Of a stretch of 45,079 bases of DNA, positions 1 through 45,079 are shown piece after piece. Every line of letters begins with the position of its first letter. Position 1 is the first letter of the stretch. Position numbers and translations under genes: made by a program. Source of the DNA: a virus; IMG/VR virus record IMGVR_UViG_3300045930_000092, positions 1-45,079 of that record; one strand, 5' to 3'. The notes beneath the pieces were generated by a model. That model searched no databases and was not told where the DNA came from. It saw only the letters and a program-made list of their open reading frames with translations.

Positions 1-163
1 CCCAAAAAATTCCCCGGGGGGATATTTTCCACAAAGTCTTTTGGTCTCCGGGGGTCCTGAAGCCCCAGAGTTGGGAGAACGGCCGTCCCGTGACCTCTGC
101 GGCTGCACTCTGGGGCTTCAGAACCTTCGTAGAACTAGTCGAAAGGAAAGGAGGAGTCGCCGT
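1..163. other. Left genome end; non-coding, inverted repeat
   Basis: No gene with a ribosome site is visible here. A GC box (CCCC then six G, 12-21) is followed by GATATTTTCC. A perfect 14-base inverted repeat lies at 57-70 (CTGAAGCCCCAGAG) and 108-121 (CTCTGGGGCTTCAG), enclosing 37 bases. Lying just before the terminase genes at a window end, this could hold a cos or terminase-binding site, or be a leader hairpin of the packaging operon. That role is inferred from position only. Confidence 0.45.
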
Positions 164-511
164 ATGGCGAGAGCAAGAGCTCCGGACAACGGAAGAAGGC
201 GCCGAAGGCCAGCGACTTCTCCTGAGCTTCGCGAGCTTGAGATCTCTGCAGCGGCCTACGATCTCGCTGAGTCACAGATCCAAGCAGGAACCGCGTCGTC
301 CCAGGTCATCACCCATTTCCTCAAGATGGGTTCGACGCGCGAGCGGCTCGAGCAGCAACGCATCGAGCACGAGAACGAACTTCTACAGGTCAAGCGCCAA
401 GCGATCGAGAGCCAACAGAGGATCGAGGAGCTGTACATCGATGCCATTGCGGCCATGAAGTCCTACTCAGGCTCCGGGGAGCAGACTGAGGACCATGACT
501 ACGACGTTTAG
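164..511 (+). CDS. Small terminase-like DNA-packaging protein
   Basis: This 115-residue protein starts at ATG 164 behind AAAGGAGG; the reading frame is open further left, but no other start has a ribosome site. It has a basic N-terminus with a run of arginines, then a helical segment (SSQVITHFLKMGSTRERLEQ) and a long charged helix likely to be a coiled coil. Proteins of this make-up are found at the start of phage packaging operons and I recall them as small-terminase-like. The neighbours, an HNH protein and the large terminase, fit DNA recognition for packaging. The assignment rests on family memory and position; an unrelated DNA-binding protein is possible. Confidence 0.55.
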   Translation: MARARAPDNGRRRRRPATSPELRELEISAAAYDLAESQIQAGTASSQVITHFLKMGSTRERLEQQRIEHENELLQVKRQAIESQQRIEELYIDAIAAMKSYSGSGEQTEDHDYDV

Positions 512-914
512 GCGCTATTCCGAGATCGAACGTCTCGGGACATTCGACGAACGCTTCGAATACCTGAAACTGGACGGTCATGTCGGCCGATCCACTTTCG
601 GGTTCGACCGGTGGATGAACCAGCGTTTTTACCGCTCTGCGGAGTGGAAGTGGGCCAGGAACGCAGTGATCGTACGCGACATGGGCTGCGACCTGGGCAT
701 AAGGGGCTACGAGATCGCGTTCGGCCCTCTCCTGATTCATCACATGAATCCGATGACCGAGTTGGACATCGTCAACGGAGAGGGTTGGATTCTCGACCCC
801 GAATACCTGATCACCACGTCACACCGGACGCATAATGCCATCCATTACGGCAACAAGGACAATCTCCCACCTGTCGTTGTACAACGTAAGCCTGGCGATA
901 CCAAGCTCTGGTGA
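495..914 (+). CDS. HNH endonuclease-like protein
   Basis: The product has 139 residues and overlaps the upstream gene by 17 bases. It shows an HNH-type core: a GCDLG turn, LLIHHMNP with His82 and His83, then a downstream SHRTHNAIHYG segment that would complete the His-Asn-His metal site. HNH proteins next to terminase genes in cos phages assist the packaging nuclease in cutting concatemers, and the position here fits that role. The classical zinc-binding CxxC pairs are absent. Confidence in the fold is good; the packaging role is inferred from neighbours. Confidence 0.7.
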   Translation: MTTTFRRYSEIERLGTFDERFEYLKLDGHVGRSTFGFDRWMNQRFYRSAEWKWARNAVIVRDMGCDLGIRGYEIAFGPLLIHHMNPMTELDIVNGEGWILDPEYLITTSHRTHNAIHYGNKDNLPPVVVQRKPGDTKLW

Positions 915-924
915 AGGAGGTCCC

Positions 925-1389
925 GTGCCCCAAGGCAAGCGCAAGAAGTCCGCCAAGAAGGCGGCACCGAAGTCAGGGAAGTCCAAGACGCGTCATCGCC
1001 TCTCCACGCACTTCGTGATCGAGGAGTTCGACTGCAGAGACGGCACGTTGGTCAAGCCTCGCGAGTACAACGGGCTCCAGTACCTCTGCCGTCAGTACCT
1101 CGAGCCGATGCGCAAGCAGTTCGGCCCCTGCACCGTTCACTCGGGCTACCGGACGGTGTCCTGGAACAAGCACGTCGGGGGTGAGCCCAACAGCTTCCAC
1201 ATCTACACCATGCATGACGGCAACGACCAGGCTGCGGACGTCTCGTTCGCGCGCGGGGGCCCGAACCAGTGGGCGGCGTTCGCCAACAACATCCGCCGCA
1301 AGAAGCGCGGTGGACGCGGGGGGATCGGCATCTACTCGACGTTCGTCCACCTCGATATCCGCGACTATCCCGCCAACTGGCGGGGCTGA
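925..1389 (+). CDS. M15-family peptidase, probable endolysin
   Basis: A 154-residue protein starting at GTG 925 behind AAGGAGG. After a lysine-rich N-terminus it matches the M15A D-Ala-D-Ala carboxypeptidase-like fold: HFVIEEFDCRDG near residue 30, SGYRTVSWNKHVGG near 73, and zinc ligands His92 (NSFH), Asp105 (AADV) and His142 (FVHLD). These enzymes cut peptide cross-links of peptidoglycan. No signal peptide is visible, so export would need the holin at 24567 or packaging into the virion. Its place beside the terminase genes, 23 kb from the holin, is unusual for an endolysin and leaves a virion-associated entry role open. Confidence 0.8.
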   Translation: MPQGKRKKSAKKAAPKSGKSKTRHRLSTHFVIEEFDCRDGTLVKPREYNGLQYLCRQYLEPMRKQFGPCTVHSGYRTVSWNKHVGGEPNSFHIYTMHDGNDQAADVSFARGGPNQWAAFANNIRRKKRGGRGGIGIYSTFVHLDIRDYPANWRG

Positions 1390-1493
1390 TGGGCATTGAT
1401 GGTCTCCGTCACCTGGTACCACACACTCGAGCGTGTGTGAACGGAGAGATCGATCCCGAGTGTTGGTGCGAAGAATCAATCCAAGGAGGTCAG

Positions 1494-1805
1494 ATGGACG
1501 AGCAGGAAGTCCCGCGGGACGAGATGACGGCCGAAGAGGCCGCAGCGGCGGGAGTGGAGGGGTCCGACGCGATTCCCGACAACCCGGAGCCCGAACCGGA
1601 GCCCGAACCGGAGCCCGACGAGCGGACCGACGACCCCGCGCCGGTCGACAACCCCGATCTCTCCGAGGACGGTGACGACGACTCGTTCGAGTCCGAGCCG
1701 ATCAGCCCCGGGGACATGGACCAGACGTCCGGCGAGGGATCGGAGACGCGCGAGGACCCCGCCGATCTCTCCGGCGTGGAGAAGGAGTTCGACGACAACG
1801 ACTGA
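1494..1805 (+). CDS. Acidic disordered protein with Glu-Pro repeats
   Basis: This 103-residue protein is almost entirely Asp, Glu, Pro, Ser and Gly, with an EPEPEPEPEP run near residue 32, so it is expected to be disordered and strongly negative. ATG 1494 follows AAGGAGGT. The frame is open upstream to ATG 1389, which overlaps the stop of the M15 gene; a longer form would add a short Cys-containing segment (CVNGEIDPECWC). Its function is unknown. Acidic proteins in head operons can act as DNA mimics or scaffold helpers, but nothing here demonstrates either. Confidence 0.6.
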   Translation: MDEQEVPRDEMTAEEAAAAGVEGSDAIPDNPEPEPEPEPEPDERTDDPAPVDNPDLSEDGDDDSFESEPISPGDMDQTSGEGSETREDPADLSGVEKEFDDND

Positions 1806-1835
1806 CCCGACCTGAAGCAGAGAAAGGAGGTGGAG

Positions 1836-2228
1836 ATGGAAGAGAGCGTTCTATTGAGCACAAAGAAGATCCTCGGTATCAGTCCTGACGACGATGCCTT
1901 CGATCTCGACGTCATCACCCACATCAACTCGGCCATCTCCATCCTCGAGCAGGTCGGGATCCCCAACGAGGGGTACATCCAGGACGACGAGCCCACCTGG
2001 GGAGACGTGTTCGCGGGGATCGTGGACGATCCAAACCGCAATCAGCTCCAGCTGATCAGGACCATCGTCTATCTGCAGGTGCGTCTGCTGTTCGATCCGC
2101 CTGCTACCTCCTTCCTGATCGCTGCCACACAGGAGCAGATCAGGGAACATATCTGGCGGCTCAATGTCAGACGAGAAGACATCGAGTACGTAGATCCGGA
2201 TCCTCCGGGGGTGGTTCTAGATGGCTAA
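1836..2228 (+). CDS. Head-tail connector (gp6-like)
   Basis: A 130-residue, mainly helical protein. ATG 1836 is preferred over GTG 1830 because the latter overlaps the AAAGGAGG ribosome site. The pattern KKILGISPDDDAFDLDVITH at the N-terminus, TWGDVFAG in the middle and YLQVRLLFDPP near residue 80 is typical of phage head-tail connector proteins that form a ring below the portal. It overlaps the next gene by 8 bases. Its distance from the portal gene (6 kb) is unusual for this family. Confidence 0.72.
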   Translation: MEESVLLSTKKILGISPDDDAFDLDVITHINSAISILEQVGIPNEGYIQDDEPTWGDVFAGIVDDPNRNQLQLIRTIVYLQVRLLFDPPATSFLIAATQEQIREHIWRLNVRREDIEYVDPDPPGVVLDG

Positions 2229-3171
2229 CCTGGTCATCGCGGCCATCCCCGCTGAGGATGACTACGTCCACAAGATCTCTAGCGAGAAGGTCCCGCATTG
2301 CACGCTGCTGTTCCTGGGCGATGCGATGAAGGTTCCCAACGTGCTCAAGATCGTGGAGTTCGTCGGACATGCGGTCGATGTTTGGGAGCGCGGGCCCTTC
2401 ATGCTGGAGGTGGACCACCGCGGAACGCTGGGAGAGGACAAAGCGGACGTTCTCTTCTTCAAGAAGAACTGGAGCGGAAAGGAGCTGGAGAACTTCCGCT
2501 GGCAACTTCTCCAGAACAGCCAGATCCGCACGGCGTATGACAACGCGGACCAGTTCGAGGGTCCCTGGATCCCGCATCTGACTCTCGGCTATCCCGAAAC
2601 TCCTGCAAAAGAGGATGATCGGGACTATCCCGGCATTCGCTGGGTCGACTTCGATCGCATCGCGGTCTGGTTCGGGAACTACGAGGGGCCGGAGTGGCGG
2701 CTCGAGTACAACGACGACCTCGCGGAGGTGAGCATGGGCACAGAGGTAGCACGTGGTGAGGAGTTCATCGCCCACTTCGGCGTCAAGGGCATGAAGTGGG
2801 GCGTGCGCAAGGAGCGGTCGGTCTCGACCAGCGTCCAGACGGATCAGGGTCTCGTCCGCCGCAAGACGGTGGTGAAGACCAAGGGCGGAGAGTCCCATCC
2901 GGCGCATACCGATGCGATCGTCGCCGCAGTCCAGAAGCAGAAGCTCAAGAAGAGCGGGACGGCGGCACTCTCCACACAAGAGCTGCGCGAACTCTCCACT
3001 CGCCTACAGCTCGAAGCACAAGTCGAGTCGCTGACGTCCAAGAAGGGCAAGAAGTTCGCTCAGCGCCAGCTGGAGACGGCTGGCCAGCAGCAGATCCAGC
3101 GCGGCGTTGCCCGAGGCATCGCCAAGGGTGCGGCGAAGAAGGGCGGAACGGCGGCACTTCTGCTCGCATAG
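2221..3171 (+). CDS. 2H phosphoesterase fused to virion-type GMKWG segment
   Basis: The N-terminal ~170 residues carry the two His-x-Thr motifs of the 2H phosphoesterase superfamily: PHCTLLFLG with His26 and Thr28, and PHLTLGYP with His119 and Thr121. These enzymes open 2',3'- or cyclic phosphodiester bonds; relatives include the phage anti-CBASS protein Acb1. A HFGVKGMKWGVRK motif follows at 185-197, a short element found in many phage head proteins, then a Lys/Gln-rich helical tail. The gene sits among head genes just before the large terminase. What I see is the fused architecture; a virion-delivered cyclic-nucleotide hydrolase is inference. RNA end-processing is the main alternative. Confidence 0.72.
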   Translation: MANLVIAAIPAEDDYVHKISSEKVPHCTLLFLGDAMKVPNVLKIVEFVGHAVDVWERGPFMLEVDHRGTLGEDKADVLFFKKNWSGKELENFRWQLLQNSQIRTAYDNADQFEGPWIPHLTLGYPETPAKEDDRDYPGIRWVDFDRIAVWFGNYEGPEWRLEYNDDLAEVSMGTEVARGEEFIAHFGVKGMKWGVRKERSVSTSVQTDQGLVRRKTVVKTKGGESHPAHTDAIVAAVQKQKLKKSGTAALSTQELRELSTRLQLEAQVESLTSKKGKKFAQRQLETAGQQQIQRGVARGIAKGAAKKGGTAALLLA

Positions 3172-3183
3172 GAAGGAGGTCTC

Positions 3184-4929
3184 ATGGCGCTGTCCAATAC
3201 TGCAACGCCTGTCTATTACGGACAGTTCCGTGATGCCGTCGTGCGAGGTCAGATCCCGGTGAACCGGGAGATCTCGATGGAGATGAATCGCATCGACGCG
3301 CTCATCGCCAACCCGAACATCTACTACGACGATCAGCAGGTGGAGGGCTTCATCCGGTTCTGTGAGGGCGAGATGACCCTCACGGACGGTGGAGATCTTC
3401 ACCTGCTGTTCAGTTTCAAGCTGTGGGCCGAACAGGTTTTCGGCTGGTGGTACTTCGTCGAGCGGAGTGTCTACGTTCCCGACGAGGATGGGTACAACGG
3501 GCATTACCAGAAGCGGACGATCCGGAAACGGTTGGTCACGAAGCAGTATCTGATCGTGGCCAGAGGAGCGGCTAAGTCGATGTACGCCGCTCTGATCCAG
3601 GCCTACTTCATGTGCGTCGACACCACGACCACCCACCAGGTGGCCACGGCTCCGACCATGAAGCAGGCCGAGGAGACCATGTCTCCGATGAGGACGGCGA
3701 TCACGCGCGCGCGTGGGCCGCTCTTCAAGTTCCTCACCGAGGGTTCGATGCAGAACACCACGGGGAACAGGATGCTCAGGCAGAAGCTTGCATCCACCAA
3801 GAAGGGCATCGAGAACTTTCTGACCGGATCGCTGTGCGAGATCCGGCCGATGGCGATCAACAAGCTCCAGGGACTGCGTCCCAAGATCTCGACGATCGAC
3901 GAATGGCTGTCCGGCGATCTCCGAGAGGACGTTGTCGGTGCCGTGGAGCAGGGAGCGTCGAAGCTTGACGACTTCCTGATCATCGCCATCAGCTCAGAGG
4001 GAACCGTCCGCAACGGTTCCGGCGACACCATCAAAATGGAACTCGCAGATATCCTCAAGGGCGAGTACCACGCACCGCACATCTCGATCTGGCACTACAA
4101 ACTCGACGAACTCGAAGAAGTCGGTAATCCCGGCATGTGGGTCAAGGCGAATCCAAACTTAGGACTGACTGTTACCTATGAGACTTACCACCTTGACGTG
4201 GAGCGGGCCGAGAAGGCACCTGCGGCCAGGAATGACATCCTGGCCAAGCGGTTTGGTATCCCCATGGAGGGCTACACGTACTTCTTCACATATGAAGAGA
4301 CGTTGCCCCACCGTCCACGAGACTTCTGGCAAATGCCATGCTCACTGGGCGCGGATCTATCACAGGGCGACGACTTCTGCGCATTCACCTTCCTCTTTCC
4401 ACTTGGCGGAGAAAGGTTCGGAGTCAAGACTCGGAGTTACATCACGGAGCGCACGCTGTATCTGATCCAACCAGGTCTGCGCCCGAAGTACGACGAGTTC
4501 ATCAAGGAAGGGTCGCTCCATGTCATGCCGGGCACAGTCCTGGACATGATGGAGGTCTACGACGATCTCGATGCGTTCATCATCTCCACCGAGTACGACG
4601 TCAGAACCTTCGGGTACGACCCCTACAACGCCAAGTCGTTCGTCGCTCGCTGGGAAGCCGAGAATGGTCCTTACGGGATCGAGAAGGTGATCCAGGGAGC
4701 CCGGACGGAATCTGTCCCGCTCGGTGAGATCAAGAAACTCGCCGAGGACCGGTTCCTCATCTTCGACGAGGCACTCATGCAGTTCGCCATGGGCAATTGC
4801 ATCACCATGGAGGACACCAACGGCAACCGGAAGCTGTTGAAGCGACGGCAAGAGGAGAAGATCGACAACGTGGCGGCCCTCATGGACGCCTACATCGCCC
4901 TCAGGGCAAACCCGGAGGCATTCGAATGA
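3184..4929 (+). CDS. terL: Terminase large subunit
   Basis: This 581-residue protein is the packaging motor ATPase and nuclease. The Walker A-like loop is VARGAAKS (Lys131), the Walker B is STIDEW (Asp239, Glu240), and the RNase H-like nuclease domain begins with GADLSQGDD (Asp391), followed by FGYDPYNA and, near the end, [12 protein letters not shown]. Length and order match HK97-type large terminases. AAGGAGG precedes ATG 3184, and the next gene overlaps the stop by 4 bases. Confidence 0.93.
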
Positions 4930-6128
4930 CCGAGACGGTGGAGCTTCCACCTGGACCGCAGGTCCTGGAAGCGATCCTGGTTCCGGGAGTTCAACGGAAC
5001 CCGAACCGCCTGGCTGGTCGTGTCGCGCTCTACGATCAGTTCGGAAACCCGATCGATCTCGCCTCGGGCTCTCAAGGGCCAAAGGGCGATACCGGTCCTG
5101 AAGGTCCTGTCGGACCGATCGGTCCGCAAGGCCCTCCCGGCACTGCCGGAGCCGCAGGTGCCGCAGGTGCCGCGGGGCCCAAGGGTGATACCGGAGCTCA
5201 GGGTGTCGCTGGACCTCAGGGCGTCAAGGGTGACAAGGGCGACAAGGGTGACACCGGAGCCCAGGGCCCGATCGGCAACACCGGAGCCGCAGGCGCGACG
5301 GGCGCAGCCGGAGCTCAGGGCCCCGCCGGGGCCGCAGGTCCCAAAGGCGATACCGGAGCTGCCGGAGCTCAAGGTCTCCAAGGTGCCAAGGGGGATCAGG
5401 GCATCAAGGGCGACACCGGAGCCCAGGGCCCGATCGGCAACACCGGTGCGACAGGTGCCGCGGGCGCGCAAGGGCCTGCCGGTGCGGCCGGGCCCAAGGG
5501 TGATCCGGGCAACCAGGGTCCCGCGGGCGCGACGGGCGCGCAGGGAACCCAAGGCGTCAAGGGCGATACCGGCCCGCAGGGATCGGTCGGAGCCACAGGA
5601 GCCCAGGGTGCGACCGGTGCTCAGGGCGCTCAGGGTCCTGCGGGGATCCAGGGACCGAAGGGCGATCCGGGTCAGAGCATTCTCTGGCGGAACAAGATCC
5701 GCTGCACGGCTGGGGCATATCGCTCGGCCAGTTTCAACGGGTCCACGGCGTATCACGTTCTCGAGCAGACAGCCACCATGGGCGCACCGAGCATTCAACT
5801 CAATGTGCCTTCACAGTCGGTGGCCTTCGAGCTGGAGTGCATCCACAACATGGCGCTCAATCGCAAGGACGACGCCGCGTATCACTACCTCTACCACGGG
5901 ATGCGCCTGATCCCAGACGACGAGGACGGGTTCGCCTATATCTGGGTGGTCACCACTCAGCACGGTAGCGTGAACCAGTTCGAGGGGTTCAACATCAAGG
6001 GCTCGTTCCGATGCAAGGCCGGGACTTCGTACTCGCTTCAGGCCATCATGGGCGGCGGCAACGGCGGAACCTGGAACTACATGAAGAACGAGATGACCTG
6101 GCTCGAGGCGAAGGCGGTGGCACTGTGA
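4926..6128 (+). CDS. Collagen-like virion fibre protein
   Basis: A 400-residue protein with three parts. Residues ~10-45 form an N-terminal module ([15 protein letters not shown], then [14 protein letters not shown]) that recurs in the next two genes. Residues ~50-250 are Gly-X-Y repeats rich in GPKGDTG, GAQGPIG and GAAG, which form collagen triple helices. Residues ~255-400 are a globular head beginning [16 protein letters not shown]. Collagen-like phage proteins act as trimeric tail fibres or capsid appendages in host contact. Position between terL and portal is atypical for a tail fibre and suggests a head or neck decoration; that is inference. Confidence 0.85.
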
Positions 6129-6643
6129 ACGATCAGAAACCGATGCAGGCCATTGTCGTTCCCGGCCTGTCGCAGGATCTCAACCAGCAGTCGATGCGGC
6201 TCGCGCTCTTCGACGAAGAAGGCCAGCCTCTCGATATTTCGGGAGGAGGAAGCGGTCCGCCGCCGGAACCCGGATGGAACGGGATGCTGGACTGGCAGCC
6301 TTACCCGCTTGCCAACGGTTGGCAGAACTATCCGGATGTGTTCCCGGCCGACAACTTTGGCTACCCCTGCTTCGCCGTATACGGTGAAGTCGTCTGGCTC
6401 CGAGGGGCTCTCTACCGAGCCGACGACGGTGGCGGAGGGCATCTCGGCGCTCTTCCGGACGCGGCCAAGCCGTTCCACAAGCAGCGGATGAATCTCAATC
6501 AGGCTCAGGGGTTCCTCAGCTTGGACATCCGTCCCAACGGGCTGCTCGTGAACGGCAGTGGGAACCCACCTCCGAATGGTCACATCATCCTGTCGGGTCA
6601 CTACTACCTGACCGAGACTCTGAACCCGTCGTCACCGAGCTAA
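6125..6643 (+). CDS. Virion accessory protein sharing the fibre anchor
   Basis: The product (172 residues, GTG 6125) overlaps the collagen-like gene by 4 bases. Its first 40 residues repeat the anchor pattern of that gene: [15 protein letters not shown] followed by [15 protein letters not shown]. After a Gly/Pro linker comes a different domain rich in aromatic residues and ending in [12 protein letters not shown]. The shared N-terminus suggests docking to the same virion site with a different outer domain. No enzyme motif is visible. Confidence 0.65.
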
Positions 6644-6662
6644 TCGCAAAGGAGGGATTGAT

Positions 6663-7223
6663 ATTCCGAGAGTCACAGATCAGGCGACCCGTCAGTTCCT
6701 CCTCGTGACGGGTGAGCCTCTCGATCCTGAAGATCTTCCCGAGAGGATCCAGCTCTTCAGTAGCGAGGGAGACCCGCTGTCGATCCCGATCGGGCATCGT
6801 CGGGTTGCCGAGTTCACGACCGATATTCTCGGTCCTGCCGAAGACACCGGCAAGCTCGAAACCCGGGAACCGGGAGAAGGAGAATCCGGGACGGCGGCGA
6901 TCGGGGCCGGAGTCCTGCTCACGAAGATCCAGGTGAGCAGGCCCGCCCGGGTTCGGCTCTACACCTCGATGTCCAAGCGGGATGCGGATGTCGATCGGGA
7001 TCGGTTCACCGATCCGATGGACTATCCCGAGCCCAACCTCACCCCGGATCACGGGTGTCTGGCCGAGTTCCTATTCCTCAGCTTCCTCTCGATCGAGAAC
7101 ATCCCGTCCGACTATCTCTTCACCGCTGCTGCGGACGCGGACATCTCCTACCGGGTGGACAACTACGACCTGACGGCAGGTCCCGTCACGGTGACCTTGA
7201 CGATCAAGGACGTGGAGCAATGA
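6663..7223 (+). CDS. Virion accessory protein, third anchor paralogue
   Basis: Third gene with the anchor pattern (QFLLVTGEPLDPEDLPERIQ, then LFSSEGDPLSIP). The downstream part looks like a beta-rich carbohydrate- or surface-binding domain: VRLYTSMSKRDADVDRDR, later YLFTAAADADISYRV. The first ATG/GTG/TTG in frame is GTG 6705, which would delete most of the anchor. A strong AAAGGAGG lies at 6649-6656, seven bases before ATT 6663, so I place the start at the rare codon ATT (MPRVTDQATRQFLL). If GTG 6705 were used the protein would have 172 residues. Confidence 0.6.
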   Translation: MPRVTDQATRQFLLVTGEPLDPEDLPERIQLFSSEGDPLSIPIGHRRVAEFTTDILGPAEDTGKLETREPGEGESGTAAIGAGVLLTKIQVSRPARVRLYTSMSKRDADVDRDRFTDPMDYPEPNLTPDHGCLAEFLFLSFLSIENIPSDYLFTAAADADISYRVDNYDLTAGPVTVTLTIKDVEQ

Positions 7224-8086
7224 GCGCCTACGAGACGACGATCAACAACGTTCTCGACAGCGATGCTCGTTTCCAGGCCTGGGTTCAGGCCACGGAGGCT
7301 GCATTTCTGGCCTCCGGTTTTCTGGAGGTGGCTCCGGACACGGGTCAGATCAATCCTGCCACCATCGCGAAGCCCTCGGTCAGCTCGTTTGCGGGCTATC
7401 GGGTCTATCGGGCCAAGGATGCGCTCGCCGCCACCAAGCCGCTCTACTGCAGGATCGACTACGGGCTGGCGAACGCCGGTCGAGGCTCCATCAAGCGGAT
7501 AACCGGTACCGGATCCAACGGATCGGGCACACTGACCGGCGCTGGTGGTTCGATGGGATCGTCGCAGTCGACTCCTTCGTCGGACGGAAGCGGCACTGAG
7601 AGGGTCATCGGCGGAGGTGGAGAGGCCAGCGCCTGGTTCCAGCAGAATGATGCAGGACAATCCAGCCATCACGTCTTCCTGTGGATCGGTCGACTGATCA
7701 GTCCGGTGGACGGCTCTCCGCAGTCTCCGGTCACGTTCGATTTCTTCACGACGTCGAGCTCGGTGATCGCAGGAAGCGGGCTCTGGACGGATGGGGCTAT
7801 TTCCTGGGCGTCCATGTCACAGGGCTTGGCCTCGCACCTTCCGGATCTGTCCGGCAGCATCCAGACGGGCGGGAACGTCAGCAAGGTGCTCGCGTATCAG
7901 CCGCTGGTCTACCGCAACGGCGAGACGCTTACCTTCCCGATGGTGCACGGAAAGCCGACCGAGTTCCCGTTTACCGATCCGGCGTCTTCGCAGTTCGCCA
8001 TGAACATCTGGGGAGGCAGTCATAACTTCCTTCCCCTTCTGGGCAACGGTCCGCTCGGCGGGCGATACTGCGCGCTCTGGGAGTAG
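7220..8086 (+). CDS. Virion surface protein, glycine/serine-rich
   Basis: This 288-residue protein overlaps the previous stop by 4 bases. The start (ETTINNVLDSDARFQAWVQA) resembles phage minor structural proteins that begin with a short helix. A Gly/Ser-rich stretch around residues 95-135 separates two beta-rich halves, and the C-terminus (NFLPLLGNGPLGGRYCALWE) looks like a compact beta domain. It belongs to the accessory virion cassette between terL and portal. I do not recognise a named family. Confidence 0.55.
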   Translation: MSAYETTINNVLDSDARFQAWVQATEAAFLASGFLEVAPDTGQINPATIAKPSVSSFAGYRVYRAKDALAATKPLYCRIDYGLANAGRGSIKRITGTGSNGSGTLTGAGGSMGSSQSTPSSDGSGTERVIGGGGEASAWFQQNDAGQSSHHVFLWIGRLISPVDGSPQSPVTFDFFTTSSSVIAGSGLWTDGAISWASMSQGLASHLPDLSGSIQTGGNVSKVLAYQPLVYRNGETLTFPMVHGKPTEFPFTDPASSQFAMNIWGGSHNFLPLLGNGPLGGRYCALWE

Positions 8087-8089
8087 GAG

Positions 8090-8233
8090 ATGGCCCCTAC
8101 AGCAACTCCCTACGACGGGAGCACGCACGTCGATGCCGAACTCGATGCTCCCGAGAAGAAGGTCGGTGGCGTCGGTGGAGGGAAAGGCCGTCCGATGGAG
8201 GGCAAGATGTTCCCGAGAGGGACCGGCAAATGA
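8090..8233 (+). CDS. Small basic Gly-rich protein
   Basis: A 47-residue reading frame from ATG 8090, three bases after the previous stop, ending 13 bases before the portal gene. The middle carries a GGVGGGKGRPMEGKMFPRG segment, positive and flexible. Tight spacing within the operon supports translation; GGAG at 8087 overlaps the start, so the ribosome site is weak and coupling to the upstream gene is likely. Function unknown. Confidence 0.5.
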   Translation: MAPTATPYDGSTHVDAELDAPEKKVGGVGGGKGRPMEGKMFPRGTGK

Positions 8234-8246
8234 GAGGAGGTGACGA

Positions 8247-9539
8247 ATGGGAGTTCTGGACCGTTTGCAGCACGCCTGGAACGCGTTCACCTCGACCGAT
8301 CAGTGGTCGGACGCGGGCGCGTACGGGCAATACTGGTCGATAGGTGGCCGTCCGGATCGCAACCGATACAGCATCGGGAACGAACGTTCGATCATCTCCT
8401 CGATCTACACGCGGATGTCCATCGACTGCGCTGCGGTCGAGATCCGTCACGTGCGGACCGACGATCAGGACCGGTATCTGGAGGACATGGATTCGGGGCT
8501 CAACAACTGCCTGACCCTCGAGGCCAACGTCGACCAGGCGGCCGAGCATTTCCGTCGGGACATCGTCACCACTCTCTTCGACAGAGGAGTTGCTGCGATC
8601 GTTCCGGTGGATACGACGTTCTCACCGATCAGCACCGGCGGATACGACATCCTGACGATGCGGGTCGGCGAGATCGTGATGTGGTATCCACAGCACATCC
8701 GGGTTCTCCTCTACAACGAGAAGACCGGGTTGAGGGAAGAGATCACGCTTCCCAAGAAGTCTGTGGCCATCGTCGAGAATCCTCTGTATTCGGTGATGAA
8801 CGAGCCGAATTCGACTCTTCAGCGCCTGCAAAGGAAGCTCAACCTTCTCGATGGTGCCGATGAGCTGTCGGCATCGGGGAAGCTCGATCTCATCATCCAG
8901 CTTCCCTACGTGATCAAGTCGGAGTCCAGGAGGAAGCAGGCGGAACAGCGGCGCAAGGACATCGAGTGGCAGCTCAAGGGGAGCCAGTACGGCATCGCCT
9001 ACTCGGACGCCACCGAGAAGATCACGCAGCTGAACCGGCCAGCCGAGAACAACCTCCTGGCCCAGGTCGAGATGCTGACCAACCTGCTCTACGTCCAGCT
9101 GGGCATCACTCCAGAGGTGATGAACGGCACGGCCGACGAGAAGACCATGCTCAACTACATGGGCCGGACGGTGGAGCCGATCATCAACGCCATCGTCGAG
9201 TCGATGCGACGGAGATTCCTGACCAAGACGGCCAGGACTCAGAAGCAGAACATCATGTTCTTCGCCAATCGACTCAAGCTCATCCCGATCGGCGGCGAAG
9301 GCGGAATCGCGGACATCGCCGACAAGTTCACCCGCAACGAGATCGCGTCTTCGAACGAGATCCGGCAGATCATCGGCTGGAAGCCTTCGAAGGAGAAGAA
9401 GGCGGATCAGCTGGTCAACTCCAACATGCCGCAAGCTGATACGGGAGTTCCACCTCCCAATGGGAACGGAGTGGTGGACTCAACGGCGGAAGAGATCGAC
9501 GAGAAGCAGAAAGCTCTTCCCGTCTCAACCAACGGCTGA
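8247..9539 (+). CDS. Portal protein
   Basis: A 430-residue protein with the profile of HK97-type portals, the dodecameric ring through which DNA enters the head. Typical segments are ERSIISSIYTRMSIDCAAVE (residues 45-64), MWYPQHIRVLLYNEKTG, SGKLDLIIQLPYVIKSE, and the late QLGITPEVMNGTADEKTM with a stem helix after it. GAGGAGG precedes ATG 8247. It stands directly before the capsid gene as expected. Confidence 0.88.
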   Translation: MGVLDRLQHAWNAFTSTDQWSDAGAYGQYWSIGGRPDRNRYSIGNERSIISSIYTRMSIDCAAVEIRHVRTDDQDRYLEDMDSGLNNCLTLEANVDQAAEHFRRDIVTTLFDRGVAAIVPVDTTFSPISTGGYDILTMRVGEIVMWYPQHIRVLLYNEKTGLREEITLPKKSVAIVENPLYSVMNEPNSTLQRLQRKLNLLDGADELSASGKLDLIIQLPYVIKSESRRKQAEQRRKDIEWQLKGSQYGIAYSDATEKITQLNRPAENNLLAQVEMLTNLLYVQLGITPEVMNGTADEKTMLNYMGRTVEPIINAIVESMRRRFLTKTARTQKQNIMFFANRLKLIPIGGEGGIADIADKFTRNEIASSNEIRQIIGWKPSKEKKADQLVNSNMPQADTGVPPPNGNGVVDSTAEEIDEKQKALPVSTNG

Positions 9540-9574
9540 GAGCCGAAGATCCAAAGTCGAAAGGATAGGTCAAA

Positions 9575-11671
9575 ATGGGAGCAGAGTCCCACGTGGTCTT
9601 CGGTGACCTCTCGCCGGAGAACAGTCTGATGCACTCAGACGGAGGGACCGCCGTCATGGTCAAGCCGGACTTCAGCGGCTGGGCCTCGAAGGCGAACCTG
9701 AAGTGCTCGGACGGACGCACGATCCTTCCCGGTGCCTTCGAGCACCAGGACAAGCAGAAGGTGCCGCTGGTCTGGCAGCATGGGCACGACGAGCCGGGCA
9801 ACATCCTGGGTCACGCGATCCTCGAGAACCGGCCCGAGGGTGTCTACTGCTTCGGCTACTTCAACGACACCGACGACGCCAAGGCCGCGAAGGCGGCCGT
9901 CGAGCACAAGGACATCGACAGCCTGTCGATCTTCGCCAACCGGCTGGTCGAGAAGGCGAAGCAGGTCTCCCACGGCATCATCCGGGAGGTCTCGCTCGTC
10001 CTCGCTCGTGCCAACCCCGGCGCGATGATCGACAACATCGAGCTCCAGCACAGCGATGGCGAGCTCGTCACCATCGAGGACGAGGCCATCATCTTCACCG
10101 GCGAGAAGCTGCGGCACGGTGACGAGCTGGAGGAGCCCTCCGAGAACGGTGGCTCCGAGGACGGCACGACTGTCCAGGAGATCTACGACGCGTTCTCACC
10201 CGAGCAGAAGGAGGTCGTCCACTTCATGGTGGGGGCCGCGCTCGAGCACAGCGAGACCCCTGCGCTGCCGGAGAAGAACGGCAACGGCACGGCAACCCAC
10301 AGCGACAACGAGGAGGCCACCCGCACCATGTCACGGAACGTCTTCGAGGAGCAGAACCGCTCCAAGACGCCCGACCAGCACGTGCTGTCCCATGACGACA
10401 TGCGCAGCATCGCTGCGGACGCCGTGCAGATGGGCTCGCTCAAGCGGGCACTCGAGGCCCACGCGCTCGCGCACGGCATCGACAACCTCGAGGTCCTCTT
10501 CCCGGACGCCAAGGCGGTCTCCGAGCGCCCGGAGTTCGACTCGCGCCGGATGGAGTGGGTCAAGTCCGTCATCAACGGCACGCGCCACTCGCCGTTCAGC
10601 CGGATCAAGTCCCTGGTCGCGGACATCACGCAGGACGAGGCCCGCGCGCGCGGCTACATCAAGGGCCACTTCAAGAAGGAGGAGTGGTTCGGCCTCACGT
10701 CGCGGGTCACCACGCCCACCACGGTCTACAAGAAGCAGAAGCTGGACCGCGACGACATCATCGACATCGTCGACCTCGATGTCGTGGCCTGGATGAAGGC
10801 CGAGATGCGGATCATGCTCGACGAGGAGCTGGCCCGCGCGGTCCTGGTCGGTGACGGCCGTGACGTCGACGACGAGGACAAGATCCGCGACCCATCCGGC
10901 GCCACCGAGGGAGCGGGCATCCGCTCGATCCTCAACGATCACGACCTGTACGCCGCGAAGGTGTTCGTCAACATCGACGACGCCAACTCGAACCCCTCGG
11001 AGATCGTCGACGCGATCATCCTCAACATGGGGCTCTACAAGGGCTCGGGATCGCCGACGTTCTACACGACGCTTCCGATGGTCACGAAGCTGCTGCTGGC
11101 CAAGGACACCCTCGGTCGGCGGCTGTATCGGAACGTCTCCGAGCTGGCCTCGGAGCTGCAGGTCTCGTCGATCCAGACGGTCGAGGTGCTCGAGGGCTAT
11201 CCCGATCTGGTCGGGATCATCGTCAACCTGACCGACTACACGCTCGGCGCCGACAAGGGCGGAGACGTCGCGATGTTCGACGACTTCGACATCGACTACA
11301 ACCAGTACAAGTACCTGCTGGAGACTCGCCTGTCCGGAGCGCTGACCAAGATCCGGTCGGCGATCGTGGTCGGCAAGGTCGGCGCCAGCGACACGGTCCG
11401 GGTCCCGACGGAGCCGACGTACGACCCATCGACCGGCGAGGTGGACGTGCCCAGCATGACCGGCGTCTCGTACCGCCGCGAGGACGACGGCAGCGTCGTC
11501 TCGGGCACGACGATCACGCTCGACGACGGCGAGTCCGTCACGATCGTCGCGGTCCCGACCGCGGGCAACTACTTCGCCTCCTCGGCGAACACCCGCTGGT
11601 CGTACATCAAGCGCGGTGGCCCGACCGGCCGGGACGCGTGGAACCCGGACGCGGGCGGAACCGCGCCGTAG
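9575..11671 (+). CDS. Prohead protease-major capsid protein fusion
   Basis: One 698-residue reading frame holds three units. Residues ~20-160 match the HK97 (U35/S78) prohead protease: GWASKANLKCSDGRTILPG, catalytic His69 in LVWQHGHDEP and Ser140 in REVSLVLAR. Residues ~165-290 are charged and helical, like a scaffolding delta domain. From ~290 to 600 the protein has HK97-fold major capsid features: VTTPTTVYKKQKLDRDDIID, later MRIMLDEELARAVLVGDGR and ADKGGDVAMFDDFDIDYNQY. A ~90-residue Ig-like C-terminal domain follows (SYRREDDGSVVSGTTITLDD). Third positions are almost all G or C, as expected for a highly expressed gene. Self-cleavage probably frees the capsid subunit. Confidence 0.88.
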   Translation: MGAESHVVFGDLSPENSLMHSDGGTAVMVKPDFSGWASKANLKCSDGRTILPGAFEHQDKQKVPLVWQHGHDEPGNILGHAILENRPEGVYCFGYFNDTDDAKAAKAAVEHKDIDSLSIFANRLVEKAKQVSHGIIREVSLVLARANPGAMIDNIELQHSDGELVTIEDEAIIFTGEKLRHGDELEEPSENGGSEDGTTVQEIYDAFSPEQKEVVHFMVGAALEHSETPALPEKNGNGTATHSDNEEATRTMSRNVFEEQNRSKTPDQHVLSHDDMRSIAADAVQMGSLKRALEAHALAHGIDNLEVLFPDAKAVSERPEFDSRRMEWVKSVINGTRHSPFSRIKSLVADITQDEARARGYIKGHFKKEEWFGLTSRVTTPTTVYKKQKLDRDDIIDIVDLDVVAWMKAEMRIMLDEELARAVLVGDGRDVDDEDKIRDPSGATEGAGIRSILNDHDLYAAKVFVNIDDANSNPSEIVDAIILNMGLYKGSGSPTFYTTLPMVTKLLLAKDTLGRRLYRNVSELASELQVSSIQTVEVLEGYPDLVGIIVNLTDYTLGADKGGDVAMFDDFDIDYNQYKYLLETRLSGALTKIRSAIVVGKVGASDTVRVPTEPTYDPSTGEVDVPSMTGVSYRREDDGSVVSGTTITLDDGESVTIVAVPTAGNYFASSANTRWSYIKRGGPTGRDAWNPDAGGTAP

Positions 11672-11674
11672 GCC

Positions 11675-11995
11675 ATGCGCTTCCACGGTAATGTCGGGTT
11701 CGGCGAGACCGTGGAAACCTCGCCGGGTGTGTGGGAAGACGTCATCGTTGTTCACGAATTCTTCGGTGACGTGACACGTGCTGCACGGAAGTTGGCTGAG
11801 GGAGAGGACCTGAACCAGGATCTCTCTCTCACCAACACCATCAACATCGTGGCGAATGCTTACGCTGCTGAGCATTTCTTCGAGGTCCGATACGTGGAGT
11901 GGCAAGGGGTTCGCTGGACCGTCACTGATGTGGAGATCCAGCGTCCCCGGCTGCTCCTTCGTCTGGGGGAGGTGTACAATGGACCGACGGCTTGA
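11675..11995 (+). CDS. Head closure / head-tail joining protein
   Basis: A 106-residue beta-rich protein starting three bases after the capsid stop. Segments such as VHEFFGDVTRAARKL and VRYVEWQGVRWTVTDVEIQR fit the small barrel proteins that close the head below the connector. Position directly after the capsid gene and before a tail-terminator-like gene supports this. No residue-level signature can be named. Confidence 0.62.
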   Translation: MRFHGNVGFGETVETSPGVWEDVIVVHEFFGDVTRAARKLAEGEDLNQDLSLTNTINIVANAYAAEHFFEVRYVEWQGVRWTVTDVEIQRPRLLLRLGEVYNGPTA

Positions 11996-12278
11996 GCTGC
12001 AGTCGATTTTCGAGCTCATCGTCACCAACGTGTACTTCCAGCCGCCGCAGAACTTCCAACTCATCTATCCGTGCATCATCTATGAACGGGATGGAGGTGA
12101 AGCGAAGCACGCAGACAACGTCTCGTACCGTCGCACCAAGCGGTACCAGGTAACGGTCATCGACCGTAATCCCGACAGCGAACTGCCAGACAGGGTGGAA
12201 GAGCTGCCTCTGTGCAGATTCGACCGATTCTTCACGGCAGACAGCCTCAACCATCACGTGTTCAACCTCTTCTTCTGA
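11979..12278 (+). CDS. Tail terminator-like / tail completion protein
   Basis: This 99-residue protein (ATG 11979, overlapping the upstream gene by 17 bases) has an N-terminal helix (LQSIFELIVTNVYFQPP), a short strand (IYPCIIYERDGG) and KRYQVTVIDRNPDSELPDRV, the pattern of proteins that cap the tail tube and join it to the head. The next gene is the tail tube protein. The function is assigned from pattern and position. Confidence 0.62.
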   Translation: MDRRLELQSIFELIVTNVYFQPPQNFQLIYPCIIYERDGGEAKHADNVSYRRTKRYQVTVIDRNPDSELPDRVEELPLCRFDRFFTADSLNHHVFNLFF

Positions 12279-12291
12279 AAGGATCAAGCGC

Positions 12292-12945
12292 ATGGCACCA
12301 CTGACCTGGGATCAGGTCGGAGAGCGGCTGTACGAGACCGGCGTCGACCACGGCGTGCTCTACATCCCCGACGAGACCGGTGTCTACGACTCCGGCTTCG
12401 CCTGGAATGGTCTCACCACCGTCACCGAGTCCCCGTCTGGCGCCGAGGCCAACGCCCAGTACGCGGACAACATCAAGTACCTCAACCTGCTGTCGGCCGA
12501 GGACTTCGGCGGCACGATCGAGGCCCTCACCTACCCGGACGAGTTCGGCCAGTGCGACGGCACGGCCGAGGTCAAGCCGGGTGTCCAGATCGGCCAGCAG
12601 GGCCGGAAGTCGTTCGGCCTGTCGTACCGGACCCGGCTGGGCAACGACGTCGAGGGCGTGGACCACGGCTACAAGCTCCACCTCCTCTACGGGCTGCTGG
12701 CAGCCCCGTCCGAGAAGGCCTACGCCACGATCAATGACTCGCCGGAGGCGATCACGTTCTCGTGGGAGGTCTCCTCGACGCCGGTGCCGGTGACCGGGTA
12801 CAGGCCGACGGCGCTCCTGATCGTCGACTCGACCACGGTCGACGCCGCGGCGCTCTCGGATCTCGAGGACCTGCTCTACGGCGGGGCCTCCACCGAGGCC
12901 AGCTTGCCGACCCCGGACGAGGTCATCGCGCTGGTCGGCCCGTAG
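12292..12945 (+). CDS. Major tail (tube) protein, copy 1
   Basis: This 217-residue product is the probable main tube subunit of the tail. It begins LTWDQVGERLYETGVDHGVL and carries AWNGLTTVTESP, YRTRLGNDVEGVDHGYKLH and a conserved end with SSTPVPVTGYRPTA. Third positions are nearly all G or C, like the capsid gene and unlike copy 2 at 13519, which argues that this copy is the abundant one. AAAGGA precedes ATG 12292. Confidence 0.85.
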   Translation: MAPLTWDQVGERLYETGVDHGVLYIPDETGVYDSGFAWNGLTTVTESPSGAEANAQYADNIKYLNLLSAEDFGGTIEALTYPDEFGQCDGTAEVKPGVQIGQQGRKSFGLSYRTRLGNDVEGVDHGYKLHLLYGLLAAPSEKAYATINDSPEAITFSWEVSSTPVPVTGYRPTALLIVDSTTVDAAALSDLEDLLYGGASTEASLPTPDEVIALVGP

Positions 12946-12964
12946 TCAGCTGAAAGGACAGGGA

Positions 12965-13507
12965 ATGCTCACTATAACGATTGGAGGGACCGAGTCGTTC
13001 GACGAAGGCACTCAGACCTTTGTCATCACCGGCGGCCGGAAAGTCCATCTTGAGCATTCCCTGCTCAGCCTGTCAAAATGGGAGTCAAAACACGAGAAGC
13101 CCTTTCTTGGCAAGGATGCGAAGACATCGGAAGAGATCATCTCCTACGTGGAGTGCATGCTCTTGGACGATGAAACTCCGGAGGACATTCTCCACAGACT
13201 CTCTGAAGAGAACTTCAAGCAGATCAACGAGTACATCGACGCCAAGATGACTGCCACCTGGTTCAGCGAGCAGCCGGGTGAGCCGAAGTCCACTCAAGTC
13301 ATCACGGCCGAGCTCGTCTACTACTGGATGACAGGATACAACATCCCCTGGGAAGCCCAGACCTGGCATCTCAACCGGCTGTTCACCCTCATCCGGATCT
13401 TCAGCATCAAATCGGAGAAGCCGAAGAAGATGAGCAAGGCCGAGATTGCTCGCAGGAACCGTGAACTCAATGCCCAGAGGAAGCGTCAGCTGGGCACGAC
13501 AGGCTGA
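12965..13507 (+). CDS. Tail assembly chaperone
   Basis: A 180-residue protein between the two tube genes. LEHSLLSLSKWESKHEKPFL near residue 30 and later INEYIDAKMTATWF are hallmarks of the tail assembly chaperones that keep the tape measure soluble. A basic C-terminal helix (KAEIARRNRELNAQRKR) follows. The usual programmed frameshift into a second chaperone frame is not evident, because the next gene starts 12 bases after the stop in its own right. Confidence 0.72.
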   Translation: MLTITIGGTESFDEGTQTFVITGGRKVHLEHSLLSLSKWESKHEKPFLGKDAKTSEEIISYVECMLLDDETPEDILHRLSEENFKQINEYIDAKMTATWFSEQPGEPKSTQVITAELVYYWMTGYNIPWEAQTWHLNRLFTLIRIFSIKSEKPKKMSKAEIARRNRELNAQRKRQLGTTG

Positions 13508-13518
13508 AAGGAGGCCGC

Positions 13519-14157
13519 ATGACCGCCCTGGTTTGGGACCAGGTGGGCGAACGTCGTTTCGAGACCGGAATCGATCGCGGCGTCCTGTATCTCCCCGATG
13601 TCGCCGTCCCCTGGAACGGTCTGGTCTCGATCGATGAGACCCTCAGCCGGGAGGTCAAGCCGTACTACATCGATGGGATCAAGTTCCTCGACCACCACGT
13701 CCCGGGGTCATACGCTGCGAAGCTGTCGGCGTTCACATACCCCGACGAGCTCGACTCCCTGATCGGAATCCTGGAATTTGCTCCGGGGGTCTTTGTCCAC
13801 GATCAAGGGCAACCCAAGCTGTTCAACCTCTCGTATCGGACGAGAGTGGGGAACGATGTCGAAGGTGTTGACCACGCCTACAAGATCCACATCGTCTACA
13901 ACATCCTGGCCATCCCCAACGACACGTCCATGGGGACCATCTCCGACTCTCCAGAAGCACAGTCTTTCCAGTGGTCGCTCTTCGGGACGCCCTCACACAT
14001 GTTCGGGATCAGGCCCACCAGTCACATCTCGCTGGAATCCCGAACCATCGATCCGGCTCTGCTGACCTCCATCGAGGAGCTCCTCTACGGCTCAGAGGAT
14101 GCTGACCCCAACCTCCCCGGGTTGGTCGATCTCCTCGCTCTGGTTGAGTCAGCATGA
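13519..14157 (+). CDS. Major tail protein paralogue, copy 2
   Basis: A second 212-residue tube-type protein, clearly related to the one at 12292: LVWDQVGERRFETGIDRGVL at the start, LSYRTRVGNDVEGVDHAYK in the middle, and an equivalent C-terminal ELLYG segment. Its codon use is ordinary, with mixed third positions, so it is probably made in smaller amounts. It may form a special tube segment, such as the tip or collar, or support the adhesin gene that overlaps its stop. AAAGGAGG precedes ATG 13519. Confidence 0.8.
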   Translation: MTALVWDQVGERRFETGIDRGVLYLPDVAVPWNGLVSIDETLSREVKPYYIDGIKFLDHHVPGSYAAKLSAFTYPDELDSLIGILEFAPGVFVHDQGQPKLFNLSYRTRVGNDVEGVDHAYKIHIVYNILAIPNDTSMGTISDSPEAQSFQWSLFGTPSHMFGIRPTSHISLESRTIDPALLTSIEELLYGSEDADPNLPGLVDLLALVESA

Positions 14158-15560
14158 GCCGTATCGAACTTGCCGGTCTCGGGACGCCGATCCCCACGGT
14201 CGCGCTCCCGGACCCGAACGTCGACACGAACTTCCCCAACGTCGCTCTCCTGTTGGAGGACGGTGTGCCCTTCGACAAGACCGACTGGGAGGCCGTCGGG
14301 TACACCAACTACGAAGTCTGGGTCGTGGGTGCCGCCGGTGGCGTCGGCGGCAGGACCGCTGCCATCGAGTGGGTCGGAGCGAACGAAGTCGACACTCCGG
14401 AGTCAGTGACCAGATTCGATGTTCATATTCCGGATGCCGTCTGGAACGCCTGGGTGGCTCTCCAATGGCAGATGACATATTCGGGTCCAGGGACGGGCAA
14501 CGTGTATGTCGAAGGCCGGTACGTCCCCTACGGCCAATGGAACAGCCAGGTCTGGCAGCCACTGGTCCCTCCTCGCTGGATGCTCTACAACGGCGAGTAC
14601 CAGAACTACATCAATCCGACCCACAACGGCTATCAGAACGTCTGGGGGGCTTCGAGGCTGTATGAGACCTCGATCGTCGCGGAAGAGCCATCTGGTGTAG
14701 GCATCTCCGGGAATCGCTTCGGCGGTGGAGGTGGAGGTGGCGGAGTGATCGTGGCCTCCGGGCTTCTCGAAGAACTCGACGTTCTTACGGCCGTCTCGGT
14801 CGGAAGGATGGGATTGAACGGTCCTGCCGGGCAATCGGTGAACGGCAGTCCTGCCTATGTTCCTCAGCCTCCAAATTGGAACATGCGCACCAACTACATG
14901 ATGGGCATGTTCATGGACAATCACTACTGGAGTGCTCCGGCGGATCTGGCCAAAGTGGCCACGGTCAACGACTGGGCGGAGACATGGCCCCTTCCCCACA
15001 CCGTCATTCCGCCTCCGGGATTCGGTGAGGATGGAGGTGCCTCCTCGTTCGGAGACGCCGTGGCGTCCGGAGGAAAGGGCGGTTTTCCAGCCATAAAGTG
15101 GACCGGATCTCCTCTGGTTCGCAGTTTCGATCAGCGTGGGGGAGACGGTGGCGTCGGAGGAACCGACGTGGCCGGTGGTGGCGGTCTGGGGAGCATCGCC
15201 CAGGGCGCTTCCGGCAAGGACGGAACTTGGGACGGTGTCATCGGTGGTGGAGGGGGTGGCGGCTTCGGAGGCTACTACGACCAGGGCAGTGGTCTGCCCA
15301 TGGGCGGAGGAAGCATCATCCAAGTAGCCTCCAACGGTGGTCAGGGCTCATATTCCTACGCCGACACGTCGGTCTACGGAATCCGCCAGTATCGCCAGCC
15401 CTTCACCGGTGAGCCGGGATCGCCGAACCTCAACCCGGCCATCATCCCCGGCGGTGGTGGAGGAGTGAAGATCAACGAGGGGGCGCAACTCGCAGGATCC
15501 AAGGCGGTCGGATATTCGCCCGACGGATGTGTCCTGATCCGCATCTACAAGGTCGACTGA
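14154..15560 (+). CDS. Glycine-rich tail adhesin-like protein
   Basis: A 468-residue protein. The first ~180 residues are ordinary beta-rich sequence (YTNYEVWVVGAAGGVGGRT early). From ~185 on there are several polyglycine blocks (FGGGGGGGGVIVASG, then GGGGLGSIAQGASG, GGGGGGGFGG, IPGGGGGVKINEG), the make-up of polyglycine-type adhesin tips known from some phage receptor-binding proteins. It ends in a short beta segment with DGCVLIRIYKVD. Location between the second tube gene and tape measure suggests a tail-side host-contact protein. Function is inferred. Confidence 0.62.
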   Translation: MSRIELAGLGTPIPTVALPDPNVDTNFPNVALLLEDGVPFDKTDWEAVGYTNYEVWVVGAAGGVGGRTAAIEWVGANEVDTPESVTRFDVHIPDAVWNAWVALQWQMTYSGPGTGNVYVEGRYVPYGQWNSQVWQPLVPPRWMLYNGEYQNYINPTHNGYQNVWGASRLYETSIVAEEPSGVGISGNRFGGGGGGGGVIVASGLLEELDVLTAVSVGRMGLNGPAGQSVNGSPAYVPQPPNWNMRTNYMMGMFMDNHYWSAPADLAKVATVNDWAETWPLPHTVIPPPGFGEDGGASSFGDAVASGGKGGFPAIKWTGSPLVRSFDQRGGDGGVGGTDVAGGGGLGSIAQGASGKDGTWDGVIGGGGGGGFGGYYDQGSGLPMGGGSIIQVASNGGQGSYSYADTSVYGIRQYRQPFTGEPGSPNLNPAIIPGGGGGVKINEGAQLAGSKAVGYSPDGCVLIRIYKVD

Positions 15561-15572
15561 GAGGAAGGAGCC

Positions 15573-15956
15573 TTGGGAATCATCGTGACATCTCGAGGCT
15601 CCTTCAAGCAGACCGAGGACTTCCTCAAGCGGATGAAGTCGAGGTCATATTTGAAGGGCCTGGAGAGATACGGGTCGATCGGAGTGTCGGCTCTGGCATC
15701 GGCCACGCCATTCGACACCGGCAAGACGTCGGAAAGCTGGTATTTCGAGACCGTCGAGCGTCCTGGGTACTACGCCATCCACTGGCTCAACTCGAACGTC
15801 GAGGAGCCAGGCACCATCCCTATCGCCGCGATAATCCAGTACGGGCACGGCACCCGTAACGGCGCCTACATCCAGGGACGGGACTACATCAATCCTGAGA
15901 TGCGGCCCGTATTCGATCAGATCATCACCGAAATGTGGAGGGAGGTGACCAGGTAG
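15573..15956 (+). CDS. HK97 gp10-like tail completion protein
   Basis: A 127-residue protein starting at TTG 15573 after GGAAGGAG. The core ATPFDTGKTSESWYFE near residue 45 and the C-terminal PEMRPVFDQIITEMW match the HK97 gp10-like family of tail completion proteins. The usual place of this family is between capsid and tube genes; here it follows the adhesin and directly precedes the tape measure, with its stop overlapping the next start by one base. Confidence 0.75.
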   Translation: MGIIVTSRGSFKQTEDFLKRMKSRSYLKGLERYGSIGVSALASATPFDTGKTSESWYFETVERPGYYAIHWLNSNVEEPGTIPIAAIIQYGHGTRNGAYIQGRDYINPEMRPVFDQIITEMWREVTR

Positions 15957-18900
15957 TGGCTTCGATCGACGAGCGAATCGTTTCCATCAGCTTCGAGAAC
16001 GCCAAGTTCGAGGCTGGAGTGGCGCAGACGATGCAGACCATCTCCAAGCTGAACATAGCTCTTCGCACCATCGGATCGGACATCAGTTTCGCCAAGATCG
16101 AGGCGGAGTCCCACCGGGTCACCTTCCAGGGGCCGATCCTGGCCATCGACAAGTTGAAGGCGAAGATCGCGTCGCTCACGCCTGGCAACGTCTTCGCCGA
16201 GATGGAACGAGCGGCCAGTCGGGTCTCCTTCCAGGGGATCATCACGGCCATCGATCGGGTCAAGGCCAAGTTCGCCACGGCCAGCTCTACTACGGCTTTC
16301 GACGAGGTCGAGAGAGCAGCCGACCGGATCAGCTTCTCCGGCTTGCTCACTGCGATCGAGAATGTCGCATCGAGGTTCACCCTCATCAAGACGGCAGCAT
16401 CGGTGGCTCTGGGCGGAGTCGCTGCTCAGATCGCCATGCAGACCGCACAGCTGGCCAAGTCGCTGGCTCTGGGTCCGATCATCGCCGGGTTCCAGGAATA
16501 TTCCACCAATCTGAACTCGATCCAGACGATCCTGGCCAACACGCAGGCCCAGGGGACCAACCTTCAGGACGTCAACCGCGCGCTGACGCAGCTGAACGCA
16601 TATTCCGACCAGACGATCTACAACTTCGGTCAGATGGCCAATGCCATCGGCCTGTTCACCGCGGCTGGTGTGGACCTGGACACGTCGGTCAACGCGATCA
16701 AGGGCATCGCCAACCTGGCAGCGCTGTCAGGTTCGAACGCCGAGCAGGCCACCCACGCCATGCAGCAGCTGTCTCAGGCTGTTGCGGCTGGCAAGGTGAC
16801 GATGCAGGACTGGATCTCCGTCCGGAACGCCGGGCTGGGCGGAGAGGTCTTCCAGAAGGCTCTCTTCGACACGGCCAAGGCACTCGGAACGATCAAGAAC
16901 GTCGACATGGGCACGACGTTCGAGGAGTGGAAGAAGCAGGGCAACAGCTTCACCAAGTCCCTCAGCGAGACCCAGGACGAGACCGAGAGCACCGCCAAGG
17001 TCATGGCCAAGGCTCGCAAAGACGCGGCCGAGACCATCAAGGACGCGGAGGAAGCTTCCGCTGAAGCGGTCGAAGCTGCAGAGGATCGGGTCAAGGATGC
17101 CAGGGAATCGTCGGCCGAGGCCACTGCTGCTGCGGCCAAGAGGGTCAAGGAGGCTCAGGAGTCAGCGGCAGAGGCCACTGCCAATGCAGCCGAGAAGGTC
17201 CGAGCCGCGCACGAGGCTGTCACCGAAGCTGCCAAGCAGGCCGCAAGGGACCTCAGAGACGCTCAGGAAGCTCAGCGACAGACGATCAAGCAGTCGGCGG
17301 AAGACGTCAAGGCTGCTCTGGAGAGTGTCACTGAAGCTCGGAAGCGACTGATCGAGGCTCTGAAGCCGCCCAGCGAGGACGAGCTTCAGGCTGCGACAGA
17401 CAAGCTCAGGACGGCCCAGCTGGATCAGGCTGATCTCGCCGATGCGATCACTCTCGCTCAGAGAGAGCAGACGCGAGCTGCTCAGGATCTGGCGGCGGCC
17501 CAGGATCGTCTGGACAGGCTGAAGACCGCTGGAGCTGATCCCGCGGAGATCCAAGCGGCCACGCGAGCTCTGGAGGATGCTCAGAAGAGGGCCACTGACT
17601 CGGCTGACGCCGTCGAACGGGCACAGATCCGACAACGTGACGCCACTCGTGATGTCACCGACGCTGAGAAGGATCTGCAGGAGACCCGGGAGAAGGGCAC
17701 CAAGCAGGACGAGAGGGTCAAGGACGCTCGGGACGCTCTCACCGAAGCTCTGGATCGCTACGAAGAGGCCCAGAGGCGGGCCGATCGCGCAAACAAGGCC
17801 GCGGCTGCGGGTGTCGCTGAAGCTCGCAAGAGGGGCGCCGAACAACAGCGTCTGGCCGGAGAAAGGCTGGCCGAGGCCGAGAAGGACCAGGCCAAGACCA
17901 TCGTCGATGCTCGCGAATCGGTGGCAGAGGCCGAGAAGGACCAGGCCAAGACCATCGTCAACGCCCGAGAGTCCATCAAGGATGCCGAAGAGGCTCAGGC
18001 CAAGGCGTCGAAGGATGCTCAGGAGCGGATCGCGAAGGCCCACGAGCAGGCTGCCAAGCAGATCGAGGATGCGCGGAAGTCCACTCAGAAGGAAGCTACG
18101 ACGTGGCTGACCTCTGAGGTTCTGACCAAGACGCTGTCGCAGTTCACTGGCGACATGACGGATGCGCAATTGGCTGCGATGGGCTTCAACGAGGAGCAGA
18201 TCAAGTCCATTCAGCAGATGGCCAAGACGGCCAAGGCCTCGGCTACCGAGGTCAAGACGCTGAAGCAGACCTTCGATGTGGCCAAGGAGTCGATTGGTTC
18301 GGGTTGGTCCGAAACGTTCAAGATCATATTTGGCAACTTCAAGGAAGCCAAGGGCACGTTCACGGGTCTATCGAACTCGATCGGCGAGTTCATCAAGACG
18401 AACGCCGAAGGCCGCAACAAGGTCCTCAAAGACTGGAAGGAGCTCGGCGGCCGTACGGAGCTGATCAAGGGGATCCAGACCGCGTTCGAGAACGTGATGG
18501 CGATCCTCAAGCCGGTCAGCGACGCCTTCCACGACATATTCCCGAAGAAGACCGCCGACGAGCTGTTGGAGATGACGAAGAGGTTCACGGCGTTCGCCGA
18601 GAGCCTCAAGCCGTCTCCGGAGGCCGTCGACGCGCTCCGGCGCATATTTGGCGGGCTGTTCGCGGTGTTCGACATCGCCAAGACCGTCATCGGGGAAGTC
18701 ATCGGACTGGTCTTCGATCTGTTCGGGATTGCCGGAGAAGGCTCCGGAGGATTTGTCCAATTCCTGGCTTCGATCGGGGACTTCCTCGTAGCCGTCGACG
18801 ATGCCGTGATCAAGGGCGGGGCCCTCAAGGGCATATTCGAGGGATTGAAGAACGTCCTTCGAGTTCCGCTCGAGCTGATCAAGGAGATCGCGGGCGCGAT

Positions 18901-21880
18901 CGGCGAGATGTTCTTCGGTGCAGATCCGAAGAAGGCCGAGGGTGTTGCAACCTCGATGGAGAAGCTGGGCGATTCCCTCAAGCCCATGAAGGGCGTCATC
19001 GACGACGTCGTCGCAGGCTGGGACAAGTTCGTCGACATCCTGGGCGACGTCAAGGAGATGGTCGAGCCGGGCATCACCAACCTGCTCGACTGGCTGGGCG
19101 ACCTTGGCAAGATGATCGCCGAGAAGTTCAACGGCATGAACTGGAACGATGCCGTCGACGCGATCCAGACGGGTCTCATCGCTGGCATATTCCTCAAGAT
19201 CTCCCAGGCGGTCAAGGACGGTCTGAACGTCGACTTCGGTGGAGGGACGATCAAGAAGCTCGGAGATGCTCTGGGCGCCTTGACCGACAACCTCAAGGCC
19301 ATGCAGCGCGGCATCCAGGTGACGACGCTGTTGGAGATCGCGATCGCCATCGGGCTTCTGGCCGCAGGTATCTTCGTCCTGTCTCAGATCCCGGCGGACA
19401 AGCTGTCCAAGGCGATGACGGCTGTCGCAGTGGGTCTGGCTCAGCTGATCGGCGCGGTGTACCTCCTGACCATCGCCTCGAAGGGTGGTCTGGGCTTCAA
19501 GATCGGCGTCATCGCTGCGTCGATGATCCTCCTGGCTACGGCGGTGACCATTCTCGCCGTCGCTATGAAGATCATGTCGACGATGTCCTGGGAGGAGATC
19601 GCCAAGGGCATTGCCGGTATCGCCGGTGCTCTGGTGGCTGTGGGAATCGCGACCAAGCTCATGAACGGCCCAAAGCTGCTCGTGACGGCTGCGGCTCTCA
19701 TCCCGATCGCCATCGCACTGAATCTTCTCGCAATCGCGATGAAGATCATGTCCTCTCTGAAGTGGGAGGAGCTCGCCAAGGGAATCGTCGGCATCGCTGG
19801 TGCTCTCGGTGCGATTGCACTCGCCATGTCAATCATGCCGGGCAACATGATCCTCACAGGGGTCGGTTTGACGATCGTCGCGGCAGGGCTGATCCTGCTC
19901 TCGTCCGCGGTGTCCGTGTTCGGCAAGATGGACATGAAGACGATGCTCCAAGGCCTGATCGGTGTGGCTGCGGCGATCATGCTCATTGCAGGCGCGATGA
20001 TGCTCATGCCGCCGAACCTGCCGCTGACGGCTGCTGGGCTCGTTCTGGTTGCCATCGCCCTGAACGGGATTGCCACAGCCGTGGCGATCATGGGCAGTCT
20101 GGACATCGGGACCCTGGTCAAGGGCATCATCGGCATCGGTGGGGCACTGTTGGTCCTCGCCGGTGGTCTATATCTGATGCAGGGGGCGATCGGTGGAGCG
20201 GCTGCACTGTTGCTCGCAGCTGCAGCGCTGGCAATCCTGGGACCGGCTATTGCCTTCATGGGACAGCTGGAGTGGAAGACCATCCTCAAGGGCCTCGGTG
20301 CCATGGTCGCCATATTGGCAGTCCTGGCGATCGTGGGTGCTCTTGCTTCTGCTCCGTTGACCGCGCTGGGCTTGGCACTAGGCGCCATTGGTTTGGGCAT
20401 GCTCGTCATATCTGCGGCGCTGTCGCTCTTCGTACTCGCCCTGGCACAGCTCGGGGAACAGGGTCCGAAGGCAATAGCGGCGATGGTGGCGGCATTCGGC
20501 GCCTTCCTGCTCGTTCTCCCGAAGCTGATTATCGATTTCCTCAAGGGACTCGTGGTCATCGTCGGGGAGATCGTCAAGATCGCGCCTGCGATTGCGGAAG
20601 GCCTGGTGAAGATCGCAACCACCTTGCTGGACGCGATCATAGCCCTGTCGCCCAAGATCGCCGAAGCGATCACGGCTCTCGTCGTTCTCATCGCGCAGGT
20701 GCTGTCGGAGAACGTTCCGACACTGGCTGCGGCTGGTCTGGCTCTGATCCTGGGGCTGCTGACGGCCATCCGGGACAAGCTGCCGGATGTGATGGAGACG
20801 GCGACGGATGTCGTCGTCAAGTTCATCGAGGGGCTCGGGAACAACCTGCCGAGGATCGTTGCGGCGGGCGCCAAGACATTGACGAAGTTCCTGTTCGGGA
20901 TCACAGAGAAGATCCCGAACGTCCTGCCGGTAGTGGCCAAGATGATCACCACGTTCCTGGACGGGGTGACCAAGCATATTCCGGCTGTCGTCAGGTCGGC
21001 GACGAACATGATCGTCAAGTTCCTGAACGAGATCGCCAAGTCGGTTCCCAGGTTCATCGCTGCGGGAACCAACATCATCCTGAAGTTCATGGACGGCATC
21101 ATCGAGGCCATCCCGAAGCTCAGGAAGAAGGCGCTGGAACTGGCACGGACGTTCCTCAACAACCTGGCCAAGGGCCTGGTAGGACTGGTCGATGCGGGGT
21201 TCGACGCCGTCATCGACTTCCTGCACGGGATCGCCAACTCGATCCGCACCAACCGCAAGGATCTGTTCGAAGCCGGTCTCGATATCGCCAAGGCGATTGT
21301 CGAGGGTATCGTCGATGGTCTCGGATGGGTGGCCCAGAAGGTCATTCGCCCGGTCATCGACAGCTTGTTCAGCTGGCTACCGGACAAGATCAAGAAGATG
21401 CTGGGCATCCACTCGCCTTCCAAGGTGTTCATGGAGATTGGCGAGAACATGATGATGGGCCTGGCCGTGGGCATCCAGGACACCACGGACACGGTCGGAT
21501 CCAGCATGGAGGACGCAGCCAGCAAGATCATGAAGACTGCGGACTCCGCCTTCGGCGATATTTCCCTCGAAGGGATCGTCGATATGGAACCGGTCATAAC
21601 GCCGGTCCTCGACCTCAGTCAGGTCGAGAAGGATGCCAAGGGGCTGGCGGATCTCACGAACGTCACACCCATCACCGCGGCAGCTTCGTACAGCCAAGCG
21701 GCGGCCATATCTGACGCGCAGCAACAGGCTGCACAGGATGGTCAGGCTGCTGCCGGAGGAATCACCTTCTCCTACGAACAGAACAACTACTCACCCGAGG
21801 CGTTGTCTGACGTGGAGATCTATCGCCAGACGAAGAACCAGCTCTCAACCGTCAGGCAGGGGCTGGGTCTGGCATCGTAA
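15956..21880 (+). CDS. Tape measure protein
   Basis: A 1974-residue protein that sets tail length and takes part in DNA injection. I place the start at GTG 15956 (MASIDERIVSISFENAKF), which overlaps the upstream stop and follows GGAGGTGACC; an ATG at 15935 would add seven residues. Residues ~160-335 contain a conserved helical segment (LNSIQTILANTQAQGTNLQD). Residues ~340-710 are an Ala/Glu/Lys-rich coiled coil that splits the otherwise familiar NSFTKSLSE ... TTWLTSEVL segment. Residues ~1100-1550 hold many hydrophobic helices. The C-terminal part has HSPSKVFMEIGENMMMGL, typical of siphovirus tape measures. Confidence 0.92.
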   Translation: MASIDERIVSISFENAKFEAGVAQTMQTISKLNIALRTIGSDISFAKIEAESHRVTFQGPILAIDKLKAKIASLTPGNVFAEMERAASRVSFQGIITAIDRVKAKFATASSTTAFDEVERAADRISFSGLLTAIENVASRFTLIKTAASVALGGVAAQIAMQTAQLAKSLALGPIIAGFQEYSTNLNSIQTILANTQAQGTNLQDVNRALTQLNAYSDQTIYNFGQMANAIGLFTAAGVDLDTSVNAIKGIANLAALSGSNAEQATHAMQQLSQAVAAGKVTMQDWISVRNAGLGGEVFQKALFDTAKALGTIKNVDMGTTFEEWKKQGNSFTKSLSETQDETESTAKVMAKARKDAAETIKDAEEASAEAVEAAEDRVKDARESSAEATAAAAKRVKEAQESAAEATANAAEKVRAAHEAVTEAAKQAARDLRDAQEAQRQTIKQSAEDVKAALESVTEARKRLIEALKPPSEDELQAATDKLRTAQLDQADLADAITLAQREQTRAAQDLAAAQDRLDRLKTAGADPAEIQAATRALEDAQKRATDSADAVERAQIRQRDATRDVTDAEKDLQETREKGTKQDERVKDARDALTEALDRYEEAQRRADRANKAAAAGVAEARKRGAEQQRLAGERLAEAEKDQAKTIVDARESVAEAEKDQAKTIVNARESIKDAEEAQAKASKDAQERIAKAHEQAAKQIEDARKSTQKEATTWLTSEVLTKTLSQFTGDMTDAQLAAMGFNEEQIKSIQQMAKTAKASATEVKTLKQTFDVAKESIGSGWSETFKIIFGNFKEAKGTFTGLSNSIGEFIKTNAEGRNKVLKDWKELGGRTELIKGIQTAFENVMAILKPVSDAFHDIFPKKTADELLEMTKRFTAFAESLKPSPEAVDALRRIFGGLFAVFDIAKTVIGEVIGLVFDLFGIAGEGSGGFVQFLASIGDFLVAVDDAVIKGGALKGIFEGLKNVLRVPLELIKEIAGAIGEMFFGADPKKAEGVATSMEKLGDSLKPMKGVIDDVVAGWDKFVDILGDVKEMVEPGITNLLDWLGDLGKMIAEKFNGMNWNDAVDAIQTGLIAGIFLKISQAVKDGLNVDFGGGTIKKLGDALGALTDNLKAMQRGIQVTTLLEIAIAIGLLAAGIFVLSQIPADKLSKAMTAVAVGLAQLIGAVYLLTIASKGGLGFKIGVIAASMILLATAVTILAVAMKIMSTMSWEEIAKGIAGIAGALVAVGIATKLMNGPKLLVTAAALIPIAIALNLLAIAMKIMSSLKWEELAKGIVGIAGALGAIALAMSIMPGNMILTGVGLTIVAAGLILLSSAVSVFGKMDMKTMLQGLIGVAAAIMLIAGAMMLMPPNLPLTAAGLVLVAIALNGIATAVAIMGSLDIGTLVKGIIGIGGALLVLAGGLYLMQGAIGGAAALLLAAAALAILGPAIAFMGQLEWKTILKGLGAMVAILAVLAIVGALASAPLTALGLALGAIGLGMLVISAALSLFVLALAQLGEQGPKAIAAMVAAFGAFLLVLPKLIIDFLKGLVVIVGEIVKIAPAIAEGLVKIATTLLDAIIALSPKIAEAITALVVLIAQVLSENVPTLAAAGLALILGLLTAIRDKLPDVMETATDVVVKFIEGLGNNLPRIVAAGAKTLTKFLFGITEKIPNVLPVVAKMITTFLDGVTKHIPAVVRSATNMIVKFLNEIAKSVPRFIAAGTNIILKFMDGIIEAIPKLRKKALELARTFLNNLAKGLVGLVDAGFDAVIDFLHGIANSIRTNRKDLFEAGLDIAKAIVEGIVDGLGWVAQKVIRPVIDSLFSWLPDKIKKMLGIHSPSKVFMEIGENMMMGLAVGIQDTTDTVGSSMEDAASKIMKTADSAFGDISLEGIVDMEPVITPVLDLSQVEKDAKGLADLTNVTPITAAASYSQAAAISDAQQQAAQDGQAAAGGITFSYEQNNYSPEALSDVEIYRQTKNQLSTVRQGLGLAS

Positions 21881-22006
21881 GCGTGGGGGGCCGAGGAGAA
21901 AAGTCTCGGCCTCCCGCACCTTGGCCGGGCTCTGGAAAGCGTCTCGCTCGAGACTCCTTCGTGTCAACAGGGCCCGGTCAAGGCCATATTCCAGAGAGGA
22001 GGTCTG
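21881..22006 (+). other. Intergenic stem-loop after tape measure
   Basis: An 11-base-pair stem pairs 21885-21895 with 21905-21915 (one G-U pair) around the loop GAGAAAAGT. No T-run follows, so this does not look like an intrinsic terminator. It may be an RNA processing site or a stabiliser between the tape measure and baseplate genes. AGAGAGGAGG at 21991-22000 is the ribosome site of the next gene. Confidence 0.5.
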
Positions 22007-22855
22007 ATGCTGACGAAGTTGGAAGTGTTCAGCTCGAACGAGTCCGCTGCAGAGCTTCCTCTGGGCGGCTTCATGGCCAACGACGATCCGATCCATATTC
22101 GGAACATGGACGGACTGGGGCCGGTCAAGGCCGAGATCACGTCGACCAATCTCGCCTCAGGGCGGGGTGAGGTCCCACAGGGCAGCAACACGGGGAAGCG
22201 CAACATCGTTCTCGCCCTGGGTTTCAACCCGGACTGGCGGGTCATGACGCTCACGTCGCTACGTCAGCGCCTCTACGAATACTTCATGCCCGAGGAGTGG
22301 ACCAAGCTCCGCTTCTTCAGCGACGAGCTCCCCACCGTCGACATCGAAGGCGTCGTCGAGAGCGTGGAGCCGAACATCTTCTCGCAGGACCCGGAGTTCC
22401 AGGTATCGGTGATCTGCCACAAGCCTGATTTCATCGAGTCTGACGCCACGGTGTATTTCGGTGTCGTGGACGACGGCTCGACAGAGCTCGAATTCGACTA
22501 CATCGGGACGGTCACGACCGGATACGAGCTCCGCATCGACAGGACACCCACCAACCCGTCCTACACGGGTGACATCACGGTGGTCACGAAGTCTCCGTCA
22601 ACGCCTCAGCAGTTCAAGGCTGTCGGAGTGACGATCGACACCGACCAATACTTCAAGCTGAGCAGCGTCCAGGGCGCCAAGCGAGTCCAGGAGATCGATC
22701 TTCTCGACGGAGAGACGACCAACATTCTCAGCAAGATGACGGACGACTCGGTCTGGCCCCAGCTCAAGAAGGGGAAGAACTACGTCAGCGTCGCCGGTGC
22801 GGAGCCAGGGCAGAACTGGTCGCTTGCATATTTCAACCGGTTCGGGGGTCTCTAG
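22007..22855 (+). CDS. Distal tail protein (Dit-like)
   Basis: A 282-residue protein, the probable hub ring at the tail tip. An N-terminal segment (PIHIRNMDGLGPVKAEITST), GKRNIVLALGFNPDWRVMTL and a beta-rich middle (VDIEGVVESVEPNIFSQDPE) match siphovirus distal tail proteins. It follows the tape measure as usual and its TAG overlaps the next gene's GTG by one base. Confidence 0.78.
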   Translation: MLTKLEVFSSNESAAELPLGGFMANDDPIHIRNMDGLGPVKAEITSTNLASGRGEVPQGSNTGKRNIVLALGFNPDWRVMTLTSLRQRLYEYFMPEEWTKLRFFSDELPTVDIEGVVESVEPNIFSQDPEFQVSVICHKPDFIESDATVYFGVVDDGSTELEFDYIGTVTTGYELRIDRTPTNPSYTGDITVVTKSPSTPQQFKAVGVTIDTDQYFKLSSVQGAKRVQEIDLLDGETTNILSKMTDDSVWPQLKKGKNYVSVAGAEPGQNWSLAYFNRFGGL

Positions 22856-24042
22856 TGGACCTTTACACGCTGACGCCGAACTTCCTCGACAAGGATGTCA
22901 TCGACGACTTCGTGTCAGCGATCTGGACCGAGCGATATTCCTCCGCGGGAGACACCCAGCTCGTGGTCCAGGCCAACGATGAGAACGTGTCCAAGCTGGC
23001 TCCTGGGACATATCTGGCGCTTCGAGGGACCAAGGAGGTCATGGAGCTCCAGACTCAGGACATCGAGAGCGGCCTTCTGAAGGTGGTGGGGGCCAGCATG
23101 CTGCAGACCCTCAACCAGAGGATCATCTGGTTCAGGAACCCTTCCTACACCTCAGACGGCGATAACGGTCCCAAGATCGTCGACTACAGCGACGACACAA
23201 AGAAGATCGGCGCATTTCTGGCCGATGTCGTCACCAAGATGGCCATCAATCCTGTTACCCAAGCTGGTCTCAGCTCCGACGCCCAGCTTGACTGGGACTT
23301 CGAGAAGTTGGATCATCTCTCGCTTGGCCCAACAGACGCCGGTGGGGTTGTGGAGCGCTACACGATCCCAACCGGTGGTCTCTACGACGGGATCAAGACG
23401 CTGGCCGAACAGGAAGAGCTCGGAGTCCGGGTATATTTGGACTCCGCCGATCCCATCCTGGGCTACGACCTCAAGTTCTCGTCCTATCGCGGCAAGGATC
23501 GCACCACCGGCGGTACGGATCCTCTGGTGAGGCTGTCTCCGGACATGGACACACTCTCGGGCCTGAAGGAGGTCCGGTCGATCGCGATGTTCAAGAACGT
23601 GTGCTACGTCTGGTATCAGAACAAGGTCTACACGCGTTATCTGCCTCCCTGGTCGGATACCAGCAAGCCCGAGGGCTTCGAACGCCGAAGCATGGTCACC
23701 GATGCCGAGGGGGAGCCAGTCGGTCACAAGGTTCAATGGGGGCAAGGGATCTATGGCGGCGGTGGAGGTTGGAGCACGGTTGTAGTCGATACGGACGACA
23801 TCAACAAGTTCATCGATCAGAACGCCAAGGACGCCTTCGCCAACAACAACTACATCCAGGCCATCGACGGCGAGACGTCTCCCATGAGCGACTACAAGTA
23901 CGGAGTCGACTACGACCTGGGCGACCTGATCGAGCTGGTGGGGATCACCGGTGCCACATCCAAGGCTCGGGTGATCGAGTACATCCGATCGCAGGATGCT
24001 GCAGGTGAGAGGGAATACCCGACGATCTCGGTGATCCAGTGA
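22855..24042 (+). CDS. Tail protein, ReqiPepy6 Gp37-like
   Basis: A 395-residue protein beginning at GTG 22855. Features are NFLDKDVIDDFVSAIWTERY, LAPGTYLALRGTKEVMELQ, an aromatic stretch RIIWFRNPSYTSDGDN and the C-terminal DYDLGDLIELVGITGATSKA. These fit the Gp37-like family of actinophage baseplate proteins, which resemble the base of tail-associated lysins. No lytic domain is visible at the C-terminus. Confidence 0.75.
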   Translation: MDLYTLTPNFLDKDVIDDFVSAIWTERYSSAGDTQLVVQANDENVSKLAPGTYLALRGTKEVMELQTQDIESGLLKVVGASMLQTLNQRIIWFRNPSYTSDGDNGPKIVDYSDDTKKIGAFLADVVTKMAINPVTQAGLSSDAQLDWDFEKLDHLSLGPTDAGGVVERYTIPTGGLYDGIKTLAEQEELGVRVYLDSADPILGYDLKFSSYRGKDRTTGGTDPLVRLSPDMDTLSGLKEVRSIAMFKNVCYVWYQNKVYTRYLPPWSDTSKPEGFERRSMVTDAEGEPVGHKVQWGQGIYGGGGGWSTVVVDTDDINKFIDQNAKDAFANNNYIQAIDGETSPMSDYKYGVDYDLGDLIELVGITGATSKARVIEYIRSQDAAGEREYPTISVIQ

Positions 24043-24257
24043 TATTTGCGATAGCGGAGGCCACGGTCCTCGGCATCGCTGCCACCGTGGCCACGCTCAT
24101 CGGGGTTGTCCTGACAGTCGCCGGTTATATCTCCAATCGGAAAACGGCTGCAGAACAAGCCAATACGGAGCAGTATCGACAACTGCTCGACTGCCGAGAG
24201 GAGAATACAAGGCTGTCAAAAGAACTGAACGAACTGAGGAGGTCACTCGATGACTAG
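24039..24257 (+). CDS. Membrane protein with coiled coil, holin-like
   Basis: This 72-residue protein starts at GTG 24039, overlapping the previous stop. A transmembrane segment spans about residues 8-30 (VLGIAATVATLIGVVLTVAG) and a charged helix follows (REENTRLSKELNELRRSLDD). Small one-TM proteins with a cytoplasmic helix in lysis regions can be holins, antiholins or spanin-like helpers. The genuine holin is more likely 24567. Confidence 0.55.
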   Translation: MIFAIAEATVLGIAATVATLIGVVLTVAGYISNRKTAAEQANTEQYRQLLDCREENTRLSKELNELRRSLDD

Positions 24258-24570
24258 GGCCGTTGCTCTGACGGTCGCCGCGTTCATCGCTACCGGCACC
24301 GGCGGTTTCCTCACCAGCCAGGCCCTGTCGCAGGGTGGTGATATTCCAGAGGAGACCATCACCATCAAGAATGGTGAGACTGGACCGCCTGGACCGGCTG
24401 GACCGGCTGGACCGGCTGGACCGAAGGGGGAGAAGGGTGATCAAGGCGCTCAAGGTCCCAAGGGGGAGCCCGGCGGGACGACGTGCCCGACTGGTTATCA
24501 GTTCGGGAAGCTGATCATCAACCATCCGGGTGGTCAGACGGTCGTGTTCGTCTGTCTCCAGCGTCCATGA
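24250..24570 (+). CDS. Membrane-anchored or secreted collagen-like protein
   Basis: A 106-residue protein with an N-terminal hydrophobic segment (AVALTVAAFIATGTGGFLTS), about fifteen Gly-X-Y triplets (GPPGPAGPAGPAGPKG and on), and a C-terminal unit with two cysteines (TTCPTGYQFGK ... VVFVCLQRP). The three-part layout predicts a short trimeric stalk outside the membrane with a disulfide-bonded cap. It sits between two membrane-protein genes of the lysis region. The function is unknown; a surface role or a lysis timing role is possible. Confidence 0.68.
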   Translation: MTRAVALTVAAFIATGTGGFLTSQALSQGGDIPEETITIKNGETGPPGPAGPAGPAGPKGEKGDQGAQGPKGEPGGTTCPTGYQFGKLIINHPGGQTVVFVCLQRP

Positions 24571-24884
24571 GCTCCACCACCTACGACAGGCTCAAGCTCC
24601 TGGCCCAGATCGTTCTCCCGGCTCTGGGTACCCTGTATTTCACGATCGCGGGAATCTGGCACCTTCCCGCCGCGGAGCAGGTGGTCGGAACAATCGTCGC
24701 CATTGACGCCTTCATCGGCGTGATTCTCAAGGTGGCCTCGGACTCCTACACCAAGGAAGGCACAGTAGGGACTATCGTCGTACACGATTCCGAGGAGAAG
24801 ACGACGTTCACGATCGAGCAGGAGATGGAGCCGGAAAAGCTGATGGAGAAGAAGGAGGTCACGTTCAAGGTAAGAAAGGCTTGA
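24567..24884 (+). CDS. Holin (r1t-like)
   Basis: This 105-residue protein has two hydrophobic segments (LKLLAQIVLPALGTLYFTIA and VVGTIVAIDAFIGVILKVAS) joined by IWHLPAAEQ, the pattern of r1t-type phage holins that open the inner membrane at lysis. A charged C-terminal tail follows. It overlaps the collagen-like gene by 4 bases. Confidence 0.8.
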   Translation: MSSTTYDRLKLLAQIVLPALGTLYFTIAGIWHLPAAEQVVGTIVAIDAFIGVILKVASDSYTKEGTVGTIVVHDSEEKTTFTIEQEMEPEKLMEKKEVTFKVRKA

Positions 24885-24970
24885 GTGGACTGGCAATAGC
24901 GCTGGTCTGCTTGGTCTGCTTGGAGATTCTCGGAGTCATCTGGGTCTTAGCGAGCCTCCCAGGGTTGTAA
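24881..24970 (+). CDS. 29-residue membrane peptide after holin
   Basis: A short frame from TTG 24881, overlapping the holin stop. The whole product is one hydrophobic helix (GLAIALVCLVCLEILGVIWV) with two Cys. AAAGG lies just upstream. A second small membrane peptide after a holin could tune lysis. Because of size and the weak start it is only a candidate gene. Confidence 0.42.
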   Translation: MSGLAIALVCLVCLEILGVIWVLASLPGL

Positions 24971-24978
24971 CGGGATAT

Positions 24979-25009
24979 TCGCGGCTAAAACACCGCGTAT
25001 AGTGAGAAC
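24979..25009 (+). promoter_or_regulatory. Cassette promoter copy 1
   Basis: First of nine gapless copies of a 31-base element: TCGCG, variable bases, AAAC at positions 10-13, and a conserved right half (consensus TGTAATGAGAAC; here TATAGTGAGAAC). It lies 19 bases before the gene at 25028. Function as promoter is inferred from repetition and position. Confidence 0.72.
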
Positions 25010-25027
25010 AACCTCAAAGGAGATTAG

Positions 25028-25309
25028 ATGAAACTATTCAACCACGACGAGTCCGAGTACGACAAGCAAGTCAGACGACTGCTTCGCGAACTCGAGACGA
25101 CCGATCCTGGATCCGACCAATATGAGAAGCTCGTCGAGAGACTGAACAAGCTGCAGAAGATGCGGGCCGAAGACCGGCCCGAACGACTGTCGCCCAACAC
25201 AGCCGCTCTCGTCAGCGCCAACATTGTTGGGATCCTGATGATCATCCGACACGAGCAAGTGAACTTCATCGCTAGCAAGGCGCTCGGATTCGTCATGAGA
25301 CTGAAGTAG
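25028..25309 (+). CDS. Small coiled-coil protein, hydrophobic end
   Basis: A 93-residue product, ATG 25028 behind AAAGGAG. Charged helices (YDKQVRRLLRELETTD, then YEKLVERLNKLQKMRAE) precede a hydrophobic C-terminal third (TAALVSANIVGILMIIRHEQ ... ALGFVMRL) that may touch the membrane. It is the first unit of the cassette array: own promoter at 24979, own terminator at 25341. Family not recognised. Confidence 0.72.
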   Translation: MKLFNHDESEYDKQVRRLLRELETTDPGSDQYEKLVERLNKLQKMRAEDRPERLSPNTAALVSANIVGILMIIRHEQVNFIASKALGFVMRLK

Positions 25310-25340
25310 TGAAGTCCTCCCTCCCCGGAGGAAGTCAAAG

Positions 25341-25377
25341 CGAGAGCGCTGTGCAATTTGCATGGCGTTCTCGTTTT
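25341..25377 (+). terminator. Intrinsic terminator of cassette 1
   Basis: CGAGAGCGC (25341-25349) pairs with GCGTTCTCG (25365-25373, one G-U), followed by TTTT. Confidence 0.72.
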
Positions 25378-25401
25378 GCAAACATGGATTGTATTTTTTT
25401 C
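25371..25401 (+). promoter_or_regulatory. Decayed copy of cassette promoter
   Basis: Aligning at TCG and AAAC, this stretch keeps AAACATGG and TTGTAT of the promoter, but the GAGAAC part is replaced by a T-run. It overlaps the terminator of cassette 1 and lies 38 bases before intact copy 2. It is followed by a GC box, CCC then six G (25401-25409), like that at the left genome end. Confidence 0.4.
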
Positions 25402-25438
25402 CCGGGGGGAGATTTCCGAAAACCGGCTTTATATTACG

Positions 25439-25469
25439 TCGCGAAATAAACATGGCATGTAATGACAAC
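25439..25469 (+). promoter_or_regulatory. Cassette promoter copy 2
   Basis: TCGCG, AAAC and TGTAATGACAAC (one change from the common GAGAAC). It precedes the 45-residue gene at 25488 and follows TTATATTACG. Confidence 0.72.
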
Positions 25470-25487
25470 CAACTTTAGGAGACAACC

Positions 25488-25625
25488 ATGAAGACCAACA
25501 TCAACATCATGGCCGCCAAGACCGAGATTGCCGACACCGCGTACTTCGCGTACTGCTGTGGCGTCGCTCTCGTCAAGACGGCCACCGGAGTGACCAAGCT
25601 CACCTGGAAGACCCTCAAGAAGTAG
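25488..25625 (+). CDS. 45-residue cassette protein, weakly hydrophobic
   Basis: ATG 25488 follows TTAGGAG. A short N-terminal helix (NINIMAAKTEIADTAY) leads into a weakly hydrophobic helix (FAYCCGVALVKTATGVTKL) with two adjacent cysteines and a lysine-rich end. It sits in its own promoter-terminator unit (25439 and 25631), which is the main evidence that it is expressed. No family recognised. Confidence 0.68.
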   Translation: MKTNINIMAAKTEIADTAYFAYCCGVALVKTATGVTKLTWKTLKK

Positions 25626-25630
25626 TCAAG

Positions 25631-25658
25631 ATAGAGTCCTACCCGGGCTCTATTTTTT
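25631..25658 (+). terminator. Intrinsic terminator of cassette 2
   Basis: ATAGAGTCC pairs with GGGCTCTAT around the loop TACCC, followed by TTTTT. The next promoter copy starts at the end of the T-run. Confidence 0.75.
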
Positions 25659-25688
25659 CGCGCAGAAAACACGGCTTCTAATGAGAAC
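25658..25688 (+). promoter_or_regulatory. Cassette promoter copy 3
   Basis: TCGCG, AAAC and TCTAATGAGAAC, with the leader continuing as CCCCT before the ribosome site of the gene at 25709. The G of TGTAAT is C here. Confidence 0.74.
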
Positions 25689-25708
25689 CCCCTACCAAAG
25701 GAGCCAAA

Positions 25709-25903
25709 ATGCTCAACCTTTACCGCAAGTCTCAGGCAGCCCAGATCAACTGGATCCGCAGTCACCCCGTGCAGTACGTCGTCCTCAACGCGACACTGCT
25801 GGCAGCTCTGTGGGTCTACGTCGAGTACAAGGACCGTCAGAGGCAGCGCGAGTTTGAAACCATCGCCCCCGAGATTGAAGCCCTCAAGAACGAGACCCTC
25901 TAA
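25709..25903 (+). CDS. 64-residue single-pass membrane protein
   Basis: ATG 25709 follows AAAGGAG. An amphipathic start (NLYRKSQAAQINWIRSH) leads to a transmembrane segment (VQYVVLNATLLAALWVYVEY) and a charged cytoplasmic-type helix (RQRQREFETIAPEIEALKNE). Its stop codon lies inside the loop of its own terminator hairpin. Third unit of the cassette array; function unknown. Confidence 0.73.
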   Translation: MLNLYRKSQAAQINWIRSHPVQYVVLNATLLAALWVYVEYKDRQRQREFETIAPEIEALKNETL

Positions 25904-25919
25904 CCAGGGTTTCGTTTTT
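25891..25919 (+). terminator. Intrinsic terminator of cassette 3
   Basis: CGAGACCC pairs with GGGTTTCG around a loop containing the TAA stop, followed by TTTTT. Promoter copy 4 starts at the last T. Confidence 0.75.
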
Positions 25920-25949
25920 CGCGTAGAAAACATCGGTTGTAATGAGAAT
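25919..25949 (+). promoter_or_regulatory. Cassette promoter copy 4
   Basis: TCGCG, AAAC and TGTAATGAGAAT; drives the gene at 25982 through a leader of about 35 bases containing TTAGGAGAAG. Confidence 0.74.
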
Positions 25950-25981
25950 CCTCTCACACACAACAGTTAGGAGAAGTAGCC

Positions 25982-26176
25982 ATGAAGGACAAGCTCATCA
26001 AGGTCAAGAACCACGTCATCAAGCACCGCGTCGCTTACGGCGTCGGCGCCGCCATCACCACGGTGGCCGTCGTCGTCACGAAGCGCGCGCAGGAGTGGCA
26101 CGAGTTCGCGACCGAGGAGGGCGTGTACGACGCCTACACCACCGGCGTTGTGGTCGAGGAGACCATCAACAACTAA
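25982..26176 (+). CDS. 64-residue single-pass membrane protein
   Basis: A basic N-terminus (KDKLIKVKNHVIKHR) precedes one hydrophobic helix (VAYGVGAAITTVAVVVT) and an acidic C-terminus ending VVVEETINN. The topology is likely N-terminus inside. It is flanked by promoter copy 4 and a terminator at 26178. No family recognised. Confidence 0.73.
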   Translation: MKDKLIKVKNHVIKHRVAYGVGAAITTVAVVVTKRAQEWHEFATEEGVYDAYTTGVVVEETINN

Positions 26177-26177
26177 G

Positions 26178-26208
26178 GGAGAGGCCGCAAACGCGGCCTT
26201 TCTCTTTT
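26178..26208 (+). terminator. Intrinsic terminator of cassette 4
   Basis: GAGAGGCCGC pairs with GCGGCC and then TCTC across a small bulge; loop AAAC; TTTT follows and runs into promoter copy 5. Confidence 0.74.
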
Positions 26209-26238
26209 CGCGGGGAAAACACCGGTTGTAATGAGAAC
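26208..26238 (+). promoter_or_regulatory. Cassette promoter copy 5
   Basis: TCGCG, AAAC and TGTAATGAGAAC, an exact match to the shared parts. It precedes the gene at 26262. Confidence 0.76.
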
Positions 26239-26261
26239 ATCCCCAATCACAGGAGTCACCC

Positions 26262-26453
26262 ATGAACCGATTCTTCGAGAACCTCAAGCATGAGGCCGAG
26301 CAGAACCCGACACTCACCCTTGGCATTGGAACCGCCTTCCTGGCCGCACTAGGAAAGCTGATCCAGGCCCATGGTGAGTCCGCGGGCTCGCGCGCCTACG
26401 CGAAGCAGGTGAACCACCGAATCAAGATGGACCGACGCCGCCGAACCCGGTAG
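26262..26453 (+). CDS. 63-residue membrane-associated basic protein
   Basis: ATG 26262 follows AGGAG. The product has an amphipathic start, a hydrophobic stretch (LTLGIGTAFLAALGKLIQA) and a very basic C-terminus (VNHRIKMDRRRRTR). The last part could bind nucleic acid or membrane phosphates. Fifth unit of the array; function unknown. Confidence 0.72.
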   Translation: MNRFFENLKHEAEQNPTLTLGIGTAFLAALGKLIQAHGESAGSRAYAKQVNHRIKMDRRRRTR

Positions 26454-26460
26454 TGCTCAG

Positions 26461-26487
26461 GAGAGAACCCACACGGGTTTTCTCTTT
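26461..26487 (+). terminator. Intrinsic terminator of cassette 5
   Basis: GAGAGAACCC pairs with GGGTTTTCTC (one G-U) around ACAC, then TTT. Confidence 0.75.
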
Positions 26488-26517
26488 CGCGAAAAAAACA
26501 TGGCCTGTAATGAGAAC
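26487..26517 (+). promoter_or_regulatory. Cassette promoter copy 6
   Basis: TCGCG, AAAC and TGTAATGAGAAC; the leader continues CCCCT and reaches AAAGGAATC before ATG 26538. Confidence 0.76.
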
Positions 26518-26537
26518 CCCCTATCAAAGGAATCATC

Positions 26538-26714
26538 ATGCAGATCATCAGCAAGACCATCACCGTTGCTCTTGATGCCACGACCCTCATCGGTCGCGCG
26601 TACGCCGAGATCCACAATGCAGAGGTCCGTTCAGAAATGGACGAGATCACTGCGGAGATCCAGGCACTTCGCGCCCGTCGGTCGGAGCTCAAGGCCACGC
26701 TGGTTCAGCTGTAG
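26538..26714 (+). CDS. 58-residue helical protein
   Basis: ATG 26538 is supported by AAAGGA. The product (MQIISKTITVALDATTLIGR, then a charged helix EIQALRARRSELKATL) looks like a short beta segment with a coiled coil, without a clear membrane span. It is bounded by promoter copy 6 and the terminator at 26721. Function unknown. Confidence 0.7.
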   Translation: MQIISKTITVALDATTLIGRAYAEIHNAEVRSEMDEITAEIQALRARRSELKATLVQL

Positions 26715-26720
26715 AACTCA

Positions 26721-26750
26721 TGAGGACCTGCTAACACAGGTTCTCATTTT
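26721..26750 (+). terminator. Intrinsic terminator of cassette 6
   Basis: TGAGGACCTG pairs with CAGGTTCTCA (one G-U) around CTAACA, followed by TTTT. The 3' arm GGTTCTCA is complementary to the conserved leader TGAGAACC. Confidence 0.76.
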
Positions 26751-26780
26751 CGCGTAAAATACACGGCTTGTAATGAGAAC
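26750..26780 (+). promoter_or_regulatory. Cassette promoter copy 7
   Basis: TCGCG, then TAAAATACACGG and TGTAATGAGAAC followed by CCCCT. It precedes the gene at 26804. Confidence 0.76.
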
Positions 26781-26803
26781 CCCCTGAAAACTAGGAGACC
26801 ATT

Positions 26804-26941
26804 ATGAACCGTATTCGTAAGCCCCTTCAGATCCTCGCCGCCATCAAGTACGAGCGCGAGATCAAGAAGAGCCAGAAGAAGATCGGCCAGTACGTCTACA
26901 ACCCTCAGACGGAAATCACGATCACCAGCACGAGCTGGTAA
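26804..26941 (+). CDS. 45-residue basic cassette protein
   Basis: ATG 26804 follows TAGGAGACC. The product is lysine/arginine-rich in its first half (LAAIKYEREIKKSQKKIGQY) and ends in a short beta-prone tail (TEITITSTSW). No membrane span. Seventh unit of the array, with promoter copy 7 and a terminator just after the stop. Function unknown. Confidence 0.68.
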   Translation: MNRIRKPLQILAAIKYEREIKKSQKKIGQYVYNPQTEITITSTSW

Positions 26942-26970
26942 AGAGGTAAGCCCACACGGGCTTTCTCTTT
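26941..26970 (+). terminator. Intrinsic terminator of cassette 7
   Basis: AAGCCC pairs with GGGCTT around ACAC, extended by AGAG with CTCT across a bulge; TTT follows. The first base overlaps the stop codon. Confidence 0.68.
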
Positions 26971-27000
26971 CGCGTAAAATACATCAGTTGTAATGAGAAG
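26970..27000 (+). promoter_or_regulatory. Cassette promoter copy 8 (drives an RNA)
   Basis: TCGCG, TAAAATACATC and TGTAATGAGAAG. Unlike the other copies it is not followed by a ribosome site and normal gene but by the structured stretch 26995-27088. Confidence 0.74.
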
Positions 27001-27088
27001 GAAGTAGCGCGATGCGAATGTAGTCGCTTCCAACAAGCGACCGCTCTCGAAACAGTTCGACACTCGTTTCGAGCCTTCTCTTTTTCTA
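26995..27088 (+). ncRNA. Structured small RNA with closing stem and terminator
   Basis: The stretch begins GAGAAGG (26995-27001) and ends CCTTCTC (27074-27080), a perfect 7-pair closing stem, followed by TTTTTCT. Inside are a 7-pair hairpin GTCGCTT/AAGCGAC (27023-27041, loop CCAAC) and an 8-pair hairpin CTCGAAAC/GTTTCGAG (27046-27073). A CGC/GCG mini-stem near 27007-27016 would complete a four-arm shape of 86 bases. The only frame inside is ATGCGAATGTAG (Met-Arg-Met-stop), with no clear ribosome site. The size resembles a tRNA, but U33 and a correct T-arm are missing. I infer a phage small RNA. Confidence 0.65.
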
Positions 27089-27115
27089 TTTATCGCTCTA
27101 GTAGAAAGGCAGGAA

Positions 27116-27274
27116 ATGCAGCAAAAGAAGGCCTCCCGCGTGTTCACGATCACGCTGGTGTACGAGAACAATCTCACGCGTGACGTCCGAGTCCGGGCCA
27201 AGTCACGAGAGGTCGCGGAACAGCGCGCGATGAAGCGCAACCCGAACGCGATCGGAATCCGTCGTGCGCCGTAG
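27116..27274 (+). CDS. 52-residue basic protein
   Basis: ATG 27116 follows AAAGGCAGGAA. The sequence reads like one beta-hairpin and a helix (RVFTITLVYENNLTRDVRVR, then SREVAEQRAMKRNPNAIGIR). No promoter copy stands directly before it, so it probably relies on read-through from copy 8. Small proteins of this style are common in actinophages; no function is known to me. The next gene starts within its last codons. Confidence 0.66.
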   Translation: MQQKKASRVFTITLVYENNLTRDVRVRAKSREVAEQRAMKRNPNAIGIRRAP

Positions 27275-27449
27275 GCATAGGCGCATCATCATCGAGAGCC
27301 GGATCCCTCTTCGGGAGGATCTGCGTGTCGTCTCGGTGAAAGAAGAGCGTGACTACGACGCTCTGAACCTCATCATCGATGTGTCCATGTTCATCATCAC
27401 TGGTGGACTGTGGGCCTTCTGGATCCTCGTGCGCGAGCTGCGCCGATGA
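27264..27449 (+). CDS. 61-residue single-pass membrane protein
   Basis: Starts at GTG 27264, inside the end of the previous gene. An arginine-rich N-terminus (RRRHRRIIIESR) is followed after ~25 residues by a transmembrane helix (LIIDVSMFIITGGLWAFWIL) and a short basic tail. The positive N-terminus predicts it stays inside. Function unknown. Confidence 0.66.
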   Translation: MRRRHRRIIIESRIPLREDLRVVSVKEERDYDALNLIIDVSMFIITGGLWAFWILVRELRR

Positions 27450-27514
27450 GGGTCAACTACGCAGCGCTGTTCGTGCTGTACATCTGGTCGTACCTACTAC
27501 TGACAAACCACTAG
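27446..27514 (+). CDS. 22-residue membrane peptide
   Basis: ATG 27446 overlaps the previous TGA (ATGA junction). The product is nearly all one hydrophobic helix (AALFVLYIWSYLLLT). Overlap with a translated gene favours coupled translation, but such a short frame could be chance. Confidence 0.42.
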   Translation: MRVNYAALFVLYIWSYLLLTNH

Positions 27515-27538
27515 GGACAAGGTAAGGAGAACCCCCTA

Positions 27539-28381
27539 ATGAACATCCCTGGTCTACAGCAGGCGGTTGGTCGGTTCATATCCGACAACGCCTCGACCAT
27601 TCTCACGGCAGGTGGTGTCATCGGCACCGTCCTGACCGCAACGCTCGCTGCGAAGGCGGGCGGTAGCGCCATGCTCCGTATCGACATGAAGGAGCGCGAG
27701 GACTTCTGGCTGGCTCGGGCAGTGGCCGAGGAGGACTCGAACGATCCCCTCACCGACGCAGAGCTCGAAGAGCTGACCCAGGCGAACAAGCTCTCGAAGG
27801 TCGAGAAGCTCAAGATCGCTGCGCCGCTGTTCATCCCGCCCGTCATCATCGGCACCCTCACGGTCGCCAGCATCGTGATGTCGAATCAGATCTCGGCCAA
27901 ACGTGCCGCAGCCCTGGCAGGGGCATACGCCTTGTCCGAGCAGCGCTGGGCCGACTACAAGGAGCGGGTGGAGCAGAAGCTCACGAAGCCCAAGCGCGAG
28001 CAGCTCGAGACGGAGATCGCAGAGGACCGGATGAACGTCAACCCGCCGACGGCGCAGGAGATCATCCTGGTCGGAAGCGGCGAGGTCCTGTGCTACGACA
28101 TGTACAGCGACCGGTACTTCAACAGCACGGCTGAGAAGATCCGGGCGGGGCAGAACAAGATCAACGAAGAGCTGTTCCAGTCGCAGTACGCCAGCCTGAG
28201 CGCCTTCTACGACTACGTCGGCCTGCCACCGACCGGTTTCAGCAACGACGTCGGCTGGAACATGGCGACGACGGGGGCCTGCGAAGTCAGGATCACGGCG
28301 CACAAGTCGCCTGACGACAAGCCGTGCCTGGCGTTCGACTTCGTCGTGCCGCCGAGGCCGGAGTACGTACAGAACTACTGA
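27539..28381 (+). CDS. DUF6353-like membrane protein, copy 1
   Basis: A 280-residue protein whose leader is GGAGAACCCCCTA, the same word that follows the cassette promoters. Two hydrophobic segments (ASTILTAGGVIGTVLTATLA and LFIPPVIIGTLTVASIVM) flank a charged stretch. After them comes a conserved region: AGAYALSEQRWADYKERVEQ, EEIL-type QEIILVGSGEVLCYDMYSDR, and a C-terminal DYVGLPPTGFSNDVGWN. I recall this profile as DUF6353, found in phages of Gram-positive hosts. A paralogue lies at 30740. Role unknown; the fold suggests a membrane anchor with a cytoplasmic domain. Confidence 0.72.
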   Translation: MNIPGLQQAVGRFISDNASTILTAGGVIGTVLTATLAAKAGGSAMLRIDMKEREDFWLARAVAEEDSNDPLTDAELEELTQANKLSKVEKLKIAAPLFIPPVIIGTLTVASIVMSNQISAKRAAALAGAYALSEQRWADYKERVEQKLTKPKREQLETEIAEDRMNVNPPTAQEIILVGSGEVLCYDMYSDRYFNSTAEKIRAGQNKINEELFQSQYASLSAFYDYVGLPPTGFSNDVGWNMATTGACEVRITAHKSPDDKPCLAFDFVVPPRPEYVQNY

Positions 28382-28584
28382 TGCGTCTCGTGATAACGGA
28401 GGCGGGCCTGGCCATTGTGGTCGGGTCCGTCACCTTCATTCCCAACCACATCACCAAGGCTGTGTTCACAGGCGCAGTCGGTGCCATCGCCCTGGCATAT
28501 TCTGCCAAGGAGTACGGCTACCACCACAGCGAGAAGCACCTGTATCTCGATCGCATACAAATAAGGGAAGGTCAAGAGCAATGA
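28381..28584 (+). CDS. 67-residue membrane protein
   Basis: ATG 28381 overlaps the previous stop. Two short hydrophobic stretches (ITEAGLAIVVGSVTFI and AVFTGAVGAIALAYSA) precede a His-rich polar end (YGYHHSEKHLYLDRIQI). It belongs to the run of membrane genes after the DUF6353-like copy 1. Not recognised. Confidence 0.62.
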   Translation: MRLVITEAGLAIVVGSVTFIPNHITKAVFTGAVGAIALAYSAKEYGYHHSEKHLYLDRIQIREGQEQ

Positions 28585-28736
28585 GATTTGCAATCGCGAT
28601 TCACCCCAAGGTCCTGATGACCTGGGCGGTCGTCGGGCTCGTGGGCCACGTGGTCAAGAGCCGTCTGGAGAAGAAGCCGGTCGAGGCTTCCAACGAGGAG
28701 ATCACCACGGAGTACGTGCCGAGGGAAGCCGCATGA
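28581..28736 (+). CDS. 51-residue membrane protein
   Basis: ATG 28581 overlaps the previous stop by 4 bases (ATGA), and its own stop overlaps the next start in the same way. A hydrophobic segment (VLMTWAVVGLVGHVV) is followed by a polar tail (EASNEEITTEYVPREAA). Tight coupling on both sides supports translation. Function unknown. Confidence 0.62.
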   Translation: MRFAIAIHPKVLMTWAVVGLVGHVVKSRLEKKPVEASNEEITTEYVPREAA

Positions 28737-29440
28737 TCAAGAAGCGCATCCGGTACCAGGGAACCGACGGCATGGTGGAGGAGGACTTCTACTTCCACCT
28801 CTCCAAGGTCGATCTCCTCGCGATGGAGGCGAAGCACGAGAAGATCGGCGGGATCAAGGGCTACTACGAGAAGGTCATGGCCAGCGGCGACTCGGAGCAG
28901 GCCCTCGATCTCGTCAAGTGGTTCATCGTCTCCTCCTACGGCGAGCGCACCGAGCAGGGACGCCATCTCAAGAACGAGCGTCTCCGTGAGGAGTTCGTCG
29001 GCGGCGACGCCTTCTCGGAGCTGTTCCTCGAGCTGGGGCAGGATGCCGATAAGGCGGCCCAGTTCATCAACGGTCTCGTGCCCGCGGATCTCGCAGCCGA
29101 GGTGGCCAAGATGACGGAGCAGCAGCGGGCAGCTGCGATGGGGCCGCGTCCGGCGGTCACACAGTCGAACGTGTTCGAGAAGGAATCGGCTCCCGATGCG
29201 CCGAACCTGCGGACGAGCATCCGAGAGGAGATCGACACGCTCCCGCCCGAACAAGGTGGTCCCGAACCTGCGGGCTACGTCCCAACGGAGTCCATGGCGT
29301 CACCGCCCGAGGGCGCACTCGGCACCACGCCTGCCGCACGCACCATCACCAAGGCCGAGGCCGAAGAGATGGACGCACACGAACTGCAGCGCGGTCTGAT
29401 CGAAGGGAAGATCACGATCGCCAGCAACGAGCTCTCCTAA
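28733..29440 (+). CDS. Conserved phage protein, helical, function unknown
   Basis: A 235-residue protein. The first ~130 residues are conserved in character: EEDFYFHLSKVDLLAMEAKH, then LVKWFIVSSYGERTEQGRHL and FSELFLELGQDADKAAQFIN. The pattern recalls tail-assembly-chaperone-like phage proteins, but its place in the middle region does not support that role. The last ~100 residues are Pro/Glu-rich and disordered. A terminator (29457) follows. Confidence 0.6.
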   Translation: MIKKRIRYQGTDGMVEEDFYFHLSKVDLLAMEAKHEKIGGIKGYYEKVMASGDSEQALDLVKWFIVSSYGERTEQGRHLKNERLREEFVGGDAFSELFLELGQDADKAAQFINGLVPADLAAEVAKMTEQQRAAAMGPRPAVTQSNVFEKESAPDAPNLRTSIREEIDTLPPEQGGPEPAGYVPTESMASPPEGALGTTPAARTITKAEAEEMDAHELQRGLIEGKITIASNELS

Positions 29441-29445
29441 GGAGA

Positions 29446-29490
29446 GGGGGTTCTCAGCCCGGGGGTGCAGTACCGGCCCCCGGGTCCCTT
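29446..29490 (+). terminator. Intrinsic terminator preceded by leader-complementary word
   Basis: CCCGGGGG (29458-29465) pairs with CCCCCGGG (29477-29484), followed by a weak T-tract. Just before it, GGGGGTTCTCA (29446-29456) is the exact complement of TGAGAACCCCC found in four cassette leaders. Confidence 0.68.
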
Positions 29491-29494
29491 TCTG

Positions 29495-29525
29495 TCGCGA
29501 AGGAAACACCGCATATAATGAGAAC
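29495..29525 (+). promoter_or_regulatory. Cassette promoter copy 9
   Basis: TCGCG, AAAC and TATAATGAGAAC, then CCCCT. Here the -10-like word is a perfect TATAAT. It drives the gene at 29547, about 2.5 kb from the main array. Confidence 0.78.
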
Positions 29526-29546
29526 CCCCTATTCAAGGAGTAGTTC

Positions 29547-29825
29547 ATGTTTGAAATGCCGAAGAACCCACGAGAGTGGACGCAGTTCCTCACCACTCGC
29601 GCAATTGCTGCGGGTTGGACCATAATCCTTCGCCACATCATCGAAAACCACACAGATTGGGACGAGGACAGTATGACTGTCCGCGCCTCGACCTATGTGG
29701 CTGGAGAGCTTGTTGCGTCGGCCGTGCAGTCCGACACCGATGCCGTTGTCGATTGGGCGTGGATCCGCGTCGACACGTGGCGTGTCAAGCGTCAGAACCG
29801 CAAGAACAAGGCCAAGAAGAAGTGA
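29547..29825 (+). CDS. 92-residue cassette protein
   Basis: ATG 29547 follows AAGGAG. The product begins with a tryptophan-containing helix (NPREWTQFLTTRAIAAGWTI), a central beta-prone part (MTVRASTYVAGELVAS) and a lysine-rich end (RQNRKNKAKKK). It forms a complete unit with promoter copy 9 and the terminator at 29833. Family not recognised. Confidence 0.7.
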   Translation: MFEMPKNPREWTQFLTTRAIAAGWTIILRHIIENHTDWDEDSMTVRASTYVAGELVASAVQSDTDAVVDWAWIRVDTWRVKRQNRKNKAKKK

Positions 29826-29832
29826 ACTCACC

Positions 29833-29862
29833 AGGAGAACCGACACAGGTTCTCCTTTTCTT
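29833..29862 (+). terminator. Intrinsic terminator of the 29547 unit
   Basis: AGGAGAACC pairs with GGTTCTCCT around GACACA, followed by TTTTC. Confidence 0.76.
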
Positions 29863-29876
29863 TCTCAAAGGACACT

Positions 29877-30515
29877 ATGGAAGCCAACTTTCCGCCAAAC
29901 AGCAGGGCCTCGAAGGAGCGAACCTCTGCTCCGAGAGAGCCGCGCAAGCGGGTCACTGAGGCCGATGTTGTCCGGAGGAAGCCGTCGCTGGGAAAGAAGT
30001 TCGCCCAGACCTTCATCGGCGGTGATGCCCGGACAGCGTGGGACTACATGATCTTCGACGTGGGCATACCAGAGGCCCGGGACGTGATAGTCAACGTTCT
30101 GCAGGGTGGGATCGAGCGGTTCTTCACCGGGGGCGTCACACGTGGGCGTCCGTCTCCATACAACCCGCTCGGCCGCATCGACTACGGGGCATATTCCCGT
30201 GGTCCTCAGCGGGACGATCGTCCTCCGCTTCCCACGCAGCGTCAGCTGTCGAGGCAGGCACGAGCTCGTCACGACTTCGACGAGATCATCCTGCAGACAC
30301 GTGGGGATGCCGAAGAAGTCCTCAGCAGCATGCGCGAGATCCTCGACTCTCAGTACGAGGTCGTGACCGTCGCAGACCTGTACGAGCTCGTCGGAACCGA
30401 GCCCACTCATGTCGACACGACATGGGGGTGGACAAACCTGAAGGGAGCGGGTGTCGCCCGGGTCCGAGGACTCGGATATCTGCTCGACCTCCCGGAGCCC
30501 GAGCACTTCCGATGA
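29877..30515 (+). CDS. Conserved phage protein (212 residues)
   Basis: An N-terminal basic disordered part is followed by SLGKKFAQTFIGGDARTAWD and, after an Arg/Pro linker, a C-terminal domain: FDEIILQTRGDAEEVLSSMR, YEVVTVADLYELVG, TTWGWTNLKGAGVARVRGLG. I recall the latter as a small domain conserved in phages of Gram-positive bacteria, without known function. Start ATG 29877 is preceded by CAAAGGACACT. The next gene overlaps its stop by 4 bases. Confidence 0.62.
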   Translation: MEANFPPNSRASKERTSAPREPRKRVTEADVVRRKPSLGKKFAQTFIGGDARTAWDYMIFDVGIPEARDVIVNVLQGGIERFFTGGVTRGRPSPYNPLGRIDYGAYSRGPQRDDRPPLPTQRQLSRQARARHDFDEIILQTRGDAEEVLSSMREILDSQYEVVTVADLYELVGTEPTHVDTTWGWTNLKGAGVARVRGLGYLLDLPEPEHFR

Positions 30516-30727
30516 CCTCCTTCGCACAGAAGGTGGAGGTTGTCAAGGCCATGTACGACAACGACACGTGGAGAGAGCGTGTCCAGGGGATGCCGGACGA
30601 TCAGATCATCGCGATCTACCTCCGGTTCATCGCCAATCCCAATCAACCACGACCCGAAACACCAGAAGCACTCGATATCGAACTCAACAAGAGCCCACAG
30701 AGCTACTCAGAGCTCCGGCTCTTCTGA
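30512..30727 (+). CDS. 71-residue conserved phage protein
   Basis: ATG 30512 overlaps the previous TGA. The core VEVVKAMYDNDTWRERVQGM followed by PDDQIIAIYLRFI is a short helical pattern seen in many phages of Gram-positive hosts. Role unknown. It is coupled to 29877 and followed closely by the second DUF6353-like gene. Confidence 0.62.
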   Translation: MTSFAQKVEVVKAMYDNDTWRERVQGMPDDQIIAIYLRFIANPNQPRPETPEALDIELNKSPQSYSELRLF

Positions 30728-30739
30728 CAAGGAGATGAA

Positions 30740-31672
30740 ATGAATCTGATTCCCACGGCGATCAGCCAGGGGGTGGCACGCGCAGGACTCAGCGCCAGCA
30801 AGAACGCCCCGGCGATCCTGTTCGGGGTTGGTGTTGCGGGCATGCTCGGCTCCACCGTTCTGGCCTGCAAGTCCACGCTCAAGCTCGACGAGACCCTTGA
30901 CAAGACGCGCAAGGAGCTCAAGCGAGTCAAGACCGCCACCGTGAACGGCTACACCGAGAAGGACCGCCGTCACGACATCGCCGTCACCTACCGTGACGGC
31001 ATCTTCAAGATCGTCAAGCTGTACGGCCCCTCGATTCTGATGGGAGCCGCAGCCATCGCCTGCCTGGCGAAATCGCACAACATCCTCGTGCGACGCAACG
31101 CCGCCATCAGCGCCGCCTACATGGCGGTACACGAGGCGTTCGAGAAGTACCGCAGCCGGGTTCGCGAGAAGTACGGCGTGGAGGAAGACCTCCGGATGAT
31201 GCACGACACCGAGCCGGTGGACATCATCAACGAGAAGGGCAACATCACGCACACGACGCGAGTGTCGGGTGAGCCCTCGCTGTACGCCCGGTTCTTCGAT
31301 CAGCTCTCGCCGGAGTGGACGGACGATCCGGACTACAACCTGGTCTGGCTCAAGAGCCAGCAGACCCGGTTCAACCATCTGCTGCATGCCCGCGGCCACG
31401 TGTTCCTCAACGAGGTCTACAAGGGCATCGGACTCGATCACACCGGGCCGGGTTCCGTCGTCGGCTGGGTCCTGACCAACGACGGCTCGACCGACAACTA
31501 CATCGACTTCGGGCTCTACGAGGACAACGAGAGCGCGAGGAACTTCGTCAACGGCCGGGAGAACGCTGTTCTCCTGGACTTCAACGTCGACGGGCTGATC
31601 TGGGATAAGCTCAGCAAGTCCAAGCAGCCCAGCCGTCCGCGTCCCGCCACGAGGCTCCAGTGGCAGAGCTAG
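30740..31672 (+). CDS. DUF6353-like membrane protein, copy 2
   Basis: A 310-residue paralogue of the 27539 product. It has the same order: hydrophobic segment 1 (APAILFGVGVAGMLGSTVLA), charged helix, hydrophobic segment 2 (LYGPSILMGAAAIACLAKSH), then AISAAYMAVHEAFEKYRSRV and a longer C-terminal region with HVFLNEVYKGIGLDHTGPGS, SVVGWVLTNDGS and a closing Asp-rich part. AAGGAG precedes ATG 30740. Two diverged copies in one phage suggest a hetero-oligomer or division of roles; that is inference. Confidence 0.7.
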   Translation: MNLIPTAISQGVARAGLSASKNAPAILFGVGVAGMLGSTVLACKSTLKLDETLDKTRKELKRVKTATVNGYTEKDRRHDIAVTYRDGIFKIVKLYGPSILMGAAAIACLAKSHNILVRRNAAISAAYMAVHEAFEKYRSRVREKYGVEEDLRMMHDTEPVDIINEKGNITHTTRVSGEPSLYARFFDQLSPEWTDDPDYNLVWLKSQQTRFNHLLHARGHVFLNEVYKGIGLDHTGPGSVVGWVLTNDGSTDNYIDFGLYEDNESARNFVNGRENAVLLDFNVDGLIWDKLSKSKQPSRPRPATRLQWQS

Positions 31673-32502
31673 GAGAAGTGGTTGCCGAGGCTGCCGAAGA
31701 GGTGGCCTCGGGAGCCCTGAACGTCGCTGCTGCCTCCAGGAGCTTCCCGGTCGGCGCCTTCGTCGGTGGCATCGTCATCGGCGCGGGCATCGGCTTCGCG
31801 GTGGGGTTCCTGGTGGCGAAGAAGCGCCTCGACGAGAAGTACCGACTCGAGGCCGAGGAGGAGATCGACGCAGTGCGCGATCACTTTCGCAAGCGCCTTC
31901 TCGCCAAGGAGGACAAGCCCGCTCCTGGAGACCTTGCGGAGACGACCCAGGAGCTCGGCTACTCTTCGCCGGTGGGACCGAGGCCGGGAGAGCCTGAGGC
32001 GGATCCTACGGCCATCGAGCCAAGGCCTCCAGTACCAGTTCCTCCCAGAGAGCACACTCCCAACAAGATCCACCAGGCTCTCGAGGAGGCTCAGGACCGG
32101 GCGGAAGTCACTGAAGATGACTTCATCACCGACGCCCAGCACTGGATCGCGGCAGAGGCGCCAAAACGGGATCATGCGATTCCTTACGTCATCCACTTCG
32201 ACGAACGCGGCGAAGCGGACTTCGACACCGTCACCTACAACTACTACGCGGGTGATGACGTCCTTTGTGACGAGGCTGAAAACCCGCTTCAAGGGCGAGA
32301 CACGATTGTCGGGGATCACAATCTCGATAAATTCGGATACGGGTCGGGTGATCCCAACGTTGTCTATATCCGCAACGACAACCTGGCGCTGGAGATGGAG
32401 ATCGTGAGGGACCCCGGCACCTTCGAAGAGGAGGTACATGGCATCAAACACTCGGACGGGGAGCCGAGACGGAGGTGGCGCACACCGGACGAAGAGGCTT
32501 GA
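31660..32502 (+). CDS. Conserved phage membrane protein (280 residues)
   Basis: Starts at GTG 31660, overlapping copy 2 of the DUF6353-like gene by 13 bases. One glycine-rich transmembrane helix (VGGIVIGAGIGFAVGFLVA) is followed by a charged helix and a Pro-rich linker to ~residue 130. The C-terminal domain contains IPYVIHFDERGEADFDTVTY, YYAGDDVLCDEAENPLQGRD and DPNVVYIRNDNLALEMEIVR, a module I recall from many phages of Gram-positive hosts. The long linker suggests a tethered soluble domain. Function unknown. Confidence 0.65.
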   Translation: MAELGEVVAEAAEEVASGALNVAAASRSFPVGAFVGGIVIGAGIGFAVGFLVAKKRLDEKYRLEAEEEIDAVRDHFRKRLLAKEDKPAPGDLAETTQELGYSSPVGPRPGEPEADPTAIEPRPPVPVPPREHTPNKIHQALEEAQDRAEVTEDDFITDAQHWIAAEAPKRDHAIPYVIHFDERGEADFDTVTYNYYAGDDVLCDEAENPLQGRDTIVGDHNLDKFGYGSGDPNVVYIRNDNLALEMEIVRDPGTFEEEVHGIKHSDGEPRRRWRTPDEEA

Positions 32503-33055
32503 GCGGCTGAACGAGGCATATTTCCACTGGCTGGTTGCACAGGTCAGGGAAGAAGGGACGGTTCACCAGGAGAAGACGTACTGGGATCTCCTGAGCCTCA
32601 TGCACTCAAAAGAATTCGTCTGGGACACACGCGCCGGGAACGACGACAACCGTATCGAGGATGGGCGAGGTCTCCGGATCGAGTTCTTCCACGAGAACGG
32701 AGTGGAAGGCACCAAGATGGATCTTTCCCTCGGGGAGGATGCATCGGTGCTGGAGGTGCTGATCGGGGTATCCCGTCGTCTGGCCTGGTTCGCAGGCGAC
32801 GGGCCCGAAGGCTGGGCATGGCAGCTTCTCCGCAACCTCAAGCTGCATCTGATGTACGACCCTCTCTCAAATCGCAAGGCCCGCAAGGCCGACGAGATCC
32901 TGGAGCGGCTGATCTGGAGAAACTACTCGCCTGACGGTGAAGGCGGGTTCTTCCCTCTGGCCTGGCCTTCGAGGGATCAGAGAGGGGTCGAGATCTGGTA
33001 CCAGATGAACGAGTACATAGGAGAGATCCACCCTGAATACAGGAAGGAGGCTTAG
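32438..33055 (+). CDS. Conserved phage protein (205 residues)
   Basis: Start ATG 32438 lies 65 bases inside the previous gene and is fixed by AGGAGG directly upstream. Conserved-looking parts are LNEAYFHWLVAQVREEG, TYWDLLSLMHSKEFVWDTRA, DASVLEVLIGVSRRLAWFAG and VEIWYQMNEYIGEIHPEYR. I recall this profile from phages of Gram-positive hosts, near replication genes; function unknown. Its stop overlaps the replication protein's GTG. Confidence 0.65.
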   Translation: MASNTRTGSRDGGGAHRTKRLERLNEAYFHWLVAQVREEGTVHQEKTYWDLLSLMHSKEFVWDTRAGNDDNRIEDGRGLRIEFFHENGVEGTKMDLSLGEDASVLEVLIGVSRRLAWFAGDGPEGWAWQLLRNLKLHLMYDPLSNRKARKADEILERLIWRNYSPDGEGGFFPLAWPSRDQRGVEIWYQMNEYIGEIHPEYRKEA

Positions 33056-36000
33056 TGGATTTCCTTCAGATCCATGTAAAGGAACGGAAGAACGGATACG
33101 AGTTGTACCCGGTCTTCGTAGTCGAGAGAAGCATCAAAGATCTGATGGTTCGGGGTGGATCCTTCTATGCCATCTGGGATGAAGCACGCCAGATCTGGTC
33201 GAGGGACGAGCTCGACGTCCAGCGACTGGTCGACGAGGCACTGTGGGCCCGGGCGAAGCAAGAGCCCAACGTGCAGTACGACGTGAAGGTCCTGAAGCGA
33301 TCCGACAGTGGGTACTGGAAGAAGTTCGTCAACTACGTCAAGGACCTGCCAGACAACTTCCGGCCGTTGGACACGAAGCTGACGTTTCAGAACATGGAGG
33401 TAGACAGAGACGACTACGTCAGCAAAAGGCTCCCGTACGCAATAGAGGCCGGAGATGTCTCGGCCTGGGGAGAGCTCGTGTCCACTCTCTACGCTCCGGA
33501 GGAGAGGAAGAAGATCGAGTGGTCAATCGGCTCGATCATATCCGGGGACTCCAAGAAGATCCAGAAGTTCATGGTCTTCTACGGGTCTGCGGGGACGGGC
33601 AAGTCGACGATGCTTCACATCATCGAGAAGCTCTTCTCCGGGTACTGGATCGTCTTCGAGGGACGAGCTCTGGGCAACATGCAATCGAGCTTCGCCATGG
33701 AGCCGTTCAAGAACAACCCCCTCGTGGCGATCGAGCACGACTCAGACCTGTCCCGGCTGGACACCAACACCCGGTTCAACTCCATCGTGTCGCACGAGTC
33801 GGTCCTGGTGAACGAGAAGCATAAGCCGATGTACGAGATCGAGCTGACCTCGATGCTGTTCCTGGGGTCGAACCAGCCGGTCAAGATTTCCGACTCCCGC
33901 TCGGGCTTGCTGCGACGGCTGATCGACATCCATCCAACGGGGGTGACGTTTACCAAAGACCAGTACGATTCCCTGATGAACCGGATCAACTTCGAGCTGG
34001 GGGCCATAGCGGCTCACTGCCTTGACGTATACCGGGCCATGGGGCCGAACTACTACAACTCGTATCAGCCTCGGGCGATGCAGTACAAGACCGACGTGTT
34101 CTTCAACTTCGTCGAGGCATATTTCGTCGAGTTCCAGCGGCGAGAATCGGTGACGCTGAAGCAGGCATATCACTGGTACAAGGAGTTCTGTCTCGATACA
34201 GGGATCGAGAAGCCCCTGCCGCAGTACAAGGTGCGGGACGAGCTGGAGAACTATTTCGATCACAACGACCGGGACGTGTTCTCCGGTTTCAACGCAGAGC
34301 GGTACAAGCACAAGGTGAGCGAGGGGACGTTCTCCCTGGTCTTGGATCATTCGCAGTCCCTGTTCGACCGCGACATGGTGAACCAGCCCGCTCAGCTGGC
34401 CACCGAAGAGGGAACGCCCACGCACCGGTGGGCGAATGTCACGACCCAGCTCAGAGATCTGGACACATCAGAGCTTCATTACGTCAAGGTCCCCGAGAAC
34501 CACATCGTCATCGACTTCGATCTTCAGGCGGCCGGTGACAAGTCAGCCTTCCAGAGGAACCTCGAAGCAGCAAGCCAATGGCCACCCACCTACGCGGAGG
34601 TATCGAGAAGCGGCGAAGGGATCCATCTCCACTACAACTACCGGGGAGACGTCAAAGAGCTCGCGCCCAAGTACCAGGATGGGATCGAGGTCAAGACATA
34701 TCTGGGCGATTCGGCCCTCAGACGGCGCCTTTCTCTTTGCAACGCCGTCGAGGTTTCGTCCATATCGGACGGGCTCCCCAAGAAAGAGAAAAAGGAGAGA
34801 ATGCTCACAGACAAAACGATGTCCAGCGAGCGAGGCCTGCGGGAGCTCATCGAGAGAAACCTCCGCAAGGAGGTCCACGCCGGGACCAAACCGTCGGTGG
34901 ACTTCATCAAGAAGATCCTCGACGACGCGTACGAGTCCGGCATGGACTACGACGTGACCGACCTGCGGGGGATCATCTCCACCTTCGCAGCGCACTCAAC
35001 CAACCAGCCCCGAGAAGCGGGAGCGGTCGTACGGCAGATGAAGTGGAAGTCCGAATCCATGATGGGAGAGGAGAAGGGCGACGCTACCTACGGCGAGCCG
35101 GAAGCGTCTGGGGAGGCGAAGGATCCTCGGATCGTCTTCTTCGACGTGGAGGTCTACCCGAACCTGTTCGTCATCTGCTGGAAGTTCCAGGGAGCCAATG
35201 AGTCGGCTCGAATGGTGAACCCGACTCCCGAGGAAGTGGCAGAACTGTTCAAGCTGAAGCTCGTCGGCTTCTACAACCGGAGATTCGATAACCATATATT
35301 ATGGGCAGCGGCACTTGGCTGGCCCGTAGAGCGGCTATATGCGTTGTCGCAGAAGATGATCGTGGACTCGAACCGCCAGGCGACCTTCCGCGAGGCCTAC
35401 AACCTCTCGTATGCCGATGTGTGGGACTTCGCCACGGAGAAGAAGAGTCTCAAGAAGTGGGAGATCGACCTCGGGCTCCTGCACATGGAGTTGGACCTCC
35501 CTTGGGACCAGCCCGTCGAGGAGAAGGATGTCGAGCGGGTCCTGAACTACTGTGTGGCGGACGTAGAGGCCACTGAGGCGCTCTTCGAGCACGTTCGAGG
35601 GGATTGGACTGCCCGGCAGATCTTGGCGGCTCTGAGTGGCCTTACTGTGAACGACACGACACAGTCCCATACCGCCCGAATCGTCTTCGGCGACGACCGG
35701 GATCCTCAGCGCAAGTTCGTCTACACGGATCTGTCCGAGGAGTTTCCGGGGTACGTGTACGACTTCGGCAAGTCCTCATACAGGGGGGAAGACCCTGGCG
35801 AGGGGGGATACGTCTACTCGGAGCCGGGGATCTACGAGAACGTCGCGGTGCTGGACATCGTGTCCATGCATCCTAAGACGATCGAGATCCTGAACCTGTT
35901 CGGCCCATACACGGAGAACTACAACGAGCTGCGTAAAGCCCGCGTGGCGATCAAGCGTCAGGACTACGACACGGCGCGGCAGATGCTCGGCGGGAGGCTC

Positions 36001-36801
36001 GCGCCATTTCTGGAGGGCGCAGAGGCCGACGAAGTCGGTCGGCATGGCACCGATCTGGCCTACGCCCTGCGGATCGCACTCAACATCGTCTACGGATTGA
36101 CGTCGGCGAGATTCGACAACCCGTTCCGCGACCGGCGCAACAAGGACAACATCGTCGCCAAGCGCGGGGCGCTGTACATGATCGACCTCAAGGCGGATCT
36201 GCATGCCGTGGAGAAGCAGCCGATCCACTTCAAGACGGACTCGGTGAAACTGCCGAACGCCACAGCGGAGGACATCGCCTTCGTGATGACACACGGCTCG
36301 ATGTACCAGTACGAGTTCGAGCTGGAGGCCATGTACGAGAAGTTCTGCCTCGTGAACGACGCGGTGTACGTGGGCCGAATGGATGGGGAGTGGACAGCGA
36401 TCGGTGCCCAGTTCCAGCATCCGGTCGTGTTCAAGACCCTGTTCACCGGAGAGGAGCTCACGTTCGAGGACTTCCAGGAGGCCAGGTCCGTGAACAAGGG
36501 CCTGATGTACCTGGACCGGCGAGGATCCGATATGGACCAGCCGGACAAGACCAAGATGCGGTTCGTCGGCAAGACGGGCCTGTTCGTTCCCGTCATGAGC
36601 AAGGGCGGGATTCTCTACCGGCATCACGAGGACAAGTTCTACGCGGTCGCCGGAACCAAGGGGCATCTCTGGATGGAGGCGGAGGTGGCCAAGGGGCTCG
36701 ATGACGTTCAGATCGATATGTCCTATTTCGACAAGCTGGTCAGCGACGCCAGGGCTGCCATCGAGCAGTTCGGATCGTATGACGAATTCATAAAGGAGTA
36801 G
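33055..36801 (+). CDS. Fused helicase-primase-exonuclease-family B DNA polymerase
   Basis: A 1248-residue replication protein, GTG 33055 behind GGAAGGAGG. Motifs in order: Walker A GSAGTGKST (177-185) and the SF3/D5-type arginine segment SRSGLLRRLIDIHPTG (~280-295); archaeo-eukaryotic primase motifs IVIDFDL (Asp487, Asp489) and SRSGEGIHLHY (His524); DnaQ-type exonuclease motifs FFDVEVYP (Asp697, Glu699), FYNRRFDNH (Asp745) and YCVADVEAT (Asp836); family B polymerase motif A LDIVSMHP (Asp934), motif B RIALNIVYG (Arg1006, Asn1010, Tyr1013) and motif C KTDS (Asp1062). Thus unwinding, priming, synthesis and proofreading may sit in one chain. Domain names come from motifs; activity is inferred. 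Confidence 0.85.
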   Translation: MDFLQIHVKERKNGYELYPVFVVERSIKDLMVRGGSFYAIWDEARQIWSRDELDVQRLVDEALWARAKQEPNVQYDVKVLKRSDSGYWKKFVNYVKDLPDNFRPLDTKLTFQNMEVDRDDYVSKRLPYAIEAGDVSAWGELVSTLYAPEERKKIEWSIGSIISGDSKKIQKFMVFYGSAGTGKSTMLHIIEKLFSGYWIVFEGRALGNMQSSFAMEPFKNNPLVAIEHDSDLSRLDTNTRFNSIVSHESVLVNEKHKPMYEIELTSMLFLGSNQPVKISDSRSGLLRRLIDIHPTGVTFTKDQYDSLMNRINFELGAIAAHCLDVYRAMGPNYYNSYQPRAMQYKTDVFFNFVEAYFVEFQRRESVTLKQAYHWYKEFCLDTGIEKPLPQYKVRDELENYFDHNDRDVFSGFNAERYKHKVSEGTFSLVLDHSQSLFDRDMVNQPAQLATEEGTPTHRWANVTTQLRDLDTSELHYVKVPENHIVIDFDLQAAGDKSAFQRNLEAASQWPPTYAEVSRSGEGIHLHYNYRGDVKELAPKYQDGIEVKTYLGDSALRRRLSLCNAVEVSSISDGLPKKEKKERMLTDKTMSSERGLRELIERNLRKEVHAGTKPSVDFIKKILDDAYESGMDYDVTDLRGIISTFAAHSTNQPREAGAVVRQMKWKSESMMGEEKGDATYGEPEASGEAKDPRIVFFDVEVYPNLFVICWKFQGANESARMVNPTPEEVAELFKLKLVGFYNRRFDNHILWAAALGWPVERLYALSQKMIVDSNRQATFREAYNLSYADVWDFATEKKSLKKWEIDLGLLHMELDLPWDQPVEEKDVERVLNYCVADVEATEALFEHVRGDWTARQILAALSGLTVNDTTQSHTARIVFGDDRDPQRKFVYTDLSEEFPGYVYDFGKSSYRGEDPGEGGYVYSEPGIYENVAVLDIVSMHPKTIEILNLFGPYTENYNELRKARVAIKRQDYDTARQMLGGRLAPFLEGAEADEVGRHGTDLAYALRIALNIVYGLTSARFDNPFRDRRNKDNIVAKRGALYMIDLKADLHAVEKQPIHFKTDSVKLPNATAEDIAFVMTHGSMYQYEFELEAMYEKFCLVNDAVYVGRMDGEWTAIGAQFQHPVVFKTLFTGEELTFEDFQEARSVNKGLMYLDRRGSDMDQPDKTKMRFVGKTGLFVPVMSKGGILYRHHEDKFYAVAGTKGHLWMEAEVAKGLDDVQIDMSYFDKLVSDARAAIEQFGSYDEFIKE

Positions 36802-36804
36802 ATC

Positions 36805-36888
36805 ATGAAGAAGGCACTCGTCCTGCTCTTCGGCCTGCTGTTCGCCTTCCTGGCGTACATCTTCTTCAAGGCAGTGGCGGAGGACTGA
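36805..36888 (+). CDS. 27-residue membrane peptide
   Basis: ATG 36805 follows AAAGGAGTAGATC, whose TAG ends the polymerase. The product is one hydrophobic helix (ALVLLFGLLFAFLAYIFF) with a short acidic tail; the next gene starts on its stop (TGATG). The ribosome site and overlaps support it as a real microprotein. Function unknown. Confidence 0.6.
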   Translation: MKKALVLLFGLLFAFLAYIFFKAVAED

Positions 36889-37103
36889 TGGAAGTCCGAC
36901 CCCGAGTGCTCCGCGAGGAGCTGATGTCCACCCTCACCCTGATCGATGCCTCGATCGACGAGGTGAAGAAGGAGTGCCGGAACCGACGGATCATGCCGTC
37001 GGAGCTGCGCGACACCAGCGGCAACTGGGTAATGATCCCGTTGCTGTCGGCGAAGGTCACGGCACTCAACGCCCTCATCCTCCTCAACCGAGAGAACCGC
37101 TGA
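36888..37103 (+). CDS. 71-residue conserved phage protein
   Basis: ATG 36888 overlaps the previous stop and its own TGA overlaps the next ATG. A helical start (EELMSTLTLIDASIDEVKKE) leads to RRIMPSELRDTSGNWVMIPL and a second helix (SAKVTALNALILLNREN). The position between polymerase and candidate SSB suggests a replication accessory role, without direct evidence. Confidence 0.62.
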   Translation: MEVRPRVLREELMSTLTLIDASIDEVKKECRNRRIMPSELRDTSGNWVMIPLLSAKVTALNALILLNRENR

Positions 37104-37621
37104 TGGCCGACCGCGAACAACTGGCCCCCGTCACGATGTACGGGGTGCGACTCATCTTCAGAAACTTCCGAGGAGAGGAGGACACGTTCAACGACCCGGG
37201 AGAGCGGACCTTCGCAGTTCTGCTCGATGAGCAGACCGCCCAGGCCATGGCGGTTGACGACTGGAACGTCAAGTATCTGAAGCCACGGGACGAGGAGGAA
37301 GAGCAGCATCCGCAGGCCTTCCTCCCGGTGCGAGCCCGATGGGACAAGGGACAGCCCCCGACGATCTATCTGATCACCGGCGATCCCGACGCTCCGCCCG
37401 ATTCTCCTGAGGGTCTACAAAGGCGAAAGCTCGATGAGGACGAGGTCGAGATGCTCGACTGGGCGGAACTCATCAACGTCGACATGATCGTCAAGCCGTC
37501 TCGATGGACCAATCGCGCGGGAACCAAGACGGGCATCAAGGCCTATCTCCGGACGATGTACGTGACGATCCAGCTGGACGACCTCGCGCGGAAGTACGAC
37601 GGCGTCCCGGAGAGAAGATGA
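37103..37621 (+). CDS. Candidate single-stranded DNA-binding protein
   Basis: A 172-residue protein. It opens with VTMYGVRLIFRNFRGEEDTF, has ERTFAVLLDEQTAQAMAVDD, the aromatic-basic VKYLKPRDEEEEQ, PPTIYLITGD, and ends with a GIKAYLRTMYVTIQLDDLA strand pair. The profile is that of a beta-barrel protein I recall next to polymerases in related phages and regard as SSB-like. It does not have the usual acidic C-terminal tip. Moderately sure of the family, less of the function. Confidence 0.55.
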   Translation: MADREQLAPVTMYGVRLIFRNFRGEEDTFNDPGERTFAVLLDEQTAQAMAVDDWNVKYLKPRDEEEEQHPQAFLPVRARWDKGQPPTIYLITGDPDAPPDSPEGLQRRKLDEDEVEMLDWAELINVDMIVKPSRWTNRAGTKTGIKAYLRTMYVTIQLDDLARKYDGVPERR

Positions 37622-37923
37622 CGATCGTCACCAAGAAGTACGCACGCAAGCCACTCGTCGTGGAGGCGGTGCAGGTCACGAAGGAGAACTTCGAGGAGCT
37701 CGCTGCCTGGTGTCAAGGAACGATCCGATACAACGACGGGATCGAGTTCATTCCCGACCAGCACACCGTCGATCCCTCGGTGATGCACATCCACGTACGA
37801 GTTCACAACCCCCGTAGCGGGCGCCAGGCGATGGCATTCATCGGCGACTGGCTGCTCTACACGGAGATGGGGTACAAGATCTACAACACGAAGGCATTCG
37901 TCAGCTCGTTCGACGAGATGTAG
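37618..37923 (+). CDS. Conserved phage protein (101 residues)
   Basis: ATG 37618 overlaps the previous TGA. The profile KPLVVEAVQVTKENFEELAA, then a turn and IGDWLLYTEMGYKIYNTKAF is common in actinophage genomes as a small uncharacterised protein with a beta-rich core. No catalytic motif is visible. Confidence 0.66.
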   Translation: MTIVTKKYARKPLVVEAVQVTKENFEELAAWCQGTIRYNDGIEFIPDQHTVDPSVMHIHVRVHNPRSGRQAMAFIGDWLLYTEMGYKIYNTKAFVSSFDEM

Positions 37924-37956
37924 GGGGGCGCCTCAAAAAGACCCGGGAGGGAGTAG

Positions 37957-38289
37957 GTGCCTGTAGAACCCGTTTCACAACGATCCAACCAACAGCGGAT
38001 GGACGCCTTGCAGAAGGCGAATCGGATACGCACGGAACGAGCGCATCTGAAACAACGCATGAAAGCGAGGAAGGAGAACGTTCTAGAGCTGATTCTAGAA
38101 CCTCCGCAGTACATCGAGACCATGAAGATCTTCGACTTGCTCCTGGCCACTCCGAAGTACGGGAGGATCAAGACCAAGAAGACTCTTCAACTGTCCAGAA
38201 TCTCCGACTCCAAGACAGTCGGTGGGTTGAGTAAGAGGCAACGCACTGAACTCGTCTGGAGAATGAACGGAGGAAGTGGACATCACTAG
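37957..38289 (+). CDS. mIHF-like nucleoid protein
   Basis: A 110-residue basic protein from GTG 37957 behind GGGAGGGAGTAG. It matches the actinobacterial integration host factor: an N-terminal helix MDALQKANRIRTERAHLKQR, IETMKIFDLLLATPKYGRIK where the helix-two-turn-helix begins, TKKTLQLSRISDSKTVGGL, and the C-terminal KRQRTELVWRMNG. The host protein bends DNA and is needed for integration and nucleoid order. A phage copy may organise the phage replication complex or displace the host protein; this is inference. Confidence 0.8.
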   Translation: MPVEPVSQRSNQQRMDALQKANRIRTERAHLKQRMKARKENVLELILEPPQYIETMKIFDLLLATPKYGRIKTKKTLQLSRISDSKTVGGLSKRQRTELVWRMNGGSGHH

Positions 38290-38425
38290 TCCAACAGTTT
38301 GGAGTGGAGTCGTGTCCGTACGCCCGGAAAGGCGGGGGAACGACTTGCGACCTGTTCTCGCGGACGGGGAGTGTCGGCCGGGACAACCCGCTACACCCGG
38401 TGACCGGACAGCTCCAAACACTTAG
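38290..38425 (+). promoter_or_regulatory. Structured leader, possible ydaO-type (c-di-AMP) riboswitch
   Basis: The 150-base gap before the Rpf-like gene is closed by GTTTGGAG (38297-38304) pairing with CTCCAAAC (38412-38419). Inside are a hairpin CGCC-CGGAAA-GGCG, then GGGGGAACGAC, and near the 3' end a CCGGTGACCGG hairpin and GGACAGCTCC. GGGGGAAC and GACAGCT resemble conserved segments of the ydaO c-di-AMP riboswitch, which precedes rpf genes in actinobacteria. The central GGGGUGAAUC-like segment is poorly matched, so another structured leader is possible. Confidence 0.38.
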
Positions 38426-38439
38426 ACTTAGGGGGAGAG

Positions 38440-38802
38440 ATGGTAATCGAGTTGATCGTGGCAGTTGCACTTGCAGGAGATCTGCCGCCCAACATGCACG
38501 CCGGGAAAGGTTACGTCCCGTGCGACAGGGAGTGCAAGTCCAGACGTCACAGGAGAAAGGTGGTGCGGCCGTACAACGTAAAGCTCAACCGCATAGCAGG
38601 ATGCGAGAGCGGAGGGAGATGGTTCATCAACACCGGCAACGGCTTCTACGGCGGGTTGCAATTTACGCTCGGTACCTGGCAGAGCGTAGGCGGAAGCGGA
38701 TACCCCCACCATAACTCCAAGCTCGAACAGAAGTATCGGGCCGTGAAGGTGTACAAGCGCCGGGGGAACTGGGGGGACTGGCCTGTGTGTGGGTACGTTT
38801 GA
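38440..38802 (+). CDS. Rpf-like transglycosylase (cell-wall hydrolase)
   Basis: A 120-residue protein with a short hydrophobic start (VIELIVAVALAG), a basic linker and a resuscitation-promoting-factor domain: LNRIAGCESGGRWFINTGNG, FYGGLQFTLGTWQSVGG, and the closing RRGNWGDWPVCGYV. The Glu of CESGG is the catalytic acid in this lysozyme-like family, and the two Cys should form the usual disulfide. It cleaves the glycan strands of actinobacterial peptidoglycan. GGGGGAGAG precedes ATG 38440. Confidence 0.85.
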   Translation: MVIELIVAVALAGDLPPNMHAGKGYVPCDRECKSRRHRRKVVRPYNVKLNRIAGCESGGRWFINTGNGFYGGLQFTLGTWQSVGGSGYPHHNSKLEQKYRAVKVYKRRGNWGDWPVCGYV

Positions 38803-38909
38803 TGGCGGGAGTCATCTGCAACTGCTTGGACGCTGGAGACGTCCTGGCAATCATGTTGGGAGTTCTGTTCATAGGCGGGCTGTTGCTGGCCTTCTTCAAG
38901 TACCGCTAA
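38802..38909 (+). CDS. 35-residue membrane peptide beside the Rpf gene
   Basis: ATG 38802 overlaps the Rpf stop. The product has two Cys in its first part (ICNCLDAGD) and one hydrophobic helix (VLAIMLGVLFIGGLLLAFF). Coupled to a wall hydrolase it may serve as a holin-like or anchoring partner; not shown by sequence. Confidence 0.58.
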   Translation: MAGVICNCLDAGDVLAIMLGVLFIGGLLLAFFKYR

Positions 38910-38941
38910 TCACTTCATTTATTTTTGTCCAAGGAGGCGCG

Positions 38942-39148
38942 GTGTATATCAACCTGCTGCGAGTGGTCGACTACCTGTACGAACACCACGACAAGATGTA
39001 CGTCTTGCCGGGGAAGAACGGAGCTCTGGTCTACGACGAGATGCTCGATGAGGTCGTGATCCTCTGGGGAGACTTCAGTGGCTCCCCGAGGGACAACTCG
39101 GCCGAAGCAAGGCTGGCTCTTGAGAAGAGCCACGCCTGGATGAACTAG
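38942..39148 (+). CDS. 68-residue conserved-looking phage protein
   Basis: Starts at GTG 38942 with AAGGAGG seven bases upstream. MYINLLRVVDYLYEHHDKMY, later NGALVYDEMLDEVVILWGDF, gives a mixed helix and strand small protein. It precedes the helicase gene by nine bases. Not recognised. Confidence 0.62.
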   Translation: MYINLLRVVDYLYEHHDKMYVLPGKNGALVYDEMLDEVVILWGDFSGSPRDNSAEARLALEKSHAWMN

Positions 39149-39157
39149 GAGGCACGG

Positions 39158-40387
39158 ATGCCGCCGGATCTGAAGGATCACCAGAAGGACACCCTGGACG
39201 AGATACACAACGGCTCGATCGTCTGGGGTGTGGTGGGCGCAGGGAAGTCGCGCCTTGCCATGGCGTATTACGTCAAGAAGGAGAGCCCGAAGGACATGGT
39301 CGTGATCACCACGGCCAAGAAGCGAGACACAACCGACTGGGAAGAAGAGGCTCTGAAGTGGGGTGTGTTCGGTGAGGACCGCCACTACCACGGGACGATC
39401 ACAGTCGACAGCTGGAACAACCTTCCGAAGTACGTGAACGAAACGGGAAAGTTCTTCGTCTTCGATGAACAACGACTGGTAGGGAAGGGGACATGGGTAA
39501 AGGCGTTCCTGAAGATCGCAAAGAACAACAACTGGATCATGCTCAGCGCGACGCCGGGGGACACGTGGATGGACTTCGTCCCGGTATTCGTCGCAAATGG
39601 GTTCTATTCATCTCGAAGGGCGTTCGAGCAGGAGCATGTTGTATTCAAGAGGTATCTGAAGTATCCGGTGGTGGATCGGTACATCGGGGTTCAGAAGCTC
39701 ACACGCCTGCGCTCCAAGATCCTCGTAAAGATGCCATTCGAGGATCAGTCGATGAGGTGGGGAGAGAATGGAGCGGAGTTCGGGAAGGTGACCCTGCACC
39801 GGACCATCCGGTGGCCCCACGACGAACTGGTCGGTTTCGACGAGAAGCTGATGGACCGGGTGGTGAAGGATCGCTGGAACCCGTTCGAGGATCAGCCGAT
39901 CCAGAACGTGGCGGAGATGTTCTATCTGGCGAGGAAGGTGGTGAATTCCGATCCTGAGAGGCTGGTCAAGCTTGATCAGTTGTTGGAGCGCAGGAAGAAG
40001 CTGATCGTCTTCTACTCGTTCGACTACGAGCTGGCCATGCTGAGGAAGATGCAGGAGGTCGTCCCGTTCGCGGAGTGGAACGGCCACAAACACGAAGAGA
40101 TTCCATCGACAGATCGGTGGATCTACGCGGTCAACTACACCTCCGGAGCAGAGGGGTGGAACTGCATAGAGACGGACACGATCGTGTACTGGTCGCTGCA
40201 GTACAGCTACAAGGTCTGGGAGCAGTCACATGGGCGTATCGATCGCATGGACAGCCCCTTTCTGAACCTCCACTACCACACGATCCGGAGTGACTCCTGG
40301 ATCGATCGGGCGATCTGGGCGGCGATCGAGTCGAAGAAGAATTTCCAGGAGTCTGAGGCCCAAATTTCCGAATTTTCAGGAGTTTGA
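39158..40387 (+). CDS. SF2 (SNF2-type) helicase, C-terminus altered
   Basis: A 409-residue ATPase/helicase: motif I GVVGAGKSR (~25-33), motif II FFVFDEQR, motif III MLSATPG, and in the second RecA-like domain FYSFDYELAMLRKM, VNYTSGAEGWNC and motif VI QSHGRIDRMD. The family remodels DNA or branched intermediates in phage replication and recombination. TAGGAGG precedes ATG 39158. The C-terminus ends in a 31-base tandem duplication that shifts the frame and creates the TGA; see findings. Confidence 0.85.
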   Translation: MPPDLKDHQKDTLDEIHNGSIVWGVVGAGKSRLAMAYYVKKESPKDMVVITTAKKRDTTDWEEEALKWGVFGEDRHYHGTITVDSWNNLPKYVNETGKFFVFDEQRLVGKGTWVKAFLKIAKNNNWIMLSATPGDTWMDFVPVFVANGFYSSRRAFEQEHVVFKRYLKYPVVDRYIGVQKLTRLRSKILVKMPFEDQSMRWGENGAEFGKVTLHRTIRWPHDELVGFDEKLMDRVVKDRWNPFEDQPIQNVAEMFYLARKVVNSDPERLVKLDQLLERRKKLIVFYSFDYELAMLRKMQEVVPFAEWNGHKHEEIPSTDRWIYAVNYTSGAEGWNCIETDTIVYWSLQYSYKVWEQSHGRIDRMDSPFLNLHYHTIRSDSWIDRAIWAAIESKKNFQESEAQISEFSGV

Positions 40388-40412
40388 GGCCCAAATTCCC
40401 GCAAATTGCGGG
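40346..40412 (+). repeat. 31-base tandem duplication plus palindrome
   Basis: CAGGAGTCTGAGGCCCAAAT begins at 40346 and CAGGAGTTTGAGGCCCAAAT begins again at 40377, period 31. The helicase stop codon lies inside the second copy. CCCGCAAATTGCGGG (40398-40412) follows. Confidence 0.8.
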
Positions 40413-40547
40413 ATCGACAGTCAACTTAGTTACTATCTGCACGCGAGGGGGGATAATATATAATAAGCATATACTCAGGGGTACGTTCTCTATACCCAAG
40501 TGAGTGTGTTATGAGCGCCAACGCGCCAACTTCATAAGGAGGTGAAA
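40388..40547 (+). other. AT-rich spacer before HNH-like gene
   Basis: The first part up to TAA 40461-40463 is open in the frame of the second repeat copy and probably represents the former end of the helicase. Then comes an AT-rich run (GATAATATATAATAAGCATA) that includes TATAAT but no convincing -35. A nine-codon frame ATG 40511 to TAA 40537 ends on the ribosome site of the next gene. Confidence 0.45.
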
Positions 40548-41039
40548 TTGGGCGACTGGGTCCTTATAAATGGCTTCCCAAAGTACAGCGTGAACCCCTC
40601 CGGAGAGGTGCGAAGGGATTCGTTCGATCGGCTGGTCAAACCACAGATGAACCAGAACAACGTCGTCTATGTTCCCCTCATGAGAGATGGGGTTCTCAAA
40701 CAGAGAGCTCTGGCTCTGATCGTGGCCAAGGCATTCCTCCCTTCACCAGTCGATCCGTTCACCGTCCCGATCAACCTCGATGGCGATCGATGGAACTGTG
40801 CGATCGACAATCTCATGTGGAGACCACGAGGTTTCGCCATCAAGTACCACCAGCAGTTCACCACACACCCCTATGACAGGCCCATAAACGTGCCTGTGAG
40901 GGCAAGAGACGACACGGAGGTGTTTCCAGACTCAATTCACGCTGCGATGCGCTACGGGCTCTTAGAACGCGATGTGGTGCTGTCCATCGAATACAACACT
41001 TACGCGTGGCCCACTTACCAGATCTTCGAGCGAGCCTAA
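40548..41039 (+). CDS. HNH/NUMOD4-like nuclease, possibly degenerate
   Basis: A 163-residue protein. TTG 40548 is chosen because AAGGAGG overlaps the alternative GTG 40542. The NUMOD4-like start (DWVLINGFPKYSVNPSGEVR) is followed by the core RALALIVAKAFLPSP, INLDGDRWNCAIDNLMWRP and AIKYHQQF. In active members the segment before LDGD usually has His (xHLDGD); here it is Asn. The Asn of DNL and a later His are present. It may be an inactive or altered homing-type nuclease, or a DNA-binding remnant. Confidence 0.68.
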   Translation: MGDWVLINGFPKYSVNPSGEVRRDSFDRLVKPQMNQNNVVYVPLMRDGVLKQRALALIVAKAFLPSPVDPFTVPINLDGDRWNCAIDNLMWRPRGFAIKYHQQFTTHPYDRPINVPVRARDDTEVFPDSIHAAMRYGLLERDVVLSIEYNTYAWPTYQIFERA

Positions 41040-41053
41040 TTCCATATATTACC

Positions 41054-41084
41054 CAGCGTGAAAAACGCGGCATGTAATAGAAGG
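41054..41084 (+). promoter_or_regulatory. Diverged cassette promoter copy 10
   Basis: Aligns without gaps to the array element: CAGCG for TCGCG, AAAC at 10-13, CGGCA, TGTAATAGAAGG. It precedes the nuclease pair and the RNA-polymerase-like gene. It is the only copy found by eye outside 24979-29525. Confidence 0.55.
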
Positions 41085-41135
41085 AATGGAATGTCGCATC
41101 TATTTTTAGCCCCCCGCCTCAAGAAAGGAGGGTCC

Positions 41136-41453
41136 GTGACAGAGGCCGCATTCCAGGCAAAGCTCATCAGGAGACTGAAGAGAATGTTCCCGGGATGCGT
41201 GATCATGAAGAACGATCCACAGGACACGCAAGGCATTCTCGATCTCACGATCTTCTGGGGTCCTTTCTGGGCGATGCTGGAGGTGAAAGCCAGTGCCGCT
41301 GCAGCCAAGAGGCCCAATCAGACCTACTACGTTCGTGAGATGAACGAGATGTCCTTCGCGTCGTTCATATTCCCGGAGAACGAGGAGGAGGTGCTAACTG
41401 CGCTTCAACAAGCATTTACATCTCGAAGGGCAGCATGCCTTCCTCTCCCCTAG
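41136..41453 (+). CDS. VRR-NUC domain nuclease
   Basis: The frame is open from 41058, but GTG 41136 has AAAGGAGG close upstream and gives the usual length (105 residues); ATG 41091 lies almost on the predicted transcription start. Conserved segments are TEAAFQAKLIRRLKRMFPGC, NDPQDTQGILDLTIFW and AMLEVKASAAAAKRPNQTYY: Asp in ILDL and Glu-x-Lys in LEVK form the nuclease centre. VRR-NUC proteins cut branched DNA. The next gene overlaps its last 56 bases. Confidence 0.8.
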   Translation: MTEAAFQAKLIRRLKRMFPGCVIMKNDPQDTQGILDLTIFWGPFWAMLEVKASAAAAKRPNQTYYVREMNEMSFASFIFPENEEEVLTALQQAFTSRRAACLPLP

Positions 41454-41958
41454 CGTCTACCACTGGATCAACTACGACGAGGAACGTCTTGAGAACCGGT
41501 ACAAGGCACTGCGAGCAGCGCTCGAGGGGATGGAGCAGCACAGGTACGCAGCCATCGCAATCGAGGAGCGAGAAGTACAGGACAATGAGACCACGACGGT
41601 CGGGATGTACATCAACCAGTGCATCCAGTACCGCATGCAGCCCGAGGTCGTCCTTTACTACAGTCCTAATGCTTTTGGGACTGTTGACGCTATCGCTTAT
41701 CGTTACCGTGTGTTGCGTATATCTGACCTCAAAACTGGTGTTACGCGTACTTCTGAGCATCAGTTAGAGGTCTACGCAGCACTCTTCTTCCTCGAGTACG
41801 GGATCGACCCGTACGACACACGTGGTATCGAACTCCGTATCTATCAGGACGGTGAGTGCCGCGTCTACGACGCGGACCCGGCCTTCATCAAGGGGATCAT
41901 GGACAAGATCGTGTGGTTTGACAGACTGCTCAACCAATTGAGAGAGGAGGTGTCGTAG
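41398..41958 (+). CDS. PD-(D/E)xK nuclease with probable CTG start
   Basis: A 186-residue nuclease of the Cas4/RecB-like type. An in-frame TAA (41395-41397) comes directly before CTG 41398, and the first in-frame ATG is 41530. The segment RFNKHLHLEGQHAFLSPSVY between them reads as real family sequence, so CTG is the likely start, with GAGGAGGAG upstream. The core has FGTVDAIAYR (Asp97), ISDLKTG (Asp110, Lys112) and HQLEVYAALFFLEYGID. The stretch 41651-41770 uses T-ending codons unlike its surroundings. It may resect or process recombination intermediates. Confidence 0.7.
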   Translation: MRFNKHLHLEGQHAFLSPSVYHWINYDEERLENRYKALRAALEGMEQHRYAAIAIEEREVQDNETTTVGMYINQCIQYRMQPEVVLYYSPNAFGTVDAIAYRYRVLRISDLKTGVTRTSEHQLEVYAALFFLEYGIDPYDTRGIELRIYQDGECRVYDADPAFIKGIMDKIVWFDRLLNQLREEVS

Positions 41959-44717
41959 TGAAGCTGACCGAAGAGCAGTACCTGGCCCACTATGGCATCC
42001 TCCGGAAGTCCGGCCGGTACCCCTGGGGATCCGGTCACAATGTCGAGAAGCGCAGCCAGGACTTCCTCGATACGGTGAAGAATCTCGAGCGTCAGGGGCT
42101 CAAGCCCACCGAGATCGCCAAGGGCTTCGACATGACCACCACCGAACTTCGTGCGGCCAAGTCCATCGCCAGCAACGAACTTCGTCAGTCGAAGATCAAC
42201 CAGGCGGTGAAGCTGAAGGAGCGCGGCTGGTCTCCCACGGAGATCGGAAAGCGCATGGGCGTCAATGAGTCGACCGTTCGCGGTTACCTCACCGCCCACG
42301 AGAAGGATCAGGCGGACAGCATCCAGAACACGGCAGCGATGCTGATGCGAGAGGTCGAGAAGAAGGGCGTCATCGACATCAGTGTCGGTGTCGAACACGA
42401 TCTTCCTCTTGGTGGAGAGATGAAGCCCAACATCGGGATCACCAACACCAAGCTCAAGACTGCCGTGGCCATCGCCAGGGAGCACGGGTACGTGGTCCAC
42501 CGGATCGCCATCCCTCAGCTTGGACAGCCCGGTCAATTCACCAGGACCAGAGTCCTCGCCAAGCCGGATATCCCGTGGACCGAGATCAACAAGAACCCGG
42601 GCATGATCAAGGTCATCCAGCCGTACACGAAGAACAACGGACGTGACTGGCAGGATGAGGTCTTTCAGACGCCGATCCATGTCAGCTCCAAGCGAGTCCA
42701 GATCAAGTACGCCGAGCACGGAGGCGCCAAGGAAGACGGCGTCATCTACGTTCGTCCCGGTGTGAAAGATCTGCACATGGGAGGCAACAACTACTCCCAG
42801 GTTCGCATCTCGGTCGACGGCACGCACTACATGAAGGGCATGGCCGTCTACAAGGACGGACTGCCCAAGGGCACGGATCTCGTGTTCAACACGAACAAGT
42901 CCATGCACGGCAACTCGCTTCACGACGTCCTCAAGAAGCAGTCCGATGATCCTGATCTTCCCTTTGGCGCTGTGGTCCGCCAGCTGAAGGATCCGAAGAC
43001 AAACAAGGTCGACTCGGCTTTGAACCTGGTGAACAAGGAAGGCGACTGGGACAAGTGGAGCAAGTCTCTGCCCGCTCAGATGCTTTCCAAGCAGAAGCCC
43101 GAGGTGGCCAAGGGTCAGCTCGACTTGTCGTATGAACGTCGGAAGAAGGAGTACGAAGCCATTTCGGATCTGACCAATCCGGTGGTCAAGCGTCATCTTC
43201 TCGAGACATTCGCGGACAGCACCGACTCATCTGCCGTGCATCTCGAGGCTGCGGCTATGCCTCGACAGGCGACGAAGGTGATTCTTCCCATCCCTTCGAT
43301 GCGACCCAACGAGGTGTACGCTCCTTCGTTCCGAAACGGAGAGCGTGTTGCTCTGGTCAGGTTCCCTCACGGTGGGACCTTCGAGATCCCGCAGCTGACG
43401 GTGAACAACAAGAGCATCACCGCCAAGCGCACCATGGGCACCGCAGCCAAGGATGCGATCGGGATTCACCACTCCGTGGCCGAGAGGTTGTCGGGTGCGG
43501 ACTTCGATGGTGACACTGTCCTCGTCATCCCGAATCCCAAGGGGTCTGTAAAAAGTACCCCCCCTCTCGAAGGACTGAAGGGGTTCGATCCGAGGTCTCA
43601 GTACAGGGCCTACGACGGAATGAAGACCGTCGATGGTGGACACTGGAACGAGTCGAGGAAGGAAGTCGTCTTCAAGAAGGGCCAGGTTCCTAACCGAGGC
43701 AACATGCAGATGAAGATGGGAGACATCTCGAATCTCATCACTGACATGACGCTTCGGGGTGCGAACGACGACGAGCTTGCTCGTGCGGTCCGCCATTCCA
43801 TGGTGGTCATCGATTGCGAGAAGCATGTCCTCGACTACAAGAGTTCGTACCGGGACAACGGGATCCCTGCATTGAAGGAGAAGTACCAGGGAAAGAAGCA
43901 GGCTGGTGCCAGCACCCTCATCAGCCGTGCCCGCAGCCCGAAATACATAGATGCCCGTCGCCCAAGGCGCGCATCTGAGGGCGGCCCCATCGATCCGGTT
44001 ACAGGGCGCAAGGTGTACGTACCCAAGGAAGGATCCACGTACACCAACAAGAAGGGCGAGACCGTAACCAGGAAGATGAAGGTCAAGCGCCTGGAGCTTG
44101 AGAGTGACGCCCACAAATTATCCTCCGGCCTCGATGTAGAGACCCTTTATGCGGATCACTCCAACAAGCTGAAGGCTCTTGCCAACCAGGCACGGTTGGA
44201 CACCCTTAGCCTGCCCAAGATGGAGACTCATTCGAGTGCTAAGAAGACATACGCAGCACAGGTGTCTTCTCTGAATTCGAAGCTTCTTCGTGCCCAGAAG
44301 AACGCTCCTCTGGAGAGGCAAGCACAAGCACTTGCCAATTCAGTGGTCATCCAGAAGAAGGCAGCAAACAAGAACCTCGAACCAGCAGAAGAGAAGAAGA
44401 TCAGGAACCAGGCCCTTGCCACCATGCGTGTCCGTACTGGTGCTCGGAAAGAACGGATCACTATCACACAGGCAGAGTGGGATGCGATCCAGGCAGGTGC
44501 TATCTCAGCTGACAAGTTGCAGAAGATCCTGAACAACGCAGACCTGGACTCTGTCAGGAAGCTGGCCACACCTAAGAAGAATCCGAAGTACGTGGTTACC
44601 TCAGCCAAGATGGCAAGGGCACAGCAGATGCTTGCTGATGGGTACTCACAGCAGGACGTGGCCGACAACCTAGGCATAGCACTAGGCACGCTCAAGGCAG
44701 CACTGTACGCAGAGTGA
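41958..44717 (+). CDS. RNA polymerase-like protein (DFDGD, double-psi barrel) with HTH segments
   Basis: A 919-residue protein from GTG 41958. The N-terminus has a YLAHYGILRKSGRYPWGSG element, then helix-turn-helix-like segments at ~50-72 (KPTEIAKGFDMTTTELRAAK) and ~93-112 (SPTEIGKRMGVNESTVRGYL). A lysine-rich stretch HYMKGMAVYKDGLPKGTD (Lys293) resembles the beta-subunit barrel, and ERLSGADFDGDTVLVIP (Asp515, Asp517, Asp519) is the metal-binding signature of beta-prime-type barrels as in YonO and crAss-like phage polymerases. Both barrels in one chain and a length near YonO's are consistent with a single-subunit RNA polymerase. Another HTH-like segment ends the protein (QQDVADNLGIALGTLKAALY). 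Activity is not proven. Confidence 0.72.
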   Translation: MKLTEEQYLAHYGILRKSGRYPWGSGHNVEKRSQDFLDTVKNLERQGLKPTEIAKGFDMTTTELRAAKSIASNELRQSKINQAVKLKERGWSPTEIGKRMGVNESTVRGYLTAHEKDQADSIQNTAAMLMREVEKKGVIDISVGVEHDLPLGGEMKPNIGITNTKLKTAVAIAREHGYVVHRIAIPQLGQPGQFTRTRVLAKPDIPWTEINKNPGMIKVIQPYTKNNGRDWQDEVFQTPIHVSSKRVQIKYAEHGGAKEDGVIYVRPGVKDLHMGGNNYSQVRISVDGTHYMKGMAVYKDGLPKGTDLVFNTNKSMHGNSLHDVLKKQSDDPDLPFGAVVRQLKDPKTNKVDSALNLVNKEGDWDKWSKSLPAQMLSKQKPEVAKGQLDLSYERRKKEYEAISDLTNPVVKRHLLETFADSTDSSAVHLEAAAMPRQATKVILPIPSMRPNEVYAPSFRNGERVALVRFPHGGTFEIPQLTVNNKSITAKRTMGTAAKDAIGIHHSVAERLSGADFDGDTVLVIPNPKGSVKSTPPLEGLKGFDPRSQYRAYDGMKTVDGGHWNESRKEVVFKKGQVPNRGNMQMKMGDISNLITDMTLRGANDDELARAVRHSMVVIDCEKHVLDYKSSYRDNGIPALKEKYQGKKQAGASTLISRARSPKYIDARRPRRASEGGPIDPVTGRKVYVPKEGSTYTNKKGETVTRKMKVKRLELESDAHKLSSGLDVETLYADHSNKLKALANQARLDTLSLPKMETHSSAKKTYAAQVSSLNSKLLRAQKNAPLERQAQALANSVVIQKKAANKNLEPAEEKKIRNQALATMRVRTGARKERITITQAEWDAIQAGAISADKLQKILNNADLDSVRKLATPKKNPKYVVTSAKMARAQQMLADGYSQQDVADNLGIALGTLKAALYAE

Positions 44718-44725
44718 GGTGATGT

Positions 44726-44998
44726 ATGGAAACACATGAAGAGCTGGTGAGTGGCAAGGTGGAGTACATGCTCACCACAGTGGACAATCCATTCGACCCA
44801 TGGGCAGAGTGGGAAGAGTGGCTTGCGTTTGATGCCCGCCACGGCTACCACTCACCAGGTCTGCTTGCACGAATCGTCATCACATCAGATGATTTGTCAG
44901 ATGCCGACCAGGCACTGGCCATCCAAGAAGGCATCGAAGAGATCGTTCGTGAGAACGTTTCTGGAATGCACAAGAAGGTTGCGAGAAGTTCTTCGTGA
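44726..44998 (+). CDS. Conserved small phage protein (90 residues)
   Basis: ATG 44726 follows GAGGTGATGT. TTVDNPFDPWAEWEEWLAFD, HGYHSPGLLARIVITSDDLS and EGIEEIVRENVSGMHKKV match a short protein family I recall from the right end of phages of Gram-positive hosts. Function unknown. A second frame stays open past the stop (LREVLRDHLMRLREWKGVSR) and could be a lost C-terminus. Confidence 0.65.
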   Translation: METHEELVSGKVEYMLTTVDNPFDPWAEWEEWLAFDARHGYHSPGLLARIVITSDDLSDADQALAIQEGIEEIVRENVSGMHKKVARSSS

Positions 44999-45079
44999 TC
45001 ATCTGATGCGATTGAGAGAGTGGAAAGGAGTTTCGCGGTAGGGGGGAGGGGTCAAAATTTTTCGGCCCCCCTCCCTCAT
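44999..45079. other. Right genome end; non-coding, G/C tracts around AT core
   Basis: After a short frame (ATG 45006 to TAG 45041) come GGGGGGAGGGG, TCAAAATTTTTCGG and CCCCCCTCCC. Opposed G and C tracts around an AT core at the right end, facing the similar GC box at position 12, suggest a cos or other packaging site split between the two window ends. No gene is seen after 45041. Confidence 0.45.

Follow-up and report, generated by a model that had tools for sequence, protein, structure and literature searches.

A candidate cognate promoter for PHROG 4291, a predicted single-chain two-barrel RNA polymerase family of phages from two bacterial phyla

Introduction

Single-chain RNA polymerases of the two-barrel superfamily serve as models for the origin of the cellular RNA polymerases, and phages encode several of them. 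YonO of SPbeta has a catalytic aspartate triad and transcribes the late genes of that phage, its promoter and its requirement for other factors having been left open (PMC5467207). In the Thermus phage P23-45, both gp64 and gp96 transcribe phage DNA (PMC10770324). Enzymes of this kind are already known, and for the family considered here, PHROG 4291, hundreds of phages already carry homology-based annotations. Our literature search, which covered few subscription papers and is weak evidence to that extent, returned no report on the activity of PHROG 4291 or on its promoter. The terms RNA polymerase and promoter were absent from two genome surveys, and the same search found nothing relevant on the DNA motif described below or on the peptides PWGSG and MKWGVR.

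Here we describe a member of this family encoded in a virus record of 45,079 bp, which was analysed over its whole length and is referred to as the window. What is new is the candidate cognate promoter of the PHROG 4291 RNA polymerase (RNAP), a stronger finding than the identity of the polymerase itself. Considering the predicted fold and the comparative genomic evidence together, we think it likely that the window encodes a DNA-dependent RNA polymerase that consists of a single chain, belongs to the two-barrel superfamily and uses its own promoter.

Genomic setting and phyletic distribution of the RNAP family

The window appears to represent all or almost all of a siphophage genome, with genes for a terminase, portal, head protease, tape measure, primase-polymerase, helicase, VRR-Nuc endonuclease and Cas4 exonuclease, followed by the RNAP as the penultimate gene (Table 1). 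The RNAP reading frame begins with a GTG start codon, with a GGAGG ribosome-binding sequence a short way 5' of it; for the VRR-Nuc gene, the real start is probably an ATG near 41092. This gene order is kept in phages of Streptomyces (Scapunavirus, Rimavirus), Arthrobacter (Mudcatvirus) and Gordonia, and in one Clostridiales genome HNH, terminase and portal genes come after that for the RNAP. The gap between the helicase and HNH genes is long, and alignment across genomes was of no use there.

The window protein gives a full-length profile match to PHROG 4291 (residues 4-916, E = 0, 1181 bits). The family was found in 250 of 50,697 phage records, at 36-53% identity among the matches listed, where its members are labelled 'RNA-dependent RNA polymerase', 'HTH DNA binding domain protein', 'structural protein' or not at all. 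PHROG 4291 comprises proteins of actinophages, of the Lactococcus P078 group and of Firmicutes prophages; members are also present in many Firmicutes genomes, where they seem to belong to prophages, and no member of the plasmid collection searched carries the protein. The hosts of RNAP-bearing phages span two bacterial phyla. The helix-turn-helix (HTH) segments that an earlier note on this DNA, made from the sequence alone, had placed at both ends of the protein pass the Pfam cut-offs (HTH_23, 1.4e-9; HTH_7, 8.6e-6) and are a family-wide feature, each being matched in 25 of 25 relatives.

Table 1. Features of the RNAP locus and motif copies in the window; bit scores are those of a model trained on Firmicutes prophages only
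Feature	Coordinates	Strand	Details	Basis
Single-chain two-barrel RNA polymerase (predicted)	41958..44717	+	919 aa, PHROG 4291	ORF, profile match, alignment, fold models
N-terminal tag	41982..42038	+	residues 9-27, LAHYGILRKSGRYPWGSGH	predicted disordered (pLDDT < 50), nearly invariant in family
N-terminal HTH	42201..42296	+	residues 82-113, HTH_23 / sigma-70 region 4-like	Pfam
Beta-type barrel region	42675..43037	+	~residues 240-360, invariant K293 (KGMA) and P303/G305/D307	boundaries approximate, inferred
Beta-prime-type barrel region	43263..43547	+	~residues 436-530	boundaries estimated; alignment and fold match
Two helices at the place of bridge helix / trigger loop	43695..43826	+	residues 580-623	putative placement; conservation and model
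C-terminal HTH	44601..44696	+	residues 882-913, HTH_7	Pfam
VRR-Nuc-type endonuclease	41058..41453	+	first gene of RNAP operon	annotation; position kept in relatives
Cas4-type exonuclease	41530..41958	+	immediately 5' of RNAP, abuts RNAP start	same order in relatives
Small conserved ORF	44726..44998	+	3' of RNAP, PHROG 4303	position conserved in relatives
Motif copy	24978..25008	+	16.2 bits	Firmicutes-only model
Motif copy	25438..25468	+	23.6 bits	repeat search and Firmicutes-only model
Motif copy	25657..25687	+	21.5 bits	repeat search and Firmicutes-only model
Motif copy	25918..25948	+	23.6 bits	repeat search and Firmicutes-only model
Motif copy	26207..26237	+	18.1 bits	repeat search and Firmicutes-only model
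Motif copy	26486..26516	+	33.8 bits	repeat search and Firmicutes-only model
Motif copy	26749..26779	+	31.4 bits	repeat search and Firmicutes-only model
Motif copy	26969..26999	+	31.6 bits, 5' of tRNA-like RNA	Firmicutes-only model
Motif copy	29494..29524	+	20.2 bits	repeat search and Firmicutes-only model
Degenerate motif copy before VRR-Nuc/Cas4/RNAP operon	41053..41083	+	9.2 bits	position conserved in Firmicutes, actinophages
tRNA-like RNA gene	26995..27080	+		outer stem from base after TGTAAT; U run follows

A conserved intergenic motif in the window and its relatives

A repeat search of the window recovered an intergenic repeat of about 40 bp, the source of our motif weight matrix, and the candidate cognate promoter reads TCGCR-N4-(A/T)TTACA-N3-CCTWTWAT, followed by G. 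The window holds ten copies, all on the plus strand. Nine lie among the early genes, and the tenth, a degenerate one, precedes the VRR-Nuc/Cas4/RNAP operon. The Firmicutes-only model independently places the same nine sites on the plus strand and none on the minus strand, plus the tenth, beyond which the highest remaining scores belong to positions that overlap other copies out of register, before scores fall to about 0. The weakness of this copy before the RNAP operon counts against our main explanation. Besides the 41053 site, the late structural genes of the window have no motif copy. A GGGGGGA-type element (left end, 25.4 kb) was considered as a separate late promoter and set aside, with no convincing recurrence in relatives.

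The window weight matrix finds the motif in the phages Bilo, DrGrey, Circum and Untouchable and, more weakly, in Lactococcus P078, the actinophages that carry it representing three host genera. The 23 actinophage sites read TCGCA-N4-TTACAcG.CcTATAaTGAGACCC, with none on the minus strand, and Lactococcus P078 retains TTTTACAnnCCCTATAATG without the TCGC. Sites sit in intergenic gaps, mostly about 30 nt 5' of a start codon. An exact scan of 43 bacterial genomes with the actinophage form gave few matches, and, because this form is rare in Firmicutes genomes, a de novo search was made there, and it was only this search that revealed the different Firmicutes form. Across the 30 kb 5' of the RNAP gene in 16 Firmicutes prophages, most carried TCGCAnnAATTACAnnTCCTWTTATGGAAA in multiple copies. 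With leave-one-out training, 480 kb yielded 168 sites on the RNAP strand versus 3 on the opposite strand, and the corresponding counts in 320 kb taken from elsewhere in these Firmicutes genomes were 4 and 2; the inner spacer is exactly 3 in 172 of 177 motif sites. Of 43 Firmicutes loci, 40 carry a motif site at a distance of 920-1484 nt on the 5' side of the RNAP start (38 of these within 1,080 nt), and no site above 18 bits was found on the minus strand of the 43. The hosts of these Firmicutes records are in part metagenome bins.

Likely start site and the host-promoter alternative

In the window (26969) and in eleven other genomes, a motif copy is directly followed by a tRNA-like gene. ARAGORN independently finds seven of the Firmicutes tRNA-like genes, at motif +27 to +31, and folding of the twelve genes with their flanks shows that the outermost pair begins right after TWTWAT in most, often with a U run on the 3' side; an Rfam search returned weak, implausible matches only. 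The ends of the tRNA-like genes suggest that the RNA starts at the base immediately after TWTWAT, which would place the motif elements at about -24 (CGC), -14 (ACA) and -6 to -1 (TWTWAT), likely a compact T7-like layout unlike that of sigma-70 promoters.

Sigma-70 promoters carry a -35 element about 17 bp before the -10 hexamer, canonically TATAAT, and start RNA about 7 nt after that hexamer. In the actinophages and Lactococcus P078 the hexamer of the motif is a perfect TATAAT, and the motif lies mainly 5' of early genes, both of which would suit a host sigma-70/sigma-A promoter, the two-barrel enzyme being reserved for late genes, as YonO transcribes those of SPbeta (PMC5467207). We regard this as improbable, however. 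A -35 element at the usual spacing shows no conservation in the 23 actinophage sites, the elements that are conserved occupy positions that are free in sigma-70 spacers, and the Firmicutes hexamers read TATTAT or TTTTAT. In addition, the likely start falls right after the hexamer and not about 7 nt on, and the motif tracks the RNAP, as detailed in the following section, with no motif cluster in the SPbeta (YonO) and P23-45 stretches examined.

Association of the motif with the RNAP gene

The prediction of the motif across phyla is better evidence for this association than counts of contigs, which are inflated and not independent because of shared descent: in IMG/VR, the exact actinophage pattern occurs in 47 contigs of at least 15 kb, 35 with an RNAP profile match (a few of them short, two being 28-bit matches to one stretch), and a full-length RNAP gene is present in 16 of 16 such contigs of at least 50 kb. 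For the Firmicutes pattern, the RNAP is found in 9 of 16 contigs and in 6 of 6 of those of at least 44 kb. Several motif contigs that lack an RNAP stop short of its locus, their sequence ending past the polymerase or helicase gene. An exception is a Firmicutes-motif contig (G094) that has the helicase and no RNAP despite about 6 kb of sequence 3' of the helicase gene.

The motif appears to follow the RNAP gene across phages, and the RNAP, with its HTHs, would be the obvious conserved DNA reader. Because these phages have many other genes in common, in the same order and including some small conserved proteins of unknown function, another conserved phage factor could also read the motif, which would then be an operator or promoter element of a regulator acting with the host RNA polymerase. 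Given that the motif is built like a promoter, its spacing, its strand and its distance to the starts of coding and tRNA-like genes all being fixed, and given the presence of the RNAP as a candidate reader, we hold this to be unlikely.

Predicted fold, putative active site and template

The earlier note had cast the protein as a candidate single-chain polymerase with two double-psi barrels, and the predicted fold agrees, with both barrels present. AlphaFold2, run on the full-length RNAP with the family alignment, returned a model with a pLDDT of 87.7 and a pTM of 0.78, uncertain only in the N-terminal tag and short loops, and a second model of core residues 238-630 alone reached a pLDDT of 92.2. 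In Foldseek searches against the PDB, the full-length model retrieved QDE-1 (1e-8), RDR2 and P74-26 gp62 at the top, with cellular largest-subunit chains next. The core model matches QDE-1, RDR2, P32 gp64 and P74 gp62 over about 430-500 columns (TMq 0.43-0.55), beta-prime chains over about 145 columns at 3.0-3.3 Å and p97 over 97 columns at about 3 Å. Whole-chain TM-scores reach only about 0.3, a low value of the kind to be expected when multi-domain chains share 12% identity. PDB sequence searches with the RNAP protein and its profile gave no polymerase match.

The ADFDGD signature read in the earlier note is exact, its aspartates being D515, D517 and D519 (DFDGD, nt 43500-43514), and this DxDGD triad, a hallmark by which the two-barrel superfamily is recognised, lies in a predicted double-psi barrel. 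The lysine-rich segment that the note assigned to the expected place of a beta-type barrel is likewise borne out: KGMAVYKDGLPKG, residues 293-305, includes KGMA with K293, and the predicted core aligns over both barrels of QDE-1 and of gp62/gp64. In an alignment of 106 RNAP members (43-80% identity to the window protein), D515, D517, D519, K293, G294, P303, G305 and D307 are invariant, as are M587, G588, N592, L593, I594, D596 and M597 in the two-helix region. On the basis of fold and conservation, we infer a putative active site to which one barrel contributes D515/517/519 and the other K293.

The annotated name, RNA-dependent, stands against the main explanation. A QDE-1 relative acting on RNA templates would indeed account for the PHROG name, for QDE-1 and RDR2 as the best fold matches and for a weak Pfam RdRP (PF05183) signal, which is seen in 21 of 25 relatives at E up to 1. 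In the window RNAP, however, this match scores 14.0 bits (E 0.02), below the gathering cut-off of 23.8, and the terminal HTHs and the DNA motif that accompanies the gene point to DNA. The fold alone is uninformative on the template, because P23-45 gp64 and gp96 transcribe phage DNA (PMC10770324), and we consider an RNA-dependent enzyme very unlikely. The 'HTH DNA binding protein' labels, and the fact that the Pfam domains above cut-offs are the HTHs, might suggest a degenerate relative that has no catalytic activity and regulates by binding DNA, but this is scarcely credible when neither the Asp triad nor K293 varies in any of the 106 sequences, whose identity to the window protein goes as low as 43%.

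Proposed mechanism and virion entry

A DNA-dependent RNAP with a promoter of its own, the reading we prefer, would recognise the compact element TCGC(A/G)-N4-(A/T)TTACA-N3-CCTWTWAT, probably through its N- and C-terminal HTH segments, and would transcribe the small early-gene cluster at 24.9-29.5 kb. From the 41053 site it would also transcribe its own operon, resulting in a positive loop, and, once the genome ends are joined, transcription from this site could pass cos into the late structural genes. Early promoters read by a phage enzyme call for either its entry with the virion or a first round of transcription by the host polymerase, and the first RNAP molecules may accordingly be virion-borne or made by the host RNA polymerase.

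Regarding entry, the earlier note had taken PWGSG for an element of phage virion proteins, which does not hold in that form: in the phage collection the peptide is essentially limited to the RNAP family (253 records), the longer HYG..SGRYPWGSG tag is likewise family-confined, and the window has no PWGSG elsewhere. Residues 11-26 of the RNAP, HYGILRKSGRYPWGSG, are strongly conserved. Head-module proteins encoded beside the terminase and portal, including one at 2221-3171 of the window, carry a related tag, (A/M)HYGVKGMKWGVRR, and this tag shares part of its span with a match to a PHROG that bears the name virion structural protein. This likeness between tags fits an RNAP that is packed with the DNA into the virion. 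In a broader scenario, which we offer tentatively, as somewhat doubtful, the RNAP enters in the head by means of its tag and, reading a compact promoter unaided through its built-in HTHs, sets off the entire infection, with enzyme and promoter staying matched across two phyla.

As the family is present in about 250 sequenced phages and its candidate promoter can be written down, recognition, start site and template use all become open to experiment together. In high-GC hosts, a polymerase that consists of one protein and comes with a defined promoter would also have practical value, much as T7 does, and hundreds of records now labelled 'RNA-dependent' or 'HTH protein' would have to be corrected.

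Comparison with known systems

The T7 promoter is a short element with A/T bases at its end, directly before the G start. The candidate motif resembles a T7-type promoter in layout only, with the start taken at its likely position, and the enzyme folds are unrelated. Among single-chain enzymes, YonO of SPbeta is similar in size to the window RNAP, as the earlier note had observed (839 versus 919 aa), but kinship between the two finds no support at the sequence level, where similarity is undetectable (hhalign probability 2%). The crAss-like phi14:2 gp66, a two-barrel single chain of 2166 aa that is virion-packaged according to its PDB title, gives a weak fold match (E 0.02 for the full length, 0.0013 for the core).

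Closer in predicted structure are P23-45 gp64 and P74-26 gp62, the non-virion RNA polymerases of Thermus phages, which are likewise single-chain phage two-barrel enzymes; the core model aligns with P23-45-type gp64 and P74-26 gp62 over about 430 columns (TMq 0.47-0.52). In sequence, the window RNAP shares with P23-45 gp64 a short stretch around GADxDGD, the overall hhalign probability of 7% being not significant. Its PHROG 4291 relatives occupy the same genome place, 3' of VRR-Nuc and Cas4. The nearest solved folds across both barrels are those of QDE-1 and plant RDR2, cellular RNA polymerases with two barrels that act in RNA interference; identity to these is about 12%, and, in this comparison, the window RNAP alone has terminal HTHs, an N-terminal tag and a linked DNA motif.

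tRNA-like RNA genes behind candidate promoter copies

Equivalents of the tRNA-like RNA gene found in the window and in the actinophage relative Untouchable are also present at several Firmicutes prophage loci that carry the predicted single-chain RNA polymerase (RNAP), each behind one copy of the candidate promoter motif. Its conserved features are a lengthened acceptor stem and a GTTCRA T-loop, and the anticodon loop is often unusual, with ARAGORN reporting two-base anticodons or Stop tta. The RNA is perhaps a decoy or regulator; two genome surveys of these phages make no mention of the gene.

Features by genome and position
Feature	Genome	Position	Strand	Remark
tRNA-like RNA gene	window	26995-27080	+	directly behind one promoter copy
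tRNA-like RNA gene	Untouchable (L199)	from about 21317		behind one promoter copy
AHFGVKGMKWGVRK tag	window	2221-3171, about residues 183-197		inside protein encoded beside terminase
Major tail proteins	window	12292-12945, 13519-14157		two paralogues, both PHROG 2645
PHROG 2152	window	27539-28381, 30740-31672		two paralogues without known function
Collagen-like tail-fibre gene	window	4797-6128		between terminase and portal genes

RNAP loci and the head module

RNAP relatives in three IMG/VR records (G010, G019 and G026) each have one in-frame stop (TGA or TAG) inside the match, which may reflect sequencing error, decay or recoding. At the start of one Firmicutes locus (L282), about 30 kb upstream of RNAP, lie direct repeats of CRISPR-like type (GTCGAGGTCCGTGAGGGCCTCGTGGATTGAAAT). 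Several head-module proteins of relatives bear a tag of the same kind as AHFGVKGMKWGVRK. Unlike the window, the actinophage relative Bilo has no tail-fibre gene between terminase and portal.
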